Position numbers and translations under genes: made by a program. From Rhodobacteraceae bacterium HLUCCO07 (lineage in GTDB: Bacteria > Pseudomonadota > Alphaproteobacteria > Rhodobacterales > Rhodobacteraceae): a stretch of 64,000 bases of DNA. This document shows, in pieces, positions 1 to 64,000 of the stretch (positions within the stretch are counted from its first letter, which is position 1; each line of letters opens with the position of its first letter). The notes below the pieces were generated by a model, which worked only from the letters and a program-made list of their open reading frames with translations, was not told the DNA's origin and ran no database searches. Location of the stretch: contig LJSU01000021.1 in the NCBI GenBank assembly GCA_001314705.1, positions 1 through 64,000 of the forward strand, read 5' to 3'.

Positions 1-101
1 AACTGATCGCCCCGATCGCCATGGAAGACGGCCTGCGCTTTGCCATCCGCGAAGGCGGCCGCACCGTCGGCGCAGGCGTCGTCAGCAAGATCATCGAGTA
101 A
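1..101 (+). CDS. tuf: Elongation factor Tu, C-terminal end (partial)
   Basis: Reading from base 3 gives the last 32 residues of EF-Tu, with the conserved ending '[17 protein letters not shown]' and a TAA stop. These belong to domain 3 of the GTPase that brings aminoacyl-tRNA to the ribosome. The 5' part lies outside the window. Its place just ahead of rpsJ is the usual alphaproteobacterial str/S10 junction. Identity is certain from the C-terminal motif although only about 8% of the gene is visible. Confidence 0.95.
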
Positions 102-119
102 AACACTCAAGGGTTCGAC

Positions 120-148
120 GAGGAAGGCCGGGTGGTCCGGCCTTCCTC
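120..148 (+). terminator. GC-rich hairpin between tuf and rpsJ
   Basis: A perfect 12-bp stem (GAGGAAGGCCGG / CCGGCCTTCCTC) with a 5-nt loop lies 19 bp after the tuf stop. No T-run follows, so it is a weak intrinsic terminator at best. It may act as an attenuator or an RNA-processing or stability hairpin at the tuf-rpsJ junction. Confidence 0.5.
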
Positions 149-181
149 CTATCAACTCCAACGCCGCGAAAGGCTCAAAAA

Positions 182-490
182 ATGCAAAGCCAAAACATTC
201 GCATTCGGCTGAAGGCTTTTGACTATCGCGTTCTGGATGCCAGCACGCAAGAGATCGTCAGCACGGCCAAACGGACCGGCGCCCAAGTGCGCGGGCCGAT
301 TCCGTTGCCGAACAAGATTGAGAAATACACGGTTCTTCGGAGCCCTCACGTTAACAAGAAATCCCGCGAACAGTTCGAGATCCGCACCCACAAGCGGCTT
401 CTGGATATCGTTGATCCGACCCCGCAGACCGTGGACGCGCTGATGAAGCTCGACCTTGCGGCCGGGGTGGATGTGCAGATTTCGGTTTAA
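182..490 (+). CDS. rpsJ: 30S ribosomal protein S10
   Basis: The 102-residue product is a full-length S10, which sits in the 30S head and doubles as the transcription antitermination factor NusE. The family signature around '[17 protein letters not shown]' is intact. The ATG is preceded by a weak AAAGG-like Shine-Dalgarno sequence. It is the first gene of the S10 operon and is followed 14 bp later by rplC. Length and sequence are ordinary. Confidence 0.97.
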
Positions 491-504
491 GGGAGGGCAG
501 ATCC

Positions 505-1347
505 ATGTTGCGCTCTGGTGTAATCGCCAAGAAAATGGGTATGACCCGTGTCTTTATGGACGACGGCAAGCAAATCCCTGTCACCGTGCTACAGCTTGAC
601 GGGCTGCAGGTCGTGGCCCAACGCACCGCCGAGAAGGATGGCTATACCGCTGTTCAACTGGGCACCGGAACAGCCAAGGCCAAGCGGACTTCGAAAGCCA
701 TGCGTGGCCATTTCGCGGCCGCCAATGTCGCGCCCAAGCGCCGGCTGGCAGAGTTCCGAGTCGCGCCTGAGAACCTGATCAGCGTGGGCGAGGAAATCAC
801 CGCCGATCATTACTTCGAAGGCCAGTTCGTCGATGTCAGCGGAACCTCGATCGGCAAGGGCTTTGCCGGTGCCATGAAGCGGCACAATTTTGGTGGTTTG
901 CGGGCATCGCATGGCGTGTCGATCAGCCACCGCTCGCACGGCTCGACCGGGCAGTGCCAGGATCCGGGCAAAGTCTTCAAGGGCAAGAAGATGGCCGGGC
1001 ATATGGGCGCTGCGCGTGTGACCACCCAGAACCTGCAGGTCGTCAAGACCGATGCCACGCGCGGGCTGATCATGGTCAAGGGGTCAGTGCCGGGCTCGAA
1101 AGGCGGCTGGGTCACGATCAAGGACGCGGTGAAGAAACCCTTCCCCGAGAACGCCATCCTGCCCGCGGCGCTGAAATCGGCCGCTGAAGAGGCAGCGAAG
1201 GCCGCCGAGGAAGCAGCGGCACAGGCCGAGGCTGAAGCCAAGGCTGCCGAAGAGGCCGCAGCCGCAGAACAAGCCGCACAGGAAGCCGAGGCCCTGAAAC
1301 AGGCCGAGTCGGAAATTGCGGCCGAGAAGAAGGAAGGCGAGGAATGA
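505..1347 (+). CDS. rplC: 50S ribosomal protein L3 with long Ala/Glu-rich tail
   Basis: Residues 1 to about 210 form a canonical L3, one of the proteins that starts 50S assembly, including the loop that reaches toward the peptidyl transferase centre ('[28 protein letters not shown]' region). The remaining ~65 residues are almost only Ala, Glu, Lys and Gln, and probably form a solvent-exposed charged helix. Typical bacterial L3 is about 210 residues, so this tail is an extension; similar tails occur in Rhodobacterales. The stop overlaps the rplD start (ATGA), implying translational coupling. Confidence 0.96.
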
Positions 1348-1961
1348 AACTCGACGTGATCAAACTGGACGGCGGCAAGGCCGGGTCGGTCGAGCTGGAC
1401 GAGGGTCTTTTCGGGCTCGAGCCGCGCGCCGACATCCTTCACCGCGTGGTCCGCTGGCAGCGCAACAAGGCGATGGCCGGTACCCACAAGGTCAAGACCC
1501 GGTCGGAGACCAGCTACTCGACAAAGAAGATCTATCGCCAGAAGGGCACCGGCGGCGCGCGCCACGGGGACCGAAACGCGCCGATCTTTCGAAAGGGCGG
1601 CATCTACAAGGGGCCGACGCCCCGCAGCCACGCTCACGACCTGCCCAAGAAGTTCCGCAAGCTGGGGCTTTGCCATGCGCTTTCAGCCAAGTTGAAGGCC
1701 GGTGAACTGGTTGTGATCGACGCGGCCGAGTCCGACGGCAAGACCGGAGCGCTGGCCAAACAGGTGAAGAACCTGGGCTGGAAACGTGCGTTGATCATCG
1801 ACGGTGCCGAAGTGAACGAAGGGTTCGCTCAGGCCGCGCGCAACATCGAGGGTCTCGATGTGCTGCCGTCGATGGGCGCAAATGTCTATGACATCCTCAA
1901 GCGTGACACCTTGGTGCTCACCAAAGCGGGTGTCGAAGCACTGGAGGCTCGCCTGAAATGA
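1344..1961 (+). CDS. rplD: 50S ribosomal protein L4
   Basis: The 205-residue product is a full-length L4 (uL4). Its extended loop ('[25 protein letters not shown]' region) lines the peptide exit tunnel. In E. coli L4 also autoregulates the S10 operon; whether that holds here is not visible. It overlaps rplC by 4 bp upstream and rplW by 4 bp downstream, giving a tightly coupled rplC-rplD-rplW block. Confidence 0.97.
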
Positions 1962-2254
1962 GCGCAACCGCACAACATTACGACGTGATCCGCAAGCCGG
2001 TCATCACGGAAAAAGCAACAATGGCGTCGGAAGCGAATGCCGTTGTCTTCGAGGTGGCGATCGACAGCACCAAACCGCAGATCAAGGAAGCCGTCGAGGC
2101 GCTCTTTGGCGTCAAGGTGAAAGCGGTGAACACGACCATCACCAAGGGGAAGGTCAAGCGCTTCCGCGGTCAGACTGGCCGCAGGAAGGATGTGAAGAAG
2201 GCCTACGTCACCCTTGAAGAGGGCAACACGATCGACGTTACGACGGGATTGTGA
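1958..2254 (+). CDS. rplW: 50S ribosomal protein L23
   Basis: The 98-residue product is L23 (uL23), the exit-tunnel rim protein that docks SRP and trigger factor. It has the family's 'VITEKAT' start and '[16 protein letters not shown]' end. The last residues, [10 protein letters not shown], matter here: a second copy of this gene end, differing by one residue, occurs 960 bp downstream after an inserted acetyltransferase gene. The gene is followed by a strong intrinsic terminator instead of running directly into rplB. Confidence 0.97.
2221..2238 (+). repeat. 18-bp direct repeat, left copy (inside rplW 3' end)
   Basis: GGGCAACACGATCGACGT is present here, inside the rplW end, and again without mismatch at 3181-3198. 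Codon positions match in both copies. The pair bounds a 960-bp unit containing a terminator and the GNAT gene. The layout resembles att-type cross-over at a gene's 3' end, although no integrase gene is present. Confidence 0.9.
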
Positions 2255-2300
2255 CCCGCTGCAGGTGGGCTGATTGCCCGCCCCAGGTTGAGAAAACTTG

Positions 2301-2334
2301 AAAGCCCCTGCCGAAATGCAGGGGCTTTTCGTTT
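2301..2334 (+). terminator. Intrinsic terminator after rplW
   Basis: An 11-bp perfect stem (AAAGCCCCTGC / GCAGGGGCTTT) with a 6-nt loop is followed by TTCGTTTTTT. It is a textbook Rho-independent terminator 47 bp after the rplW stop, and is unexpected inside an S10 operon. It should cut transcription between rplW and rplB. Confidence 0.88.
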
Positions 2335-2411
2335 TTTCGCGCGAGGCTACCCTTGCTTGGGGGTGGAGAATCCTTACCTGAGCCTTACAAAGGCGGGGTA
2401 AAGGCGGATGA

Positions 2412-3200
2412 ATGGTATCTGGAAAGTCAGATGAGTCGCATCGGGAAGGTTCCGTGTTCCCCCTTCATCCAACCCGACGGCGTTCTGAAGGCGTTCTGGA
2501 TCCCGCAGAGCTGAAAGCCTGTCGCGAAAAGGGTATCCCCCTGGCTTTCGATCCGGTCCAGATTGGCTGGATCAGGATGGACTGCGAAGATGACATGAGG
2601 TGGAATGGCCCGCTGTCATGGCGCCTCTCGTCGGCGCGATCCGACGCATATCATTTCCGGAAATGGACAGAACGAGATTCGCCGACGCTTGCGCGGATTC
2701 TGTCCTCGCGCCGCCTTTGGGAATATCTGCCCGAGGATTATGGCGGGCCGATGACGCCGGACACCGCACGGGAGCTGATCGCGCTCAGCAACGGGACGGA
2801 TCACCATGTTGTCAGGGCCGTCGAGTTCAAGGGCAAGGTGATCGGACAGGTCAGGATCGAGTTCCGCAAGACCGAGCGCGAGACGGCCGAGATCAGCTAC
2901 TGGCTGGCGGACAGCGTCTGGGGACAGGGCCATGGCAGCGTCATCGTCGCCCGTTTCAGTGCCGAATGCTTGCATGACCACCCTTCCGTCACCAGGTTGC
3001 TGGCCCGCGTCCATCCCGAGAACCGGGCCTCGGCGCGGGTCCTGACCAAGGCCGGTTACAAGCTCTTCGGCGATGCGACCGACGAGTTGTGGCAGACATT
3101 CGTCCGAGACCGGGCCGAGGCGGGATCGCCAGGGCGACGAACGCCGAATGACCCGAAGCCGGGCCATGGACTGTCGGAGCGGGCAACACGATCGACGTGA
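2412..3200 (+). CDS. GNAT-family N-acetyltransferase inserted in the S10 operon
   Basis: Residues from about 80 to 225 show a GNAT fold. 'LSWRLSS...DSPTLARIL' is the N-terminal strand and helix, 'WLADSVWGQGHGSVIV' holds the acetyl-CoA pyrophosphate loop, and 'VHPENRASARVLTKAGY' is the classic motif B. RimJ/RimL-type enzymes, which acetylate ribosomal proteins or small amines, are closest in pattern, but the substrate is unknown. The first ~55 residues look unlike GNATs, so the true start may be the ATG at 2577 or 2595. The last residues, ERATRST, are encoded by the out-of-frame rplW-end repeat, so the natural C-terminus may have been replaced on insertion. Confidence 0.75.
   Translation: MVSGKSDESHREGSVFPLHPTRRRSEGVLDPAELKACREKGIPLAFDPVQIGWIRMDCEDDMRWNGPLSWRLSSARSDAYHFRKWTERDSPTLARILSSRRLWEYLPEDYGGPMTPDTARELIALSNGTDHHVVRAVEFKGKVIGQVRIEFRKTERETAEISYWLADSVWGQGHGSVIVARFSAECLHDHPSVTRLLARVHPENRASARVLTKAGYKLFGDATDELWQTFVRDRAEAGSPGRRTPNDPKPGHGLSERATRST
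3181..3198 (+). repeat. 18-bp direct repeat, right copy (rplW end remnant)
   Basis: Identical to 2221-2238. Together with the left copy it brackets the GNAT-bearing segment. Confidence 0.9.
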
Positions 3201-3214
3201 CCGCCGGTCTTTGA
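3182..3214 (+). pseudogene. Second, displaced rplW 3' end
   Basis: Read in the rplW frame this gives GNTIDVTAGL and a TGA stop, the typical L23 C-terminus, but no L23 body lies upstream: the frame leads into the GNAT gene instead. It differs from the intact gene's end (Thr to Ala, and several synonymous changes after the shared 18 bp), so it is a diverged copy rather than a recent duplication. It may be the host's original gene end, pushed aside when the segment recombined in. Confidence 0.75.
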
Positions 3215-3251
3215 TCGTTCCGGCCTGAGGCCTGGTCTACGAGACTGAGAA

Positions 3252-3279
3252 AGCCCCTCGCCAGTGATGGCGGGTGGCT
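3252..3279 (+). terminator. Imperfect terminator hairpin after the rplW remnant
   Basis: AGCCCCTCGCC and GGCGGGTGGCT can pair over 11 positions with one mismatch and one G-U pair around a 6-nt loop, followed by TGCATTTTA. It is preceded by TGAGAAAGCCCC, resembling the start of the rplW terminator at 2290-2308, so it looks like a decayed second copy of that terminator. Confidence 0.5.
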
Positions 3280-3336
3280 TGCATTTTATGCTGGAAAGGG
3301 ACAGAATTTTTATTTATTGACATCTCGGAGATTCCA

Positions 3337-4035
3337 ATGCCGCTCTTTGCCCTTGCTATTCCTGTATTGCACTCATCCGGTGCCTGGATCGCTTACGCGG
3401 GGTCTGGATACCTTGCTGGAACGCTATCAGGCACTTGGGTTGGGGCCTTTGTACTTGGCAACGCGGGGCTGCTGTCAGGATTCGGTCTGATTTCGGCGGC
3501 TGGAATCGCTAGTGCGGCAGGCGTGCTGACGGGATTTGGAACCGCCGCAGCCGCAGGAATTGGATCGGCATTGACGACGATCGGTTTGGGAGGGCTTGCG
3601 AGTTGGCTGGGGATCGCTCCTGCTGTAACTTTCCTCGGTTTAACACCTTTAGGATGGGCCGTTGCGGGCACAGCGGTGGCAGGCGGTGGCCTTCTGGCAT
3701 TGTTGGCGCATCGAATAATGCGCAGGATCAACGAAGAACGCGCAAAAGGCGGTTTGGAGGCGATCACACCTCGTCAGATTATCCGTGAAGTGAAGGAATT
3801 TGAAGAAGAGGCTCTGCGAAAAGTGCTGACAGAGCTTGCCAGCGAAGGGGCACCGGTCGAGTTCGATGATGCTCAGAAAGAAGTGCAAATTGATGGATCA
3901 CGGTATTCTATTGGTCGTGTAAAATACATTGTGAACAAGGACGGTTCCGAGGAATTGGTATTTGTTACGCGATTGGGCCGGGCGAGACGAATTTTTCTGG
4001 TCCGGCCCGCTGGGCCAGTTCCGGAACCTACCTGA
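3337..4035 (+). CDS. Glycine/alanine-rich membrane protein, unknown function
   Basis: I do not recognise the family. Starting at the ATG at 3337 (CGGAG ribosome site 6 bp upstream) the product is 232 residues. Roughly the first 125 are hydrophobic and full of small residues with repeated G-x(3)-G and A-x(3)-G spacing, a glycine-zipper pattern suited to packed or oligomeric membrane helices. A charged cytosolic tail follows ('RRINEERAKGGLEAITPRQIIREVKE...') with a short beta-rich end. Base composition and codon use are more AT-rich than the ribosomal genes around it, which suggests acquisition. TTGCAT-N17-CAGAAT (3279-3307) could be its promoter. It could be a bacteriocin-like, toxin-like or housekeeping membrane protein; nothing decides this. 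Confidence 0.7.
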   Translation: MPLFALAIPVLHSSGAWIAYAGSGYLAGTLSGTWVGAFVLGNAGLLSGFGLISAAGIASAAGVLTGFGTAAAAGIGSALTTIGLGGLASWLGIAPAVTFLGLTPLGWAVAGTAVAGGGLLALLAHRIMRRINEERAKGGLEAITPRQIIREVKEFEEEALRKVLTELASEGAPVEFDDAQKEVQIDGSRYSIGRVKYIVNKDGSEELVFVTRLGRARRIFLVRPAGPVPEPT

Positions 4036-4105
4036 GCCATCCTTATCGGCCCGGCTTTGCGTTGGCAGGGCCTTAACCGTGGATGGGTTGGAATGCTTCG
4101 CCCTG

Positions 4106-4124
4106 CCCCGGACTTGATCCGGGG
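4106..4124. repeat. REP-like palindrome CCCCGGA-CTTGA-TCCGGGG
   Basis: Perfect 7-bp arms surround a TTGA-containing loop. A related palindrome with the loop in the opposite orientation (GCCGGG-TCAAG-CCCGGC) occurs at 24008. Such 'ccgg...tTGA...ccgg' palindromes are widespread intergenic elements in alphaproteobacteria. Confidence 0.55.
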
Positions 4125-4184
4125 TCCCTCTGCGCGCCAGGAGGTCCCAGGTCAGACCCGGGACGCACTACGCCAAAACATCCC

Positions 4185-4213
4185 TTGACCCTATGAGCGA
4201 CACCCCCTAAGAA
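4185..4213 (+). promoter_or_regulatory. Putative sigma-70 promoter for rplB-rplP
   Basis: TTGACC, 17 bp, TAAGAA. The -35 is strong and the spacing ideal; the -10 is weak, as is usual in alphaproteobacteria. It lies downstream of two terminators and would give rplB its own start after the insertion upstream. Confidence 0.5.
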
Positions 4214-4367
4214 GCCCCATCCACGCGGCCTCGGATTCGTTCCGGGGCCGGTGATTTTTGCAGTCGGGGACCTTCGGGGCCCTATACCAAGGGCCACCTT
4301 CGGGGGGCTGTCAACATAGGAGAGCGCCGCAAGGGCCTCTTCGTTTGCTAAACGGAAGACAGAAAGC

Positions 4368-5210
4368 ATGGCACTCAAGTCGTACAAGCCGACGACGCCG
4401 GGCCAGCGCGGGCTGGTGCTGATCGACCGTTCGGAGCTGTGGAAAGGACGTCCTGTCAAATCCCTCACCGAGGGTCTGACCAAGTCGGGCGGCCGTAACA
4501 ACACCGGGCGGATTACCTCGCGGCGACGCGGGGGCGGGGCGAAGCGCCTCTACCGGATCGTCGATTTCAAACGCAACAAGTTCGATGTGGCGGCCACCGT
4601 TGAGCGGATCGAGTACGATCCGAACCGGACCGCCTTCATCGCGTTGATCAAATATGAGGATGGCGAGCAGGCCTATATTCTGGCACCCCAGCGCATGGCG
4701 GTGGGCGACAGGATTTTTGCCGGTGCAAAGGTCGATGTCAAACCTGGCAACGCGATGCCGTTCTCGGGGATGCCGATCGGCACGATCGTTCACAACATCG
4801 AGATGAAGCCTGGCAAGGGTGGCCAGATTGCGCGCGCCGCGGGCACCTATGCCCAGTTTGTTGGACGTGACGGCGGTTATGCGCAGATCCGGCTCAGCTC
4901 GGGCGAACTGCGCCTCGTGCGTCAGGAATGCATGGCCACCGTCGGTGCCGTCAGCAACCCCGACAACAGCAACCAGAATTACGGCAAGGCCGGCCGCATG
5001 CGCCACAAGGGCATCCGCCCAAGCGTGCGCGGCGTGGTCATGAACCCGATCGACCACCCCCATGGTGGTGGCGAGGGCCGCACCTCGGGTGGTCGTCACC
5101 CGGTGTCGCCCTGGGGCAAGCCGACCAAGGGTGCGCGCACCCGCAACAAGAACAAAGCGTCCAGCAAGCTCATCCTGCGCTCGCGGCACGCCAAGAAGAA
5201 GGGACGTTAA
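4368..5210 (+). CDS. rplB: 50S ribosomal protein L2
   Basis: The 280-residue product is L2 (uL2), needed for subunit association and peptidyl transferase activity. The C-terminal signature '[16 protein letters not shown]', with the His close to the catalytic centre, is intact. The visible ribosome site is poor (GAAGACAGAAAGC). rpsS follows 3 bp after the stop. It normally follows rplW directly; here more than 2.1 kb separates them. Confidence 0.97.
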
Positions 5211-5213
5211 CAT

Positions 5214-5492
5214 ATGTCTCGCTCTGTATGGAAAGGCCCCTTTGTCGATGCCTACGTCCTGAAAAAGGCCGAAGCGTCGCGCGAGTCGGGCCGCAACGAA
5301 GTCATCAAGATCTGGTCGCGCCGCTCGACGATCCTGCCCCAGTTCGTGGGCCTCACGTTTGGCGTCTATAACGGCAAGAAACACATCCCGGTCAATGTGA
5401 CCGAAGACATGATCGGCCAGAAGTTCGGTGAATATTCACCGACGCGGACCTACTACGGTCACGCAGCCGACAAAAAAGCGAAGCGGAAGTAA
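5214..5492 (+). CDS. rpsS: 30S ribosomal protein S19
   Basis: The 92-residue product is S19 (uS19) of the 30S head, near the A-site finger. It begins with the typical '[12 protein letters not shown]' and carries '[26 protein letters not shown]' in full. The start codon lies in CATATG 3 bp after rplB, so translation is probably coupled to rplB. Confidence 0.97.
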
Positions 5493-5496
5493 GACC

Positions 5497-5877
5497 ATGG
5501 GCAAGGACAAGAACCCCCGCCGCGTGGCCGAGAACGAAGCAATGGCGAAAACGCGCATGCTTCGCACGAGCCCGCAGAAACTGAACCTGGTGGCCGCGAT
5601 GATCCGTGGCAAGAAGGTCGACAAGGCCCTCACGGACCTGACCTTCTCCAAGAAGCGGATCGCCGAGGACGTGAGAAAATGTCTTCAGTCCGCCATCGCG
5701 AATGCCGAGAACAACCACGGACTTGATGTCGATGAGCTTGTCGTCGCCGAAGCCTGGGTAGGCAAGAACCTCGTGATGAAGCGTGGCCGTCCGCGGGCGC
5801 GTGGCCGGTTCGGCCGGATCATGAAGCCGTTCTCGGAACTCACCATCAAGGTGCGTCAGATTGAGGAGCAAGCCTAA
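5497..5877 (+). CDS. rplV: 50S ribosomal protein L22
   Basis: The ORF track starts this at 5428 inside rpsS; the family start is the ATG at 5497, four bases after the rpsS stop, giving 126 residues ([10 protein letters not shown]...). L22 (uL22) lines the exit tunnel with its beta-hairpin ('[21 protein letters not shown]' region), the site where macrolide-resistance mutations fall. Its stop codon overlaps the rpsC start by one base (TAATG). Confidence 0.96.
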
Positions 5878-6584
5878 TGGGTCAGAAAGTCAATCCGATC
5901 GGCATGCGCCTTCAGGTCAATCGCACCTGGGACAGCCGCTGGTTCGCGAATACCAAGGATTACGGTGATCTTCTGCTCGAAGACATCAGGATGCGCGAAT
6001 TCATCAAGGAAGAGTGCAAGCAGGCCGGTGTGGCCCGTGTGATCATCGAGCGTCCGCACAAGAAGTGCCGGGTTACGATTCACACCGCCCGTCCCGGTGT
6101 GATCATCGGCAAGAAAGGCGCGGATATCGAAACCCTGCGCAAGAAGCTGGCTGCGATGACGGCAAGCGAATTGCACCTCAACATCGTTGAGGTACGAAAG
6201 CCCGAGCTTGATGCGCAACTTGTCGCGGAATCGATCGCACAGCAGCTTGAACGGCGGGTCAGTTTCCGCCGGGCGATGAAGCGTTCCGTGCAAAACGCGA
6301 TGCGGATGGGTGCCCTCGGCATCAGGGTGAACGTCGCAGGGCGCCTTGGCGGCGCCGAGATCGCCCGTACGGAGTGGTACCGCGAAGGTCGCGTCCCGCT
6401 GCACACCTTGCGTGCCGATATTGATTACGCAGCCGCCGAGGGGGCGACGCCCTATGGCATCATCGGGATCAAGGTCTGGATCTTCAAAGGCGAGATCCTC
6501 GAGCATGACCCGCAGGCGCGTGACCGCAAGGCACAGGAAATCCAGGATGGTCCGGCCCCGCGTGGCGCCGGTGGCCGCCGCTAA
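5877..6584 (+). CDS. rpsC: 30S ribosomal protein S3
   Basis: The 235-residue product is S3 (uS3) at the mRNA entry site. It contains the KH domain with '[17 protein letters not shown]' and the C-terminal domain with '[30 protein letters not shown]'. The one-base stop/start overlap with rplV and the 12-bp gap to rplP place it firmly in the operon. A GAGGAGCAAGCC ribosome site lies in the end of rplV. Confidence 0.97.
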
Positions 6585-6596
6585 GGAGTAACCGAG

Positions 6597-7010
6597 ATGC
6601 TTCAACCCAAGCGCACGAAATTCCGCAAGATGTTCAAGGGCCGGATCAAGGGCGACGCCAAGGGCGGTTCGGACCTGAACTTCGGCACATATGGGCTCAA
6701 GGCGACACAGCCCGAGCGCGTCACCGCGCGCCAGATCGAAGCCGCCCGCCGGGCCATGACCCGCCACATGAAGCGCCAGGGACGGGTCTGGATTCGGATC
6801 TTTCCCGACACCCCGGTATCGTCCAAGCCCACAGAGGTACGGATGGGGAAGGGCAAGGGGTCCGTCGATTACTGGGCCTGCAAGGTCAAGCCAGGACGAG
6901 TGATGTTTGAGATCGACGGTGTGGCCGAGGATATCGCCCGCGAAGCCCTGCGACTTGCCGCGATGAAACTGCCGCTCAAGACCCGGTTGGTGATCCGCGA
7001 GGATTGGTAA
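6597..7010 (+). CDS. rplP: 50S ribosomal protein L16
   Basis: The 137-residue product is L16 (uL16), which contacts the A-site tRNA elbow and is needed late in 50S assembly. The '[19 protein letters not shown]' loop is intact; its Arg82 matches E. coli L16 Arg81, which is hydroxylated there by the 2-oxoglutarate oxygenase RoxA/YcfD. rpmC normally follows directly, but here a terminator, a 2OG-Fe(II) oxygenase gene on the opposite strand and a bacterioferritin gene intervene. Confidence 0.97.
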
Positions 7011-7099
7011 GCCGCAATCCGCCTCGGCGAATTGCCAGCAGCGTGGTATGTACAAACTCTCGGATTTTGCGTTGATAGCGCGCCGGCAAATAAAACGGG

Positions 7100-7140
7100 A
7101 CCCCGCACGGATTTTCGTGCGGGGTTTGTTTTTGATTTTT
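7100..7140. terminator. Bidirectional terminator between rplP and the 2OG oxygenase
   Basis: A 10-bp perfect stem (ACCCCGCACG / CGTGCGGGGT) with loop GATTTT is followed on the plus strand by TTGTTTTTGATTTTTT and preceded by AAATAAAA, which gives a U-run on the minus strand. It serves both convergent genes. Confidence 0.9.
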
Positions 7141-7164
7141 TCAGTCGGGCGCCGCTTTCCGCGA

Positions 7165-7785
7165 TCAAACCCACTTATAGTTGAAGCTTACGCTTACTCG
7201 CTCGTCCTCGGCCATGTTCATCGGCACTTCATGGCGTAGCCAGCTTTCCCAGAGAAGCAGGTCGCCGACTTCGGGGGTGACATAAATGAAGGTCCGCAAT
7301 TCTTTGCGCGCGTCCTTGCGGCGCGGGGGGGAGGCCATCATCCTGGCCGAGCGGGGATCTTCGAGTTTCAGAGCAGACGCGCCGTCGGGCATGGCCACGT
7401 AAGTCGTTCCAGAAATAACCGAATGAGGATGGATATGCGAGGCATGGGTGCCGCCTTCGGGCAGGATGTTGATCCAGATATCCTCGAGTTCAAGCCGTCC
7501 TTCACCCAGATCGAATTCGAGATCGGCGGCGAAGGCTGCGACATGGGCATCGAGTGCCGACTTGAGATCGGCGAAGACCGGAAAGCGCCATGGCAGATCG
7601 CTGAGCGAGGCATAGGAGGTATAGCCGGGATAGGCATTCTCCTCGCACCATTGCTGACCGGCCTCGTCGTCTTCGGCGATGGAATAGCAGGAGCTTTCAA
7701 GTTCGGTTGCGTCGATCGCGGGGCCCAGTTCGGAAAGACGGGCGCGGTAGAGGCGGGTAACGAAAAGGGAATCAATTTGTGCCAT
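7165..7785 (-). CDS. Putative 2OG-Fe(II) oxygenase (TIGR02466-like)
   Basis: The likely start is the ATG at 7785 (MAQIDSLFVTRLYRA), 20 codons inside the ORF-track start, giving 206 residues. The C-terminal half has the pattern of the 2OG-FeII_Oxy_5/TIGR02466 family: 'HASHIHPHSVISGTTYVAMP' with iron-binding histidine(s) about residues 117-121, a 'LLLWESWLRHEVPMN' strand with the distal His185, and Arg196 ('DERVSVSFNY') placed to bind 2-oxoglutarate. The substrate is unknown. It is convergent with rplP and divergent from the bacterioferritin gene, so the Irr-type palindrome at 7902 could affect both. Its position next to the L16 gene invites, but does not prove, a ribosomal target. Confidence 0.82.
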   Translation of the reverse strand: MAQIDSLFVTRLYRARLSELGPAIDATELESSCYSIAEDDEAGQQWCEENAYPGYTSYASLSDLPWRFPVFADLKSALDAHVAAFAADLEFDLGEGRLELEDIWINILPEGGTHASHIHPHSVISGTTYVAMPDGASALKLEDPRSARMMASPPRRKDARKELRTFIYVTPEVGDLLLWESWLRHEVPMNMAEDERVSVSFNYKWV

Positions 7786-7901
7786 GGCATATTGGTAACC
7801 TGTCCGGGCAGGCCAGGCGAGTGGGAAGCTGCGGCATGATGGCATATGTTAACCGCTGGGGTTTTCCGGCCCGAGGGTTTAGGTTTATGCAAAGAACATT
7901 A

Positions 7902-7920
7902 TATTAGAAATATTCTAATA
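7902..7920. promoter_or_regulatory. Irr-box (ICE-like) palindrome upstream of the bacterioferritin gene
   Basis: TATTAGAA-ATA-TTCTAATA is a perfect 8-bp inverted repeat with a 3-bp centre. It matches the iron-control element recognised by Irr in Rhizobiales and Rhodobacterales (TTAGAA-N3-TTCTAA core). It ends 3 bp before the AATTGGAGGG ribosome site, so Irr binding would cover the promoter and block bacterioferritin expression when iron is scarce. Confidence 0.75.
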
Positions 7921-7938
7921 AATTGGAGGGAAAGTCCC

Positions 7939-8427
7939 ATGTCTAACGCGACGACCTTGAAGAACCTGAATACCGCCTTGCAAATGGAACTGACGGCTGC
8001 GCATCAGTATCAGCTTCACGCGCATCTGCTCGATGATTGGGGACTCGACAAGCTGGCTGACATGATGCGTGGCGAGTTCGAAGAGGAAAACGGCCACTCG
8101 GACCGGTTTCTCGAACGAATCTTTGCCCTGGGAGGTGAGCCGGAGATGGCCTTTGCGGCGACACCACGCGTTGCGCGCTCGCTCAAGGAAATGTTCAAGG
8201 CCGATCTCAAGGACGAAAACGACGCAATCGCGTTCTATACGCGTGCCTCGAAAGAGGCCTATGAAGCCGACGATCTGGCGACACGCGCCCTGTTCGAAGA
8301 GATTGCGCTTGATGAAGAGGGGCACAAGTCTTGGCTTGAGCTTCAATTGAGCCTGATCGAGCGGATCGGCGAGGAACGCTATACCTCGAAATACGTTACC
8401 GCCGGAGAAACGGAAAGCGACGACTGA
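7939..8427 (+). CDS. Bacterioferritin-like ferritin without the haem-ligand methionine
   Basis: The start at 7939 follows TGGAGGG and gives 162 residues, the usual length. It is a four-helix ferritin. The di-iron ferroxidase ligands of bacterioferritin are all in place: Glu17, Glu50, His53, Glu93, Glu126, His129, plus Tyr24. The haem-binding Met52 of E. coli Bfr, the residue after the first bridging glutamate, is Asn51 here, so this subunit probably stores iron without haem, or pairs with a haem-binding partner elsewhere. The Irr-box just upstream fits an iron-storage role. The gene interrupts the rplP-rpmC junction and has its own terminator. Confidence 0.88.
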   Translation: MSNATTLKNLNTALQMELTAAHQYQLHAHLLDDWGLDKLADMMRGEFEEENGHSDRFLERIFALGGEPEMAFAATPRVARSLKEMFKADLKDENDAIAFYTRASKEAYEADDLATRALFEEIALDEEGHKSWLELQLSLIERIGEERYTSKYVTAGETESDD

Positions 8428-8450
8428 TTGCCTGTCGAGGTGCTGGAACG

Positions 8451-8478
8451 CCCCGCTGTTGCAATGCGGCGGGGTTTT
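8451..8478 (+). terminator. Intrinsic terminator after the bacterioferritin gene
   Basis: CCCCGC and GCGGGG pair around a 12-nt loop containing TTGCAA, followed by TTTT. It lies 24 bp after the stop and isolates the inserted gene from rpmC. Confidence 0.7.
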
Positions 8479-8492
8479 CCTATGCAAGGGGG

Positions 8493-8521
8493 TTGCCATA
8501 GGCAAGAAACCCGCCTATACG
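8493..8521 (+). promoter_or_regulatory. Putative sigma-70 promoter for rpmC and the spc genes
   Basis: TTGCCA, 17 bp, TATACG lies directly after the bacterioferritin terminator and 83 bp before rpmC. It would restart transcription of the remaining S10/spc genes. Confidence 0.55.
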
Positions 8522-8603
8522 GCGCACTTCTACCCACGGACTCCATCGGAATCAGGGTGACGCGACGTGCGGCCCTCCGGTGATGTTGAAAAAGGACAAC
8601 GGC

Positions 8604-8810
8604 ATGCTAGCCAAAGATCTGCGTGACAAGACGCCGGATCAGCTCCGCGAAGAGCTGGCCAACCTGAAAAAAGAGAGCTTCAACCTGCGGTTTCAGCAGG
8701 CGACAAACGCGCTGGAAAACACCGCGCGTATGCGTCAGGTCAAGCGCGACACTGCGCGCGTTATGACTATCCTGAACGAAAAGGCCGCCGATGCGGCCAA
8801 GGCCGAGTGA
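8604..8810 (+). CDS. rpmC: 50S ribosomal protein L29
   Basis: The track begins at 8580, but the family start is the ATG at 8604 after AAAAAGGAC, giving 68 residues. L29 (uL29) is a two-helix protein at the exit-tunnel rim next to L23. The core '[29 protein letters not shown]' is well conserved. Having lost its usual neighbour rplP, it is now the first gene of a unit, with rpsQ 14 bp downstream. Confidence 0.96.
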
Positions 8811-8824
8811 GAGGAGCCTGACAA

Positions 8825-9055
8825 ATGCCCAAGCGTATCCTTCAAGGCACCGTCACCTCGGACGCCAACGAACAGACCGTTACCGTGAGCGTCGAACGCC
8901 GCTTCACCCATCCGGTTCTGAAAAAGACCATCCGTAAGTCCAAGAAATACCGGGCTCACGATGAGAAGAACACCTTCAAGGTGGGAGACCAGGTTCGCAT
9001 CATCGAATGCGCTCCGAAATCCAAGACGAAACGCTGGGAGGTGCTTGAGGCGTAA
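8825..9055 (+). CDS. rpsQ: 30S ribosomal protein S17
   Basis: The 76-residue product is S17 (uS17), an early-binding 16S rRNA protein with an OB fold ('[25 protein letters not shown]'). A GAGAGGAGCC ribosome site precedes the ATG. Gap to rplN is 81 bp, within which no promoter or hairpin stands out. Confidence 0.97.
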
Positions 9056-9136
9056 GCCCCAATCACACCCGGTTTAATCGAAACCCTGGGGCCATGATCC
9101 TGCTGCAAGGCGGTCCCAAAGGTCGGGAGAAACCAT

Positions 9137-9505
9137 ATGATCCAGATGCAGACCAATCTGGATGTTGCTGACAACTCCGGCGCGCGCCGGGTTCAGTGCA
9201 TCAAGGTCCTCGGCGGCTCGCATCGCCGCTACGCATCGGTCGGCGATATCATCGTCGTTTCGGTGAAAGAGGCCATTCCGCGTGGTCGGGTGAAAAAGGG
9301 CGATGTGCGCAAGGCCGTCGTCGTGCGGACTGCAAAGGAAGTTCGCCGCGAAGACGGCACCGCGATCCGCTTCGACCGGAACGCTGCCGTGATCCTCAAC
9401 AACAACAACGAGCCGATCGGCACCCGTATCTTCGGGCCGGTGGTTCGTGAGTTGCGCGCGAAGAACTTCATGAAAATCATCTCGCTCGCCCCGGAGGTGC
9501 TGTAA
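9137..9505 (+). CDS. rplN: 50S ribosomal protein L14
   Basis: The 122-residue product is L14 (uL14), which forms intersubunit bridges with 16S rRNA and is the RsfS docking site. It starts '[19 protein letters not shown]', the family hallmark. It is the first gene of the classical spc operon; rplX begins one base after its stop. Confidence 0.97.
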
Positions 9506-9506
9506 G

Positions 9507-9818
9507 ATGGCTGCCAAGTTGAAAAAAGGCGACAAGGTTGTCGTTCTGGCCGGCAAGGACAAGGGCAAACAGGGCACGATTTCCCAGGTGATGCCCAAAG
9601 AGGGCAAGGCGATTGTCGATGGTGTGAACATGGCAATTCGCCATCGCCGTCAAACCCAGGCCGAGCAGGGCGGACGTCTGCCCAAAGCGATGCCCATCGC
9701 GCTGAGCAATCTGGCCTATGTTGACAAGAACGGCAAGGCGACCCGTGTTGGCTTCAAGGTCGAAGGTGACAAGAAGGTCCGGTTTGCCAAGACCACGGGG
9801 GACGTGATCGATGCTTGA
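9507..9818 (+). CDS. rplX: 50S ribosomal protein L24
   Basis: The 103-residue product is L24 (uL24), an assembly initiator, with the KOW motif '[20 protein letters not shown]'. It overlaps the start of rplE by 8 bp, so the two are translationally coupled. Confidence 0.97.
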
Positions 9819-10374
9819 TGCTGCTACTTATACCCCGCGTCTCAAGGCCGTGTATCGCGAGAGCATTCGTGCCGCTCTGAAAGAAGAGTTCGGATACACC
9901 AATGATTTGATGACGCCGCGCCTTGACAAGATCGTTCTCAATATCGGCTGTGGCCGTGCTGCAGTGAAAGACAGCAAGAAGGCCAAATCGGCTGTCGAAG
10001 ACTTGAGCACCATTGCTGGTCAGAAGGCGGTTCCGACGATAGCCAAGAATTCCATCGCGGGTTTTCGCGTGCGCGAGGGTATGCCGATGGGCGCCAAGGT
10101 GACGTTGCGTGGTAACCGGATGTATGAGTTCCTCGACCGGCTGATCACCATCGCGATGCCCCGCATCCGCGACTTTCGTGGCGTGTCTGGCAAGAGCTTT
10201 GACGGGCGTGGCAATTATGCCCTCGGCCTGAAAGAGCATATCGTGTTCCCGGAAATCGACTATGACAAGGTCGATGAAGTCTGGGGCATGGACATCGTGA
10301 TCGCCACCACCGCGAAAACCGACGCGGAAGCCAAGGCGCTGTTGAAGCACTTCAACATGCCCTTCAACAGCTGA
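9811..10374 (+). CDS. rplE: 50S ribosomal protein L5
   Basis: The 187-residue product is L5 (uL5), which binds 5S rRNA and contacts the P-site tRNA. Conserved stretches include '[15 protein letters not shown]' and '[27 protein letters not shown]'. It starts inside rplX and is followed 19 bp later by rpsN with a GGGAGGAGAT ribosome site. Confidence 0.97.
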
Positions 10375-10393
10375 TCCGCGGGAGGAGATTGAT

Positions 10394-10699
10394 ATGGCTA
10401 AAAAATCCATGATCGAGCGCGAAAAGAAACGCCAGCGCCTGGTCGAGAAATATGCCGCCAAGCGCGCTGCGCTCAAGGAAATCATCAGCGACGAGTCAAA
10501 GCCGATGGAAGAGCGCTTCCGCGCCTCCCTGAAGTTGGCGAAGCTGCCGCGCAACAGTTCGGCCACCCGTCTGCACAACCGTTGCCAGCTTACCGGGCGC
10601 CCGCATGCTTATTATCGCAAGCTCAAGGTCAGCCGGATCGCGATGCGCGAACTGGGCTCTGCCGGGCAGATCCCCGGCCTGGTCAAATCGAGCTGGTAA
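10394..10699 (+). CDS. rpsN: 30S ribosomal protein S14 (zinc-independent form)
   Basis: The 101-residue product is the longer S14 form without the CxxC zinc ribbon: the region '[24 protein letters not shown]' has only one cysteine. It lies in the 30S head near S10 and S19. A GGAGGAGAT ribosome site precedes it and rpsH follows 12 bp downstream. Confidence 0.97.
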
Positions 10700-10711
10700 G
10701 GAGAGAGTGAC

Positions 10712-11104
10712 ATGAACGATCCTATCGGCGATATGCTCACCCGTATTCGCAACGCCCAGATGCGCGGCAAGTCGACGGTGTCGACACCTGCATCGAAGCT
10801 GCGCGGCTGGGTCCTGGATGTGCTGGCCGACGAAGGCTACATCCGCGGCTATGAAAAGGGCACTGATGCAAAGGGCCATCCGACCCTCGAGATCAGCCTG
10901 AAATATTATGACGGCGCCCCCGTCATTCGCGAGGTCAAGCGGGTTTCGACCCCGGGACGCCGTGTTTACATGGGCGTCAAGGACATCCCCTCGGTCCGTC
11001 AGGGCCTTGGCGTGTCGATTGTCAGCACGCCGCGTGGCGTGATGTCGGATGCAAGCGCGCGCAGCCAGAATGTTGGTGGCGAAGTGCTTTGCACGGTCTT
11101 CTAA
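10712..11104 (+). CDS. rpsH: 30S ribosomal protein S8
   Basis: The 130-residue product is S8 (uS8), a primary 16S rRNA binder and, in E. coli, the translational repressor of the spc operon. '[15 protein letters not shown]' at the start and '[20 protein letters not shown]' at the end are conserved. The ribosome site is AAGGAGAGAG. Confidence 0.97.
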
Positions 11105-11116
11105 GGAGAACGGAGA

Positions 11117-11650
11117 ATGTCTCGAATTGGGAAAAAGCCGGTCGAGCTGCCATCGGGCGTAAGCGCCACGATCTCCGGCCAGACCGTCGAAATCAAGGGT
11201 CCGAAGGCGACGCATCGCTTTACGGCCACCGATGATGTGACCATCACGCTGGATGATAACGTGATCCGGGTGACCCCGCGTGGCAAATCCAAGCGCGCAC
11301 TCCAGCAGTGGGGCATGAGCCGCACGATGGTTGCCAACATGGTTCAGGGTGTTACCGATGGGTTCAAGAAAGAGCTCGAGATCACCGGCGTCGGCTATCG
11401 CGCGCAGGTGCAGGGCAATATCCTGAAACTGAACCTCGGCTACAGTCACGAGGTCAATTTCGAGGTGCCCAAAGGGGTTACTGTGACCTGCCCGAAGCAG
11501 ACCGAGATCGTCATCGAAGGCGATGATTCGCAACTCGTCGGTCAAGTCGCGGCCAATATCCGCGAATGGCGTGCGCCCGAACCCTACAAGGGCAAGGGGA
11601 TCAGGCACAAGGGCGAGTATATCTTCCGCAAGGAAGGCAAGAAGAAGTAA
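11117..11650 (+). CDS. rplF: 50S ribosomal protein L6
   Basis: The 177-residue product is L6 (uL6), with two related domains at the base of the L7/L12 stalk near the sarcin-ricin loop. The signature '[13 protein letters not shown]' opens the protein and '[23 protein letters not shown]' closes it. It is followed 11 bp later by rplR. Confidence 0.97.
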
Positions 11651-11661
11651 GGACGGGAACA

Positions 11662-12021
11662 ATGGCAAACAGCAAACGGGAACTGTTCCTCAAGCGCCGC
11701 CTGCGCGTCCGGAACAAGCTTCGCAAGGTCAACAAGGGCAAGCTACGTCTTTCGGTGCACCGTTCGTCGAAGAACATCAGTGCACAGTTGATCGACGACG
11801 TGGCGGGCCGTACGGTCGCCGCAGCCTCTTCACTTGAAAAAGCGCTTGGTGTTGTCGGCAGGAACAACGTGGAGGCCGCCACCAAGGTGGGTGCCGCGAT
11901 CGCTGAGCGCGCAAAGAAGGCGGGTGTTGAAGAGGCCTATTTCGACCGGGGTGGATTTCTCTTTCACGGGCGCATCAGGGCGCTGGCCGAGGCTGCCCGT
12001 GACGGCGGTCTGAAGATTTAA
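11662..12021 (+). CDS. rplR: 50S ribosomal protein L18
   Basis: The track extends this upstream into rplF; the family start is the ATG at 11662 after GGACGGGAAC, giving 119 residues ([13 protein letters not shown]...). L18 (uL18) binds 5S rRNA together with L5. The pattern '[18 protein letters not shown]' and the end '[24 protein letters not shown]' are typical. Confidence 0.97.
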
Positions 12022-12032
12022 GGAGACGAGGA

Positions 12033-12602
12033 ATGGCAAGAGAAGGTCAACAGCGGGGCCGCGGTCGCGAGCGCGAAGAGGCCCCTGAATTCGCCGATCG
12101 CCTCGTCGCGATCAACCGCGTGTCGAAGACTGTCAAGGGCGGCAAACGCTTCGGCTTTGCCGCGCTGGTGGTTGTCGGCGATCAGAAAGGCCGCGTCGGT
12201 TTCGGCAAGGGCAAGGCGAAAGAGGTCCCCGAGGCTATTCGCAAGGCCACCGAACAGGCCAAGCGCCAGATGATCCGCGTACCTTTGCGCGAGGGCCGCA
12301 CCCTGCATCATGACATGGAAGGTCGCCATGGTGCTGGCAAGGTCGTCATGCGCACTGCGCCGGAGGGTACGGGCATCATCGCTGGTGGTCCGATGCGGGC
12401 CGTGTTCGAGATGCTGGGCATCAAGGATGTGGTGTCGAAATCGTTGGGAACGCAAAACCCCTACAACATGATCCGCGCCACGATCAACGGCCTTCAAAAG
12501 GAAACCAGCCCCCGCATGGTGGCGCAGCGTCGCGGCAAGAAGGTGGCTGACATCCTGCGTAAGGGTGACGAAGCCCCTGCTGCCGAAGCGGTCCAGGCGT
12601 AA
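12033..12602 (+). CDS. rpsE: 30S ribosomal protein S5
   Basis: The 189-residue product is S5 (uS5), involved in translational accuracy at the mRNA entry tunnel. The N-terminal double-stranded-RNA-type domain with '[22 protein letters not shown]' and the C-terminal domain with '[22 protein letters not shown]' are both present. A short extra Ala/Glu-rich C-terminus is seen. The ribosome site is AAGGAGACGAGG. Confidence 0.97.
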
Positions 12603-12614
12603 GGAAACGGGAAC

Positions 12615-12803
12615 ATGGCAAAAACCATCGTCGTCAAACAGATCGGTAGCCCGATCCGTCGCCCGGCCAAGCAGCGTGCAACGCTCGTCGGTCTTGGCCT
12701 CAACAAGTTGCACAAGACCCGTGAGCTTGAGGATACACCCGCGGTTCGCGGCATGATCGCAAAGATCCCGCACATGGTGCAGATCGTCGAAGAGAAGGGC
12801 TGA
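12615..12803 (+). CDS. rpmD: 50S ribosomal protein L30
   Basis: The 62-residue product is L30 (uL30), with the usual '[23 protein letters not shown]' core. It is the last gene before a 191-bp spacer that holds a strong hairpin, so rplO may be separately processed or expressed. Confidence 0.96.
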
Positions 12804-12828
12804 AGCCCGGCTCTTTTGGAAGCCCTGC

Positions 12829-12856
12829 GCGCCCCGGTCAGAGATGACCGGGGCGC
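12829..12856 (+). terminator. Perfect GC hairpin between rpmD and rplO, no U-tract
   Basis: GCGCCCCGGTCA and TGACCGGGGCGC form a 12-bp perfect stem with a GAGA tetraloop. With no T-run after it, it is more likely a processing or stability element or a partial attenuator than a full terminator. Confidence 0.5.
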
Positions 12857-12994
12857 CTCCATGGTGACGGGCTTGCATCGCGCCTTATTTGACCTTATAC
12901 GCCCCCGGTGTCCACCGGGCCGACTTACAGAACCAAGAAACGCCGCGTCTGTTCCATTCCGCTTCGGGTGCAGTTCCGGCAAAGGAGAAGCGAC

Positions 12995-13468
12995 ATGAAA
13001 CTCAACGAATTGCACGACAATCCCGGCGCTACCAAGTCGAGAAAGCGCGTCGGCCGTGGCCCGGGTTCGGGCACAGGCAAGATGGGCGGCCGAGGTATCA
13101 AGGGCCAGAAATCCCGCTCGGGTGTGGCGATCAAGGGCTACGAAGGTGGCCAGATGCCACTTTACCAACGCCTGCCCAAGCGTGGCTTCAACAAACCCAA
13201 CCGCAAGTCATTCGCGGTTGTTAATCTGGGCTTGATCCAGAAGTTCATCGATTCCGGAAAGCTCGACGCCAAGGCGCCGATCACCGAGGATGCCCTGATC
13301 GAAAGTGGCTTGGTCCGCCGTAAACTTGATGGCATCCGGGTTCTGGCCAAGGGCGATATCTCGGCCAAACTCACCCTAGAAGTGACTGGCGCATCGAAAT
13401 CCGCCATCTTAGCGGTCGAGAAAGCCGGTGGTCAGCTTACGACCACGGCCAGGGCAGCCGCCGAATAA
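12995..13468 (+). CDS. rplO: 50S ribosomal protein L15
   Basis: The family start is the ATG at 12995 after AAAGGAGAAG, not the upstream start in the track; this gives 157 residues. L15 (uL15) is a late assembly protein with the Gly-rich N-terminus '[24 protein letters not shown]' buried in 23S rRNA. It precedes secY after a 107-bp spacer with a large hairpin. Confidence 0.96.
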
Positions 13469-13521
13469 GAGGTTGTCCCCGGAGCATCTGGGGCTTACAT
13501 AACCTCAAGTTTTCCGATTCA

Positions 13522-13556
13522 GCGCCGCCGGGCCGGGGAAACCGCCCCGGCGGCGC
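13522..13556 (+). terminator. GC hairpin between rplO and secY
   Basis: GCGCCGCCGGG and CCCGGCGGCGC form an 11-bp perfect stem, 19 bp before the secY start, with no U-tract. It could lower read-through or block ribosome loading at secY, balancing a membrane protein against abundant ribosomal proteins. Confidence 0.5.
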
Positions 13557-13575
13557 ATGCATGAAAGAGCACTGA

Positions 13576-14937
13576 ATGGTATCCGCCGCAGAACAAATGG
13601 CCGCCAACACAAGCTGGGCGGCGCTTGGGAAAGCCACCGATCTCCGCAATCGCATCCTGTTTACGCTGGGCTTGCTGATCGTCTATCGGTTGGGCACTTT
13701 TATTCCCGTCCCGGGAATCGACGGGGCGGCATTGCGCGAATTCATGGACGGCGCGGCGGCGGGTATTGGCGGTATCCTGTCGATGTTTACCGGTGGGGCG
13801 CTGGGTCGGATGGGTATTTTTGCCCTCGGTATCATGCCGTATATCTCGGCCTCGATCATCGTGCAGCTTCTGGCTTCAATGGTGCCTGCGCTTGAACAGC
13901 TCAAGAAAGAGGGCGAGCAGGGGCGCAAGAAGATCAACCAGTATACTCGCTATGGCACGGTGTTCCTGGCCACGTTGCAAAGCTATGGCCTCGCCGTGAG
14001 CCTTGAGGCTGGCGATCTGGCCACCGACCCTGGGCTGTTCTTTCGCGCCTCCACGATGATCACACTTGTCGGCGGCACGATGTTTCTGATGTGGCTCGGC
14101 GAGCAGATCACCGCGCGCGGCGTGGGTAATGGTATCTCGCTTATTATTTTCGTCGGCATCATCGCCGAAGTGCCAGCTGCGCTAGCACAGTTCTTCAGCC
14201 AGGGCCGATCGGGCGCGATCAGCCCGGCGGTAATTATCGGGGTCATGCTCATGGTCGTGGTCACGATCGGATTCGTGGTCTTCATGGAACGGGCGCTGCG
14301 AAAGATCCATATCCAGTATCCGCGCCGCCAAGTCGGGATGAAGGTGTATGACGGCGGTTCGTCGCACCTGCCGGTCAAGGTAAACCCCTCGGGCGTGATC
14401 CCCGCGATCTTTGCAAGCTCTCTCTTGCTGCTTCCTGTGACGATCAGCACCTTCAGTGGCAACCAGACCGGCCCGGTGATGTCGACGATCATGGCGTATT
14501 TCGGCCCTGGACAACCGCTTTATCTGGCCTTCTTTGTCACGATGATTGTGTTCTTTGCCTATTTCTACACGTTCAATGTCAGCTTCAAACCTGATGACGT
14601 GGCCGAGAACCTCAAGAACCAGAACGGGTTTGTTCCCGGCATCCGGCCGGGGAAGAGAACGGCCGAGTATCTCGAATATGTGGTTAACCGCATTCTCGTT
14701 CTGGGGTCGGGATATCTTGCGCTTGTGTGTCTTTTGCCTGAAATACTGCGCAGCCAGCTGGCAATTCCTTTCTATTTTGGTGGCACATCGGTTCTGATCG
14801 TGGTGTCGGTCACCATGGATACAATCCAGCAAGTGCAAAGCCATCTTCTGGCGCATCAGTATGAAGGGCTGATCGAAAAGTCACAGCTGTCTGGCAAGGG
14901 CCGGCGGCGCAAGAAGAAAGGACCATCGCGCCGATGA
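13576..14937 (+). CDS. secY: Protein translocase subunit SecY
   Basis: The 453-residue product is the central channel of the Sec translocon in the inner membrane. Ten hydrophobic segments are visible, with the first at '[24 protein letters not shown]' and the conserved cytosolic loop '[18 protein letters not shown]'. No strong ribosome site is seen beyond GAAAGAG. Its last four bases overlap adk (ATGA). Standard length. Confidence 0.97.
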
Positions 14938-15512
14938 ATATCATTCTGCTAGGCCCGCCAGGGGCCGGGAAGGGCACTCAGGCCAGCTATCTCGTCGAGT
15001 CCCGGGATATGATTCAGTTGTCGACCGGCGATATGCTCCGTGAGGCCAAGGCTTCTGGCACGGAGATGGGCAAGATGGTTGCTGATGTCATGGCGCGTGG
15101 TGATCTGGTCACCGATGAGATAGTGATCGGCCTGATCCGCGAGAAGCTTCGGGGCGAAACGCGCGGCGGCTTCATCTTTGACGGGTTTCCTCGTACCCTG
15201 GCGCAGGCTGACGCGCTCGGAGATCTGTTGACCGAACAGGGAGAGGACCTAGACGCGGTGATAGAGTTGCGGGTTGATGATGAAACGCTTGTCAAGCGTA
15301 TTGTCAACAGGGCCGAGGAGGCTCGCGCAGCCGGCCTGCCAGTGCGTGCCGACGACAACGCGGAAAGCGTCAAGCAGCGACTGATGGAATATTACAAGAA
15401 GACATCGCCATTGATCGGCTATTACCATGCCAAAGGCCTGTTGAAAGTGGTAGACGGATTGGGCGAGATCGGCGAAGTGCAAGCCGCGATTTCGACGGTG
15501 TTGGACGGCTGA
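14934..15512 (+). CDS. adk: Adenylate kinase
   Basis: The 192-residue product catalyses ATP + AMP = 2 ADP in the cytosol. The P-loop '[10 protein letters not shown]' (residues 7-16), AMP-binding '[17 protein letters not shown]' and '[11 protein letters not shown]' are present. The lid is the short form without a zinc-binding cysteine cluster. Overlap with secY shows coupling, the standard arrangement in bacteria. Confidence 0.97.
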
Positions 15513-15590
15513 TTGAAGTCTTTGAAAGGCTGGTTTGCCGCCTTTTTCCACACAGAAATGGGCGTGCATCGAAAAGTGCATATCAGGGGC

Positions 15591-15619
15591 TTGACGCCCT
15601 ATCGAATTCCCAATACCCA
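15591..15619 (+). promoter_or_regulatory. Possible promoter upstream of rpsM
   Basis: TTGACG, 17 bp, TACCCA sits in the 260-bp adk-rpsM spacer, which otherwise holds no supported gene. The -10 match is poor, so this is only a candidate start for the alpha operon. Confidence 0.3.
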
Positions 15620-15772
15620 GCACCATCCCCTTGGGAACCGATTCTCGCCGGGTCGCGCCCGGCATCGGACAGCATCTCGAAATCAGCTGCGGCCCGGAGC
15701 GGAAAGCGCCTCGGGCCTGCGTTGTGAAAAAAGGTTCTGGAGTTACGGAACCGCAACGAAAGGAAAAGAAAC

Positions 15773-16141
15773 GTGGCACGTATCGCCGGCGTCAATATCC
15801 CGACCCACAAGCGGGTCCCGATCGCCCTCACCTATATTACAGGAATCGGCCCCTCTGCGGCGCGGTCCATCTGCGATGCCGTGGGCATCGACCATTCTCG
15901 CCGTGTAAACGAGCTCTCGGACTCCGAAGCCGTGGCTATCCGCGAGCATATCGACACGAACTATACCGTCGAAGGCGATCTGCGCCGTGAGGTGCAGATG
16001 AACATCAAGCGCCTGATGGATCTGGGTTGCTATCGCGGCCTGCGCCATCGTCGCAACCTCCCCGTGCGTGGTCAGCGTACTCATACGAACGCACGTACGC
16101 GCAAGGGTCCGGCAAAGGCCATTGCCGGCAAGAAGAAGTAA
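15773..16141 (+). CDS. rpsM: 30S ribosomal protein S13
   Basis: The 122-residue product is S13 (uS13), forming bridges to the 50S and contacting the P-site tRNA with its basic tail ('[18 protein letters not shown]'). '[13 protein letters not shown]' is the family start. It heads the alpha operon with rpsK 14 bp downstream. The alphaproteobacterial pattern without rpmJ or rpsD is seen. Confidence 0.97.
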
Positions 16142-16155
16142 GGGGAGCTTTATAA

Positions 16156-16548
16156 ATGGCACGAGAGATTCGTCGCGGGGGCAAGAAAAAGGTCTCCAAG
16201 AACATCGCTGCTGGCGTTGCACACGTGAATTCCAGTTTCAATAACACCAAAATCCTCATTTCGGATGTGCAGGGTAATGCAATCTCCTGGTCGTCAGCCG
16301 GAACGATGGGATTCAAGGGGTCGCGTAAATCGACCCCGTACGCAGCGCAGATGGCTGCCGAAGACGCCGGCCGCAAGGCGCAGGAGCACGGCGTTAAAAC
16401 GCTAGAAGTCGAAGTGCAGGGCCCCGGTTCAGGTCGCGAGTCGGCGCTCCGCGCACTGGCTGCCGCCGGGTTCAACATCACCTCGATCCGTGATGTGACC
16501 CCGATAGCTCACAACGGCTGTCGTCCGCCAAAGCGCCGCCGCGTCTGA
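16156..16548 (+). CDS. rpsK: 30S ribosomal protein S11
   Basis: The 130-residue product is S11 (uS11) on the 30S platform near the E site. Conserved '[22 protein letters not shown]' and '[18 protein letters not shown]' are present. An imperfect hairpin (AAGAGG...CCTCTT with an inner GGCA/TGCC stem) followed by TCATTTT lies after the stop, so some termination before rpoA is possible. Confidence 0.97.
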
Positions 16549-16661
16549 TTGCTTGCAACTAAGAGGGGCCTGGCACCTGTGCCCGGCCTCTTGCCGTCAT
16601 TTTAAACCTCGGGCGTCTTTTGCCTTTGGACATGGGGCGAAAGACAGGAATGGAGGGACGC

Positions 16662-17678
16662 ATGATCCACAAGAACTGGCAGGAACTGATCAAACCCACG
16701 CAGTTGGACGTTAGGCCGGGTGGTGATCCGGCACGTCAGGCAACCGTTATTGCAGAGCCGCTTGAGCGGGGTTTCGGCCTGACACTGGGCAACGCGCTGC
16801 GTCGGGTGCTGATGAGCTCCTTGCAAGGTGCCGCGATCACCAGCGTTCAGATCGACAATGTGCTTCACGAGTTCTCGTCGGTGCCGGGTGTGCGTGAAGA
16901 TGTGACCGATATTGTCCTGAACCTGAAGGGTGTTGCGCTGCGTATGGAGGTCGAGGGTCCCAAGCGTCTGTCGATCAATGCCAAGGGCCCCGGCGCTGTT
17001 ACTGCCGCCGACATCTCCGACAGCGCGGGTATCGAGGTCCTAAACAAGGAGCATGTGATCTGTCACCTTGATGAAGGTGCGGATGTCTACATGGAACTTA
17101 GTGTGAACACCGGTAAGGGTTATGTTGCGGCAGACAAGAACAAACCGGAGGATGCACCCATCGGGCTCATCCCGATCGACGCGATCTATTCGCCGATCAC
17201 GAAAGTCTCTTATGATGTTCAGCCGACGCGCGAAGGGCAAGTGCTTGATTATGACAAGCTGACGCTCAAGCTCGAGACCGACGGATCGATCTCGCCGGAT
17301 GACGCAGTAGCGTTCGCGGCGCGTATCCTTCAGGATCAATTGTCGATCTTCGTTAACTTCGACGAGCCTGAGGCTTCGGGTCGGGAGGTTGAAGATGATG
17401 GGCTCGAATTCAATCCGCTTCTGCTCAAGAAAGTCGATGAGCTTGAGCTTTCGGTGCGTTCGGCCAACTGTCTCAAGAACGACAACATTGTCTATATCGG
17501 CGATCTGATCCAGAAGACCGAGGCGGAGATGCTTCGCACCCCGAACTTCGGCCGCAAGTCTCTCAACGAGATCAAGGAAGTTCTCTCGGGCATGGGCTTG
17601 CATCTCGGGATGGATGTGGAGGACTGGCCGCCGGACAATATCGAAGACCTCGCCAAGAAATTCGAGGATGCCTTCTGA
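16662..17678 (+). CDS. rpoA: DNA-directed RNA polymerase subunit alpha
   Basis: The family start '[12 protein letters not shown]' is the ATG at 16662 after TGGAGGGACG, giving 338 residues; the track start at 16620 is too early. The N-terminal assembly domain ('[20 protein letters not shown]') and the C-terminal domain that binds UP elements and activators ('[22 protein letters not shown]') are both complete. Standard length. Confidence 0.97.
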
Positions 17679-17692
17679 GGCATTATGAATTG

Positions 17693-17727
17693 GCCCCCAC
17701 CCTACGGACGGATCGTAGGGTGGGGGC
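17693..17727 (+). terminator. 14-bp perfect hairpin between rpoA and rplQ
   Basis: GCCCCCACCCTACG pairs perfectly with CGTAGGGTGGGGGC over a 7-nt loop, 14 bp after rpoA. It is not followed by Ts, so it is not a standard terminator; it may protect the rpoA 3' end or direct cleavage. Confidence 0.55.
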
Positions 17728-17761
17728 AACTCGAGCCCCGGGCAACCCTGCCCCAAGGAGA

Positions 17762-17783
17762 GCCGGTGACACGCATCACCGGC
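17762..17783 (+). other. Second hairpin in the rpoA-rplQ spacer
   Basis: GCCGGTGA and TCACCGGC form an 8-bp perfect stem with loop CACGCA, 46 bp before rplQ and 35 bp after the larger hairpin. The tandem arrangement suggests an RNA-level control site rather than chance. Confidence 0.45.
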
Positions 17784-17829
17784 CGGACAAAGCAAAACAG
17801 CCCGTAGAGGGCAATTAGGAGTAAGACAC

Positions 17830-18258
17830 ATGCGTCATGCAAAAGGCTATCGCCGCCTCAACCGCACACATGAGCACCGCAAGGCGCTCTTCTCGAACAT
17901 GGCCGGGTCGCTCATCGAGCATGAGCAGATCAAGACCACCTTGCCCAAGGCCAAGGAACTCAAGCGGGTGATGGACAAGCTGATCACGCTGGGCAAACGC
18001 GGCGATCTGCATGCCCGCCGCCAGGCCGCGGCGCAGCTTAAGCAGGACAAGGACGTGGCCAAGCTCTTCGAAGTTCTTGGCCCGCGCTATGCCGAGCGCA
18101 GTGGTGGTTACACCCGTGTTCTCAAGGCCGGGTTCCGCTATGGCGACATGGCACCGATGGCAATCATTGAACTGGTTGATCGCGACCCCGACGCCAAGGG
18201 TGCCGCCGACAAGGCCCGCGTCGCCGCCGAGGACGCGGCGGAGATGGGCGAGGGCTGA
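17830..18258 (+). CDS. rplQ: 50S ribosomal protein L17
   Basis: The 142-residue product is L17 (bL17), starting '[20 protein letters not shown]' with the family RTxxHR pattern. An acidic Ala-rich tail ('[16 protein letters not shown]') extends the core of about 120 residues. The ribosome site is TTAGGAGTAAG. It is the last gene of the ribosomal supercluster. Confidence 0.97.
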
Positions 18259-18285
18259 TCCTCGCGCCCCTGACGAATTCATGAA

Positions 18286-18308
18286 ACCCCCGTCCCTGTG
18301 GCGGGGGT
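18286..18308 (+). terminator. Hairpin after rplQ
   Basis: ACCCCCG and CGGGGGT pair with a 9-nt loop, followed by ATCGTATTTG. A modest intrinsic terminator closing the alpha operon. Confidence 0.55.
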
Positions 18309-18378
18309 ATCGTATTTGCTCCGGCTTGCATTCCGGCGGCGCGCTCCGCATATCTGGTCCAGCCCAAGGGAGGTCGGA

Positions 18379-19760
18379 ATGCGTCTCATACTTGCCCTGA
18401 TAACAGTCGTGATAGCCACGCCGCTTGCCGCTGAAACCCGTGTGCCGCAAAGCCAGGGCGAGATCGCGCTTGGCTTTGCGCCGTTGGTCAAGGAGGCGGC
18501 GCCGGCCGTGGTCAACATCTACGCAAGGCGTGTGGTCGAGAAGCGCCAGAGCAGCCCGTTTGCCGATGATCCGTTCTTTCGCGATTTCTTTGAGGGCTTC
18601 GGCGCCCCCCGCCCGCAGGTGCAGAACAGCCTCGGTTCGGGTGTGATCCTCACCGGCGACGGGATCATAGTGTCGAATTTCCACGTGGTCGGCGGGGCAC
18701 AGGATATCCGGGTTGTTCTCAATGACCGGCGCGAATTCGAGGCCGAGATACTGCTTTCCGATCAGGAGGCGGATCTCGCCATACTGCGGATCCGTGACGG
18801 CGAGGGGCTGCCGCATCTCGACATTCGCGACAGCGATACAGTTGAGGTCGGCGAACTGGTTCTGGCGATCGGCAACCCGTTTGGCGTGGGCCAGACGGTA
18901 ACGAGCGGGATTGTCTCGGGGCTGGCACGGTCGGGTACGGCCACGGGGTCATCGCGGGGCTATTACATTCAAACCGATGCGCCGATCAACCCGGGCAATT
19001 CCGGCGGCGCGCTGGTCGATGTGAACGGGCGGCTGATCGGGATCAACACTCGCATTCTCACGCGCTCGGGCGGCTCGAACGGGATCGGGTTCGCCATACC
19101 GGCCACGCTCGTGGCGCGCTTCGTGGAACAGGCCGAGGCTGGGCATGAGAAATTTCTGCGCCCTTGGGCGGGGATGAACGGACAGCCGGTCGACAGCGAT
19201 ATCGCCGAAAGCCTCGGACTCGGCGCGCCGCGCGGGATCGTGATTTCCGAACTGCACCCGGCCAGCCCGTTTCTCGACGCGGGAATTCGTCCCGGCGACG
19301 TGGTCATGGCCGTCGATGATCAGCCGGTAAATACGCCGGACGAGATGGTCTATCGGATGAGCGTGGCCGGGCTGGGCAACCGGGTCAGCGTTACCCATGT
19401 GCGCGACGGCGAGGAGACGCAGGTCGAGGTGCCGCTTCTCGCGGCGCCCGAAACGCCGCCGCGCGATACGCGCGCCAGCTCGCGCAATGCGGCGATTCCC
19501 TCGCTTGAACTGTCGAACATCAACCCGGCCGTGTTGGCCGAACTGGGTTTGCCGCTCTCATCCGAAGGCGTGGTGGTCACCGATCCTGGCCCGTCCGGGC
19601 CGCGCGCCGGGCTGGCACGGGGGGATATCCTTCGCGCGATCAACGATGTCGTGGTGGACGACACCGACACCGCCCTGCGACTTCTCGAAGGGGCGTCGCG
19701 CCGGCTCTCGCTTGAGGTTCAGCGCGGCAACCAGCGCCGCGTGATGCGGTTCCGTCTCTG

Positions 19761-19761
<1 letters not shown>
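18379..19761 (+). CDS. Periplasmic serine protease of the DegP/HtrA family
   Basis: The start at 18379 follows AAGGGAGGT and gives 460 residues with a signal peptide (MRLILALITVVIATPLAAE). The chymotrypsin-like domain has the triad His102 ('SNFHVV'), Asp132 ('QEADLAIL') and Ser208 ('NPGNSGGAL'). Two PDZ domains follow, with 'GAPRGIVISELHPASPFLDAGIRPGDVV' and 'GVVVTDPGPSGPRAGLARGDIL'. It degrades or refolds damaged envelope proteins. It lies between rplQ and rarA and overlaps rarA by one base. DegP or DegQ cannot be separated from sequence alone. Confidence 0.92.
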
Positions 19762-21074
<1,313 letters not shown>

Positions 21075-21139
21075 AGCTGGCCCACAGCGCATACCCGCCC
21101 CAACTTGACAAACCGCCCGCCCCCTGAGACAGACCACCC

Positions 21140-21517
21140 ATGTTCACAACCTTATTGCAAGTGGCCCTTGGTGGCGCGATCGGGGCTTCGCTCCGGTATC
21201 TCAGTTTCGCCGGTGCGGCGCGGCTGATGGGGCCGGGCTATCCCTGGGGTACGCTGGTGGTCAACGTGGCGGGTTCGCTGCTGATGGGGGTGCTGTTCGT
21301 GACGCTGGCCTCCAAGGACGCGATGCGCCTCGCACCGTTCCTGATGACCGGAATCCTGGGCGGGTTCACCACGTTCTCGGCTTTCTCGCTCGATGCTTTC
21401 GTGCTTTGGGAAAAGGGGCAGGCGGGGTTTGCGGCGCTTTACGTCGCCGCCTCGGTGCTATTGTCCGTTGGGGCGCTTGTGTTGGGTATATTCATTGCCC
21501 GGGGGGCCCTGCAATGA
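21140..21517 (+). CDS. crcB: Fluoride efflux channel CrcB/Fluc
   Basis: The 125-residue product has four hydrophobic helices and the Fluc hallmarks: 'GGAIGASLRYL' in helix 1, 'PWGTLVVNVAGSLLMG' with the pore Asn, and 'GGFTTFSAFSLD' with the phenylalanines and central sodium-site residues. It works as a dual-topology dimer exporting fluoride. No fluoride riboswitch is evident in the 65-bp upstream gap. It overlaps the next gene by 4 bp (ATGA). Confidence 0.95.
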   Translation: MFTTLLQVALGGAIGASLRYLSFAGAARLMGPGYPWGTLVVNVAGSLLMGVLFVTLASKDAMRLAPFLMTGILGGFTTFSAFSLDAFVLWEKGQAGFAALYVAASVLLSVGALVLGIFIARGALQ

Positions 21518-22557
21518 ACAGCGTGCAAACCGTGACGGTGGGTCCGGGCGATGGCGATCAGCGGCTCGACCGCTGGTTCCGGCGGCATTTCCCGCATTTG
21601 CCGCAGGGCCGGATCGAAAAGATGTGCCGCAAGGGAGAGGTGCGCGTCGATGGCGGGCGGGTGAAGCCCGCGCATCGGCTGGTGGTAGGGCAGAAAGTGC
21701 GCATCCCGCCGCTGCCCGAACCGGACGCGGCGCCCAAGCCGGCACCGAAATCGACGATCAGCGAGGCAGACGCCCGGATGATCCAGGCGGCCGTGATCTG
21801 GCGCGACGATCACATCATCGCGCTGAACAAGCCGCCGGGCCTGCCGACCCAGGGCGGCAGCAAGCAGATGCGCCATGTCGACGGGATGTCCGAGGCGCTC
21901 AAATTCGGGCTGGACGAGAAACCGCGCCTCGTGCATCGGCTCGACAAGGACACGTCGGGTGTGCTGTTGCTGGCGCGTAGCCGCGCGGTGGCGCAGGCGC
22001 TCACGGCGGCCATCCGGCATCGCGCCACGCGCAAGATCTACTGGGCCGTGGTTGCCGGTGTGCCACGCCCCTATCTGGGCGAGATCAAGTATGGCCTTGT
22101 CAAGGCGCCGGGCGGGGGCCAGGGGCTGGGTGAAAAGATGCTGTGCGTCCACCCCGACGAGATCGACCGGACCCCGGGCGCGAAACGTGCAATCACTCAA
22201 TATGCCACGCTCTACCGCGTCGCCGAACGGGCCGCATGGGTCGCGATGGAGCCGATCACAGGGCGCACCCATCAACTGCGCGCGCACATGGCCGAGATCG
22301 GGCATCCGATCGTGGGTGACGGAAAATATGGCGGTTCGAGTCAGGAAAACCTGGGCGATGGATGGGGTGCAAGACTGGGCGGGATCATCTCGAACAAGCT
22401 GCACCTGCATGCCCGCTCGATGCGGTTCGAACACCCGGTCACGGGGCGGGATGTGACCGTTACCGCCCCCTTGCCCGAACACATGGCGCAGACCTTCGAA
22501 ACCTTCGGCTGGACCCCGGATCTGGCCGCTGACGACCCGTTCGAGGCGGTGAAATGA
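21514..22557 (+). CDS. 23S rRNA pseudouridine synthase, RluC/RluD family
   Basis: The ATG at 21514 overlaps the crcB stop and gives 347 residues, starting with an S4-like RNA-binding domain ('DGDQRLDRWFRRHFPHLPQGRIEKMCRKGEVRVDG'). The catalytic domain has 'RLVHRLDKDTSGVLLLA' with the essential Asp, and 'PITGRTHQLRAHMAEIGHPIVGD'. RluC (positions 955/2504/2580) is the likeliest identity, but RluD cannot be ruled out. The upstream start in the track lies inside crcB. Confidence 0.92.
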   Translation: MNSVQTVTVGPGDGDQRLDRWFRRHFPHLPQGRIEKMCRKGEVRVDGGRVKPAHRLVVGQKVRIPPLPEPDAAPKPAPKSTISEADARMIQAAVIWRDDHIIALNKPPGLPTQGGSKQMRHVDGMSEALKFGLDEKPRLVHRLDKDTSGVLLLARSRAVAQALTAAIRHRATRKIYWAVVAGVPRPYLGEIKYGLVKAPGGGQGLGEKMLCVHPDEIDRTPGAKRAITQYATLYRVAERAAWVAMEPITGRTHQLRAHMAEIGHPIVGDGKYGGSSQENLGDGWGARLGGIISNKLHLHARSMRFEHPVTGRDVTVTAPLPEHMAQTFETFGWTPDLAADDPFEAVK

Positions 22558-23234
22558 GCCGCTTGCGCCTGGTGGTCTTTGATGTCGATGGCACGCTGGC
22601 CGACAGCCAGGCCGAGATCGTCGCGGCCATGGGCGCGGCCTTTGCCGGCGAATCCCATGATGCGCCCGACCGCGCGGCGATCCTCTCGATCGTGGGCCTT
22701 TCGCTGGATCAGGCGATGGCGCGGCTGGCCCCGCATCTGCCGCCAGCGCGTCAGGCGCGGCTGGTGGCGGGCTACAGGCAGGCCTATTTCGAGCAGCGCC
22801 GCGTTAACGGGGCTTCGCCGCTCTATCCCGGTGTGCGTGCGTTGCTGGACGAGTTGGCGCATGATCCTTTCCTTTTGATGGGGGTGGCCACCGGCAAATC
22901 TAAACGCGGTCTCGATGCGCTGGTCGAAGCGCATGGGCTCGAGCGGTTTTTCGTGACCCGGCAGGTGGCCGATTTTCACCCCTCCAAACCGCATCCCGCC
23001 ATGCTCGTTGCCGCACTGGGCGAGGCGGGTGTCCGGCCGCGCGACGCGGTAATGGTTGGCGACACCAGTTTCGACATGGAAATGGCCCGCTCCGCCGGTG
23101 TGGGTGCGCTGGGCGTTGGCTGGGGCTATCACGCGCCTGAAACGCTGGTCGCGGATCGGGTGGTGCATCACATGACCGAACTGCCCGGCGCGGTGACCTG
23201 GACTCTGAACCTTAAGGGAGAGAATCGTTCATGA
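22554..23234 (+). CDS. HAD-superfamily hydrolase (Gph/PGP-like phosphatase)
   Basis: The 226-residue product has all four HAD motifs: 'VFDVDGTLADS' with the nucleophile Asp, 'GVATGKSKRG', Lys in 'DFHPSKPHPAML', and 'MVGDTSFDMEMA'. The helical cap between motifs I and II is the C1 type of phosphoglycolate phosphatases. Overlaps of 4 bp with both neighbours place it in the crcB-rlu-HAD-atp12 operon. The substrate is not determined. Confidence 0.92.
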   Translation: MSRLRLVVFDVDGTLADSQAEIVAAMGAAFAGESHDAPDRAAILSIVGLSLDQAMARLAPHLPPARQARLVAGYRQAYFEQRRVNGASPLYPGVRALLDELAHDPFLLMGVATGKSKRGLDALVEAHGLERFFVTRQVADFHPSKPHPAMLVAALGEAGVRPRDAVMVGDTSFDMEMARSAGVGALGVGWGYHAPETLVADRVVHHMTELPGAVTWTLNLKGENRS

Positions 23235-23962
23235 GTGAATGGAAAGCCAGACGCTTTTGGAAAGAGGCCATCATCGCCCCCGAGGCCGAAGCCGCGGAGT
23301 TTGGCATCCTGCTTGATGGGCGCCCCTTGCGCAGCCCTGCAAAGGCGCCGCTGGTGCTGCCGACGCAAGAACTGGCCCGGGCAGTGGCTGAGGAATGGAA
23401 TGCGCAGGGCGAAGTGATCGATCCGCAAACCATGCCCTTTACCCGCTCGGCCAATGCCGCCATCGACAAGGTGCGTGCCCAGCACGGCGAGGTGGCTGCG
23501 ATGATCGCCGCCTATGGCGACAGCGATCTGCTATGCTATCGTGCCGAAGCGCCGGAGGAGTTGGTTGCGCGGCAGGCAGCGGCGTGGGATCCGATGCTGG
23601 ACTGGATAAAAGCCCGTCACGATATTGCGCTTTCTCCGGTGAACGGTGTCATGCACAAACCACAAGATTTTGATTCTCTTATGAAAATTAAGGGAATTAC
23701 CCAGGCGATGAACGCCTTTGAATTGACTGGGTTTCACGATCTGGTCGGTTTGAGCGGGTCATTCGTGCTGGGCCTTGCCGCCGCTGAGCGGGTCAAGCCG
23801 GCGCAGGAACTGTGGGCGTTGTCACGTGTTGACGAGACATGGCAGTGTGAGCAATGGGGTCGCGACCTTGAGGCGGAAGAGGCGTCTGCGACGAAAGAAC
23901 GGGCATTTTCTCATGCAATGCGGTTCTTCGAGTTTTCGCGCACCGACATCGCGGCCGTTTAG
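23231..23962 (+). CDS. ATP12-type F1-ATPase assembly chaperone
   Basis: The 243-residue product matches the ATP12 chaperone family, which binds the F1 alpha subunit before assembly in mitochondria and alphaproteobacteria. Typical features are 'ILLDGRPLRSPAKAPLVLPT', 'AEEWNAQGEVIDPQTMPFTRSANAAID' and 'DSDLLCYRAEAP'. The ribosome site is AAGGGAGAG and the start overlaps the HAD gene. Presence supports an alphaproteobacterial host. Confidence 0.92.
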   Translation: MSEWKARRFWKEAIIAPEAEAAEFGILLDGRPLRSPAKAPLVLPTQELARAVAEEWNAQGEVIDPQTMPFTRSANAAIDKVRAQHGEVAAMIAAYGDSDLLCYRAEAPEELVARQAAAWDPMLDWIKARHDIALSPVNGVMHKPQDFDSLMKIKGITQAMNAFELTGFHDLVGLSGSFVLGLAAAERVKPAQELWALSRVDETWQCEQWGRDLEAEEASATKERAFSHAMRFFEFSRTDIAAV

Positions 23963-24007
23963 ACCAGATTGAGATACTTGGGTATGCGAGTGCCCTAACG
24001 AGTAATT

Positions 24008-24024
24008 GCCGGGTCAAGCCCGGC
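24008..24024. repeat. REP-like palindrome GCCGGG-TCAAG-CCCGGC
   Basis: Perfect 6-bp arms with a TCAAG centre, 45 bp after the ATP12 stop. It is the same type as the palindrome at 4106 and may also act as a weak terminator hairpin. Confidence 0.5.
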
Positions 24025-24168
24025 GATGCGCCATGGGTCCCTTGACCTGCATCGACAAATCCGACCAAACTCTCCGCCATTGGGAGGCTGGTTACCCAAG
24101 TTCGTTCCGGTTAAGCAATGACCGAAAGAACCACCTGTGAAGCGGTGGAAAATCATGAAGAGGTAAAC

Positions 24169-25188
24169 ATGACGAGAACCGTATTTCTTGGTGCTCTCAC
24201 GGTCGCGGGCCTCGCGGCGGGCACCGGGGTCGCTGGCACGCTTGACGACGTGAAAGCACGCGGCACGCTGAATTGTGGTGTGACCACACCTCTCGTCGGC
24301 TTTGCCGCCCCGGACGGAAATGACGAATGGCATGGGTTCGACGTGGCGATTTGCCGTGCAGTGGCGGCTGCTATCATTGGCGACCCGAAGGCTGTCGAGT
24401 TTGTCAGCACGAGCGGAAAAACACGCTTTACAGCGCTCGCGTCCGGCGAGGTTGACCTGCTGGCGCGCAATACCAGTTGGACCTTTTCGCGCGATGTGGA
24501 CCTGAAGTTCACGTTCGTCGGGATCAATTACTATGATGGACAAGGCTTTATGGTGCCCAAGGCGCTGGGCGTGAGCTCGGCCAAGGAACTTGATGGTGCG
24601 ACCGTTTGCATCCAGACCGGCACGACAACTGAACTGAACCTCGCTGATTTCTTTCGCAAGAACAACATCAGCTACGAGCCAGTGTCGGTTGAGAGCAATG
24701 CCGACGGCCAAAAAAGATATCTTGCTGGAGAGTGCGACACGTACACGACAGACGTTTCGGGCCTTGCTGCGACTCGTGCTACTTTCGAAAACCCGGGAGA
24801 CCATGTGATCCTGCCGGAAATCGTTTCGAAGGAGCCGCTGGGACCTCTGGTTCGCCACGGCGATGAAGAATGGAGCGATGTCGTGCGCTGGACACTCAAC
24901 GCGCTTATTTCTGCCGAGGAGTTGGGCATCACCTCGGCCAATGTAAGTGAAATGGCGTCGGCTCCGGGCAACAATCCCGAGATCAACCGGTTGCTGGGCA
25001 CCGAGGGCAACCTTGGTGAAATGCTGGGGCTTTCAGCTGACTGGGCTGTAAACGCGATCAGTGCGGGTGGTAACTATGGCGAGATTTTTGCCAGGAATAT
25101 CGGTGAAGATACCCCAATCGGCCTCTCGCGCGGTCTCAATGCGCAGTGGACTGATGGCGGGTTGCTATATTCGCCTCCGTTTCGCTAA
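24169..25188 (+). CDS. Amino-acid ABC transporter substrate-binding protein (AapJ/BztA-like)
   Basis: The start at 24169 (AAGAGGTAAAC upstream) gives 339 residues with a signal peptide (MTRTVFLGALTVAGLAAGTGVAG). 'LDDVKARGTLNCGVTTPLVGFAAPD', 'GFDVAICRAVAAAI' and 'TFVGINYYDGQGFMVPKALGV' match general L-amino-acid binding proteins of the AapJ/BztA type. No permease or ATPase genes lie next to it; those are expected elsewhere in the genome. Transcribed alone, convergent with purEK. Confidence 0.88.
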   Translation: MTRTVFLGALTVAGLAAGTGVAGTLDDVKARGTLNCGVTTPLVGFAAPDGNDEWHGFDVAICRAVAAAIIGDPKAVEFVSTSGKTRFTALASGEVDLLARNTSWTFSRDVDLKFTFVGINYYDGQGFMVPKALGVSSAKELDGATVCIQTGTTTELNLADFFRKNNISYEPVSVESNADGQKRYLAGECDTYTTDVSGLAATRATFENPGDHVILPEIVSKEPLGPLVRHGDEEWSDVVRWTLNALISAEELGITSANVSEMASAPGNNPEINRLLGTEGNLGEMLGLSADWAVNAISAGGNYGEIFARNIGEDTPIGLSRGLNAQWTDGGLLYSPPFR

Positions 25189-25327
25189 TATCGCGTGGTG
25201 AGGCGGCGCGACTCTCCCGGCCCATTTCGATAGCCCGGCAAGAAACCAGGCAATCCAAGGCGAGTGGGAAGATCCCCTTCGAATATCCGAAGGATGCAGG
25301 AGGGAGGGGGATCCCACTCCTGTCGGC

Positions 25328-26395
25328 TCAACGAATGATCCGGTTGACATGCCCCATCTTGCGGCCAGGTTTCACGTCTGCCTTGCCGTAAAGGTGGATG
25401 GCCACATCCCGCTCGGTCGCAAGCGCCGGCACCCGGGCCATGTCTTCACCGATCAGGTTTTCCATCACCACGTCGGCATGGCGGGTGCCATCGCCCAACG
25501 GCCAGCCGGTGATCGCGCGGATGTGCTGTTCGAACTGGTCCACGGCACAGCCCTGCTGCGTCCAGTGGCCCGAATTATGCACACGCGGCGCGATCTCGTT
25601 CACCATGAGGCCATTTCGGGTCACGAACAGCTCAACCCCGAGCACGCCGACATAATCGAGCGCGTTGAGGACCTTGGCGGCCAGAAGCACCGCGTCGGCG
25701 CGCTGTGTGGCCGTCAGGGTTGCCGGAACCGTGGTGGTGCGCAGAATGCCGCCCTCGTGGACGTTTTTACCCGGGTCGAATGCCGCGACCGACCCGTCAA
25801 GTCCGCGCGCCGCGATCACCGAAACCTCGTGGCTGAACTCCACGAACCCTTCCAGCACCGATGCGGCGCCCATCATGGTCGCCCATGCGACGGCGACGTC
25901 GTCGGGCGAGGACAGCTGCGCCTGCCCCTTGCCGTCATACCCAAAGCGGCAGGTCTTGAGGATCGCGGGCGTGCCGATTTCTTCCAGGGCTGCGCGCAGA
26001 TCGTCTTCGGAATTGACTGTCTTGTAAGGCGCCACAAGCAGCCCGAGCCCCGACAGGAAATCCTTCTCGTTGATCCGATCCTGGCTGATCCTGAGTGCCT
26101 CGCGCCCGGGTCGGATGGGGCGCAGCGCTTCTAGAATGTCGAGCGCCGATGTGGGCACGTTCTCGAACTCGTAGGTGATGAGATCGACGCCTTCGGCAAA
26201 TTTTCGCAGCGCCGCTTCGTCCTCATACGCCGCCTGCATGTGGAGATTGGCGACATGGCTGGCCGGGCAATCGCCACCCGGCTCGAAAATCGCGGTCTTG
26301 TAGCCCAGACGCGCGGCGGCGACCGACAGCATGCGGCCCAATTGTCCGCCTCCGAGTATGCCGATCACAGATCCAGGGGGCAGAGATTCACGCAT
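25328..26395 (-). CDS. purK: N5-carboxyaminoimidazole ribonucleotide synthase
   Basis: The start at 26395 ([22 protein letters not shown]) gives 355 residues, an ATP-grasp enzyme that carboxylates AIR to N5-CAIR using ATP and bicarbonate in purine synthesis. The start overlaps the end of purE by 8 bp, so the two steps are co-translated. '[14 protein letters not shown]' and '[25 protein letters not shown]' mark the ATP-grasp core. Confidence 0.95.
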
Positions 26396-26876
26396 CGCTT
26401 GGTTCCTCGGGGATCGAGGCTGACAATGCGGAGCGCCAATCATCCAGCCGACCGGCAAGTTCCGGGTCGCTCACGGCCAGGATGCCGACCGCCATCAGCC
26501 CGGCATTGGCCGCGCCGGCCGCCCCGATCGCCATTGTCGCGACCGGGAAGCCTTTGGGCATCTGTACAATGGAGTAAAGACTGTCGATTCCCGAAAGCGC
26601 CTTGGTCAGCACCGGCACGCCAATTACCGGCACTCGCGTTTTAGAGGCCATCATGCCGGGAAGATGCGCCGCCCCGCCTGCGCCCGCGATGATCACGTGA
26701 AGCCCACGCGACACCGCCGTTGTGCCATATTCCCAAAGCCGGTCCGGCGTGCGGTGGGCTGAAACGATCCGCGCCTCATAGGCCACGCCCAACTCTTCGA
26801 GAATATCCGCTGCCTCTTTCATCGTGGGCCAGTCCGACTGGCTGCCCATGATGATTCCGACCCGTGTTTCGCTCAT
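26388..26876 (-). CDS. purE: N5-carboxyaminoimidazole ribonucleotide mutase
   Basis: The start at 26876 ([19 protein letters not shown]) gives 162 residues. PurE class I moves the carboxylate of N5-CAIR to C4. '[21 protein letters not shown]', '[10 protein letters not shown]' with the catalytic His, and '[12 protein letters not shown]' are intact. First gene of purEK. Confidence 0.95.
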
Positions 26877-26934
26877 GATTGCTCTCCGGTTGACCGGCTT
26901 CACAGAAATGCTGCACTATAGGCGAATCAGGCTG

Positions 26935-27159
26935 TTACGCAATGATATCCGGCGTCAGCCGATCCTCGATTCGGGCGATGATATCCTTGAGCGCCAGTTT
27001 CTTCTTTTTCAGGCGCTGCAGCATTAACTGGTCGGCAGTGCCGCGCTCCTGCATCACGCGGATGGATTCGTCGAGTTCACGATGTTCGCGGCGAAAGACC
27101 TCCAACTCGATGCGAAGCACCTCGTCGGTTTTCATCGAAATGTCGAAAGGCGCGTTCAT
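26935..27159 (-). CDS. YdcH/DUF465 family small helical protein
   Basis: The ATG at 27159 (MNAPFDISMKTDEV, GGGGGAA ribosome site) yields 74 residues, shorter than the track ORF. The sequence is a charged helical hairpin: 'LRIELEVFRREHRELDESIRVM' then 'LQRLKKKKLALKDIIARIEDRLTPDI', the DUF465 pattern. These small proteins are common in alphaproteobacteria; function is unknown. It is divergent from hsp20. Confidence 0.88.
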   Translation of the reverse strand: MNAPFDISMKTDEVLRIELEVFRREHRELDESIRVMQERGTADQLMLQRLKKKKLALKDIIARIEDRLTPDIIA

Positions 27160-27226
27160 ATCCGGTGTGATTCCCCCAAAACGACGGTCAATACAAGATA
27201 CTGAAATGGCGCCATTCCGCATAGCC

Positions 27227-27255
27227 CTTGCAGCGGCTCGCAAGACTCCCCATAT
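27227..27255 (+). promoter_or_regulatory. Sigma-32 (RpoH) heat-shock promoter for hsp20
   Basis: CTTGCAG, 14 bp, CCCCATAT is a near-perfect RpoH promoter (consensus CTTGAAA-N11-16-CCCCATnT). It predicts a transcript start near 27262, leaving a leader of about 65 nt before the hsp20 ATG. Confidence 0.7.
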
Positions 27256-27293
27256 TTCCTCAGCGGGTCGCCGAAACGGGGCCCGGGATGAAA

Positions 27294-27325
27294 ACACTGT
27301 CGCTTGAATGCGTAAAGGACCGTGT
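27294..27325 (+). promoter_or_regulatory. ROSE-like RNA thermometer hairpin at the hsp20 start
   Basis: ACAC-T-GTC-G-C-TT and AAAGGAC-C-GTGT can fold so that the ribosome site AAAGGA (27314-27319) is paired. The opposing strand has the ROSE hallmark GUCGCUU, with a G-G mismatch and a bulged C facing the AGG, ending 2 nt before the ATG. ROSE elements melt on heating and release translation of small heat-shock genes in rhizobia. Confidence 0.65.
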
Positions 27326-27327
27326 CA

Positions 27328-27741
27328 ATGACGAAACTTTCCCTGGGGTCGGCCCCCTACCTTCTGGGCTTCGAACAGCTGGAGCGCTTGCTCGAACGCA
27401 ATGCCAAATCTGGTAACGAAGGTTATCCTCCCTTCAATATCGAACAGACTTCGGAAAATTCCTATCGGATAACGCTCGCCGTGGCGGGGTTCTCGCAACG
27501 GGATCTGGCGATCACGATTGAGGACCGGCAACTGGTGATCCGCGGTCGCCAACATGACGACAGCGATGGCCGGGTGTTTCTGCATCGCGGCATTGCCGCG
27601 CGACAGTTCCAGCGCAGTTTCGTGCTCGCCGATGGAGTCGAGGTGGGCGAAGCCGTGATGGAAAACGGTCTTCTGCATGTCGATCTGACCCGGGCTGAGC
27701 CCGAGACAGTGGTGCAGACGATCCAGATAAGGAAAGGATAA
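27328..27741 (+). CDS. Small heat-shock protein, Hsp20/IbpA family
   Basis: The ATG at 27328, 8 bp after AAAGGA, is preferred over the GTG at 27322 and gives 137 residues. The alpha-crystallin domain runs from 'PPFNIEQTSENSYRITLAVAGF' to 'ENGLLHVDLTRAEPE'; a C-terminal 'IQIRK' carries the I-x-I motif that links oligomers. It holds unfolded proteins for refolding by DnaK. Sigma-32 promoter and ROSE-like leader upstream, DUF1150 gene 3 bp downstream. Confidence 0.93.
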   Translation: MTKLSLGSAPYLLGFEQLERLLERNAKSGNEGYPPFNIEQTSENSYRITLAVAGFSQRDLAITIEDRQLVIRGRQHDDSDGRVFLHRGIAARQFQRSFVLADGVEVGEAVMENGLLHVDLTRAEPETVVQTIQIRKG

Positions 27742-27744
27742 GTC

Positions 27745-27972
27745 ATGGATACGAAATATGATTTCGGCGCCGGTGAAGAAAACCGCATCGTCTATGTGCG
27801 CAAGGTCGCGGTAAAGGATCTGCCCGAGGAGGTTCAAGCGCAGGCTAGCGGGTTGGAAAGCCTCTACGCGGTACACAGTTCGGATGGCGAACAACTTGCG
27901 CTCGTGCGCGACCGCTCGCTTGCGTTCGTGCTGGCCCGGCAGAACGATCTCGCGCCGGTGACGGTGCACTGA
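27745..27972 (+). CDS. DUF1150 family protein
   Basis: The 75-residue product has the DUF1150 pattern ('RIVYVRKVAVKDLPEEVQAQ', 'LYAVHSSDGEQLALVRDRSLAFVLARQ'). The family is alphaproteobacterial and often directly follows hsp20, suggesting a role in the heat response, but no activity is known. It starts 3 bp after hsp20 with ribosome site GGAAAGGATAAG. Confidence 0.88.
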   Translation: MDTKYDFGAGEENRIVYVRKVAVKDLPEEVQAQASGLESLYAVHSSDGEQLALVRDRSLAFVLARQNDLAPVTVH

Positions 27973-27993
27973 AGCTGGCACCGGCGTCACGGG

Positions 27994-28625
27994 TCAGGTA
28001 GGGGGCCAGACCCCCCAGATGGAGTGAACGATCGCCACCGCCTGTTCATAGGTGCCGAGCCGGTCGAGATCCTGCAACCCGTGGCTCGACTTGAGCGTCG
28101 TGACATGCGACCGCGCCGCGCGGCTGCTTGTGATCGAAACGCCACGCGCCGCCATTTCCGCCGAAAGCCACAGATCGTCGGCCAGAAGGCACGCCGCGGG
28201 GGGCGGCGTGAACGGCGCAAAACCGGCTGGCAATCGCACCCCGGCAAATCCCTGGGCCACCAAGCCGCCCTGCCGCTTCAACCGGCGCGCATCAAACACC
28301 GATCCCGCCCGCACTCCCGGGCCATCGCGGAGTGCAGAAAGCCAGCCGGGCGCATAAAGGCAATCGTCGTCGCAATAGACGATCTCGGCATCGGGATAGG
28401 CGCGCTGTGCTGCGAGGATCTTGGTCGCCGGGCCGAAATCCTCACCCCATATGATCTTGACACCGTCGGGCAGGGCGGGGGGCGTGACCGGGCCCCCGGA
28501 AACCGGGTGTACTGTCGTGCCAGTGCCAAGATCACCCTGTCGGCGCCCTGCCCGACGAGGCTGTCGAGAACCGGGTCAAGCTGCGCGAACCGCGGCGGAA
28601 CCGAAGTGAGCGAGAGGATCGTCAT
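27994..28625 (-). pseudogene. Glycosyltransferase-like gene with a frameshift
   Basis: The minus-strand start at 28625 reads 'MTILSLTSVPPRFAQLDPVLDSL' and then loses sense after 'ARQYTRFPG'. The next frame continues as a coherent protein: 'PALPDGVKIIWGEDFGPATK', 'AEIVYCDDDCLYAPGWLSAL' with a DxD-type metal site, then 'LADDLWLSAEMAARGV' to the stop at 27994. The shift falls in the G/C homopolymer stretch about 28477-28499 and equals one missing base. It is either a genuine inactivating deletion or a sequencing error in the run of Gs. Whole length about 210 residues. The sugar substrate is unknown. Confidence 0.75.
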
Positions 28626-28730
28626 GCCCCCTGTTACACCGCAACCAGCGAAATGCACAGCGCCGCGCGGCACGGGCTTTACCGCGGCGCTGCGCCCTGC
28701 CACTCTTGAACCGACAAACCGGAGGGGCCG

Positions 28731-29699
28731 ATGTTCACCGAAGCCGAACTTGATGATGCACACCGCCTCGTCACTCGATACATGGCGCCCACCCCGGCGC
28801 ATGACTGGCCGCTGCTGGCACAGGCGCTGGGTACGAAGGTGATCATCAAGCATGAGAACCATGCCCCCACCGGCGCGTTCAAAGTGCGTGGTGGGATCAC
28901 CTTCATGGACTGGCTCAAACGCAATCATCCGCAGATGGAGGGCATCGTGACCGCGACCCGTGGCAATCACGGCCAGTCACAGGCAAGGGCGGCTACGGCG
29001 ATGGGGCTCAGGGCCAAGATCTTTGTTCCGCACGGCAATTCGACCGAGAAGAACGCCGCCATGCGCGCATTCGGGGCCGAGTTGGTCGAGCATGGCACCG
29101 ACTTCGACGAGGCGCGCGAGGCTGCGATGCGTACGGCTGAGTCCGAGCCGCTATTTCCTGTGCCGCCATTTCATAAAGAATTGGTCCGCGGAGTGGCGAC
29201 TTATGGTCTTGAACTGTTTCGCGCCCATCCTGACCTCGAAGTGGTCTATGTTCCACTCGGTTGCGGGTCCGGGCTGTGTGGTACGATCGCGGCTCGCGAT
29301 GCCCTTGGGCTCTCGACTGAAATCGTGGCTGTGGTCTCGGAACGAGCGGACGGCGCGAAGCGTTCGGTTGAGGCTGGGCATCTGGTCGAGTCCGATACCG
29401 CCGCAACCTTTGCCGATGGAATGGCGGTGCGCGTACCGGTTCAGGCGGCGTTCGACATCTATTCAGAAAAGGCACACCATATAGGAACGGTGAGCGATGC
29501 GGATATTGCCGACGCAATAAGACTTTTCTACACGGCGACCCATAATCTTGCCGAAGGGGCAGGGGCCGCGGGACTGGCGCTTGCCTGCAAGGAAAAAGAC
29601 AGTCTCAGGGGACGCAAGGTTGGCGTGGTCCTCTCGGGGGGCAATATCGACATGAGGTTACTGCGAATCCTTCTCCAAGGTGATGTGCCCGAGACCTGA
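28731..29699 (+). CDS. Threonine dehydratase-like PLP enzyme
   Basis: The 322-residue product is a fold type II PLP enzyme. Schiff-base Lys51 lies in 'APTGAFKVRGG', the phosphate-binding glycine loop in 'VPLGCGSGLCGT' and the late 'VVLSGGNID' closes the site. No ACT regulatory domain is present, so it is the short catabolic form that makes 2-oxobutyrate or pyruvate from threonine or serine. An EutB-type dehydratase (hydroxyectoine use) is an alternative. A CGGAGGGG ribosome site precedes the ATG. Confidence 0.85.
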   Translation: MFTEAELDDAHRLVTRYMAPTPAHDWPLLAQALGTKVIIKHENHAPTGAFKVRGGITFMDWLKRNHPQMEGIVTATRGNHGQSQARAATAMGLRAKIFVPHGNSTEKNAAMRAFGAELVEHGTDFDEAREAAMRTAESEPLFPVPPFHKELVRGVATYGLELFRAHPDLEVVYVPLGCGSGLCGTIAARDALGLSTEIVAVVSERADGAKRSVEAGHLVESDTAATFADGMAVRVPVQAAFDIYSEKAHHIGTVSDADIADAIRLFYTATHNLAEGAGAAGLALACKEKDSLRGRKVGVVLSGGNIDMRLLRILLQGDVPET

Positions 29700-29782
29700 T
29701 ACCGGTCTTCTTGAGGGGCGCAGATTTCTGAGGAGTCGCCCGGCATGTGGAATCCATGCGTGATTCGCGTGTGAGTGTCGAT

Positions 29783-29814
29783 ATCGTTTCCTCGCGGAGC
29801 GCGTGGATTGAAAC
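29783..29814 (+). repeat. Single type I-C-like CRISPR repeat (orphan)
   Basis: The segment ends with CGCGTGGATTGAAAC, the exact 3' hallmark of type I-C repeats, and its 5' half can form a short hairpin (CGTTTC / GAGCG with G-U pairs). Its minus-strand translations ('FQSTRSARKR', 'VSIHALREE') are the tell-tale false peptides of such repeats. Only one unit is present and no cas gene lies in the window, so it is not an array. Confidence 0.6.
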
Positions 29815-29841
29815 GAACGCGACCGACAAAAGAGAAAAGCG

Positions 29842-30375
29842 ATGCGAGCTTTTGTAGCGTTGGAATTGCCCGAGAAGCTGCGACACGCTTTGCAAAGAAT
29901 GCAGGCGGGGCTGCCGGGGCGGCATGTGTCAGAAGAGAACCTGCACCTGACGCTGGCCTTTCTGGGCGACGTGGATGCGGGGCGGTTGCGTGATTTGCAC
30001 GGGGTTTTGTCGGGGTTGAAACTGGCCGCGCCGTTTCTGCGGGTGACGGGGTGCGATGTGTTCGAGGGGCGCAAGCCAATGCTGGCTTTCGCTGCGCTGG
30101 CACCCGACCCCTATCTTGTGGCGGCGCGCCGCGCGGTGCGGCAGGCGGCGCGGGACGCGGGGATTGAACTGCGGCGGGAGCGGTTTCGCCCGCATGTCAC
30201 GCTGAGCCGGTTCGGGCGCGGCATCGGCGCGCGCGACGAGGCGCGGCTGGCGACCTGTCTCGGGCCGGTGGCGCGGATCGTAGAGGAGCGTGCAGAGCGG
30301 TTCGGATTGTATCGGTCACAATTGCGGGCTGATGGCCCGATTCATGAGTTATTGGCGTGCTATGCCTTTGCTTAG
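29842..30375 (+). CDS. thpR: RNA 2',3'-cyclic phosphodiesterase (2'-5' RNA ligase family)
   Basis: The 177-residue product belongs to the 2H phosphoesterases. The two catalytic HxTx motifs are 'LHLTLAFLG' (near residue 36) and 'RPHVTLSRFG' (near residue 119). It opens 2',3'-cyclic phosphates on RNA and can ligate 2'-5' ends in vitro; the cell role is unclear. An AGAGAAAAGCG ribosome site precedes it. The CRISPR-like repeat ends 27 bp upstream. Confidence 0.92.
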   Translation: MRAFVALELPEKLRHALQRMQAGLPGRHVSEENLHLTLAFLGDVDAGRLRDLHGVLSGLKLAAPFLRVTGCDVFEGRKPMLAFAALAPDPYLVAARRAVRQAARDAGIELRRERFRPHVTLSRFGRGIGARDEARLATCLGPVARIVEERAERFGLYRSQLRADGPIHELLACYAFA

Positions 30376-30386
30376 ATTTTTTCTAA
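30372..30386. promoter_or_regulatory. Degenerate Irr-box-like palindrome
   Basis: TTAGAT-TTT-TTCTAA matches the Irr core (TTAGAA-N3-TTCTAA) at 11 of 12 arm positions. It overlaps the thpR stop and lies 140 bp before the monooxygenase/Rieske cluster. The match could be chance in an AT-rich spot. Confidence 0.3.
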
Positions 30387-30526
30387 TCATACCCCTTGAT
30401 AAATTTACTTTCCCCTAAGATGGCGGATGCGGCATTCTGGCGGTAAAGCGAATCTCCGATCCCTATTCGTTCCATGTCCGCACAAGGCCGGGCATCGGGC
30501 GGGGTCGGCCAGGAAAGGAAACCGGG

Positions 30527-31801
30527 ATGGCAATCGAGAAGACCGATACGCTGATCGTGGGCGGAGGCCAGGCGGGCCTTGCCATGAGCGAGCATCTGGG
30601 GCGCGCGGGCGTGCCGCATATCGTGCTGGAGCGCGACCGGATCGCGGAACGCTGGCGGACCTGCCGCTGGGATTCCCTGGTGGCCAACGGGCCGGCCTGG
30701 CACGATCGGTTCCCGACGCTGGAATTCGACGATATTGATCCCGACGGCTTTGCCTCCAAGGAGCGGATGGCGGCCTATTTCGAGGAATATGCCAGGCTGA
30801 TCGAGGCACCGATCCGCTGCGGGGTCGAGGTCACGCGCGTGACCCGAAACGCGGGCCGCCTCGGCTTTACCGTCGAGACCAGCGCCGGGATGATCGAGGC
30901 CGAGCGGGTGGTGGCCGCCACCGGACCGTTCCAGAAGCCGGTGATCCCGGAGATCCTGCCCGCCGAAGCGAGGGTGACGCAGTTGCATTCGGCCGATTAC
31001 CGCAACCCCGGCCAATTGCCCGAGGGCGCGGTCCTTGTGGTAGGGGCGGGATCGTCCGGCGTGCAGATCGCCGACGAACTGGCCCGCGCCGGGCGCAAGG
31101 TCTACCTGTCGGTCGGGCCGCATGACCGGCCGCCCCGCGCCTATCGCGGGCGTGATTATTGCTGGTGGCTGGGAGTACTGGGCCTGTGGGATCTGGCCAC
31201 TCCGCCGGTTGGGGCCGAACATGTGACCATCGCGGTCAGTGGCGCACATGGCGGGCATACGGTGGATTTTCGCGGCCTTGCGGCGCAGGGCATCACGCTT
31301 GTCGGGCGAACAGAGGGTTATGCGGAAGGCAAGTTGAGCTTTGCGCAGAACCTGGCCGATACGATCGCTCGGGGCGATGCGAATTACCTGTCGGTTCTGG
31401 ATGCGGCGGATGACTATGTGGTGCGCAACGGGCTCGACCTGCCCGAGGAGCCGCAGGCGCGGATGATCGGGCCGGACCCGGATTGCGTAACCCACCCATT
31501 GGCCGAACTGGACCTGAAACAGGCGGGAGTGAGCACGGTGCTTTGGGCGACGGGATTTTCGCTCGATTACGGGTGGTTGCAGGTCGATGCCTTCGACGCG
31601 GATGGCCAGCCCGCGCATCAGCGGGGCGTGTCGAAAGAACCGGGGGTCTATTTCCTCGGCTTGCCGTGGCTGTCGCGGCGCGGATCGTCGTTCATCTGGG
31701 GGGTGTGGCACGATGCGCGTTTCATTGCCGACCAGATCGGGATCCAGCGCAATTACATGGCCTATGAAGGCCCCGAGACACAGGCGGCAAGAACCGCCTG
31801 A
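30527..31801 (+). CDS. Flavin-containing monooxygenase-like protein (CzcO-type)
   Basis: The 424-residue product has two Rossmann motifs: 'LIVGGGQAGLAMSEHL' for FAD near residue 9 and 'VLVVGAGSSGVQIADEL' for NAD(P)H near residue 172, with 'VVAATGPFQKP' and 'VLWATGFSLDYGWL' as in FMO/CzcO flavoproteins. It probably inserts oxygen into a nitrogen, sulfur or carbonyl group of a small substrate. It starts the seven-gene cluster and is 34 bp upstream of the Rieske gene. Ribosome site AAAGGAAACCGGG. Confidence 0.87.
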   Translation: MAIEKTDTLIVGGGQAGLAMSEHLGRAGVPHIVLERDRIAERWRTCRWDSLVANGPAWHDRFPTLEFDDIDPDGFASKERMAAYFEEYARLIEAPIRCGVEVTRVTRNAGRLGFTVETSAGMIEAERVVAATGPFQKPVIPEILPAEARVTQLHSADYRNPGQLPEGAVLVVGAGSSGVQIADELARAGRKVYLSVGPHDRPPRAYRGRDYCWWLGVLGLWDLATPPVGAEHVTIAVSGAHGGHTVDFRGLAAQGITLVGRTEGYAEGKLSFAQNLADTIARGDANYLSVLDAADDYVVRNGLDLPEEPQARMIGPDPDCVTHPLAELDLKQAGVSTVLWATGFSLDYGWLQVDAFDADGQPAHQRGVSKEPGVYFLGLPWLSRRGSSFIWGVWHDARFIADQIGIQRNYMAYEGPETQAARTA

Positions 31802-31835
31802 GCACGGTGAGCCGAGCGGGAAAGGAGCGAACAGG

Positions 31836-32969
31836 ATGCCAGAAGATCACACACAAGACGCCTTGCACGAACTGGCCGAGAACGTGGCGCAGCCGTTCGA
31901 GCGGGCCCATGCGATGCCGCCTTCGGTATACACCTCGGAGGGGTTCATGCAGGCCGAGATCGAGCAGATATTCGCGCGGGAATGGTATTGCGTGGGGCGC
32001 GCGGACGCGTTGAAGGAACCGGGCGATTACATCACCGCCGAACTGGCCGGGCAGCCGGTGGTGGTGATCCGCGACCGCGCCGGGGACGTGCGGGCGCTGT
32101 CGAACGTGTGCCTGCACCGGATGAGCACGATGCTGGAGGGGCGGGGCCATGCGCGGGCGATCACCTGCCCCTATCACGGCTGGACCTACAACCTCGATGG
32201 CACGCTGCGCGGCGCCCCGGCGATGGGCCTCAACGCGGGGTTCTGCAAGGACGCCTACAGGCTGCCGCAGGTGCGCTGCGAGGAATGGCTGGGCTGGGTG
32301 TTCATCACGCTTGACCCCGATGCCGGGCCAGTGGCCACCCAGCTTGGCGAACTGGGCGAGATGGTCGCGGGCTATGACATGACCAACTACAGCGAGACCT
32401 TCTATGAAGAGCATGTCTGGAACACCAACTGGAAGGTGCTGGCCGAGAATTTCATGGAAAGCTATCACCTGCCGGTCTGTCACGCGGGCACGATCGGGGG
32501 CTTGTCGAAGCTTGACGAGATGGTGTGCCCACCGGGGCGGGCGGCGTTCAATTATCACACGATCCTCAAGGATGACAGTCTGCGCATTGCGATGGCGCAC
32601 CCCAGCAACGACCGGCTGGAGGGGGACATGCGGCGCATGACCTACCTGATCGCGGTCTATCCCAGCCTGATGATCACGCTTACGCCGGGATATTTCTGGT
32701 ATCTCTCGCTGCATCCGGTCACGCCGGGGCAGGTGCATATCCGGTTCGGGGGCGGGATGTCGGACGATTATGCCGGTGACCCGGACGCGCAGCAGAATTT
32801 CGCCGATCTCAAGACCCTGCTCGACGAGGTCAATGTCGAGGATCGGGGCTGCACCGAGAAGGTCTATGCGGGGCTTTCATCCGGCCTTGCAAGCCCGGGC
32901 CACCTGAGCCACCTTGAACGTCCGAATTATGACTTCGCGCAGTATCTTTACGCGAAGCTCGATGCCTGA
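31836..32969 (+). CDS. Rieske non-haem iron oxygenase, alpha subunit
   Basis: The start at 31836 after AAAGGAGCG gives 377 residues. The Rieske [2Fe-2S] site is Cys92-x-His94 ('CLHRM') and Cys111-x2-His114 ('CPYHGW'). The catalytic iron site is 'ENFMESYHLPVCH' with His211 and His216. The residue that bridges the two metal centres is Glu208, where most aromatic dioxygenases have Asp; a glutamate there is known from the carnitine oxygenase CntA and is typical of oxygenases acting on quaternary ammonium compounds. No ferredoxin or ordinary reductase gene is adjacent; the flavin reductase fusion next door may supply electrons. Confidence 0.9.
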   Translation: MPEDHTQDALHELAENVAQPFERAHAMPPSVYTSEGFMQAEIEQIFAREWYCVGRADALKEPGDYITAELAGQPVVVIRDRAGDVRALSNVCLHRMSTMLEGRGHARAITCPYHGWTYNLDGTLRGAPAMGLNAGFCKDAYRLPQVRCEEWLGWVFITLDPDAGPVATQLGELGEMVAGYDMTNYSETFYEEHVWNTNWKVLAENFMESYHLPVCHAGTIGGLSKLDEMVCPPGRAAFNYHTILKDDSLRIAMAHPSNDRLEGDMRRMTYLIAVYPSLMITLTPGYFWYLSLHPVTPGQVHIRFGGGMSDDYAGDPDAQQNFADLKTLLDEVNVEDRGCTEKVYAGLSSGLASPGHLSHLERPNYDFAQYLYAKLDA

Positions 32970-32992
32970 GGGCCGTTCAAGGGGTGATGGAT

Positions 32993-34168
32993 ATGGGGCA
33001 TGCCACCGGCGCGGCGCTGCGCGAGAGATTCCTTGGCGGGATGAGCCACGCGGCGGCGACGGTCAACGTGGTGACGACCGACGGGCGCGCCGGTCGCGGC
33101 GGTGTGACCGTGTCGGCCATGTCGAGCGTGAGTGCCGACACGCCACGCCCGACGTTGCTTATCTGCATCCATCAGCAAAGCCCGGTGGCGCGGCAGATCA
33201 TCGACAACGGCGTGTTCTGCGTCAATATCCTCAAGGATGACCAAGCTTATATCTCGGACGCCTTCGCAGGGCGCTTCAAGGACCAACTGGCCGACAAGTT
33301 CGATTGCTGCGACTGGGCGCCTATGCGCTCGGGCGCGCCACGGGTGCGCGACCCGCTGGTAGGGTTCGATTGCCACGTGATCTCGTCCGACCGGGTGGGC
33401 ACGCATCACGTCTTCTTCGGCGAGGTCGATGACATCTTCATCGCCGAGGGCGGCTCACCACTGATCTATGCGCGCCGGGCCTATGGGGCGGCGACCCGGA
33501 TCGAAACGCCTGCGACGGTGGCGGCGGGGCAGGAGGCCGAGGGTCGGGTGTTGAGGGTTGGGTGCTTTCACACCTTCGGGCCGGTCCTGCTGCCCGATAT
33601 CATCCGGCGCATGGCCCGGGCCGAAGAGCCAGCGCGCATCGCCCTTATCGAGGGCGACCAGCGCCGGGTGCAGGAGGCGGTGATGGCAGGTGAAGCTGAT
33701 CTGGCGCTGCTTTACGATGCGGGGCTGCCCGAGGGGATCGAGGCGATGGAGCTTGCGCGGCTTGAGCCTTATGTATTGTTGGCCCAGGATCACCCGCTGG
33801 CTGAATTGCCAGAGATCACGCCGCGAGATCTGGCAAAACATGCGATGATCCTTCTGGGGGCGACGCAGGGCGGGGATTATTTCACTTCGATCCTCGAAGA
33901 GGCCGGGGTTCGCCCGCACGTGGCCTATCGCTCGTCGAGTTTCGAGATGGTGCGCGGGCTGGTGGGGCAGGGGCTAGGCTATGCGATCCTGTCCACACGC
34001 CCGGCGGCGACGATGAGTTATGACGGGCATTTGCTGGTCACGCGGCCCTTGCGGGTGGCTGCGCGGCCCAACCGGGTGATGCTGGCCATGCGGCGTGGTG
34101 TTGATCCCGGACCGCAGGCGGCGCGGTTCATCCGCTATTGCCGGGATTATTTCCACCTGGATGAATGA
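32993..34168 (+). CDS. Flavin reductase fused to a LysR effector-binding domain
   Basis: The ATG at 32993 is best placed behind AAGGGG (GTG 32984 and ATG 32987 are alternatives); this gives 391 residues. Residues to about 160 are an FMN-binding split-barrel reductase of the RutF/HpaC type ('GGVTVSAMSSVSADTPRPTLLICI', 'FCVNILKDDQAYISDAFAG', 'HHVFFGEVDDIFI'). From about 185 on, 'LRVGCFHTFGPVLLPDIIRRM' to the end is a LysR substrate-binding domain; no helix-turn-helix is present. It is therefore a sensor-equipped enzyme, not a transcription factor. The sensor resembles that of the LysR gene at 35373. It may gate flavin reduction by substrate. Confidence 0.88.
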   Translation: MGHATGAALRERFLGGMSHAAATVNVVTTDGRAGRGGVTVSAMSSVSADTPRPTLLICIHQQSPVARQIIDNGVFCVNILKDDQAYISDAFAGRFKDQLADKFDCCDWAPMRSGAPRVRDPLVGFDCHVISSDRVGTHHVFFGEVDDIFIAEGGSPLIYARRAYGAATRIETPATVAAGQEAEGRVLRVGCFHTFGPVLLPDIIRRMARAEEPARIALIEGDQRRVQEAVMAGEADLALLYDAGLPEGIEAMELARLEPYVLLAQDHPLAELPEITPRDLAKHAMILLGATQGGDYFTSILEEAGVRPHVAYRSSSFEMVRGLVGQGLGYAILSTRPAATMSYDGHLLVTRPLRVAARPNRVMLAMRRGVDPGPQAARFIRYCRDYFHLDE

Positions 34169-34211
34169 AGCGTGGTGGGTTGCGGACCCACTCAGAACAG
34201 GAGACCGAACA

Positions 34212-34628
34212 GTGGCGCATGAGCGTATTCGCACCTTCAATACCAGGGATACATATCCCGAACAGGCACTCGACAATGACCTGTGCCAAGCCGTGGTCAC
34301 GCGCGGCGGGCGTACCGTGTGGATGCGGGGGCAATGCCCCCAGAACCTTGACGATTCGAAAAACATCGACAGCCATGATCCGGGCGAGCAGACCCACAAG
34401 GTGATGCAGAACATCCGCCAACTGCTCGAAGAAGCCGGCGGGCGCATGGAGCATCTGGTCAAGGTGGTCGTCTATATCACAGATGTGCGCCACCGCGAGG
34501 CGGTTTATCGTGTGATGGGCGAGTATATCCGCGGTGTGCATCCGGTCTCGACCGGGCTTGTCGTACAGGCGCTGGCGCGGCCCGAATGGCTGGTCGAGAT
34601 CGACGCCACGGCGGTGATCCCGGATTGA
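34212..34628 (+). CDS. RidA family protein
   Basis: The GTG at 34212 behind CAGGAGACC gives 138 residues starting VAHERIRTFNTRDTYPE; the track start at 34095 lies inside the previous gene. The family fold is seen in 'GRTVWMRGQCPQNLDD', 'EQTHKVMQNIRQLLEEAGGRMEHLVKVVVYITDVRHREAVYRVMGEY' and the final 'PEWLVEIDATAVI'. RidA proteins hydrolyse reactive enamines/imines or act as deaminases in catabolic operons, which fits an amine-degrading cluster. Confidence 0.88.
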   Translation: MAHERIRTFNTRDTYPEQALDNDLCQAVVTRGGRTVWMRGQCPQNLDDSKNIDSHDPGEQTHKVMQNIRQLLEEAGGRMEHLVKVVVYITDVRHREAVYRVMGEYIRGVHPVSTGLVVQALARPEWLVEIDATAVIPD

Positions 34629-34640
34629 GAGGGAAGCGGC

Positions 34641-34688
34641 GAGGGGCCAGCCCCTCGCGCTCCCCGGAGTATTTCCGGCAAGATGAAG
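34641..34688. repeat. Rhodobacterales-type intergenic repeat (hairpin + GAGTATTT core)
   Basis: GAGGGGC-CA-GCCCCTC hairpin, then CTCCCCGGAGTATTTCC and GGCAAGATGAAG. The GAGTATTT...CAAGA.GAA core recurs at 59963 and, inverted, at 60010. It fills the ridA-DUF1028 gap and provides AAGGAG-like bases for the next gene. Confidence 0.6.
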
Positions 34689-34698
34689 GAGCGGGGAG

Positions 34699-35376
34699 AT
34701 GACATTTTCACTGGTGGCGCGATGCGCCAAGACGGGGATGTTCGGAGTGGCGATCTCGTCTTCATCGCCAGCGGTGGCGGCACGCTGCTCTCATGCGCGG
34801 GCGGGGGCGGGTGCGGTGGCGAGCCAGAACGTGACCGACCCGCGGCTGGGGCCGCTGGTCCTGGACGTGATGGGCCGGGGCATGAGCGCCGGAGAGGCGA
34901 TTGCCGAGGTGCAACGGTCGGGCGGTCATATCGACTATCGGCAGGTTCTGGCGATTGACGGGCAGGGGCGCACAGCGATTCATTCGGGGCCCAATTCGCT
35001 CGGCATATGGACGCAGGCCGAGGGGCGCGACGTGGCGTCGGGGGGTAATCTTCTGGCCAATGAAAGCGTGCCTGCGGCCATCGTGGCGGGGTTCGAGGCA
35101 GCCGACGGCCATCTGGGCGACCGGCTGATCGCGGCGATGCGCGAGGGGTTGGCGGCGGGAGGTGAGGCCGGGCCGGTGCATTCGGCGGGGATAATGATCG
35201 TCGATGACGTGCCATGGCCGGTGGCCGACCTACGCTGTGACTGGATCGACGAGGGCTGCCCGATCGAGGCGGTGGCCCGCGCTTGGGAAGTCTACAAGCC
35301 GCAATTGCGCGACTATGTTACCCGTGCGCTGGATCCCACGCGGGCACCGTCCTACGGGGTGCCGGGGGACGAATGA
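34699..35376 (+). CDS. DUF1028 family protein (Ntn-hydrolase-like)
   Basis: The 225-residue product shows the DUF1028 pattern: 'MTFSLVARCAKTGMFGVAISSSSPAVAARC', 'ASQNVTDPRLGPLVLDVMGRGMSA', 'SGPNSLGIWTQAEGRDVASGGNLLANE' and the Asp-rich 'MIVDDVPWPVADLRCDWID'. The family resembles N-terminal nucleophile hydrolases and is often found in amine or peptide catabolic operons, but its reaction is not established. It overlaps the LysR gene by 4 bp. Confidence 0.88.
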   Translation: MTFSLVARCAKTGMFGVAISSSSPAVAARCSHARAGAGAVASQNVTDPRLGPLVLDVMGRGMSAGEAIAEVQRSGGHIDYRQVLAIDGQGRTAIHSGPNSLGIWTQAEGRDVASGGNLLANESVPAAIVAGFEAADGHLGDRLIAAMREGLAAGGEAGPVHSAGIMIVDDVPWPVADLRCDWIDEGCPIEAVARAWEVYKPQLRDYVTRALDPTRAPSYGVPGDE

Positions 35377-36311
35377 ACCGGTTTTCCCTGCGCCAGTTGG
35401 AGTATTTCGTTGCCGTCGGCCGGGCCGGGTCGATCGCGCGGGCGGCGGAGGCAGTGAACGTCTCGTCGCCCTCGATCTCCTCGGCGATCGCACAACTCGA
35501 AGAGACGCTGGGCCTGCCCCTGTTCGTGCGTCGCCGGGCGCAGGGTTTGTCGCTGACCCAAGCCGGGCGGCAGGTGATGGAACAGGCGTCCCGTGTGTTG
35601 GCCGAGGCCGAGGCACTGAACCGTCTGGCGGGCGAGATCGCGGGTAGCGTGCGCGGACCGTTGGCGGTTGGCTGCCTTTTGACCTTTGCGCAGATTATCG
35701 TGCCGGCGCTTCGCCGCGGTTTCGAGACGCGCTACCCGGAGGTGCGTATCCGGCAATACGAGCGTGACCAGGAAGGGATTTTCGACGGGTTGCGTCGGGC
35801 CGAGCTGGACGTGGCGCTGAGCTATGACATGAACATTCCCGATGATCTGGAGTTCGTGCCGCTCTTGCCCTTGCGCCCCTACGCTGTGATGGCGGCGGAT
35901 CACCCGCTTGCCGGGCAGGCGGAGGTGACGGCAGCGGAGTTGGCCATGCATCCGATGATCCTGCTCGACCTGCCCCATTCTGCGGCCTATTTCCTGTCGT
36001 TTTTCGACGAGACCGGCACGCCGCCCCTGATCGGCGAGCGCACCCGCGACATGGCGGTGATGCGCAGCCTTGTCGCCAACGGGTTCGGCTATGGCATCGT
36101 CAATATCCGCCCGCTGAATGACCTTGCCCCGGACGGGCGGCCGCTCTCGTTCGTGCCGTTGGCCGGGTCGGTGGGTATGATGCATCTGGGGCTGGTGATG
36201 GCCCGGGGAGCTGCGGGTCTGCCGACGATCCTGGCCTTCATCGACCATGCGCGTGGCTATGTCGAGGGCGGCCATGTCCCCGGGATCACCCGGGTGGAGA
36301 CGCCCGCATGA
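35373..36311 (+). CDS. LysR-family transcriptional regulator
   Basis: The ATG at 35373 overlaps the DUF1028 stop (ATGA), giving 312 residues. The winged helix-turn-helix is 'LRQLEYFVAVGRAGSIARAAEAVNVSSPSISSAIAQLEETLG'. The effector domain starts at 'GPLAVGCLLTFAQIIVPALRR'. That domain lines up by eye with the C-terminal domain of the flavin reductase fusion 1.2 kb upstream (shared DQxx..., 'ADLALLYD'/'LDVALSYD', 'DHPLA', 'MILL', 'LGYAI'/'FGYGI'). It is inside the operon rather than divergent from it, so it may autoregulate. Confidence 0.9.
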   Translation: MNRFSLRQLEYFVAVGRAGSIARAAEAVNVSSPSISSAIAQLEETLGLPLFVRRRAQGLSLTQAGRQVMEQASRVLAEAEALNRLAGEIAGSVRGPLAVGCLLTFAQIIVPALRRGFETRYPEVRIRQYERDQEGIFDGLRRAELDVALSYDMNIPDDLEFVPLLPLRPYAVMAADHPLAGQAEVTAAELAMHPMILLDLPHSAAYFLSFFDETGTPPLIGERTRDMAVMRSLVANGFGYGIVNIRPLNDLAPDGRPLSFVPLAGSVGMMHLGLVMARGAAGLPTILAFIDHARGYVEGGHVPGITRVETPA

Positions 36312-37441
36312 GCCGCACGCTGGAGCATCTCGAACGGCTGGTGGGCTTTGCCTCGCTCACCGATACGCCGAACGGCGAGATCGTGGACTATGCCGCCACG
36401 GTGCTCGACGCGGCGGGAGCACGGGTGTTCCGGATCGAGGGCGGAGCGGGGAAATCGGGGGTATTGGCCGCGATTGGACCCGAAGGGCCGGGCGGCGTGA
36501 TGCTTTCGGGCCATGTCGATGTGGTGCCGGTGGCAGGACAGGAATGGTCTTCGGACCCGTTCACGCTGCGCCGTGCGGGCGATCGCGTGTTCGGGCGCGG
36601 GACCACCGACATGAAGGGGTTCCTGGCCGCGATGTTGAGCGCGGCGGAACGGGCCGGTGGCTTGGCTCGTCCGCTCAAGCTGTCCTTTTCCTGGGACGAG
36701 GAAATCGGCTGTCGCGGTATCCCGGTGATGCTGGATCGTCTCGACGAGACCGTGGGGCGGCCGGATGCCTGTATCGTGGGTGAGCCGACGGGGATGCAGA
36801 TCGCGTTGGGGCACAAGGGCAAGACATCGCTGCGCGCGGTGGCGCGGGGGCAGGCCGGGCATTCGGCCGAGGCGCCGGATTATGTCAACGCCCTGCACCT
36901 GGGCGCCGAGATGATCGGCGCGTTACGCGCCGAGCAGGATCAGCTTGCCCGATCGGGCGCGCGCGATGATGGGTTCGCCATCCCCTACAGCACGGTTCAC
37001 GCCGGGGTAATGCAGGGAGGGCGCGCGCTCAACATCGTGCCGGACCGGGCCGAGATCGAATTTGAAATCCGCAACCTGGCCGAAGAGACGCCCGGTGGAA
37101 TCATCGCCCGGCTGCAAGCGGCGGCGTGCGAGATTGCCGGGCAGGCGGGGCCGCGGGCCGGGTTGGAGATCGAAGAGATCGGGGCCTATCCCGGTCTTGC
37201 CACCGCGCCGGACAGCTCGGCGGTGGCGCTGGCCCGTGACATCGCTCCCGGGGCGGGGTTGATCAAGGTGTCCTTTGGCACCGAGGCGGGGCATTTCGCG
37301 GCGCGCGGTATAGAAACGGTGGTCTGTGGGCCGGGCGACATGGCGCAAGGGCACAAGCCGGACGAGTTCATCGCGCTTGACCAGTTGGCGCAATGCGACG
37401 CCATGCTGGAATGGTTGCGAAAGAGGCTGGCGGGCTATTGA
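36308..37441 (+). CDS. M20 deacylase, acetylornithine deacetylase (ArgE)-like
   Basis: The 377-residue product is a di-zinc M20 amidohydrolase. 'MLSGHVDVVPVAGQEW', 'RGTTDMKGFLAAML', 'DEEIGCRGIPVML' and 'FGTEAGHFAARGIETVVCGPG' hold the metal ligands and catalytic Glu; the dimerisation domain has 'GHSAEAPDYVNALHL'. As the last gene of the catabolic cluster, overlapping the LysR gene by 4 bp, it more likely removes an acyl group from a pathway intermediate than makes ornithine. Confidence 0.88.
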   Translation: MSRTLEHLERLVGFASLTDTPNGEIVDYAATVLDAAGARVFRIEGGAGKSGVLAAIGPEGPGGVMLSGHVDVVPVAGQEWSSDPFTLRRAGDRVFGRGTTDMKGFLAAMLSAAERAGGLARPLKLSFSWDEEIGCRGIPVMLDRLDETVGRPDACIVGEPTGMQIALGHKGKTSLRAVARGQAGHSAEAPDYVNALHLGAEMIGALRAEQDQLARSGARDDGFAIPYSTVHAGVMQGGRALNIVPDRAEIEFEIRNLAEETPGGIIARLQAAACEIAGQAGPRAGLEIEEIGAYPGLATAPDSSAVALARDIAPGAGLIKVSFGTEAGHFAARGIETVVCGPGDMAQGHKPDEFIALDQLAQCDAMLEWLRKRLAGY

Positions 37442-37462
37442 ACGCCATATCAATGTCGTCCT

Positions 37463-38134
37463 TCAATGGCCATGAAGCGCGAGATAGATGCCGAACCCGC
37501 CGACGAGAACGAGGCTCGATGCCCAGACGACATCGAGGTTGAACCAGGTTCGTGAGAGGAATTTCAGACCAAAATAGAAATAGATCGCAACGGCTATGAT
37601 GCCCCCCGCGATGGTCATGGCGAGGGTGTGCGCAAAAGCCACGAGGAAGGCGGATGCGACATTCTGTTCCATCAGGCCGCGTGCCGCCTCATGCCCGCCA
37701 TCGCCCGGATCAACGCCGCAAATTCCGAGATAAATCGGCACCAGCATGAGCCCCGCGCCATGCGCCATGGCGGCCAGAAAGGACCAAAGCACCAGCCGGG
37801 ATGGATGAACCCGGGCCAGGAATCGCGGGTGCCTGCGATTGATCAGAAGATAGAGGCCCGCAGCGATCACGAGCGCCCCGGCGCCGACGCGGAGTTCTGT
37901 TTCCCAAGCGACCAGCGCGGTCAGCATGGAAAAGGGCAGCAGGATCGCGAGCATCGCCAGAAAATGACCCAAGGCCAAGGCGGCGATGGCCTTTTCCAGC
38001 GCTCGGTGCCGACCTTCCATCAGGCCCGCGGACACGGCGAGCGGCCAACCCATCCCGGGATTGATCCCGTGATAGAAACCGGACAAGATGACGGCCCCCC
38101 AAAGAGCCGTCATCGTGCTTGCCTCGAGGGCCAT
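37463..38134 (-). CDS. Polytopic membrane protein coupled to mtoX, unknown function
   Basis: The 223-residue product has about six hydrophobic helices with conserved-looking His and Gly sites: 'SGFYHGINPGMGWPLAVSAG', 'LALGHFLAM', 'MAHGAGLML', 'FAHTLAMTIAGG'. The pattern is reminiscent of metal or sulfur exporters (NiCoT/RcnA or TauE-like), but no family is certain. Its ATG directly abuts the mtoX stop (TGAATG), so it is translated with mtoX and may handle copper, sulfide or another product for that enzyme. Confidence 0.7.
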   Translation of the reverse strand: MALEASTMTALWGAVILSGFYHGINPGMGWPLAVSAGLMEGRHRALEKAIAALALGHFLAMLAILLPFSMLTALVAWETELRVGAGALVIAAGLYLLINRRHPRFLARVHPSRLVLWSFLAAMAHGAGLMLVPIYLGICGVDPGDGGHEAARGLMEQNVASAFLVAFAHTLAMTIAGGIIAVAIYFYFGLKFLSRTWFNLDVVWASSLVLVGGFGIYLALHGH

Positions 38135-39535
38135 TCAGACGTTGGGATAGCAGAAACTGTCGGTCGAGCAGTCTCCGCCCTCCAGCCGGATCTGGTGCGC
38201 CCTGTAGCCTTTGGGAAAATCGACATAGAATTCCTTGTCGAGCGTCAGCCCGCCATTTTCGCCCACATGTGCCATGACCATCTGGCCGCCTTCCTGGTCC
38301 GGATAGAACTGGCTGTCCCATGTCGAATAAAGCGAGTTGGTCCAGTAGACTCGCTTTCCGTCGCGACTGATCTCGACCATCTGCGGGCCGAAGGCGAAAT
38401 CACCGCCGCCAGGGTGCTTGGTGCCGCGCGCGATCCCGCCCAGCTCGACCTTGCCTGCGAGAACCGGGTTCATCGGGTCGGACACGTCATACTGGTGCAT
38501 CTCGCCAAGGCCCCAGCAAGCGACATAGAGATATTTGTCGTCAAGGCTGAGGTCGATATCGGTGATGAGAGGCGGCACGGCCTCGAAACCCTGCAGGAGC
38601 GGTGGCAGGTTCTCGGGCTTTTCCGGGCGCGGGTCGATGGTGATGGTTTTCTTGGACTGCCAGGTGCCGTCCTCGCCGCGCCACCAGGTGAAGACCGCGC
38701 CTTGCAGGTTGGTAGTGTCGACCACCACGCCGCAGAAACCGTGGGATTTCTTGGGATCATGGGCGGGGCGGATTTCCAGCGCCATCTGGTAGTTTTCGCC
38801 GAAATCGATGGTCTGGATGTTCTTGCGGCGACGCAGATCCCAGAAATGTATCGAATGGCCATACTTGTTGGACAGCAAATCCTCAGGTACGATGCCGTTC
38901 TCGTATTGCGGCGGCAGGGCCCACTCGGAACTGACCATGTAATCTTGTGGCAGGTTCCACCAGAAATCATAGTGCTTATCCTGCTTGCCACGGTCCATCT
39001 CATACTGGCCGATGATCTCGAAGGTCTCGCAATCCATGATGAAAATGCCCGGCGGGCCGTCCATGCCATCTTTGCCGCCACCGCCGAGTGTCGAAACATA
39101 AATCCCTTCTGGACCGCAATGGATGGTGTGGGGGCGCGAATACCCGGTCTTTGCGAATACCTCCTCGGGTTCGATGATCTTGTGAATCTTCAGGTCCAGC
39201 GGGTCCTTGGTGTCAATCACGTAGATGCGCGAGGACCGGATTCCAGGAACGATCAGGTAGCGACGCTCCAGAAAGGCGTGGCCCGAAAGCGGCGAGAGCG
39301 CCGAGGAACAGGCGTTCCAGCCGAAATGGTGGAACTCATCGCCCGTGTTGGGCATCAGGAGTTGATGGACGATGGTGCCATAGCTGTCGGATTTCTGGTC
39401 GAGATCTACCACCGCGATGCCGTCGGGTTTCGAGCCGTCCGGGCTGAGCATCACAACGAAGCCGTAGGTTTCCACCGGGGCCTGCATGGCAAGCTGCGCG
39501 GTGGCGTGAAATGTCGGGTCTGGTCTCAAAGTCAT
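38135..39535 (-). CDS. mtoX: Methanethiol oxidase / selenium-binding protein (SBP56 family)
   Basis: The ATG at 39535 behind GTGAGGAAA gives 466 residues. The SBP56 seven-bladed propeller features are present: 'HHFGWNACSSAL', 'SRPHTIHCGPEGIYVSTLG', 'NKYGHSIHFWDLRRR', 'PHAHQIRLEGGDCSTDSF'-like end ('YRAHQIRLEGGDCSTDS'). MtoX is a copper enzyme that turns methanethiol into formaldehyde, H2S and H2O2. No clear signal peptide is visible. The neighbouring IclR regulator and formaldehyde dehydrogenase fit formaldehyde as product. The Sco1/MauG-type genes reported beside mtoX elsewhere are absent; a membrane protein follows instead. Confidence 0.82.
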   Translation of the reverse strand: MTLRPDPTFHATAQLAMQAPVETYGFVVMLSPDGSKPDGIAVVDLDQKSDSYGTIVHQLLMPNTGDEFHHFGWNACSSALSPLSGHAFLERRYLIVPGIRSSRIYVIDTKDPLDLKIHKIIEPEEVFAKTGYSRPHTIHCGPEGIYVSTLGGGGKDGMDGPPGIFIMDCETFEIIGQYEMDRGKQDKHYDFWWNLPQDYMVSSEWALPPQYENGIVPEDLLSNKYGHSIHFWDLRRRKNIQTIDFGENYQMALEIRPAHDPKKSHGFCGVVVDTTNLQGAVFTWWRGEDGTWQSKKTITIDPRPEKPENLPPLLQGFEAVPPLITDIDLSLDDKYLYVACWGLGEMHQYDVSDPMNPVLAGKVELGGIARGTKHPGGGDFAFGPQMVEISRDGKRVYWTNSLYSTWDSQFYPDQEGGQMVMAHVGENGGLTLDKEFYVDFPKGYRAHQIRLEGGDCSTDSFCYPNV

Positions 39536-39620
39536 GTTTTCCTCACTTGGATAGATGGGCCCGTGACGGGCTGACGTGGTCTTCTTTTCCTTTCTTCTTG
39601 GCGGTATGGCCGGTGCCTCC

Positions 39621-40379
39621 TCAAACCTCGGCCACATTGCACAGTTGTATGGCCCCGCTGACGCGCCCGGCCAGGTCGATCAGGTCATGCCCGATGCGGG
39701 CACGGTTGTCCGATCCGAAGCGCCGGATCGGGCCGATGGCCCCGACGCTGAAGATCGCGCCGATATTGCCGATTGAGATCGGTGCCGCCACGCTGGCAAT
39801 GCCGAGGTCGATCTCCTGATCGCAATCGGCAAAGCCCCGCTCGACGATGCGGGCGAAATCGGCGCGGAGCTCCTTTTCGGTGGTCTTGGTGTGTTCTGTA
39901 TAGGCCTTGAGACTGCCGCTGATGATGCAGTCCTGGAACGTCGGTTCGGCAAAGGCTGCGATGGCCTTGGAACACGAACATGCATGCATCGGGCGTACGC
40001 CAAGACCGGGATGGATGAAAGCGCGCGCAGGATCGTCCGGCGTCTCGACATGGATGATCTCGACCTGACTATTGCGGAACCGGGACAGGAACACCGTTTC
40101 GTTGAACCGGACCGCGGCAGCCTTGAGCAGCGGTGCCGCGGCCCGTCGCACGTCCACGTCGGATTTTCCAAGCAGGGCGATCCGGATCAGACGCTCTCCG
40201 ATCATGACACGACCGTCGCCCAAGGGGGACTCGATCAGGCCATGATCCTGAAGTGTCTGGATAAGCCTGTAGCAGGTCGGCTTTGGCAGGCCGGTCGCCT
40301 TTTGGATTTCCGATGCCGAAACGGGGTTCCCGGCCACGGCGACGATCTCCATGATTGTGATCAGGCGTTCGAGATGCAT
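39621..40379 (-). CDS. IclR-family transcriptional regulator
   Basis: The start at 40379 (MHLERLITIMEIVAVAGNPVSASEIQKATGL) gives 252 residues, a typical IclR length; the longer track ORF runs into adhC. The winged helix-turn-helix is 'VSASEIQKATGLPKPTCYRLIQTLQDHGLI'; the GAF-like effector domain has 'LGVRPMHACSCSKAIAAF'. It lies between mtoX (same strand, 85 bp downstream) and the divergent adhC, with a palindrome in the 91-bp gap, so it probably controls both. Confidence 0.9.
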   Translation of the reverse strand: MHLERLITIMEIVAVAGNPVSASEIQKATGLPKPTCYRLIQTLQDHGLIESPLGDGRVMIGERLIRIALLGKSDVDVRRAAAPLLKAAAVRFNETVFLSRFRNSQVEIIHVETPDDPARAFIHPGLGVRPMHACSCSKAIAAFAEPTFQDCIISGSLKAYTEHTKTTEKELRADFARIVERGFADCDQEIDLGIASVAAPISIGNIGAIFSVGAIGPIRRFGSDNRARIGHDLIDLAGRVSGAIQLCNVAEV

Positions 40380-40402
40380 ATTGACCGAATCGCTCCACGC
40401 GA

Positions 40403-40417
40403 TGAGACTTGGTCTCA
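40403..40417. promoter_or_regulatory. Palindrome TGAGAC-TTG-GTCTCA in the iclR-adhC gap
   Basis: A perfect 6-bp inverted repeat with 3-bp centre, 23 bp upstream of the iclR start and 53 bp before adhC. The half TGGTCTCAAA recurs at the first codons of mtoX (39521-39530). It is a candidate IclR operator. Confidence 0.45.
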
Positions 40418-40470
40418 AATGATGAAACGAAACGCGGGAAACGCAAGAAAATTCGGGAGGTGACGTGAAC

Positions 40471-41598
40471 ATGCGCACACGAGCTGCTGTGGCCCTTGAG
40501 GCCGGAAAACCCCTTGAGATCATGGAAGTGAACCTTGAAGGTCCGAAAGCGGGCGAGGTTCTGGTTGAGATCAAGGCCACCGGCATTTGCCACACCGACG
40601 AATTCACCCGTTCGGGCGCTGACCCGGAGGGGCTGTTTCCGTCGATCCTCGGTCATGAGGGAGCAGGCGTGGTGATGGAGGTGGGCGAAGGGGTTACGAC
40701 GCTCAAGCCAGGGGATCATGTGATCCCGCTCTACACGCCCGAATGCCGCGAATGCTATTCTTGCCGCTCGGGCAAGACCAACCTCTGTACTGCGATTCGC
40801 GGTACGCAAGGGCAGGGATTGATGCCAGATGGTACGACACGGTTCTCGATGCTCGATGGCACGCCGATCTATCACTACATGGGCTGCTCGACCTTTTCCA
40901 ACCACACGGTTCTGCCCGAGATCGCGCTGGCCAAGGTGCGCGAGGACGCACCGTTCGACACGATCTGCTATATCGGTTGCGGAGTGACGACGGGCATTGG
41001 CGCGGTGATCAATACAGCAGGGGTGGAGATCGGGTCCACGGCGGCGGTGTTCGGGCTGGGCGGAATCGGCCTCAATGTGATCCAGGGACTGCGCATGGCC
41101 GGGGCCGACATGATCATCGGGGTGGACCTGAATGATTCCAAGGAAGAGATGGCGCGCAAGTTCGGGATGACACATTTCATCAATCCCGATAAGGTCGATA
41201 ACACGGTGCAGGAAATCGTAAAACTGACCCAGCGTGGCGACGACGCAATTGGTGGCGTGGATTATTCGTTTGACGCCACTGGCAATGTACAGGTGATGCG
41301 TGATGCGCTGGAGTGCAGCCATCGGGGCTGGGGCGTGTCGGTCATAATCGGCGTCGCGCCGGCGGGTGCCGAGATCTCGACGCGACCCTTCCAATTGGTG
41401 ACCGGACGCGTCTGGAAGGGTACGGCATTCGGTGGAGCGAAGGGACGCAGCGATGTTCCCAGATTCGTGGATTGGTACATGAACGGAAAGATCGAGATCG
41501 ATCCGATGATCACACACAAGCTGACACTGGACCAGATCAACAAGGGCTTCGATCTGATGCACGAAGGCAAATCCATCCGGGCAGTGGTGGAGTTCTGA
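40471..41598 (+). CDS. adhC: S-(hydroxymethyl)glutathione dehydrogenase / class III alcohol dehydrogenase
   Basis: The ATG at 40471 behind GGGAGGTGA gives 375 residues, the usual length; a GTG at 40465 is less likely. '[17 protein letters not shown]' and 'GHEGAGVV' hold catalytic zinc ligands, '[17 protein letters not shown]' the structural zinc cysteines, and '[19 protein letters not shown]' the NAD site. It oxidises the formaldehyde-glutathione adduct. The context with MtoX and a Rieske oxygenase suggests it removes formaldehyde made by either. Confidence 0.94.
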
Positions 41599-41625
41599 AG
41601 TCAATTTCAAGGGCCTGGCGCCTTG

Positions 41626-41652
41626 GCGTCGCGCCCTTATCGGGCGCGACGC
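41626..41652 (+). terminator. Hairpin after adhC
   Basis: GCGTCGCGCCC and GGGCGCGACGC form an 11-bp perfect stem with loop TTATC, 27 bp after the stop. A strong stem but no U-tract. Confidence 0.45.
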
Positions 41653-41709
41653 GCACCCTTCATGGCAACCGGCCGGATCGGGAAGCCGGTGCCGGTAGCG
41701 ATATCGAGG

Positions 41710-42007
41710 TTAGCGCGCTTCCTGCTCAAGGTTCAGCTTCATGTCGAGCGATAGCTGTTGCAGGACGACCGCTTCCTTGTGCAGGTATGGTCTCGCTCAC
41801 CGTGGTGATCCCGTCCTCGATGGCTTGTCGAAACTCGTCCATGAGCATCGCTAAACGCTGAGCCAGGGCAATTACGTCCGTGTTGACGTTTCCCTGTGAT
41901 ACATGATCGGGGCGCCGGTCACGGCTCGGCGGGATGCCCTTCAGGTCGGGCAGGGCCGCGGTCATATGCCTATTGCGGGCGCGCACTTCCTTCGGGCTCT
42001 TCGGCAT
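41710..42007 (-). pseudogene. Small unknown gene with a probable frameshift
   Basis: The minus-strand ATG at 42007 (GGAAAAG upstream) reads 'MPKSPKEVRARNRHM...VIALAQRLAMLMDEFRQAIEDGITTVSET' and then turns to low-sense sequence. The neighbouring frame continues as 'LHKEAVVLQQLSLDMKLNLEQEAR' to a TAA at 41710. Removing one base near 41788-41792 joins both into a helical protein of about 98 residues. I do not recognise the family. It may be a decayed gene or hold a sequencing error. Confidence 0.5.
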
Positions 42008-42083
42008 TATCTTTTCCGGTTGCCTGTGGTGTCTCGGTTCGAGAGGCTTGCACCCATGCGCCAAGGCGGCATAAATCGCGCCC

Positions 42084-42674
42084 ATGGCCAAGCTTCACTT
42101 CAATTATTCGACCATGAACGCGGGCAAATCGACGGTGCTCTTGCAGGCGGCGCATAACTACCGCGAAAGGGGCATGGAACCTTATTTGCTGACCGCGCGG
42201 CTCGATACGCGCGCAGGGGTGGGACGGATCGCGAGTCGCATAGGAATCGGGGCCGAGGCCGATATATTCGATGCGCAGGACGATCTGTTCGGATCGGTCG
42301 CCACGCGTTTGGCCCAGGGGTCGATCGCCTGTGTTTTCGTGGACGAGGCGCAATTTCTGACCCATGATCAGGTCTGGCAACTGGCGCGCGTGGTCGACGA
42401 TCGGGGCGTGCCGGTGATGTGCTACGGGTTGCGGGTCGATTTTCGTGGCGCGTTGTTTCCTGGCTCGGCCGCGCTTCTGGCGCTCGCGGACGAGATGCGC
42501 GAGGTGCGCACCATCTGCCATTGCGGAAGGAAGGCGACGATGGTGGTGCGCCGAGATGCAAACGGTCGCCCCGTGACGTGTGGCGAACAGGTGCAGATCG
42601 GTGGTAACGAAACCTATGAGAGCCTGTGCAGGCAGCATTGGCGCGAGGCGGTGGGCGACCAGGTGGAAAAATGA
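42084..42674 (+). CDS. tdk: Thymidine kinase
   Basis: The 196-residue product is a type II thymidine kinase. 'YSTMNAGKST' is the P-loop, 'VFVDEAQFLTHDQVWQL' the Walker B/DEAQF motif, 'CHCGRKATMVVRRDANGRPV' the start of the zinc ribbon, and the end the lasso. It salvages thymidine to dTMP. The FAH-family gene follows 13 bp later. Confidence 0.94.
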   Translation: MAKLHFNYSTMNAGKSTVLLQAAHNYRERGMEPYLLTARLDTRAGVGRIASRIGIGAEADIFDAQDDLFGSVATRLAQGSIACVFVDEAQFLTHDQVWQLARVVDDRGVPVMCYGLRVDFRGALFPGSAALLALADEMREVRTICHCGRKATMVVRRDANGRPVTCGEQVQIGGNETYESLCRQHWREAVGDQVEK

Positions 42675-42687
42675 TGGGAGGTGAGGG

Positions 42688-43455
42688 ATGGAAATCGAAA
42701 CGATAGGCAGGGCGCTGGCCGAGGCGCGTCGCACGGGGCGAAAGCTGGAAGAATATCCCTGCGTGCGGCCCGACATGGGCGAGGCGCTGGCGATTCAAGG
42801 TGCGATGGCGGCAGCGATGGGGGCGCCGGTGGTGGGCTGGAAGGTCGGGCTGACCTCGCTGCGCGCGCAAGAGATCTGTGGTGTCGATGCGCCGCTGGCT
42901 GGGCCCTTGTTCGAGGGGTGGGTCTGGGACAGCGGGGTCGAGATCGCGCCAGTCGAGGGCGATCTTGGTATCCTTGAGGCGGAGATCGGGCTGAGGATGC
43001 AAGCCGACTTGCCGCCGCGCAAAGCGCCCTATGAGCGGGCCGAGGTGCTGGCGGCGGTGGGCGAGGTGCTGCCGGTCATTGAATGGGTCAACAAGCGCCT
43101 GCCCGGCGGCATCCGCGAGGCGGCCGAATGGCTGGCCGCTGACGGGGTTATCAACCGAGGGTTGATCTGCGGGGCGGGGCATCCGTTCAACCCGGACCGG
43201 GACCTTGCGGGCGAGCGCGTCACGGTACGGCGCGACGATGTTGCAGTGACCGAAGGCGTGGGGGCCAACGCCATGGGCGGGCCCGATGCGGTGATCTCAT
43301 GGCTGGCCAATGACCTCTCTGCGCGCGGCATCGGGCTGCGCCGGGGAGACGTGGTCGCGACAGGGTTGATCTGCGATGTGGTCCACGCCGTGCCGGGAGT
43401 GCGGATCGAGGCGGATTTCATGACCCTCGGGCCGGTTGCCGTTGTGGTGGCGTGA
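42688..43455 (+). CDS. 2-keto-4-pentenoate hydratase-like protein (FAH family)
   Basis: The 255-residue product belongs to the fumarylacetoacetase C-terminal superfamily, MhpD branch: 'VVGWKVGLTSLRAQEICGVDAPLAGPLFEGWV', 'ILEAEIGLRMQADLPPR' with metal-binding glutamates, and 'GPDAVISWLANDLSARGIGLRRGDVVATG'. Such enzymes hydrate dienols in meta-cleavage of aromatics; others are decarboxylases. No other aromatic meta-pathway genes are adjacent, so its role is open. Confidence 0.85.
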   Translation: MEIETIGRALAEARRTGRKLEEYPCVRPDMGEALAIQGAMAAAMGAPVVGWKVGLTSLRAQEICGVDAPLAGPLFEGWVWDSGVEIAPVEGDLGILEAEIGLRMQADLPPRKAPYERAEVLAAVGEVLPVIEWVNKRLPGGIREAAEWLAADGVINRGLICGAGHPFNPDRDLAGERVTVRRDDVAVTEGVGANAMGGPDAVISWLANDLSARGIGLRRGDVVATGLICDVVHAVPGVRIEADFMTLGPVAVVVA

Positions 43456-43485
43456 TAGACGATCTTTCGCCGAATGATCGCGACG

Positions 43486-44607
43486 TCAGGCGCGCTCGAT
43501 CAACACCGACCCCACCGAATAGCCCGCGCCGAATGAACAGATCAGCCCCTTGTCGCCCTTCCTCATATCATTTGAATACTTCGCAAATGCGATGATCGAA
43601 CCGGCGGATGACGTGTTGGCGTATTCTTGAAGAATGTTGGGTTGTTCCTCGGGCTCGGGCACCCGGCCCAGCACCTTGCGGCCGATGAAATCATTCATCG
43701 CCTTGTTGGCCTGATGCAGCCACATTCGCCTGAGATCGCTCGCCTGCCAGCCTGCGTCTTCGAGGTGGTGCACGATATGGTCCGAGACCATTGGGACCAC
43801 CTCCTTGAACACCTTGCGCCCGTTCTGCATGAACTGCATGTCGCGCCGGTCCTTCATCCCGTCGGGCCGATTGCGTCGCAGGAAGCCGTTGTTGTTGCGG
43901 ATGTTGTTGGAAAACTCGGTCGCGCAGCGGGTGGAATGCACGATCCAGTGCTCCCCCTTGGCTTCCTCGGCGCGTTCCAGAACGGTCGCGGTGCAGACAT
44001 CGCCAAAGATGAAATGGCAGTCGCGGTCGCGCCATTCGAGATGTCCGCTGGTGATCTCGGGATTGACAACCAACGCCTTGCGCACACTGCCCGCGCGGAT
44101 CATGTCGGCGGCGGCCTGAATGCCGAAGGTGGCGGAAGAACAGGCCACGTTCATGTCGAAGGCGAAACCGCCCGCGCCAAGCGCCTTTTGAATCTCCACA
44201 CCGATCGCGGGATAGGCGCGTTCCATGTTCGAGGCGGCACAGATCACGAGGTCGATCTCAATGGCCCGTACCCCCGCCCGCGTCAGCGCCTTTTCGGATG
44301 CGTCCATCGCGATCTCGGTCATCAGGCCCGGCTCTTCGTCGCTGCGTTGGCGGAAATGGGGATACATGCGGTCGGGATCCAGAATGCCCTCTTTTTCGAG
44401 CACATAACGCTGTTCGATCCCACTGGCCTTGAGTATGAACCCGGTCGAGGACATTTCCTTCGCTTCGACCTCCCCGGTGGCGATGGCATCGGCATGGGCG
44501 GCGTTCCACTTCTCGGCATAGGCGTTGAAGCTGGCGACCAGCTCTTCATTGGTGATGACATGTTCGGGTGTGAAAACACCCGTACCGGTGATGGCTGGCT
44601 GATACAT
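43486..44607 (-). CDS. Beta-ketoacyl-ACP synthase III family protein
   Basis: The 373-residue product has the thiolase-fold triad Cys156 ('NVACSSATFG'), His in 'WLHQANKAMND' and Asn in 'EYANTSSAGSI'. It is longer than E. coli FabH (317 residues): the catalytic Cys is shifted by about 44 residues because of an insert after the first strand ('SFNAYAEKWNAAHADAIATGEVEAKEM'). It may start fatty acid synthesis or a specialised acyl condensation. It follows the hydroxyacid dehydrogenase gene by 72 bp on the same strand. Confidence 0.88.
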   Translation of the reverse strand: MYQPAITGTGVFTPEHVITNEELVASFNAYAEKWNAAHADAIATGEVEAKEMSSTGFILKASGIEQRYVLEKEGILDPDRMYPHFRQRSDEEPGLMTEIAMDASEKALTRAGVRAIEIDLVICAASNMERAYPAIGVEIQKALGAGGFAFDMNVACSSATFGIQAAADMIRAGSVRKALVVNPEITSGHLEWRDRDCHFIFGDVCTATVLERAEEAKGEHWIVHSTRCATEFSNNIRNNNGFLRRNRPDGMKDRRDMQFMQNGRKVFKEVVPMVSDHIVHHLEDAGWQASDLRRMWLHQANKAMNDFIGRKVLGRVPEPEEQPNILQEYANTSSAGSIIAFAKYSNDMRKGDKGLICSFGAGYSVGSVLIERA

Positions 44608-44679
44608 GAGACCTCTTTCTTTGATCGCGCTACGGGGCGCCCCGGTGTGTCGGGGATATCAAGGACGGAACCACCGCCC

Positions 44680-45630
44680 TCAAAGCTTGTTGGGTGGTTC
44701 GCGGCCTTCGAGATGGGCACGCAGGTTCTCGACGGCCATCATCCCCATTGCTTCACGCACATCGAGTGCGGCGGTCCCGAGATGCGGCAAGAGCACCGCG
44801 TTGTCCAGTTGTCGCAAGCGCTCGGGCACGTGTGGCTCATGCTCGTAAACGTCGAGCCCCGCACCGCCGATCCGGCTCTCCTCCAGCGCGGTGATCAGGG
44901 CGTTTTCATCCACGACGTCACCGCGCGAGATATTGATGAAATGCGCATGCGGCTGCATCGACGCGAGAAAACCCGCACCGATCAGGTGATGCGTCTCGCG
45001 TCCGCCCGGCACCGCCACCACCACGATGTCGGCGTGCCGCGCCAGTTCGTGCTGCGCCATCTGCTCGGCGGGGAATTCCATCCGTTTCTCGGACCGGTTG
45101 GTATAGATCACCTTCATCCCGAACCCATAATGACAGCGCCGCGCAATGGCCTGCCCGATCCGGCCCATGCCGACGATGCCTACGGTCTTGCCGGTCACAT
45201 GCATGCCCAGAAGCTGCATCGGGTTCCAGCCCGTCCACCGACCTGCACGCAGCATCCGTTCGCCTTCACCCGCCCGGCGCGCGCTCATCAGGACGAGCGT
45301 CATCGCGATATCGGCGGTGGCGTCGGTGACAGCACCCGGCGTATTCGTCACGGTCACCCCGCGCAGCCGTGCGGATTCCACGTCGATATGGTTATATCCC
45401 ACGCCGAAATTGGCCAGGATGGTTGCACGAGGGGGGCTAACGGCAGCGAAGATCTCCTCCGAAAAGGCATCGCCCAGCGTCGTCAACACCGCGTCATAGT
45501 CAGTAAGCGCCGTGCGCAACTCGTCCGGTGATAGCGGATCGTTTTCGTCGCGCACCGTCACGTCGAAAAGCGCCTTTGCGGCTTCGATGGTCCGATCGGG
45601 ATGGCGCCGGGTAATGAGCAGGCGTTTCAA
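44680..45630 (-). CDS. D-2-hydroxyacid dehydrogenase (glyoxylate/hydroxypyruvate reductase-like)
   Basis: The best start is a TTG at 45630, with GGAGG 8 to 9 bp upstream and a TTGA overlap with the csaA stop; no in-frame ATG is well placed. This gives 316 residues starting MKRLLITRRH. 'VGIVGMGRIGQAIARR' is the NAD(P) Rossmann motif; Arg ('ILANFGVGYNHID' region and 'ISRGDVVDE'), Glu and His ('LLPHLGTAALDVREAMG') form the catalytic set. It likely reduces glyoxylate or hydroxypyruvate. Confidence 0.88.
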   Translation of the reverse strand: MKRLLITRRHPDRTIEAAKALFDVTVRDENDPLSPDELRTALTDYDAVLTTLGDAFSEEIFAAVSPPRATILANFGVGYNHIDVESARLRGVTVTNTPGAVTDATADIAMTLVLMSARRAGEGERMLRAGRWTGWNPMQLLGMHVTGKTVGIVGMGRIGQAIARRCHYGFGMKVIYTNRSEKRMEFPAEQMAQHELARHADIVVVAVPGGRETHHLIGAGFLASMQPHAHFINISRGDVVDENALITALEESRIGGAGLDVYEHEPHVPERLRQLDNAVLLPHLGTAALDVREAMGMMAVENLRAHLEGREPPNKL

Positions 45631-45965
45631 TGCATCCGTCCTCCGTTCGGTACGGGCAGGTCCGGTGATAATAGCACGATTCCACCTTGCGTGTCCGACA
45701 GCCCCAGAACGAGGCATTCGGACATGAATTTTCCAATCTGTCGAGGCGGGAAATTCACTACCGCAAGCACTTGTTTTCCGAGCAACGTTTCGGGTGTGTA
45801 ATGTGCGGTGATCTGGGCCGAGGATTTGCGCTCGCCGAGTTCGGGGCCGAAATCGACCCAGAGCTTGATTGCCGGCTTGCGCGCCTCTGGATAGGGTTCG
45901 GCGCGGGTGACGGTGCCCACGCGGATATCTACCTTGAGAAAATCGTCGAACGTGATCTCATTCAT
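45627..45965 (-). CDS. csaA: CsaA-type tRNA-binding / chaperone protein
   Basis: The ATG at 45965 gives 112 residues, the normal CsaA length. It is a single OB-fold of the EMAP/tRNA-binding type: 'FLKVDIRVGTVTRAEPYPEARKPAIKLWVDFG', 'QITAHYTPETLLGKQVLAVVNFPPRQIGKFMSECLVLG'. CsaA proteins bind tRNA and unfolded or exported proteins. The start overlaps the proC stop by 8 bp and the stop overlaps the next gene, so the three are coupled. Confidence 0.9.
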   Translation of the reverse strand: MNEITFDDFLKVDIRVGTVTRAEPYPEARKPAIKLWVDFGPELGERKSSAQITAHYTPETLLGKQVLAVVNFPPRQIGKFMSECLVLGLSDTQGGIVLLSPDLPVPNGGRMH

Positions 45966-46773
45966 TTGCAAGCTCCCGTGATCGGTTGACGGCGGCGGCG
46001 ACGGTCCTTTCGATCAGCGGCGGAAGTCCGGTCGCCTCGTCCATCAATATGTCGAGCCCGGCTTGGGTCGTGCCATTGGGCGACGTGACATTGACGCGCA
46101 ATTGCTCGGGGCTTTCACCCGAGTCCATCGCCAGCGCCCCCGCCCCCGCCACCGTAGTCCGAGCAAGTTCCAGCGCGAGATCGGACGAGAGCCCCTGCGC
46201 TTCGCCGGCCTGGGCCAGGCACTCGATCATGTGAAACACATAGGCCGGGCCGGACCCGGAAACGCCGGTGACCGCGTCCATTTGCGACTCGGATTCGAGC
46301 CTGACCACCTGTCCGACCGCGGACAAAAGGGTTTCGGCCGCGTCCAGATGGTCGGCGCTGGCATGTGCATTGCCGATGATCGCGGTGATACCGCGTCCTA
46401 TGGCAGCGGGCGTGTTGGGCATGGCGCGGATAATCGGGGACTCGGCCCCCAGCACCCGCTCGTAGGTGGCGATCGACGTGCCCGCCGCGACTGACAGGAA
46501 CAGCGTTTCGCCATTCCCCATCGGAAGCAGCACCGGAAGCGCCTCTGCCATCATTTGCGGCTTGACCGCGATCAGCACGATGGCTGGCTCGACGGGAAGG
46601 TCCGTGTTGAGGTGAACCCCTGTGCCGCGCAGCCAATCCGAGGGTGCAGGGTCACGCACATAGACCGATCCGGGCGGCAACCCACCGGCCAGCCAGCCCA
46701 TCAACATGGCAGAGCCCATCTTGCCGCATCCCAGCAAGACCAGCCCGCGCGCCGCGATGTCATCCATAGTCAT
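45958..46773 (-). CDS. proC: Pyrroline-5-carboxylate reductase
   Basis: The ATG at 46773 behind AAGGGGGA gives 271 residues. 'LLGCGKMGSAMLMGWL' binds NAD(P)H, 'IAVKPQMMAEALP' and 'RAMPNTPAAIGRGITAI' follow, and the C-terminal dimer helix signature 'VTSPNGTTQAGLDIL' is complete. It makes proline from P5C. It is co-directional with ybjN upstream and csaA downstream. Confidence 0.95.
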   Translation of the reverse strand: MTMDDIAARGLVLLGCGKMGSAMLMGWLAGGLPPGSVYVRDPAPSDWLRGTGVHLNTDLPVEPAIVLIAVKPQMMAEALPVLLPMGNGETLFLSVAAGTSIATYERVLGAESPIIRAMPNTPAAIGRGITAIIGNAHASADHLDAAETLLSAVGQVVRLESESQMDAVTGVSGSGPAYVFHMIECLAQAGEAQGLSSDLALELARTTVAGAGALAMDSGESPEQLRVNVTSPNGTTQAGLDILMDEATGLPPLIERTVAAAVNRSRELANE

Positions 46774-46805
46774 GTGATCCCCCTTGGTGGTTGCGGGGGA
46801 CAGTG

Positions 46806-47306
46806 TTACGCGCGCCCGTAAGCCTCGGCAATGGCGACTTGCAGCGCATCCCTGGGGGTGCGGTCGGCCCAGACGACCAGTTGAAACGCCGGGTAATAGC
46901 GTTCGGCGCTCACCACCGCGGCGCGGATCATCGTGTCGATCTGTTCCGCCGATGCGATCTGACCGCCCGCCAGGACGAGGCCGTAACGATAGACCATCAG
47001 TTTCTGGTCTTCCCACCATGTGAACGCGCCCGCCCAGCATTGATCGTTGACCGCGTTCAGCGCAGCCATCAGCGCGTCGTGCTTGCCCTCGGGCGGTTCC
47101 ATCTCGAAGGTGCAGACCATGCGCAGCGTTTCATCATAAGCCGACCAGGCCAGCGTGATGGAATAGGTCCGCCACTGGCCTTCGACGGCCATGGCGATCT
47201 GGTCATCTGCGATACGGTCGAAATCCCAATCGTGATGCGCGGCAAGGGTTTCGACGATGTCGATCGGGTGAAGCTCGTCTTCCAGATACTGCTCGCTCAG
47301 GGCCAT
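46806..47306 (-). CDS. YbjN domain-containing protein
   Basis: The ATG at 47306 gives 166 residues. The YbjN fold appears in 'HPIDIVETLAAHHDWDFDRIADDQIAMAVEGQWRTYSITLAWS' and 'ALNAVNDQCWAGAFTWWEDQKLMVYRYGLVL'. It resembles type III secretion chaperone-like folds; in enterobacteria YbjN affects motility and stress responses. 32 bp separate it from proC, and this neighbour pair is usual in Rhodobacterales. Confidence 0.88.
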   Translation of the reverse strand: MALSEQYLEDELHPIDIVETLAAHHDWDFDRIADDQIAMAVEGQWRTYSITLAWSAYDETLRMVCTFEMEPPEGKHDALMAALNAVNDQCWAGAFTWWEDQKLMVYRYGLVLAGGQIASAEQIDTMIRAAVVSAERYYPAFQLVVWADRTPRDALQVAIAEAYGRA

Positions 47307-47980
47307 GACGCCACCTCTTTGCTGTTTTGGCGCTGGGGCTTGGCAGCGCCCCAAGCGCTAGGTGCCTGCTCTACAAGGTGGGGTCGCTTCCCTACCTTAT
47401 ACGAAATATGGTGAGGGCTGAACTCTCGCCTGTAAAGCAATTTGTTGGGGACAACCTCAATAACTTGTGGATTTTCGCGATTGGGACACAAATCGCCGTC
47501 ATGCCCGCAACCGATATCCCGCGTGAATGTGATAGCGATTTGTCTCGGGGCGGAACGCGACGCTTTGCGCATTCAGCAGTTGCGGCTATGATTGGAGCCC
47601 AGCGTTTTGTCTGGCGGTCGTCGACAGGACCTTTGGCTGGTCCTTGACTGGGTTATGGTGACAGAGTGTCGAAGCCCATGCAGGTTGGGGCATTCTGACG
47701 CCACGTAATGGGCTGGAGGACCAACAAAACCTTGAATCGAAGGGCACAGCTTTCCTTTAATGAGACCTGCCTCAGGGCTCGATGAGAATGCCGCTCTCAG
47801 TCGAAGAAAAGTGGAGGAGAACGACCCGCGCAACTATGAACCGGCCCTGCCCGTTTCGATGAGCTTTCGGTCGTTGCGCATGAGATAGACGGGCCTGTCG
47901 AGGCTGCATCACTGCCAAAAATGCATCCGGCCAGTCGTCGGATGAACCAAAGAGAACCGAACTATGGGAGGAGACCCAAA
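47307..47980. other. 674-bp region without a supported gene
   Basis: This long gap separates the divergent ybjN and liv-type operons. Short ORFs on both strands (up to 106 residues) show no family pattern and poor start sites. A GGACC-TTTGGCT-GGTCC hairpin lies near 47629-47645. One short plus-strand frame (47760-47888, MRPASGLDENAALSRR...) reads sensibly but is unrecognised. It may hold promoter and regulatory DNA of the transporter operon, or decayed genes. Confidence 0.5.
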
Positions 47981-49228
47981 ATGAAATCGCTCAAGAAATT
48001 CGCGCTCGGCATGGCCGTCGCTGGCCTTTCGGCCACGGCTGTCGCTGCCGAGAATGTCAAGATCGCGTTCATCGACCCGCTTTCGGGTGCCTTTGCAGCG
48101 ACGGGCACGAACGGCCTGCATCAATTTCGTTTCGCCGCAGATGAACTGGTGAATGAAAACGGTGGCGTTCTCGATGGCCAGATGTTCGAGATGGTCGCCT
48201 TCGACAACAAGACCAGCCCCAAGGAATCCCTGACCCAGCTTCAAGTCGCGATCGACCAAGGGATTCGCTACGTCGTGCAGGGCAATGGCTCGGGCGTGGC
48301 GCATGCGCTGACCGACGCGATCAACAAGCACAACAGGCGCAACCCCGATGACCAGCTCTTGTTCCTCAACTACTCGGCTGTCGATCCGGCGCTGACCAAT
48401 GAAGAATGCAATTTCTGGCATTTCCGGTTTGACGCCCATGCCGACATCAAGATGGACGTGCTCACCGATACCATTGCCGAGAATGAGGATATCGAGAAGG
48501 TCTATATCATCGGTCAGGACTATTCCTTTGGCAAGGCCGTGGCCTCGGCCGCGGTGCGCATGCTCGCTGAAAAGCGGCCTGATATCGAGATCGTCGGCAA
48601 CGAGTTGCACCCGATCGGTAGCGTGCAGGACTTCACCCCCTATGCTCGCAAGATCGTTTCGAGCGGCGCCGATGCGATGATTACCGGCAACTGGGGGTCC
48701 GACATGCTCGGCATCGGCAAAGCTGCGATCGAGAACGGGTTCAGTGGTCCGGTCTATACATATTACGGTGCGGCCGATGGGATCACTGCAGCCTTTGGAG
48801 AAACCGGTGTGGGATCTCTCAAACTCGTGGCCGAAGGTGGCAACAATCCCCCGTCCAAGCCCGAAGCGCAGGAGTATATCAGGGCCTTCAAGGACAAGTA
48901 TCCCGACGGCAACATCAGCCAGGCGCGCATCACGAACGTGATTCAGATGCTGGCAATGGCGATCGACGAGGCTGGCACCGCGACCGACGTTGTCAAGGTG
49001 GCCGAGGCGCTTGAAGGCATGGAGTTCACCGACAGCCTGTGGAGCGACAACCCCCTCGTCATGCGTGCCGACGATCACCAACTGATCCAGGAGGTGCACA
49101 TCTTAGGGCATGTTCCGGTCGAGGCGCCGTTCGATTTCGACAATTCGGGCTATGGCATGCAATATGAGAACTCGGTTGTGGCCGCCGGTGAAGACCTGCC
49201 GATGTCCTGCGAGATGGATCGTCCGTAA
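47981..49228 (+). CDS. Branched-chain amino-acid-type ABC transporter binding protein
   Basis: The ATG at 47981 behind GGGAGGAGA gives 415 residues with a signal peptide (MKSLKKFALGMAVAGLSATAVAA). It is a type I periplasmic binding protein of the LivK/HAAT family: 'VKIAFIDPLSGAFAATGTNGLHQFRFAADELV', 'YIIGQDYSFGKAVASAAV' and 'DAMITGNWGSDMLG'. The ligand may be an amino acid, amide or other small compound; the serine hydrolase at the operon end hints at a derivative that needs cleavage. Confidence 0.9.
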   Translation: MKSLKKFALGMAVAGLSATAVAAENVKIAFIDPLSGAFAATGTNGLHQFRFAADELVNENGGVLDGQMFEMVAFDNKTSPKESLTQLQVAIDQGIRYVVQGNGSGVAHALTDAINKHNRRNPDDQLLFLNYSAVDPALTNEECNFWHFRFDAHADIKMDVLTDTIAENEDIEKVYIIGQDYSFGKAVASAAVRMLAEKRPDIEIVGNELHPIGSVQDFTPYARKIVSSGADAMITGNWGSDMLGIGKAAIENGFSGPVYTYYGAADGITAAFGETGVGSLKLVAEGGNNPPSKPEAQEYIRAFKDKYPDGNISQARITNVIQMLAMAIDEAGTATDVVKVAEALEGMEFTDSLWSDNPLVMRADDHQLIQEVHILGHVPVEAPFDFDNSGYGMQYENSVVAAGEDLPMSCEMDRP

Positions 49229-49321
49229 CACGGCGCTGTCTGGTCCGGGCCGCGTTCCTGTGCGCGGCCCGGGCATCATCCAAAACTCCGGGTAAATGAC
49301 CCAGGGCAGGGAGGTCGACGC

Positions 49322-50278
49322 ATGTCGCTCTTTATCGTCAACATCCTGGACGGTTTCGTCACAGGGCTGTTGCTTTTCATGCTGTGCAGCGGGCTGACGC
49401 TGATCTTTTCGATGATGGGTGTGCTGAACTTCGCCCATGCGAGCTTCTACATGCTGGGCGCCTATTTTGCCTATCAGATCAGCATGTTCACCGGCTTTTG
49501 GGTGGGGTTGATCGTGGCGCCGATCATTGTGGGTGTGATGGGGGCGCTGATCGAGCGATACGGGCTCAGACGGGTCCACCAGTACGGCCATGTGCCCGAA
49601 CTGATCTTCACATTCGGGCTTGCTCTTCTGATCGAGGAATTCGTGCAGTTCTTCTGGGGACGTCAGCAGGTGCCGTATAATCCGCCAGCGGCGCTGGATT
49701 TCACAGCCTTTGCCATCGCGGGGAACACCTTTCCGGCCTACAAGGTTTTCATGATCTTCATGGCGATCGGCCTGTTCCTTGTCCTGCTTTACATCCTGAC
49801 CAAAACCCGGATCGGCATGACGATCCAGGCGGCGCTGTCCTATCCCGAAACTGTGCAGAATCTCGGTCACAACGTGCCAATGGTGTTCATGGGCGTGTTC
49901 GGCGTCGGCACCGCGATGGCGGGGTTGGCCGGCGTGATCGCCGGGCCGGTGATGGGCACCTTTCCGGGCATGGCCTTCACGTTGGGGGCCATTGTCTTCG
50001 TGTGTATCGTCGTCGGCGGGCTCGGCAGTCTCTGGGGCGCGCTGGTCGCGTCGCTCCTGATCGGGTGGATCCAGACATTCGCGGCAAGCTACAACCTGCG
50101 GATGGAAGACCTGCTGATCTGGCTGGGGTTCGAAAAGCCGATGCTCATTTGGGAAAGCCCGTGGCAGGATCTCTGGACCCTGACGTTGCCGCAGGTTGGA
50201 CCGATCCTGCCATATCTCTTGATGGTCATCGTCCTTGTGCTGCGTCCACAGGGCCTCTTTGGGAAGCGTGAGACATGA
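49322..50278 (+). CDS. Branched-chain amino-acid ABC permease, LivH type
   Basis: The 318-residue product has about eight hydrophobic helices and the LivH markers 'GLTLIFSMMGVLNFAHASFYMLGAYFAYQ' and 'RRVHQYGHVPELIFTFGLALLIEE', with the ATPase-contact loop 'NLGHNVPMVFMGVFGVGTAMAGLAGVIAGPV'. It overlaps livM by 4 bp. The gap of 93 bp after the binding protein gene, with GCGCGGCCCGGG... structure, may lower permease expression. Confidence 0.92.
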   Translation: MSLFIVNILDGFVTGLLLFMLCSGLTLIFSMMGVLNFAHASFYMLGAYFAYQISMFTGFWVGLIVAPIIVGVMGALIERYGLRRVHQYGHVPELIFTFGLALLIEEFVQFFWGRQQVPYNPPAALDFTAFAIAGNTFPAYKVFMIFMAIGLFLVLLYILTKTRIGMTIQAALSYPETVQNLGHNVPMVFMGVFGVGTAMAGLAGVIAGPVMGTFPGMAFTLGAIVFVCIVVGGLGSLWGALVASLLIGWIQTFAASYNLRMEDLLIWLGFEKPMLIWESPWQDLWTLTLPQVGPILPYLLMVIVLVLRPQGLFGKRET

Positions 50279-51567
50279 GCACACCATCCACCAATCCCCT
50301 CACCGCCGGCACCAGCCGGCTCATCCCGCTCAACCACGCGCTGCCATGGATCATCGCCGCGGTGGTCTTGTTGCTGCTTCCGGTGATCTTTGAATCACGC
50401 GGGGCGCTGACGATCATGAACCAGATGGCGATCACCATCGTCTTTGCACTGGCCTACAACATGCTTCTGGGCCAGGGCGGGATGCTCAGCTTCGGTCATG
50501 CCGTCTACATGGGCCTGGGTGGCTTCTTCTCGATGCATGTCCTGAACTGGATGAGCGATGATCCATGGTTGCCCCTGCCGGTTCTGCCGATCTTCGGCGG
50601 TTTCTTCGGTTTGCTTTTTGCCTTTCTGATCGGGTGGTTCTCCACCCGGCGGGCCGGCACGACCTTCGCGATGATCTCGCTAGGTGTTGGGCAACTGGTC
50701 GCGTCGATGTCGATCATCATCGTGACGTTCTTTGGCGGCGAAGAGGGGATCAGCGGCGATCGCACCGAGATGCTGCCATTCTTCGGTTGGGATTTTGGCC
50801 AGCAACAAGAGGTCTATTACCTGACTTCCGTGTGGCTCTTGATCGCGGCGCTGGGGATGTATCTTTATTCGCGGACTCCGATGGGCCGGTTGGCGAACGC
50901 GGTACGCGACAACGAGGAACGCGCCGAGTTTCTGGGCTATTCCCAACGCAATGTGCGCTGGATCAGTTTTTGTGCGTCGGGGTTCTTTGCCGGGATCGCG
51001 GGTGCGCTGTTCGCGATCAATTTCGAGATCCTGACCGGGGAAAATCTCAACCTGGCCACGTCGGGTCAGATTCTTCTGGTGACCTTCCTGGGCGGTGTGG
51101 GATTCTTTATCGGACCTATCATCGGTGCCATCGTCTTCACGTTGCTGCAAACCGTCCTGAGCCTGCATAGCGAGATATGGGCGCTGTATGTGGGCATCCT
51201 GTTCGTTGCGACAGTGATGTTCTTTCCCTTCGGACTGACCGGGCTTCTGGCACTGCACGTGCTGCCATGGAAACTTGGCAAGATCGGGTACCTTGTCAAA
51301 CCCTATGCAAAGATGGCCATTCCGGGGCTGGTCTTCGTGCTGTCTTCGGCGGCGGTGCTGGAGATCCTGTTTCATGCCCGCCATGCCGGGCGTGGAGATA
51401 ATGAGATGACGATCTACTGGTGGCTCACCTTCGACAGTCATTCGCCGTTGCCGATGATTATCGGCCTCGTTCTGGCCGGTGTCAGCGCCTACGCATTGGT
51501 AAAACTGGTTCCCGGCCTGAAGGCAGCGTGGGACGAGGCGACGAAAATGGGGGAGGCAGGTAAATGA
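50275..51567 (+). CDS. Branched-chain amino-acid ABC permease, LivM type
   Basis: The 430-residue product carries the LivM core: 'ALAYNMLLGQGGMLSFGHAVYMGLGGFFSMH', 'RTPMGRLANAVRDNEERAEFLGYSQRNVRW' and 'FLGGVGFFIGPIIGAIVFTLL'. It is longer than most LivM proteins because of a C-terminal extension with two further hydrophobic stretches after residue ~350. 4-bp overlaps on both sides. Confidence 0.92.
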   Translation: MSTPSTNPLTAGTSRLIPLNHALPWIIAAVVLLLLPVIFESRGALTIMNQMAITIVFALAYNMLLGQGGMLSFGHAVYMGLGGFFSMHVLNWMSDDPWLPLPVLPIFGGFFGLLFAFLIGWFSTRRAGTTFAMISLGVGQLVASMSIIIVTFFGGEEGISGDRTEMLPFFGWDFGQQQEVYYLTSVWLLIAALGMYLYSRTPMGRLANAVRDNEERAEFLGYSQRNVRWISFCASGFFAGIAGALFAINFEILTGENLNLATSGQILLVTFLGGVGFFIGPIIGAIVFTLLQTVLSLHSEIWALYVGILFVATVMFFPFGLTGLLALHVLPWKLGKIGYLVKPYAKMAIPGLVFVLSSAAVLEILFHARHAGRGDNEMTIYWWLTFDSHSPLPMIIGLVLAGVSAYALVKLVPGLKAAWDEATKMGEAGK

Positions 51568-52325
51568 CGGCAGCCGCGATCGAACTGAGAAACCTCAACA
51601 AGAGCTTTGGCCTTGCCAAGATCATCCAGGACGTGAATCTCGAAATCAAGAAAGGAGAGCGTCACGCGATTATCGGCCCCAACGGTGCCGGCAAATCGAC
51701 GCTTTTCAATCTTATTACCGGCAAATATGCGCCGACAACCGGACAAGTGCTTTTGCATGGTCAGGATGTGAGCGGGAAAAAGCCCTTTGAAATCAATCGT
51801 ATGGGGCTTTCTCGCAGCTTTCAGATCACCAACATCTTTCACAGGATGACGGTGTTCGAGAATGTCCGCTGTGGCCTGTTGTGGTCGATGGGCTACAAGT
51901 ACAGTTTCTGGACCATGGTGAACCGGCAAAAGGAACTGACCCGCCGGACCGACGAAATCCTCGAACAGATCAACCTTACCAAGCGCCGCGATATGCTGGC
52001 CGGTGCGTTGGCCTATGCCGAGCAGCGCGCACTCGAGATCGGGATCACCATCGCGGGCGGGGCCGACATCATCATGCTCGATGAACCCTGCGCCGGGATG
52101 AGCATGTCCGAAACCGACCTGATCGTCGACCTGATCCGCAAGGTGACCGAGAGCAAGACCCTCGTGGTCGTCGAACATGACATGGGCGTGATTTTCGACC
52201 TTGCCGACCGGATCAGCGTGCTGGTCTATGGCGAGATCATCGAGACCGACACGCCAGAGCGCGTGCGCGCCTCGAAGGCCGTGCAGGAAGCCTATCTCGG
52301 AACCACGCTGGAGGAGGCGTCATGA
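51564..52325 (+). CDS. Branched-chain amino-acid ABC ATPase, LivG type
   Basis: The 253-residue product has Walker A 'GPNGAGKST', a signature-region 'LAGALAYAEQRALEIGITIAGGADIIMLDEP' that includes Walker B, and the switch His in 'VVVEHDMG'. The usual LSYG signature reads LAYAEQ. It pairs with the LivF-type protein to power transport. Overlaps both neighbours by 4 bp. Confidence 0.93.
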   Translation: MTAAAIELRNLNKSFGLAKIIQDVNLEIKKGERHAIIGPNGAGKSTLFNLITGKYAPTTGQVLLHGQDVSGKKPFEINRMGLSRSFQITNIFHRMTVFENVRCGLLWSMGYKYSFWTMVNRQKELTRRTDEILEQINLTKRRDMLAGALAYAEQRALEIGITIAGGADIIMLDEPCAGMSMSETDLIVDLIRKVTESKTLVVVEHDMGVIFDLADRISVLVYGEIIETDTPERVRASKAVQEAYLGTTLEEAS

Positions 52326-53032
52326 GCGCGATGCTGGAAGTCACTGATCTGCACGCCTATTACGGCAAGAGCCACATCCTCCAGGGCGTCGATTTCAAGG
52401 TCCAGGAAGGTGAGATCGTGGCTCTTCTGGGCCGCAACGGCGTTGGTCGTTCGACCACCTGCAAGGCGGTCATGGGCGAGGTGCCGCCGCGCGGCTCGGT
52501 CAAGTTTCGCGGGCAGGAGCTCGCCGGCAAGCCATCCTACGAGATCGCCAAGGCAGGCATCGGCTATGTGCCTGAGAACCGGGACATCTTTCCCGGGCTG
52601 ACCACCAAGCAGAACATGATCCTCGGTCTCAAGCCCGGACAGAAGGACGGGCAAGGGCGCTGGTCGATGGACATGATGTTCGATGCCTTTCCCAACCTGC
52701 GCCAGCGCGCCGATGTCGATGCCGCGGTGCTTTCGGGTGGGGAAAAGCAGATGCTCACCGTTTGCCGGTCGTTGATGGGCGATCCGGATTTCGTGATGAT
52801 TGACGAACCGACCGAGGGGCTCGCTCCCAAGATCGTCGAACAGGTGGGTGACATGCTCGAAATGATCGCCAGACGGGGCGTGTCGATCCTTCTGGTCGAG
52901 CAGAAACTGACCATCGCGCTACGCATTGCAACCCGCGTGTATGTGATGGGTCACGGACGCATGGTGTTCGAGGGCACGCCCGAAGAGCTCAAGTCGAACG
53001 AGGCGATCCGCAAGGAATGGCTGGAAGTATGA
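52322..53032 (+). CDS. Branched-chain amino-acid ABC ATPase, LivF type, with Arg in Walker A
   Basis: The 236-residue product has the LivF layout ('LEVTDLHAYYGKSHILQGVDFKV', 'AVLSGGEKQMLTVCRSLMGDPDFVMIDEPTEGLAP', 'LLVEQKLTIAL'). Walker A reads 'GRNGVGRST': the invariant lysine that binds ATP phosphate is Arg43. The signature and Walker B are normal. The partner LivG keeps its lysine, so ATP hydrolysis may be asymmetric. The same substitution may be shared by relatives. Confidence 0.9.
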   Translation: MSAMLEVTDLHAYYGKSHILQGVDFKVQEGEIVALLGRNGVGRSTTCKAVMGEVPPRGSVKFRGQELAGKPSYEIAKAGIGYVPENRDIFPGLTTKQNMILGLKPGQKDGQGRWSMDMMFDAFPNLRQRADVDAAVLSGGEKQMLTVCRSLMGDPDFVMIDEPTEGLAPKIVEQVGDMLEMIARRGVSILLVEQKLTIALRIATRVYVMGHGRMVFEGTPEELKSNEAIRKEWLEV

Positions 53033-54231
53033 AAGACTCAACGCCGGGGTTCGATCCCGACCGCCTTGCCCGGATCGACGACTGGATGGCACGCAACCGT
53101 GAAAGCGGGCGCTATACCGGATCGTCCCTGCTCATCTACCGAGACGGGCAAGAGGCATATTTCTGCTGTGATGGGCAGCGGTCGGTCGAGCGGGGGCTGC
53201 CATATGCGCGTGACACCATCGCGCGCATCTACTCGATGACCAAACCGGTGGTCTCGGCGGTGCTGACGATGCTGATTGAACGCGGACTGGTCCGGCTCGA
53301 AGACCGTCTTTCGGACTATATTCCCGCCTTTACCGACTGCCACGCCCTGTTGCCGGGTGCCACCGACGAAGCGCAGGTCGAAAAGGTGCCGTCGCCCACG
53401 TTGGCGCAATGCCTGACCCATACATCGGGTCTCACCTACGGGTTCAACCCCGGCCTGGCGGCGCGGATATATGAACGCGAAAAGGTCGATTTCGGCCCGC
53501 GCATGGGCGTTCTGGCCGACATGTGCGATCATGCGGCGGCGCAGCCGCTGGCCTTCTGGCCCGGCACGAAATGGGAGTATTCCATCGGGATAGACGTGAT
53601 TGGCCGGGTGATCGAGATCGTGACCGGGCAATCGCTCGATCGGGTGCTGCGCGAGATGGTGTTCGATCCGCTGGGCATGGTGGATACCGGGTTCTCGGTG
53701 CCAGCCGAGAAACAGGCGCGGTTTGCCGATTGCTATACAAAGACGCCCGACGATCCGCTGGCCTTGCTCGACCCGGCCACAAAAAGCGCCTTTGCCGAAG
53801 AGCGGGTGACCATGTTCTCGGGTGGGGGCGGGCTGGTTTCGACCCTCGACGATTACATGCGCTTCGGCGAGATGCTGCGGCGTGGTGGTGAACTTGACGG
53901 GGCGCGGCTCCTGGGTCCGCGAACGGTCGCATTCATGCGGCGGAATTTCCTGTCCGGCGATATCGCCTCGATGGGGGCGGAGAGTTTTATGGAAATGCCC
54001 ATGGCCGGGATGGGATTCGGCATTGGCGGCGGGGTGCTGCTCGATCCGGCGTTGGCGCGCATGCCAGGCTCGGTGGGCGATTTCGGATGGGGTGGCATGG
54101 CCTCGACCTATTTCTGGACTGATCCGGTCGAGCAATTGAGCGTGGTTTACTTCACCCAGTTGGTGCCGTCCTCGTCCTATCCCAGCCGGGTCGAACTCAA
54201 GGCGCTGGTGCAGGCGGCTTTGACCGGCTGA
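53029..54231 (+). CDS. Serine hydrolase, beta-lactamase (class C/esterase EstB) family
   Basis: The ATG at 53029 overlaps the livF stop (ATGA), giving 400 residues. The catalytic S-x-x-K is 'YSMTKPVV' near residue 75; the second motif is Tyr in 'WEYSIGIDVIG'; 'GGGGLVSTLDDYMRFG' and 'GDFGWGGMASTYFW' match the family's third region. No signal peptide is visible, so it probably acts in the cytosol as an esterase or amidase on an imported compound rather than as an antibiotic resistance enzyme. Confidence 0.88.
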   Translation: MKDSTPGFDPDRLARIDDWMARNRESGRYTGSSLLIYRDGQEAYFCCDGQRSVERGLPYARDTIARIYSMTKPVVSAVLTMLIERGLVRLEDRLSDYIPAFTDCHALLPGATDEAQVEKVPSPTLAQCLTHTSGLTYGFNPGLAARIYEREKVDFGPRMGVLADMCDHAAAQPLAFWPGTKWEYSIGIDVIGRVIEIVTGQSLDRVLREMVFDPLGMVDTGFSVPAEKQARFADCYTKTPDDPLALLDPATKSAFAEERVTMFSGGGGLVSTLDDYMRFGEMLRRGGELDGARLLGPRTVAFMRRNFLSGDIASMGAESFMEMPMAGMGFGIGGGVLLDPALARMPGSVGDFGWGGMASTYFWTDPVEQLSVVYFTQLVPSSSYPSRVELKALVQAALTG

Positions 54232-54304
54232 GCCGGGAAGCGCAAGGCGGTTTGCCGCGCATGTTGGGCTTTCGCCCTTGCGGCAAAGCGGCTAGCTTTG
54301 CGCC

Positions 54305-55051
54305 ATGTTTCCGATCCGCGATCACAACCCGTCAAACAGCGTGCCCTATGTTACGTATGCGCTCATCGCGGTGAATATCGTGGTTTTCCTGTCCTATGTC
54401 GGGTTGTTCACCAATCCGCGTGCGCTCAACATGTTCTTTTATGAGTGGGCGATCCTGCCCGCCCGGTTGATGGAGGGGGGTGGTTACGAGACGCTTGTCA
54501 CCTCGATGTTCCTGCATGGCGGTTTCATGCATATCATCGGTAACATGCTGTTTTTATGGATTTTCGGCGACAATCTCGAAGACCTGATGGGGCATGGCAG
54601 GTTTCTGCTCTTTTACCTCGCCTGCGGTGTCGGGGCGGGGTTGGTGCATGTGGCGATGGCGCCCGAGTCCACGGTGCCGACGGTCGGGGCGTCGGGGGCG
54701 ATCGCCGGGGTGATGGGCGGATACCTCTTGCTTTTCCCCAAGGCGCGGATTGATATCCTCTTCATATTCATCATCTTTTTCCGCATCTTCACGATTCCCG
54801 CATGGGTCATGCTGGCGGTCTGGTTCGGGATGCAGTTCTTCGGTGGGCTGGGCGCTGATCCGCAAGCGGGGGGCGTGGCATACTGGGCCCATGCGGGTGG
54901 CTTCGTGATCGGGGGCATCCTGACCATTCCAGTGTTTTTATCCAACGGTGGCAAGGACTTCTGGGAGCAGCATCGGGGGCATCCGCCGCATCCCGAGGCG
55001 AAATACGCCCGCTCGAACGTACCCCGGGCCGGGCGGAGGAAGCGGAAGTGA
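54305..55051 (+). CDS. Rhomboid-family intramembrane serine protease
   Basis: The 248-residue product has six or so membrane helices. The catalytic Ser is in 'VGASGAIAGVMGGY', the His in 'AHAGGFVIGG', and 'FLHGGFMHIIGNMLFLWIFGDNLED' is the conserved helix 2 region. It cleaves membrane proteins within the bilayer; substrates are unknown. The stop overlaps the next gene. Confidence 0.92.
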   Translation: MFPIRDHNPSNSVPYVTYALIAVNIVVFLSYVGLFTNPRALNMFFYEWAILPARLMEGGGYETLVTSMFLHGGFMHIIGNMLFLWIFGDNLEDLMGHGRFLLFYLACGVGAGLVHVAMAPESTVPTVGASGAIAGVMGGYLLLFPKARIDILFIFIIFFRIFTIPAWVMLAVWFGMQFFGGLGADPQAGGVAYWAHAGGFVIGGILTIPVFLSNGGKDFWEQHRGHPPHPEAKYARSNVPRAGRRKRK

Positions 55052-55416
55052 CCATGCGCCTTACATGCCATTGCGGGGCGATCGAATTGTCCATCGAGCC
55101 GCCCGAGGGGCTGGCCACGGCGCGGCGCTGCGACTGTACGTTCTGCGCCCGGCGTGGCGCGGCCGCGATCTCGGTGCCCGAGGATCGGCTGACGATCATC
55201 AAAGGCGCCGAAAATCTCACGCTATATCAATGGAATACCCGGACGGCCGAGCATTATTTCTGTCGCATCTGCGGTATCTATACCCACCACCGGCGGCGTT
55301 CGAACCCGCGCGAGTTCGGGGTGAACCTGGGCGCGATCGAAGGGGTGAACCCGCGTGACCTTGATCCGATTCCATGGGTGGACGGGGTCAACCACCCCTC
55401 GGACCGCAAGGGCTGA
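55048..55416 (+). CDS. GFA-family protein (glutathione-dependent formaldehyde-activating-like)
   Basis: A GTG at 55048, 8 bp after GGAGG and overlapping the rhomboid stop (GTGA), gives 122 residues; the ATG at 55054 is an alternative. Zinc-binding cysteines are arranged as in the Mss4-like GFA fold: 'CHCGAIEL', 'CDCTFCARRGAAAISV', 'YFCRICGIYTHH'. The founding member was proposed to form S-hydroxymethylglutathione, but most GFA proteins have no proven activity. Confidence 0.85.
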   Translation: MTMRLTCHCGAIELSIEPPEGLATARRCDCTFCARRGAAAISVPEDRLTIIKGAENLTLYQWNTRTAEHYFCRICGIYTHHRRRSNPREFGVNLGAIEGVNPRDLDPIPWVDGVNHPSDRKG

Positions 55417-55564
55417 GCCCCGCAACGCGCGGTGCGGTTAACGCGATTTTCCGGCAAGGAACCGGGGGGTGATATGCGTATGACTCCCGGCTGCCATCCG
55501 GCTGCCGGGGCAACGGCGCCGCGCGGGGGCGAAATCCGGTTAACGCACCGTGCGCTTGCCCGCT

Positions 55565-56356
55565 TCAGGCTCCGCGGATCAGCTTGGCAAAGGGGTCGAA
55601 CATCGCCTCGTTGGCACAGATCACCGTGCCGTCTTCGAGGATCTCGCCCGCGGGGTCGACCGGTTGGATGAAACCGCCCGCCTCTTGCACGATCAGGAGG
55701 CCCGCAGCGAGATCCCAGGCATTGAGACCGCGTTCCCAGAACCCGTCATAGCGCCCCGCCGCGACATAGGCCAGATCGAGCGCCGCCGACCCCCAGCGCC
55801 GCACCCCGGCACAAGCCGGCAGAAGCCGCGCGAGATCCTGCAGCGTGTCGGGCAGATCGGCCCGCCCGCCAAAGGGCAGCCCGGTGGCAAAGATGCACTC
55901 GATCATCTTGCGACGTCCCGAGACGCGCAGGCGCTTGTAATCGTCCAGCCAGGCACCCTGGCCCTTCTCGGCAAAGAACATCTCGTTCTTGACCGGATCG
56001 AAGATCACGCCCGCGACCACCTTGCCCTTGTGTTCGAGCGCGACCGAGACCGCCCAATGGGGCAGCCCGTGCAGGAAATTCGTGGTTCCGTCGAGCGGAT
56101 CGACGATCCAGCGCCTGGTGGGGTCTTCGCCATCCTCGCCGCCGCCCTCTTCGGCCAGCCAGCCATAGGTGGGGCGTGCGCTGCGCAACTCTTCCTTGAG
56201 GATCTCCTCGGCGCGCAGATCGGCGCGGCTGACGAAATCGCCGGGACCCTTCACCGACACCTGAAGCTGTTCGACCTCGCCGAAATCCTTGAGCAGGCTG
56301 CGTCCCGCCTTGCGCGCGGCCTTGATCATGATGTTGAGGTTTGCACTGCCCTGCAT
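55565..56356 (-). CDS. Inositol monophosphatase family protein (SuhB-like)
   Basis: The ATG at 56356 behind AAAGGAG gives 263 residues. The metal-binding motifs are 'WLAEEGG', 'WIVDPLDGTTNFLHGLPHWAVSVAL' and 'AWDLAAGLLIVQEAGG'. It removes phosphate from inositol phosphates or similar; SuhB of E. coli also works in rRNA antitermination with NusA, and a ribosomal role cannot be excluded here. Confidence 0.92.
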   Translation of the reverse strand: MQGSANLNIMIKAARKAGRSLLKDFGEVEQLQVSVKGPGDFVSRADLRAEEILKEELRSARPTYGWLAEEGGGEDGEDPTRRWIVDPLDGTTNFLHGLPHWAVSVALEHKGKVVAGVIFDPVKNEMFFAEKGQGAWLDDYKRLRVSGRRKMIECIFATGLPFGGRADLPDTLQDLARLLPACAGVRRWGSAALDLAYVAAGRYDGFWERGLNAWDLAAGLLIVQEAGGFIQPVDPAGEILEDGTVICANEAMFDPFAKLIRGA

Positions 56357-56518
56357 GCTTCGGCTCCTTTGGTTCAGGGGCGGCGTATACGCGCGGCGGT
56401 TGGCCTTGCCAAGGGGCAAGCGTGGCGCACAGGCCCTGTTCGCGGGTAAACAGTGCAACTGCGGCTTACGGCGCATAGGTCAGTCGGGACCAGTCATTCA
56501 ATAAAGGAGGTCCACGAC

Positions 56519-57112
56519 ATGAGCAGCCCGAAAATCCTGATCGCATTCTATTCGACCTATGGCACCAATCACCAGGTGGCCGAAGAGGCGGCCCGCGCCG
56601 CCGAAGCTGCCGGTGCCGAGGTGCGCCTGCGCCGCTTTGCCGAAACCGCCCCGCGCGAGGTGGTCGAGGGGCAGGACGCCTGGAAGGCACAGCTTGAAAA
56701 GGTGTCCGACATCCCCGAGATTTCCCATGACGACATGACATGGGCGGATGGCCATTTCTGGTCGGCCCCCACGCGCTATGGCTCGGCGCCAAGCCAGGTG
56801 CGCGCCTTTGTCGACACGCTGGGTGGCCTCTGGATGGAGGGCAAGCTGGCCAACAAGACCTTCACCGCCACCACCAGTGCCCAGAACACCCATGGCGGGC
56901 AGGAGGCAACGCTTCTTGGCCTTTACACATCGGTGCTGCATTGGGGCGCGCTGATCGTCGCGCCGGGCTATACCGATCCGATCCTGTTCGAGAGCGGCGG
57001 CAACCCCTATGGGTTCTCGGTCAACGCGGGCGGGCTTGATGACACGGGCCGCAAGGCAATCGCCCACCAGGCCAAGCGTCTCGTCGAGATGACGGCGAAA
57101 CTGGCCGGGTAA
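56519..57112 (+). CDS. wrbA: NAD(P)H:quinone oxidoreductase WrbA
   Basis: The ATG at 56519 behind a perfect AAAGGAGGT gives 197 residues. It is a flavodoxin-fold FMN enzyme: 'ILIAFYSTYGTNHQVAEEAARAAEAAGAEV' binds the FMN phosphate, 'PTRYGSAPSQVRAFVDTLGGLW' and 'STSAQNTHGGQEATLLGLYTSVLHWGALIV'-like sequence follow the WrbA pattern. It reduces quinones by two electrons, limiting redox cycling. Confidence 0.93.
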   Translation: MSSPKILIAFYSTYGTNHQVAEEAARAAEAAGAEVRLRRFAETAPREVVEGQDAWKAQLEKVSDIPEISHDDMTWADGHFWSAPTRYGSAPSQVRAFVDTLGGLWMEGKLANKTFTATTSAQNTHGGQEATLLGLYTSVLHWGALIVAPGYTDPILFESGGNPYGFSVNAGGLDDTGRKAIAHQAKRLVEMTAKLAG

Positions 57113-57208
57113 GGCCATTTGCGACAAACCGTGCAGGGGCTGCGATTGCGGCCCCTGTCTGATTGGCAATTCTGTCTTGCGCGGAATCAAGGGCGAAGCC
57201 CGCCGCGC

Positions 57209-57237
57209 ATCGCCGGGCCACCCCCGGGCCCGGCGAT
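57209..57237. repeat. GC-rich palindrome after wrbA
   Basis: ATCGCCGGGCC and GGCCCGGCGAT form an 11-bp perfect stem with a 7-nt loop in the 244-bp gap between convergent wrbA and metR. It shares the GCCGGG/CCCGGCGAT arms with the palindrome at 24008, so it may be of the same repeat family, or act as a terminator. Nothing else stands out in the gap. Confidence 0.45.
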
Positions 57238-57356
57238 TGATAGAAGTCGCGCAAGACACTTAAGTCGAAAATGTGTGGCTGGCATAAAGGGCCTTGCTGA
57301 AATCTTGGATCGCCGTGCCGTGGCCCGTTGATGCGCGGCTCGGCCCCCGCGGCGCG

Positions 57357-58262
57357 CTATCGCCGTTGCATCCGCACCGGGATCTCGCGCCCGAGTTTCA
57401 GGAAATGCGCCATGTAGGGCAGGTCGGCCTCGTCCGAGCGGATCGCGGCATAGAGCCGCTTGGTGAGGCCCTTCTCGGTGATCGGGCGCGTTATGTAGTC
57501 GGTCGAGGTGCGGATCTCGCGCAGCACCCAGTCGGGCAGCACCGACACCCCGCGCCCCGAGGCCACCAGCATCAGGATCACCGCCGTCAATTCGACCTGC
57601 CGCACGCCGCGCGGTTCGACCCGGGCCGGGGTGAGCAATTCGGAAAACACGTCGAGCCGCCCGCGTTCCACCGGGTAGGTGATCAGCATCTCGTCACGGA
57701 AATCCGCGGCCTCGACAAAGGGTTTCGCGGCCAGCGGATGATTGGCGGCGGCGACGAAAACGGGCTCGTAATCGAAGAGCGGGCGGAACTCGACGCCTTC
57801 GATCGCCTCGGGGTCGGACGAGATCACCACGTCCACATCCTCGCGCCTCAGCGCCGGCAGCGCGTCGAAGGCAAGGCCGGGGCGGATATCGACATCGACC
57901 TCGCCCCAGGTCTTGCGGAACGCTTCGAGCACCGGGAACAGCCATTCGAAACAGGCATGGCATTCGATGGCGATATGCAGCCGCCCGGCGCTGCCGATGC
58001 GCAGCCCCTCGAACTCGGACTGCAGCGCCTCGATCTCGGGCAGCACCTTTTCGGCGGCACGCAGCAGGCGCTGACCGGCGGCCGAGAGGCGCAAGGGTTT
58101 CGACCGGCGCACGAAAAGCGCGACCCCGGCTTGGTCCTCGATCCCCTTGATCTGGTGGGAGAGCGCGGATTGGGTGATGTTGAGCAGGTCGGCGGCGCGG
58201 GCGAGGCCCCCGGCCTGGTGGATGGCGCGAATGGTGCGCAGGTGGCGAAACTCGATATGCAT
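57357..58262 (-). CDS. metR: LysR-family regulator MetR
   Basis: The ATG at 58262 (MHIEFRHLRTIRAIHQAGGLARAA) gives 301 residues. The helix-turn-helix is 'LARAADLLNITQSALSHQIKGIEDQAG', and the effector domain has 'GRLHIAIECHACFEWLFPVLEAFRKTW', the MetR hallmark. MetR activates methionine genes with homocysteine as effector. Divergent from metF with a MetR box between, which secures the assignment. Confidence 0.9.
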   Translation of the reverse strand: MHIEFRHLRTIRAIHQAGGLARAADLLNITQSALSHQIKGIEDQAGVALFVRRSKPLRLSAAGQRLLRAAEKVLPEIEALQSEFEGLRIGSAGRLHIAIECHACFEWLFPVLEAFRKTWGEVDVDIRPGLAFDALPALRREDVDVVISSDPEAIEGVEFRPLFDYEPVFVAAANHPLAAKPFVEAADFRDEMLITYPVERGRLDVFSELLTPARVEPRGVRQVELTAVILMLVASGRGVSVLPDWVLREIRTSTDYITRPITEKGLTKRLYAAIRSDEADLPYMAHFLKLGREIPVRMQRR

Positions 58263-58313
58263 GGGCGACCCCGTTTGCTGTTGCGGGGGATGTGCCATGA
58301 TGGGGGCGGAATG

Positions 58314-58326
58314 TGAAGGCCCCTCA
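58314..58326. promoter_or_regulatory. Second, imperfect MetR box
   Basis: TGAA-GGCCC-CTCA matches TGAA-N5-TTCA at 7 of 8 arm bases, 18 bp upstream of the perfect box. Tandem MetR sites are usual at met promoters. Confidence 0.45.
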
Positions 58327-58344
58327 TGTTCATCGTGAAATTAA

Positions 58345-58357
58345 TGAATTTGCTTCA
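58345..58357. promoter_or_regulatory. MetR box between metR and metF
   Basis: TGAA-TTTGC-TTCA is an exact match to the MetR consensus TGAA-N5-TTCA, 50 bp upstream of the metF start. Confidence 0.75.
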
Positions 58358-58407
58358 CGTCGCGCGGGGGATCAAAACAGGCGGAACAAAAGGAAGCGAG
58401 TCGCATC

Positions 58408-59271
58408 ATGGCCCCGAAAGTTTCATTCGAATTCTTCCCGCCGCAGAACCTCGAAGGGTCGTTCCGGCTCTGGGACACGATCCATGCGCTGGCGCCGCTC
58501 GACCCGCGGTTCGTCTCGGTGACCTATGGCGCGGGCGGCACGACGCGTGATCTGACCCGCGACGCGGTGCGCACGATCAACAAGGCGACCGGCCTCAACG
58601 TGGCGGCGCACCTGACCTGCGTGGACGCGACCCGCGAGGAAACGTTGGCCATCGCCGATAGCTATGCCGAGGCGGGGGTGAGCGAGATCGTGGCGCTGCG
58701 TGGCGATCCGCCGAAGGGGTCGGGCCGCTTCGTGCCGCACCCGGAGGGCTTTGCCCATTCGGTCGAGCTGATCGAGGCGCTGGCGGCGCACGACAAGTTC
58801 ACCATTCGCGTGGGTGCCTACCCGGATGTGCATCCCGAGGCGAAAAACGCAAAGGCCGATATCGACTGGCTCAAGGCCAAGCTCGATGCCGGGGCGGACG
58901 AGGCGATCACGCAGTTCTTCTTCGAATCCGAAAGCTTCCTGCGGTTCCGCGACGAATGCGCCAAGGCCGGGATCGACAAGGCCATTGTGCCGGGTATCGT
59001 GCCGATCGAGAACTGGAAGGGCGTGCGCAATTTCGCCTTGCGCTGCGGCGCATCGGTGCCGGCCTGGCTCGACGATGCCTTTGCCAAGGCCATGCGCGAC
59101 GGGCGCGAGGATCTGCTGGCCACGGCGCTTTGCACGGAGCTGTGTTCAGAGCTGATCGACGAGGGCGTGGATGCCTTGCATTTCTACACGATGAACCGCC
59201 CCGAACTCACCCGCGACGTGTGTCACGCGCTGGGGGTGGTGCCGCGGGTGCAGCTTGAGAACGTGGCGTAA
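58408..59271 (+). CDS. metF: 5,10-methylenetetrahydrofolate reductase
   Basis: The 287-residue product is a TIM-barrel FAD enzyme that makes 5-methyl-THF for methionine synthesis. 'VSFEFFPPQN' with the catalytic Glu, 'VTYGAGGTTRDLT', 'HLTCVDATREET' and 'VALRGDPPKGSG' are the family motifs. MetR box upstream. Ribosome site AAAAGGAAGCGAG. Standard length for the bacterial form without regulatory domain. Confidence 0.94.
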   Translation: MAPKVSFEFFPPQNLEGSFRLWDTIHALAPLDPRFVSVTYGAGGTTRDLTRDAVRTINKATGLNVAAHLTCVDATREETLAIADSYAEAGVSEIVALRGDPPKGSGRFVPHPEGFAHSVELIEALAAHDKFTIRVGAYPDVHPEAKNAKADIDWLKAKLDAGADEAITQFFFESESFLRFRDECAKAGIDKAIVPGIVPIENWKGVRNFALRCGASVPAWLDDAFAKAMRDGREDLLATALCTELCSELIDEGVDALHFYTMNRPELTRDVCHALGVVPRVQLENVA

Positions 59272-59342
59272 CGCGCGACCGGGTCGTCTGGACGCTCCCG
59301 GCCCTCAGTCATAGCATTTGCCCGTTGAACAGGGGACATGCC

Positions 59343-59834
59343 ATGGCCGAGCCACGCAAATACGCCGAAACACCCGAAGACCTCGCCACGATGGAGGACA
59401 TCCTGTCGATGTCGGGGCTGGAGTTCATGCAGGCCATCGCCGACGGACGCCTGCCCGGCCCGCCGATCGGCCGCACCATGGGGTTCTGGCCCGAACTGGT
59501 CGAGGAGGGGCGGGTGATTTTCACGGGCACGCCCGAATTCAAGGTGATGAACCCGATCGGCACGGTGCATGGCGGCTGGTATGGCACGATCCTAGACAGT
59601 TGCATGGCCTGCGCGATCCAGACGCGGGTGCCCAAGGGTTCAGCCTATACGACGCTGGAATACAAGATCAACATCATCCGCCCGATCCCCATCGGCACGC
59701 CGGTGCGCGCCATCGGCACGGTGCATCACGCGGGCCGCTCGACCGGAATCGCTGATGGCGAGATCCGCGGCGTCGAAGATGACCGGCTTTACGCCACCGG
59801 CTCGACCACCTGCATCATCATGAAGCTGGACTGA
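59343..59834 (+). CDS. PaaI-type hotdog thioesterase
   Basis: The ATG at 59343 (MAEPRKYAETPEDLATMEDIL) gives 163 residues; the track start at 59325 is a TTG. The hotdog core 'MNPIGTVHGGWYGTILDSCMACAIQTRV' contains the HGG motif and catalytic Asp, and 'TLEYKINIIRPIPIGTPVRAIGTVHHAGRS' the long strand pair. It cleaves acyl- or aryl-CoA thioesters; the substrate is not known. Confidence 0.88.
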   Translation: MAEPRKYAETPEDLATMEDILSMSGLEFMQAIADGRLPGPPIGRTMGFWPELVEEGRVIFTGTPEFKVMNPIGTVHGGWYGTILDSCMACAIQTRVPKGSAYTTLEYKINIIRPIPIGTPVRAIGTVHHAGRSTGIADGEIRGVEDDRLYATGSTTCIIMKLD

Positions 59835-59960
59835 CACGAGGTTTTGCGCCGCCTGCGGCGTCGCCCGGGGGCGGGGTCTCGGCTGCGCCTCGACCCCGCT
59901 CAGCCGGACCATGCGATGTGCCTCATCCCGCCCGCCGCTCTTGCCGGAACCAGGGGTATT

Positions 59961-60034
59961 TTGAGTATTTTTTCCAAGAAAGAACGGCAGGGCGCATGCT
60001 GGCACCGGCTCTCTTTCTTGGTGTAAATACTCAA
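59961..60034. repeat. Inverted repeat with GAGTATTT...CAAGAAAGA arms
   Basis: TTGAGTATTT-TTT-CCAAGAAAGA (59961-59983) is mirrored by TCTTTCTTGG-TGT-AAATACTCAA (60012-60034): two 10-bp perfect blocks per arm around three mismatched bases, with a 28-nt GC-rich loop. It lies between convergent genes and shares its core with 34667-34688. It may double as a bidirectional terminator. Confidence 0.7.
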
Positions 60035-60083
60035 TGTCCCGGGCTCTCGACCGGCACGCGGTGACGGGTGGGCCACGGCGGTG

Positions 60084-63000
60084 TCAGGCAGCCCCGCCCA
60101 GCAACTCGGCATTGCCGCCCGAGGCGGTGGTGTCCACGCAGACATGGCGTTCGCCCATCACGTGGCCGGTATCGGGCATGCCGGTGATGAGCGGCAGGAT
60201 CGGCCCGTCGCGTTCGGCCAGCGCGCGGGCACAGGCGCGGGCCATGTCGTCATTGCCCCAGAAGATCACGCCCGAGAACCCGCCAAGCGTCGTCAGCGCC
60301 TCGGGCGCAAGCCGCCCCGTGACCATGACCGCCCGTCCGCCCAATCTGCGCACCGCCTCGGCCTGTGCGCTGGCGGCCGCCTCGCCCGGCCCCATGCAGA
60401 GGAGCGGCAGGCGGGGCAGGGTGGTCAGCCGGTTCGATTCACCCGTCGGCCCGGGCAGGGTGAGCGTGCTGCCGCCCGCCGCGCCGGGTGCCGCGTCGAG
60501 CGCCTTTTGCACCGTTTGCGCATCGGTCTCCTGCGCCCATGTGCCGCCGGTCCCCGTGGCCGGGCGTGCGCCGAACCGGGCAAGGTAATGCGGCCCGCCC
60601 GCCTTGGGGCCGGTGCCGGAAAGCCCCTCGCCGCCAAAGGGCTGGCTTCCCACGATGGCGCCGATCTGGTTGCGGTTGACATAGATGTTGCCCGCGTGGA
60701 TTGCCTCGGAGACATGCTGCACCCGGTCGTCGATCCGGGTTTGCAGCCCGAAGGTGAGGCCATACCCGGTGGCGTTGATATCGCCGATCACCCGGTCGAG
60801 ATCGCCCGCGCGGAACGTGGCGAGATGCAGCACCGGGCCGAAGACCTCGCGCTCCATGTCCTTGATTCCGTCCACCCGGATCAGCGTGGGGGCGATGAAA
60901 TGGCCCGCGTTGGGGGTGCGCAACTCGTGCAGCAGCCGCCCGTCGGCGCGGGCGGCGTCGATATGCGCGGCGATACCGGCGCGGGCCTCTTCGTCGATCA
61001 CCGGGCCGCAATCGGTGGAAAGGTGCCACGGATCGCCCATGGCGAGCTGATCCATCGCGCCCTTGAGCATCTCGGTAAAGCCTTCGGCGATGTCCTCCTG
61101 TACGTAGAGACAGCGCAGGGCCGAGCAGCGTTGGCCTGCCGACTGGAAGGCGCTTTCCACGATGGCCTGCACCGCCTGTTCGGGCAGGGCAGTGGAATCG
61201 ACGATCATCGCGTTGAGCCCGCCGGTTTCTGCGATGAGCGGTGCGCCGGGCGCAAGGTGCCGGGCCATGGCGCGGCGGATGATCCGCGCGGTGTCGGTCG
61301 AGCCGGTGAAGGCCACGCCGCCCACCCGTGCATCCGAGGTGAGCCGCGCGCCCACCTTGCCCGCGCCGGGCAGGAATTGCAGCGCGCCGCGCGGCACGCC
61401 CGCCTCGTGCAGGAGTTCGACCGCGCGATGCGCGATGAGCGGGGTCTGCTCGGCCGGTTTGGCCAGCACCGCGTTGCCCGCCGCCAGCGCCGCCGCGATC
61501 TGGCCGGTGAAGATGGCGAGCGGAAAGTTCCACGGGGATATGCAGGTGAAAATGCCCACTGGCGCGCGCTCGGGGGCGTTGGCGGCGTAGTAGCGCAGGA
61601 AATCCACCGCCTCGCGCAGTTCGGCCACCGCGTCGGGCAGGGATTTGCCGGCCTCGCGGGCGACGATGGCGAAGATCTCGCCGAAATGCGCCTCGTAAAG
61701 GTCGGCGGCGCGATTGAGCACCTTTGCCCGCTCGGGCGCGGGCGCGGCCCAAGGCGTGGCCGCCGCCAGCGCGGTTTCCGCGTCCGCCGCGCTGGCCCAG
61801 GCCACCGTGCCGGGGTGGTCGGCGGGATCGGCGGGGTTTATCACCGGCCCGGGGGCTTCGGGTGCGGCCTCGCCCGCAAGGATCGGCGCGGCGGCCCATT
61901 CATGGCGGCGGAACGGGTCGCGCGCCGCGTCGATCATGGCGAGCGTCGGGGCGTGGGTCAGGTCGAATCCCTTTGAGTTGGTGCGCTCGGGCGCGAAAAG
62001 CTCGGGCCCGGTGGCGATGGCGGGCGCGGGATCGGACAGGGCCTCGAACGGATCGCGGGCGACCTCTTCGGGGGGCACGTCCTCGTCCACGATCTGGTTG
62101 ACGAAGGAGGAGTTCGCCCCGTTTTCAAGCAAACGCCGCACCAGGTAGGCCAGCAGGTCGCGATGCGCCCCGACCGGTGCGTAGATCCGGCAATGGCTGC
62201 CTTCTTGGCCCATCACGATCTCGTGCAGGGCCCCGCCCATGCCGTGCAGGCGCTGGAATTCGAAGGCGGTCTTGGCCACCCCCATATCGGCGGCCATGTC
62301 GAGGATCGCGGCCACGGTATGCGCGTTATGGGTGGCGAATTGCGGATAGATGCGCGCGCTCATGCCCAGCAGCTTGCGCGCGTTGGCAAGGTAGCTCACA
62401 TCGGTCGCGGGTTTGCGGGTGAAGACCGGGAAACCCCCGACACCCTCGACCTGCGCGCGCTTGATCTCGGTGTCCCAATAGGCGCCCTTCACGAGGCGGA
62501 TCATCAGCTTGCGGTCATGTTTCCCGGCCAGGTCGTGCAGGAAATCGAGAACCTCGCCCGCACGTTGGCCGTAAGCCTGCACCACCACGCCGAACCCGTC
62601 CCACCCGGCCAGCGCGGGTTCGGAGAGCACGGTCTCGATCACGTCGAGCGAGAGGGTCAGGCGGTCAGCCTCCTCGGCGTCGATATTGAGGCCCATGCCG
62701 GCGGATTTCGCCAGGAGCGCCAGCGAACGCAGGCGCGGCACCAGCTCGTCCATGACGCGGGCATGTTGCGCCACCTCGTAACGTGAGAACAGCGCCGAGA
62801 GCTTGACCGAGATGCCGGGGTTCTGCCGGGTGTCGCGGCTTTTGCAGGCGGCGGCGATGGCGGTGATGGCGCGGCTGTAGGAGAGGTAATAGCGCCGTGC
62901 GTCCTCTTCGGTGCGCGCGGCTTCGCCCAGCATGTCATAGGAATAGGTATAGCCCTTCTTCTCCATGCCCGCCGCACGCTCCATCGCCGCGCCAATATCC

Positions 63001-63518
63001 TCGCCCAGCACGAACTGGCGGCCCATTTCCTTCATCGCCCGGCCCACGGCGGTGCGGATCACCGGCTCGCCCAGACGCTTGACCGCGCCGCGCAGGCTGC
63101 CGATCAGGCCGGGGCGCGGGTCGTCGAGCACCTTGCCGGTGAGCATCAAGGCCCAGGTCGAGGCGTTGACCAGTGGCGAGGTGGAATGCCCCATGTGCCG
63201 CGCCCAGTCGGAAGGTGCGATCTTGTCCTCGATCAGCGCGTCGATCGTGTCAGCGTCCGGCACCCGCAAAAGCGCCTCGGCCAGGCACATCAGCGCGATC
63301 CCCTCGTTGGTCGAAAGCCCGTATTCGGCCAGGAACACCTCCATCAGCCCCGGGTTCGAGCGGCCGCGAATGTCGCGCACCAGTTCGGCCGCGCGTGCGG
63401 TGATGCGCGCGCGCGCGGCGTCGTCGAGCGCGGCGGTTTCGACCAGGCGCGACAGCGTGTCGGCCTCGTCGGCATAGGTGGCGGTGTCGATGGCGGCGAT
63501 ATGGTCGGGCAGGGGCAT
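60084..63518 (-). CDS. putA: Bifunctional proline dehydrogenase / glutamate-semialdehyde dehydrogenase
   Basis: The 1144-residue product turns proline into glutamate. The FAD-dependent proline dehydrogenase barrel is in the first half ('GLNIDAEEADRLTLSLDVIE', 'MIRLVKGAYWDTEIKRAQ', 'FATHNAHTVAAILDMA'). The aldehyde dehydrogenase is in the second half, with catalytic Cys in 'SAGQRCSALRCLYVQED' and Glu in 'IAETGGLNAMIVD'. A C-terminal Rossmann-like region follows. The N-terminus lacks the ribbon-helix-helix DNA-binding domain of E. coli PutA, so it does not repress itself; the divergent Lrp gene does that job. Confidence 0.95.
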   Translation of the reverse strand: MPLPDHIAAIDTATYADEADTLSRLVETAALDDAARARITARAAELVRDIRGRSNPGLMEVFLAEYGLSTNEGIALMCLAEALLRVPDADTIDALIEDKIAPSDWARHMGHSTSPLVNASTWALMLTGKVLDDPRPGLIGSLRGAVKRLGEPVIRTAVGRAMKEMGRQFVLGEDIGAAMERAAGMEKKGYTYSYDMLGEAARTEEDARRYYLSYSRAITAIAAACKSRDTRQNPGISVKLSALFSRYEVAQHARVMDELVPRLRSLALLAKSAGMGLNIDAEEADRLTLSLDVIETVLSEPALAGWDGFGVVVQAYGQRAGEVLDFLHDLAGKHDRKLMIRLVKGAYWDTEIKRAQVEGVGGFPVFTRKPATDVSYLANARKLLGMSARIYPQFATHNAHTVAAILDMAADMGVAKTAFEFQRLHGMGGALHEIVMGQEGSHCRIYAPVGAHRDLLAYLVRRLLENGANSSFVNQIVDEDVPPEEVARDPFEALSDPAPAIATGPELFAPERTNSKGFDLTHAPTLAMIDAARDPFRRHEWAAAPILAGEAAPEAPGPVINPADPADHPGTVAWASAADAETALAAATPWAAPAPERAKVLNRAADLYEAHFGEIFAIVAREAGKSLPDAVAELREAVDFLRYYAANAPERAPVGIFTCISPWNFPLAIFTGQIAAALAAGNAVLAKPAEQTPLIAHRAVELLHEAGVPRGALQFLPGAGKVGARLTSDARVGGVAFTGSTDTARIIRRAMARHLAPGAPLIAETGGLNAMIVDSTALPEQAVQAIVESAFQSAGQRCSALRCLYVQEDIAEGFTEMLKGAMDQLAMGDPWHLSTDCGPVIDEEARAGIAAHIDAARADGRLLHELRTPNAGHFIAPTLIRVDGIKDMEREVFGPVLHLATFRAGDLDRVIGDINATGYGLTFGLQTRIDDRVQHVSEAIHAGNIYVNRNQIGAIVGSQPFGGEGLSGTGPKAGGPHYLARFGARPATGTGGTWAQETDAQTVQKALDAAPGAAGGSTLTLPGPTGESNRLTTLPRLPLLCMGPGEAAASAQAEAVRRLGGRAVMVTGRLAPEALTTLGGFSGVIFWGNDDMARACARALAERDGPILPLITGMPDTGHVMGERHVCVDTTASGGNAELLGGAA

Positions 63519-63607
63519 GGTGCACTCCGGATGTTTGGGCTATGATATCACTGATCTTGCGGGCAGTTGTCCTGAACAGTGTGAGTATGAAAGGCAAATA
63601 AACTGAA

Positions 63608-64000
63608 ATGAGCGAAGAAAACGGGCCAGATGGCCTTGGCGAACTTGACCGGCACGACCGCCGTATCCTCTCGATTCTGGCCAGCGAGGGCAGGATCAGT
63701 ATTGCCGATCTCGCCCGTCGGATCGGGTTGTCGAAATCGCCCACCCAGGCGCGGGTCAGGCGGCTGGAAGAGACTGGCGTGATCACCGGCTATCGCGCGA
63801 TGTTCGATCCCATTCGCATGGGGCTCGATCACGTCGCCTTTGTCGAGGTGCGCCTCAGCGACACGCGCGAGGCCGCGCTGAGGGCCTTCAATGCCGCCGT
63901 TGCCGGGATTGCCCAGATCGAGCAGGCCCACATGATGGCGGCGAATTTCGACTACCTCTTGAAAGTGCGCACCCGCGACATGCGCGATTACCGCCGCGTT
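63608..64000 (+). CDS. putR: Lrp/AsnC-family regulator, probable PutR (partial)
   Basis: The ATG at 63608 opens a frame with no stop before the window ends (131 codons), so it is absent from the ORF track. 'LDRHDRRILSILASEGRISIADLARRIGLSKSPTQARVRRLEETGVITGYRA' is a typical Lrp helix-turn-helix, and 'HVAFVEVRL' to 'DYLLKVRTRDMRDYRR' the RAM effector domain. Divergent pairing with putA, 89 bp apart, is the standard alphaproteobacterial putR-putA layout in which PutR activates putA with proline. Confidence 0.9.
   Translation, partial: MSEENGPDGLGELDRHDRRILSILASEGRISIADLARRIGLSKSPTQARVRRLEETGVITGYRAMFDPIRMGLDHVAFVEVRLSDTREAALRAFNAAVAGIAQIEQAHMMAANFDYLLKVRTRDMRDYRRV

Follow-up and report, generated by a model that had tools for sequence, protein, structure and literature searches.

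The E. coli ibpA leader is a reported RNA thermometer, and the G-bulged anti-Shine-Dalgarno core is a known thermolabile motif, with a G opposite a G beside a bulged C as its known weak point. ROSE-type elements are known from alpha- and gamma-proteobacteria (PMC4166951), and short two-hairpin ROSE-like thermometers have been proven for Pseudomonas ibpA (PMC3669281). In the Roseobacter clade, the ibpA and hspD genes of Nautella sp. R11 have been predicted to be preceded by ROSE-like motifs (PMC3230580). We analyzed a window of 64,000 nucleotides from Rhodobacteraceae bacterium HLUCCO07 (contig LJSU01000021.1, positions 1 to 64,000), in which the leader of a small heat shock protein (sHSP) gene, hsp20, is very probably an RNA thermometer of the ROSE type, short and with two hairpins, behind a promoter for a heat-shock sigma factor. 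The initial annotation had proposed a ROSE-like element here, and comparative evidence from the promoter, the hairpins and the conservation of GUCGCUU bears out that reading despite a low Rfam score.

The closest parallel is Pseudomonas ibpA (PMC3669281), which likewise has a sigma-32 promoter, an sHSP gene downstream and two hairpins only, the second over the Shine-Dalgarno sequence, in a leader of ~62 nt. This likeness leaves the sequences of hairpin I aside, the two leaders belong to different clades, and function is proven in Pseudomonas whereas the hsp20 leader is known from sequence. The E. coli ibpA leader also sets UCGCU opposite AGGA ahead of an sHSP gene, but it is longer and has more hairpins. 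In the ROSE-G motif found ahead of ABC transporter genes (PMC12857270), a bulged G faces a G of the Shine-Dalgarno sequence as it does here, although ROSE-G has CUGCU and the present leader has UCGCU and lies before hsp20. Nautella sp. R11 belongs to the same larger bacterial group, and as in the present genome a ROSE element is predicted for each of two sHSP genes, a likeness that rests on one sentence of PMC3230580 and does not imply orthology to hsp20.

Heat-shock transcription is indicated by the promoter, whose letters read directly as CTTGCAG (27227-27233), 14 nucleotides, and CCCCATAT (27248-27255) on the forward strand. The TTG of the -35 element CTTG (27227-27230) is present in 139/139 orthologue leaders and its preceding C in 137/139, while the CCATAT at 27250-27255, within the -10 element, is invariant (139/139). 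The gap from CTTG to CCATAT is 18 to 19 nt in every one of the 139 retrieved orthologue leaders. We judged the promoter against the RpoHI logos as described in PMC3441632. In R. sphaeroides, C-37 is over-represented in RpoHI promoters, C-37 and T-9 distinguish RpoHI, and TTG is essential (PMC3441632). Both distinguishing bases occur in the hsp20 promoter, and all 139 leaders combine a TTG -35, a CCATAT-like -10 with A-12 and T-9, and the right spacing. Transcription of hsp20 would, from this motif, depend on RpoH. A scan for sigma-70 promoters and terminators returned nothing. The spacing puts the predicted start near 27264 and gives a leader of ~64 nt. The initial annotation had placed the promoter at its exact coordinates.

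The leader folds into two hairpins, both of which comparison establishes. Hairpin I (27264-27285) begins at the predicted 5' end and reads CGGGUC, a bulged G, CCG, AAA and CGGGGCCCG in the minimum free energy (MFE) structure. Hairpin II, the putative thermosensor (27294-27325, loop 27306-27314), is part of the MFE structure when the leader is folded up to the start codon. Its outer stem pairs ACAC (27294-27297) with GUGU (27322-27325). Within it, the anti-Shine-Dalgarno strand GUCGCUU (27299-27305) faces AAAGGAC (27314-27320), GUC (27299-27301) pairing with GAC (27318-27320) and UU (27304-27305) with AA (27315-27316), such that the ROSE motif UCGCU (27300-27304) stands opposite the Shine-Dalgarno AGGA (27316-27319) and the predicted fold sequesters it. 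The helix stops 2 nt short of the ATG (27328-27330). The coordinates of this hairpin in the initial annotation are exact. A G-G pair with a bulged C had been proposed as well, and G27302 does lie opposite G27317 with C27303 alongside, but the energy model favors a C27303-G27317 pair with G27302 bulged, a choice that sequence alone cannot settle. The anatomy is that of a ROSE element in each part: a place in the 5' leader of an sHSP gene, whose product has an HSP20 domain (27328-27741); two hairpins, where two to four are required, the last covering the Shine-Dalgarno sequence by comparison and in the MFE structure; and a U(U/C)GCU strand across from AGGA, in which two Gs face each other next to an additional C. 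Energy folding on its own gives the window a z-score of only -1.07. In 131 of 139 cases, shuffling the 5' sequence makes the Shine-Dalgarno sequence more accessible than it is in the real leader.

GUCGCUU is identical in 135 of the 139 retrieved family orthologues, and it faces AAGGAC or a close variant (AAGGAC or AAGGGC in 121/139). On an alignment of 50 leaders, none of 500 shuffles reached the structure on any of five measures, controls with the structure slid along the alignment scored far lower, and RNAalifold recovered both hairpins unprompted. A covariance model built from the leaders (R1), whose seed sequences match by construction and overlap with the loci and genomes scored, matched 99 of 100 orthologue loci at or adjoining the start codon and, at E<=1e-3 with strict filters, 155 of 197 genomes of the order. 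Some members of the order gave no R1 match, and in two divergent family members (G016 and G010) visual inspection found no clear motif; leaders outside the family gave weak matches. The window leader scores 50.4 bits against 20.3 bits for the next best place in its own genome, and this, together with the promoter in 139/139 leaders and GUCGCUU in 135/139, excludes a chance origin of the leader. Two extra weak R1 matches in other genomes (G061 C4 and G205 C22) showed no sHSP gene and were treated as chance.

The two hairpins differ in how they vary. Covariation was tested on a tree built from coding DNA, with 4000 simulations. In hairpin I, pairs 7-34 and 8-33 show 7 and 4 double changes where 0.55 and 0.37 are expected, values as high as which arose in 0/4000 simulations; pairs 6-36 (p 0.002) and 5-37 (p 0.045) covary more weakly, and covariation at pairs 4-38 and 9-32 is not significant in this tree-aware test. 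Hairpin I is the covarying part of the leader judging by these sequences, and the initial annotation overlooked it; compensatory changes there lie well above what the tree leads one to expect. Hairpin II, by comparison, has a nearly invariant core (98.8% paired over 102 aligned matches), too conserved for covariation to be a strong test. Its rare changes nearly all preserve pairing, with G-C to A-U and U-A to C-G compensatory replacements in single lineages (p 0.03 and 0.05). Pairing in the outer stem of hairpin II holds in just ~60% of cells, and this stem therefore differs among lineages; plain column pairing gives it no clear partner because spacing varies.

Formal membership in an Rfam family is another matter. 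The proposed search with the Rfam ROSE models ranked ROSE_3 (RF02523) first. The match covers the full length, keeps register with the ATG and shares the bulged G of hairpin I and UCGCU facing AGGA, but its 15.0 bits (E 0.68) fall far short of the gathering score of 43, so that membership fails; 0/61 relatives reach that score. ROSE (RF00435) and ROSE_2 (RF01832) have no match listed at E<=10 between 27200 and 27400, no sampled class member passes RF00435, and at gathering scores Rfam has no match at the hsp20 leader or in 20 orthologue loci. The leader looks ROSE-like and probably functions as such an element, while lying by score outside the Rfam ROSE families.

As a thermometer, the leader would act as follows. 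At growth temperature, hsp20 mRNA would be scarce given its RpoH promoter, and GUCGCUU in hairpin II would occlude the ribosome-binding site. Upon a heat shock, transcription through RpoH would supply the message, and the helix, weak around the step of G-G and bulged C, would open and let ribosomes start, while hairpin I probably remains folded and aids folding or stability. We infer that the leader places hsp20 translation under heat control; that hairpin II melts in the physiological range and so affects translation would follow from this model. The hairpin could instead be a fixed translational brake, or the target of a small RNA or other factor, that is not temperature-labile, with heat control only transcriptional through RpoH. 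The promoter by itself could provide heat induction, and the predicted stability of the hairpin barely shifts from 25 to 42 degrees, the opening of AGGA rising only from 0.09 to 0.15 in nearest-neighbor folding. The E. coli ibpA leader, however, is equally flat in the same energy model (0.01 to 0.03), for which reason we judge the melting prediction uninformative, and the fact that two facing Gs next to a bulged C are so strictly kept argues for tuned instability; we consider a fixed brake very improbable. We give scarcely any credence to the idea that the start codon is what is sequestered, GUCG pairing with AUGAC at the coding start and the Shine-Dalgarno sequence lying in a loop. That fold is the MFE structure of the window once coding sequence is included, yet its advantage is slight (<1 kcal/mol), its loop-side pairs are unconserved where AAGGAC is conserved, and 38 of 139 relatives start with GUG, mostly with a UCN codon next to it, so that the GUCG-AUGAC pairing is lost.

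In a different kind of alternative, the leader would serve chiefly as the operator of an autoregulatory loop, in which Hsp20 would bind the folded leader and repress translation, with little direct melting by heat, and would be released from it when drawn onto aggregates. In E. coli, autorepression by IbpA acts via the 5' UTR of its mRNA and needs Arg93, and Arg93 and Tyr34 are reported to be conserved in alpha-proteobacterial IbpAs (PMC10474464). The Hsp20 of the window aligns Tyr33 and Arg92 to these residues, with Arg92 present in 139/139 orthologues and the Tyr in 138/139, and hairpin I is conserved beyond the needs of stability alone. Against this, the conserved arginine could have another role in the protein, and the core over the Shine-Dalgarno sequence is of the known thermolabile kind, leaving an operator as the main function distinctly unlikely. 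The two mechanisms can coexist and are not exclusive. Feedback of Hsp20 on its own leader is possible given the kept Arg and Tyr, which do not themselves amount to evidence for it.

Among the aligned leaders, the 5' side of hairpin I is mostly GUUGC or GUCGC and its 3' side GGGC or GGAC, the hairpin II counterparts being GUCGC and GGAC. Hairpin I (27264-27285) and hairpin II (27294-27325) share a core of the form GUYGC/GGRC that includes an extra G, hairpin I having C-G where the sensor has U-A. In sequence, hairpin I looks like a GC-rich duplicate of the sensor hairpin. One may speculate on a family-wide leader with two inputs, in which this GC-rich twin would dock Hsp20 and translation would be set by the melting of hairpin II together with free Hsp20 acting through the invariant arginine; we regard this as rather unlikely, if conceivable.

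The ROSE-type thermometer, our preferred reading, would make such control of a DUF1150-linked sHSP a near-universal trait of a large family of environmental bacteria. In the genomes tested, public RNA models detect none of these leaders, a gap that a model built from them would fill, and both the role of the conserved hairpin I and possible sHSP self-repression outside the gamma-proteobacteria become directly testable. Within the freely readable literature, which excludes a 2005 survey of alpha- and gamma-proteobacteria, our search turned up no account of an element shared across the Rhodobacteraceae.

The gene itself, hsp20 (27328-27741, forward strand), encodes a small heat shock protein of 137 aa with an HSP20 domain (PF00011, E 3.8e-18). 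Directly 3' of it on the same strand lies a DUF1150 gene (27745-27972; PF06620, E 4.6e-24), probably in the same operon. In those family genomes that have DUF1150, its gene stands beside the hsp20 orthologue, and this adjacency, here and in relatives, suggests a linked heat-shock role. DUF465, purE and purK, the last named from its ORF sequence, lie on the other strand and face hsp20. The genome finds its nearest named matches among the Rhodobacteraceae.

A second sHSP gene of the genome is found at G000 C17:63915-64292 on the reverse strand, its IbpA-like protein starting MRNFDLAPLYR. Its leader is longer, has a promoter resembling those of heat-shock genes and ends before the ATG in the hairpin UAUCGCUCAAAGGAGGAU; by its sequence it appears to be ROSE-like too. 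At 20 such loci, in the same genome and 19 relatives, a similar AUCGCU precedes an AGG-containing site, and some give weak ROSE_2 or ROSE_3 matches. Elsewhere in the window, 4292-4365 matches the Rfam L2-Alphaproteobacteria ribosomal protein leader at 58 bits.
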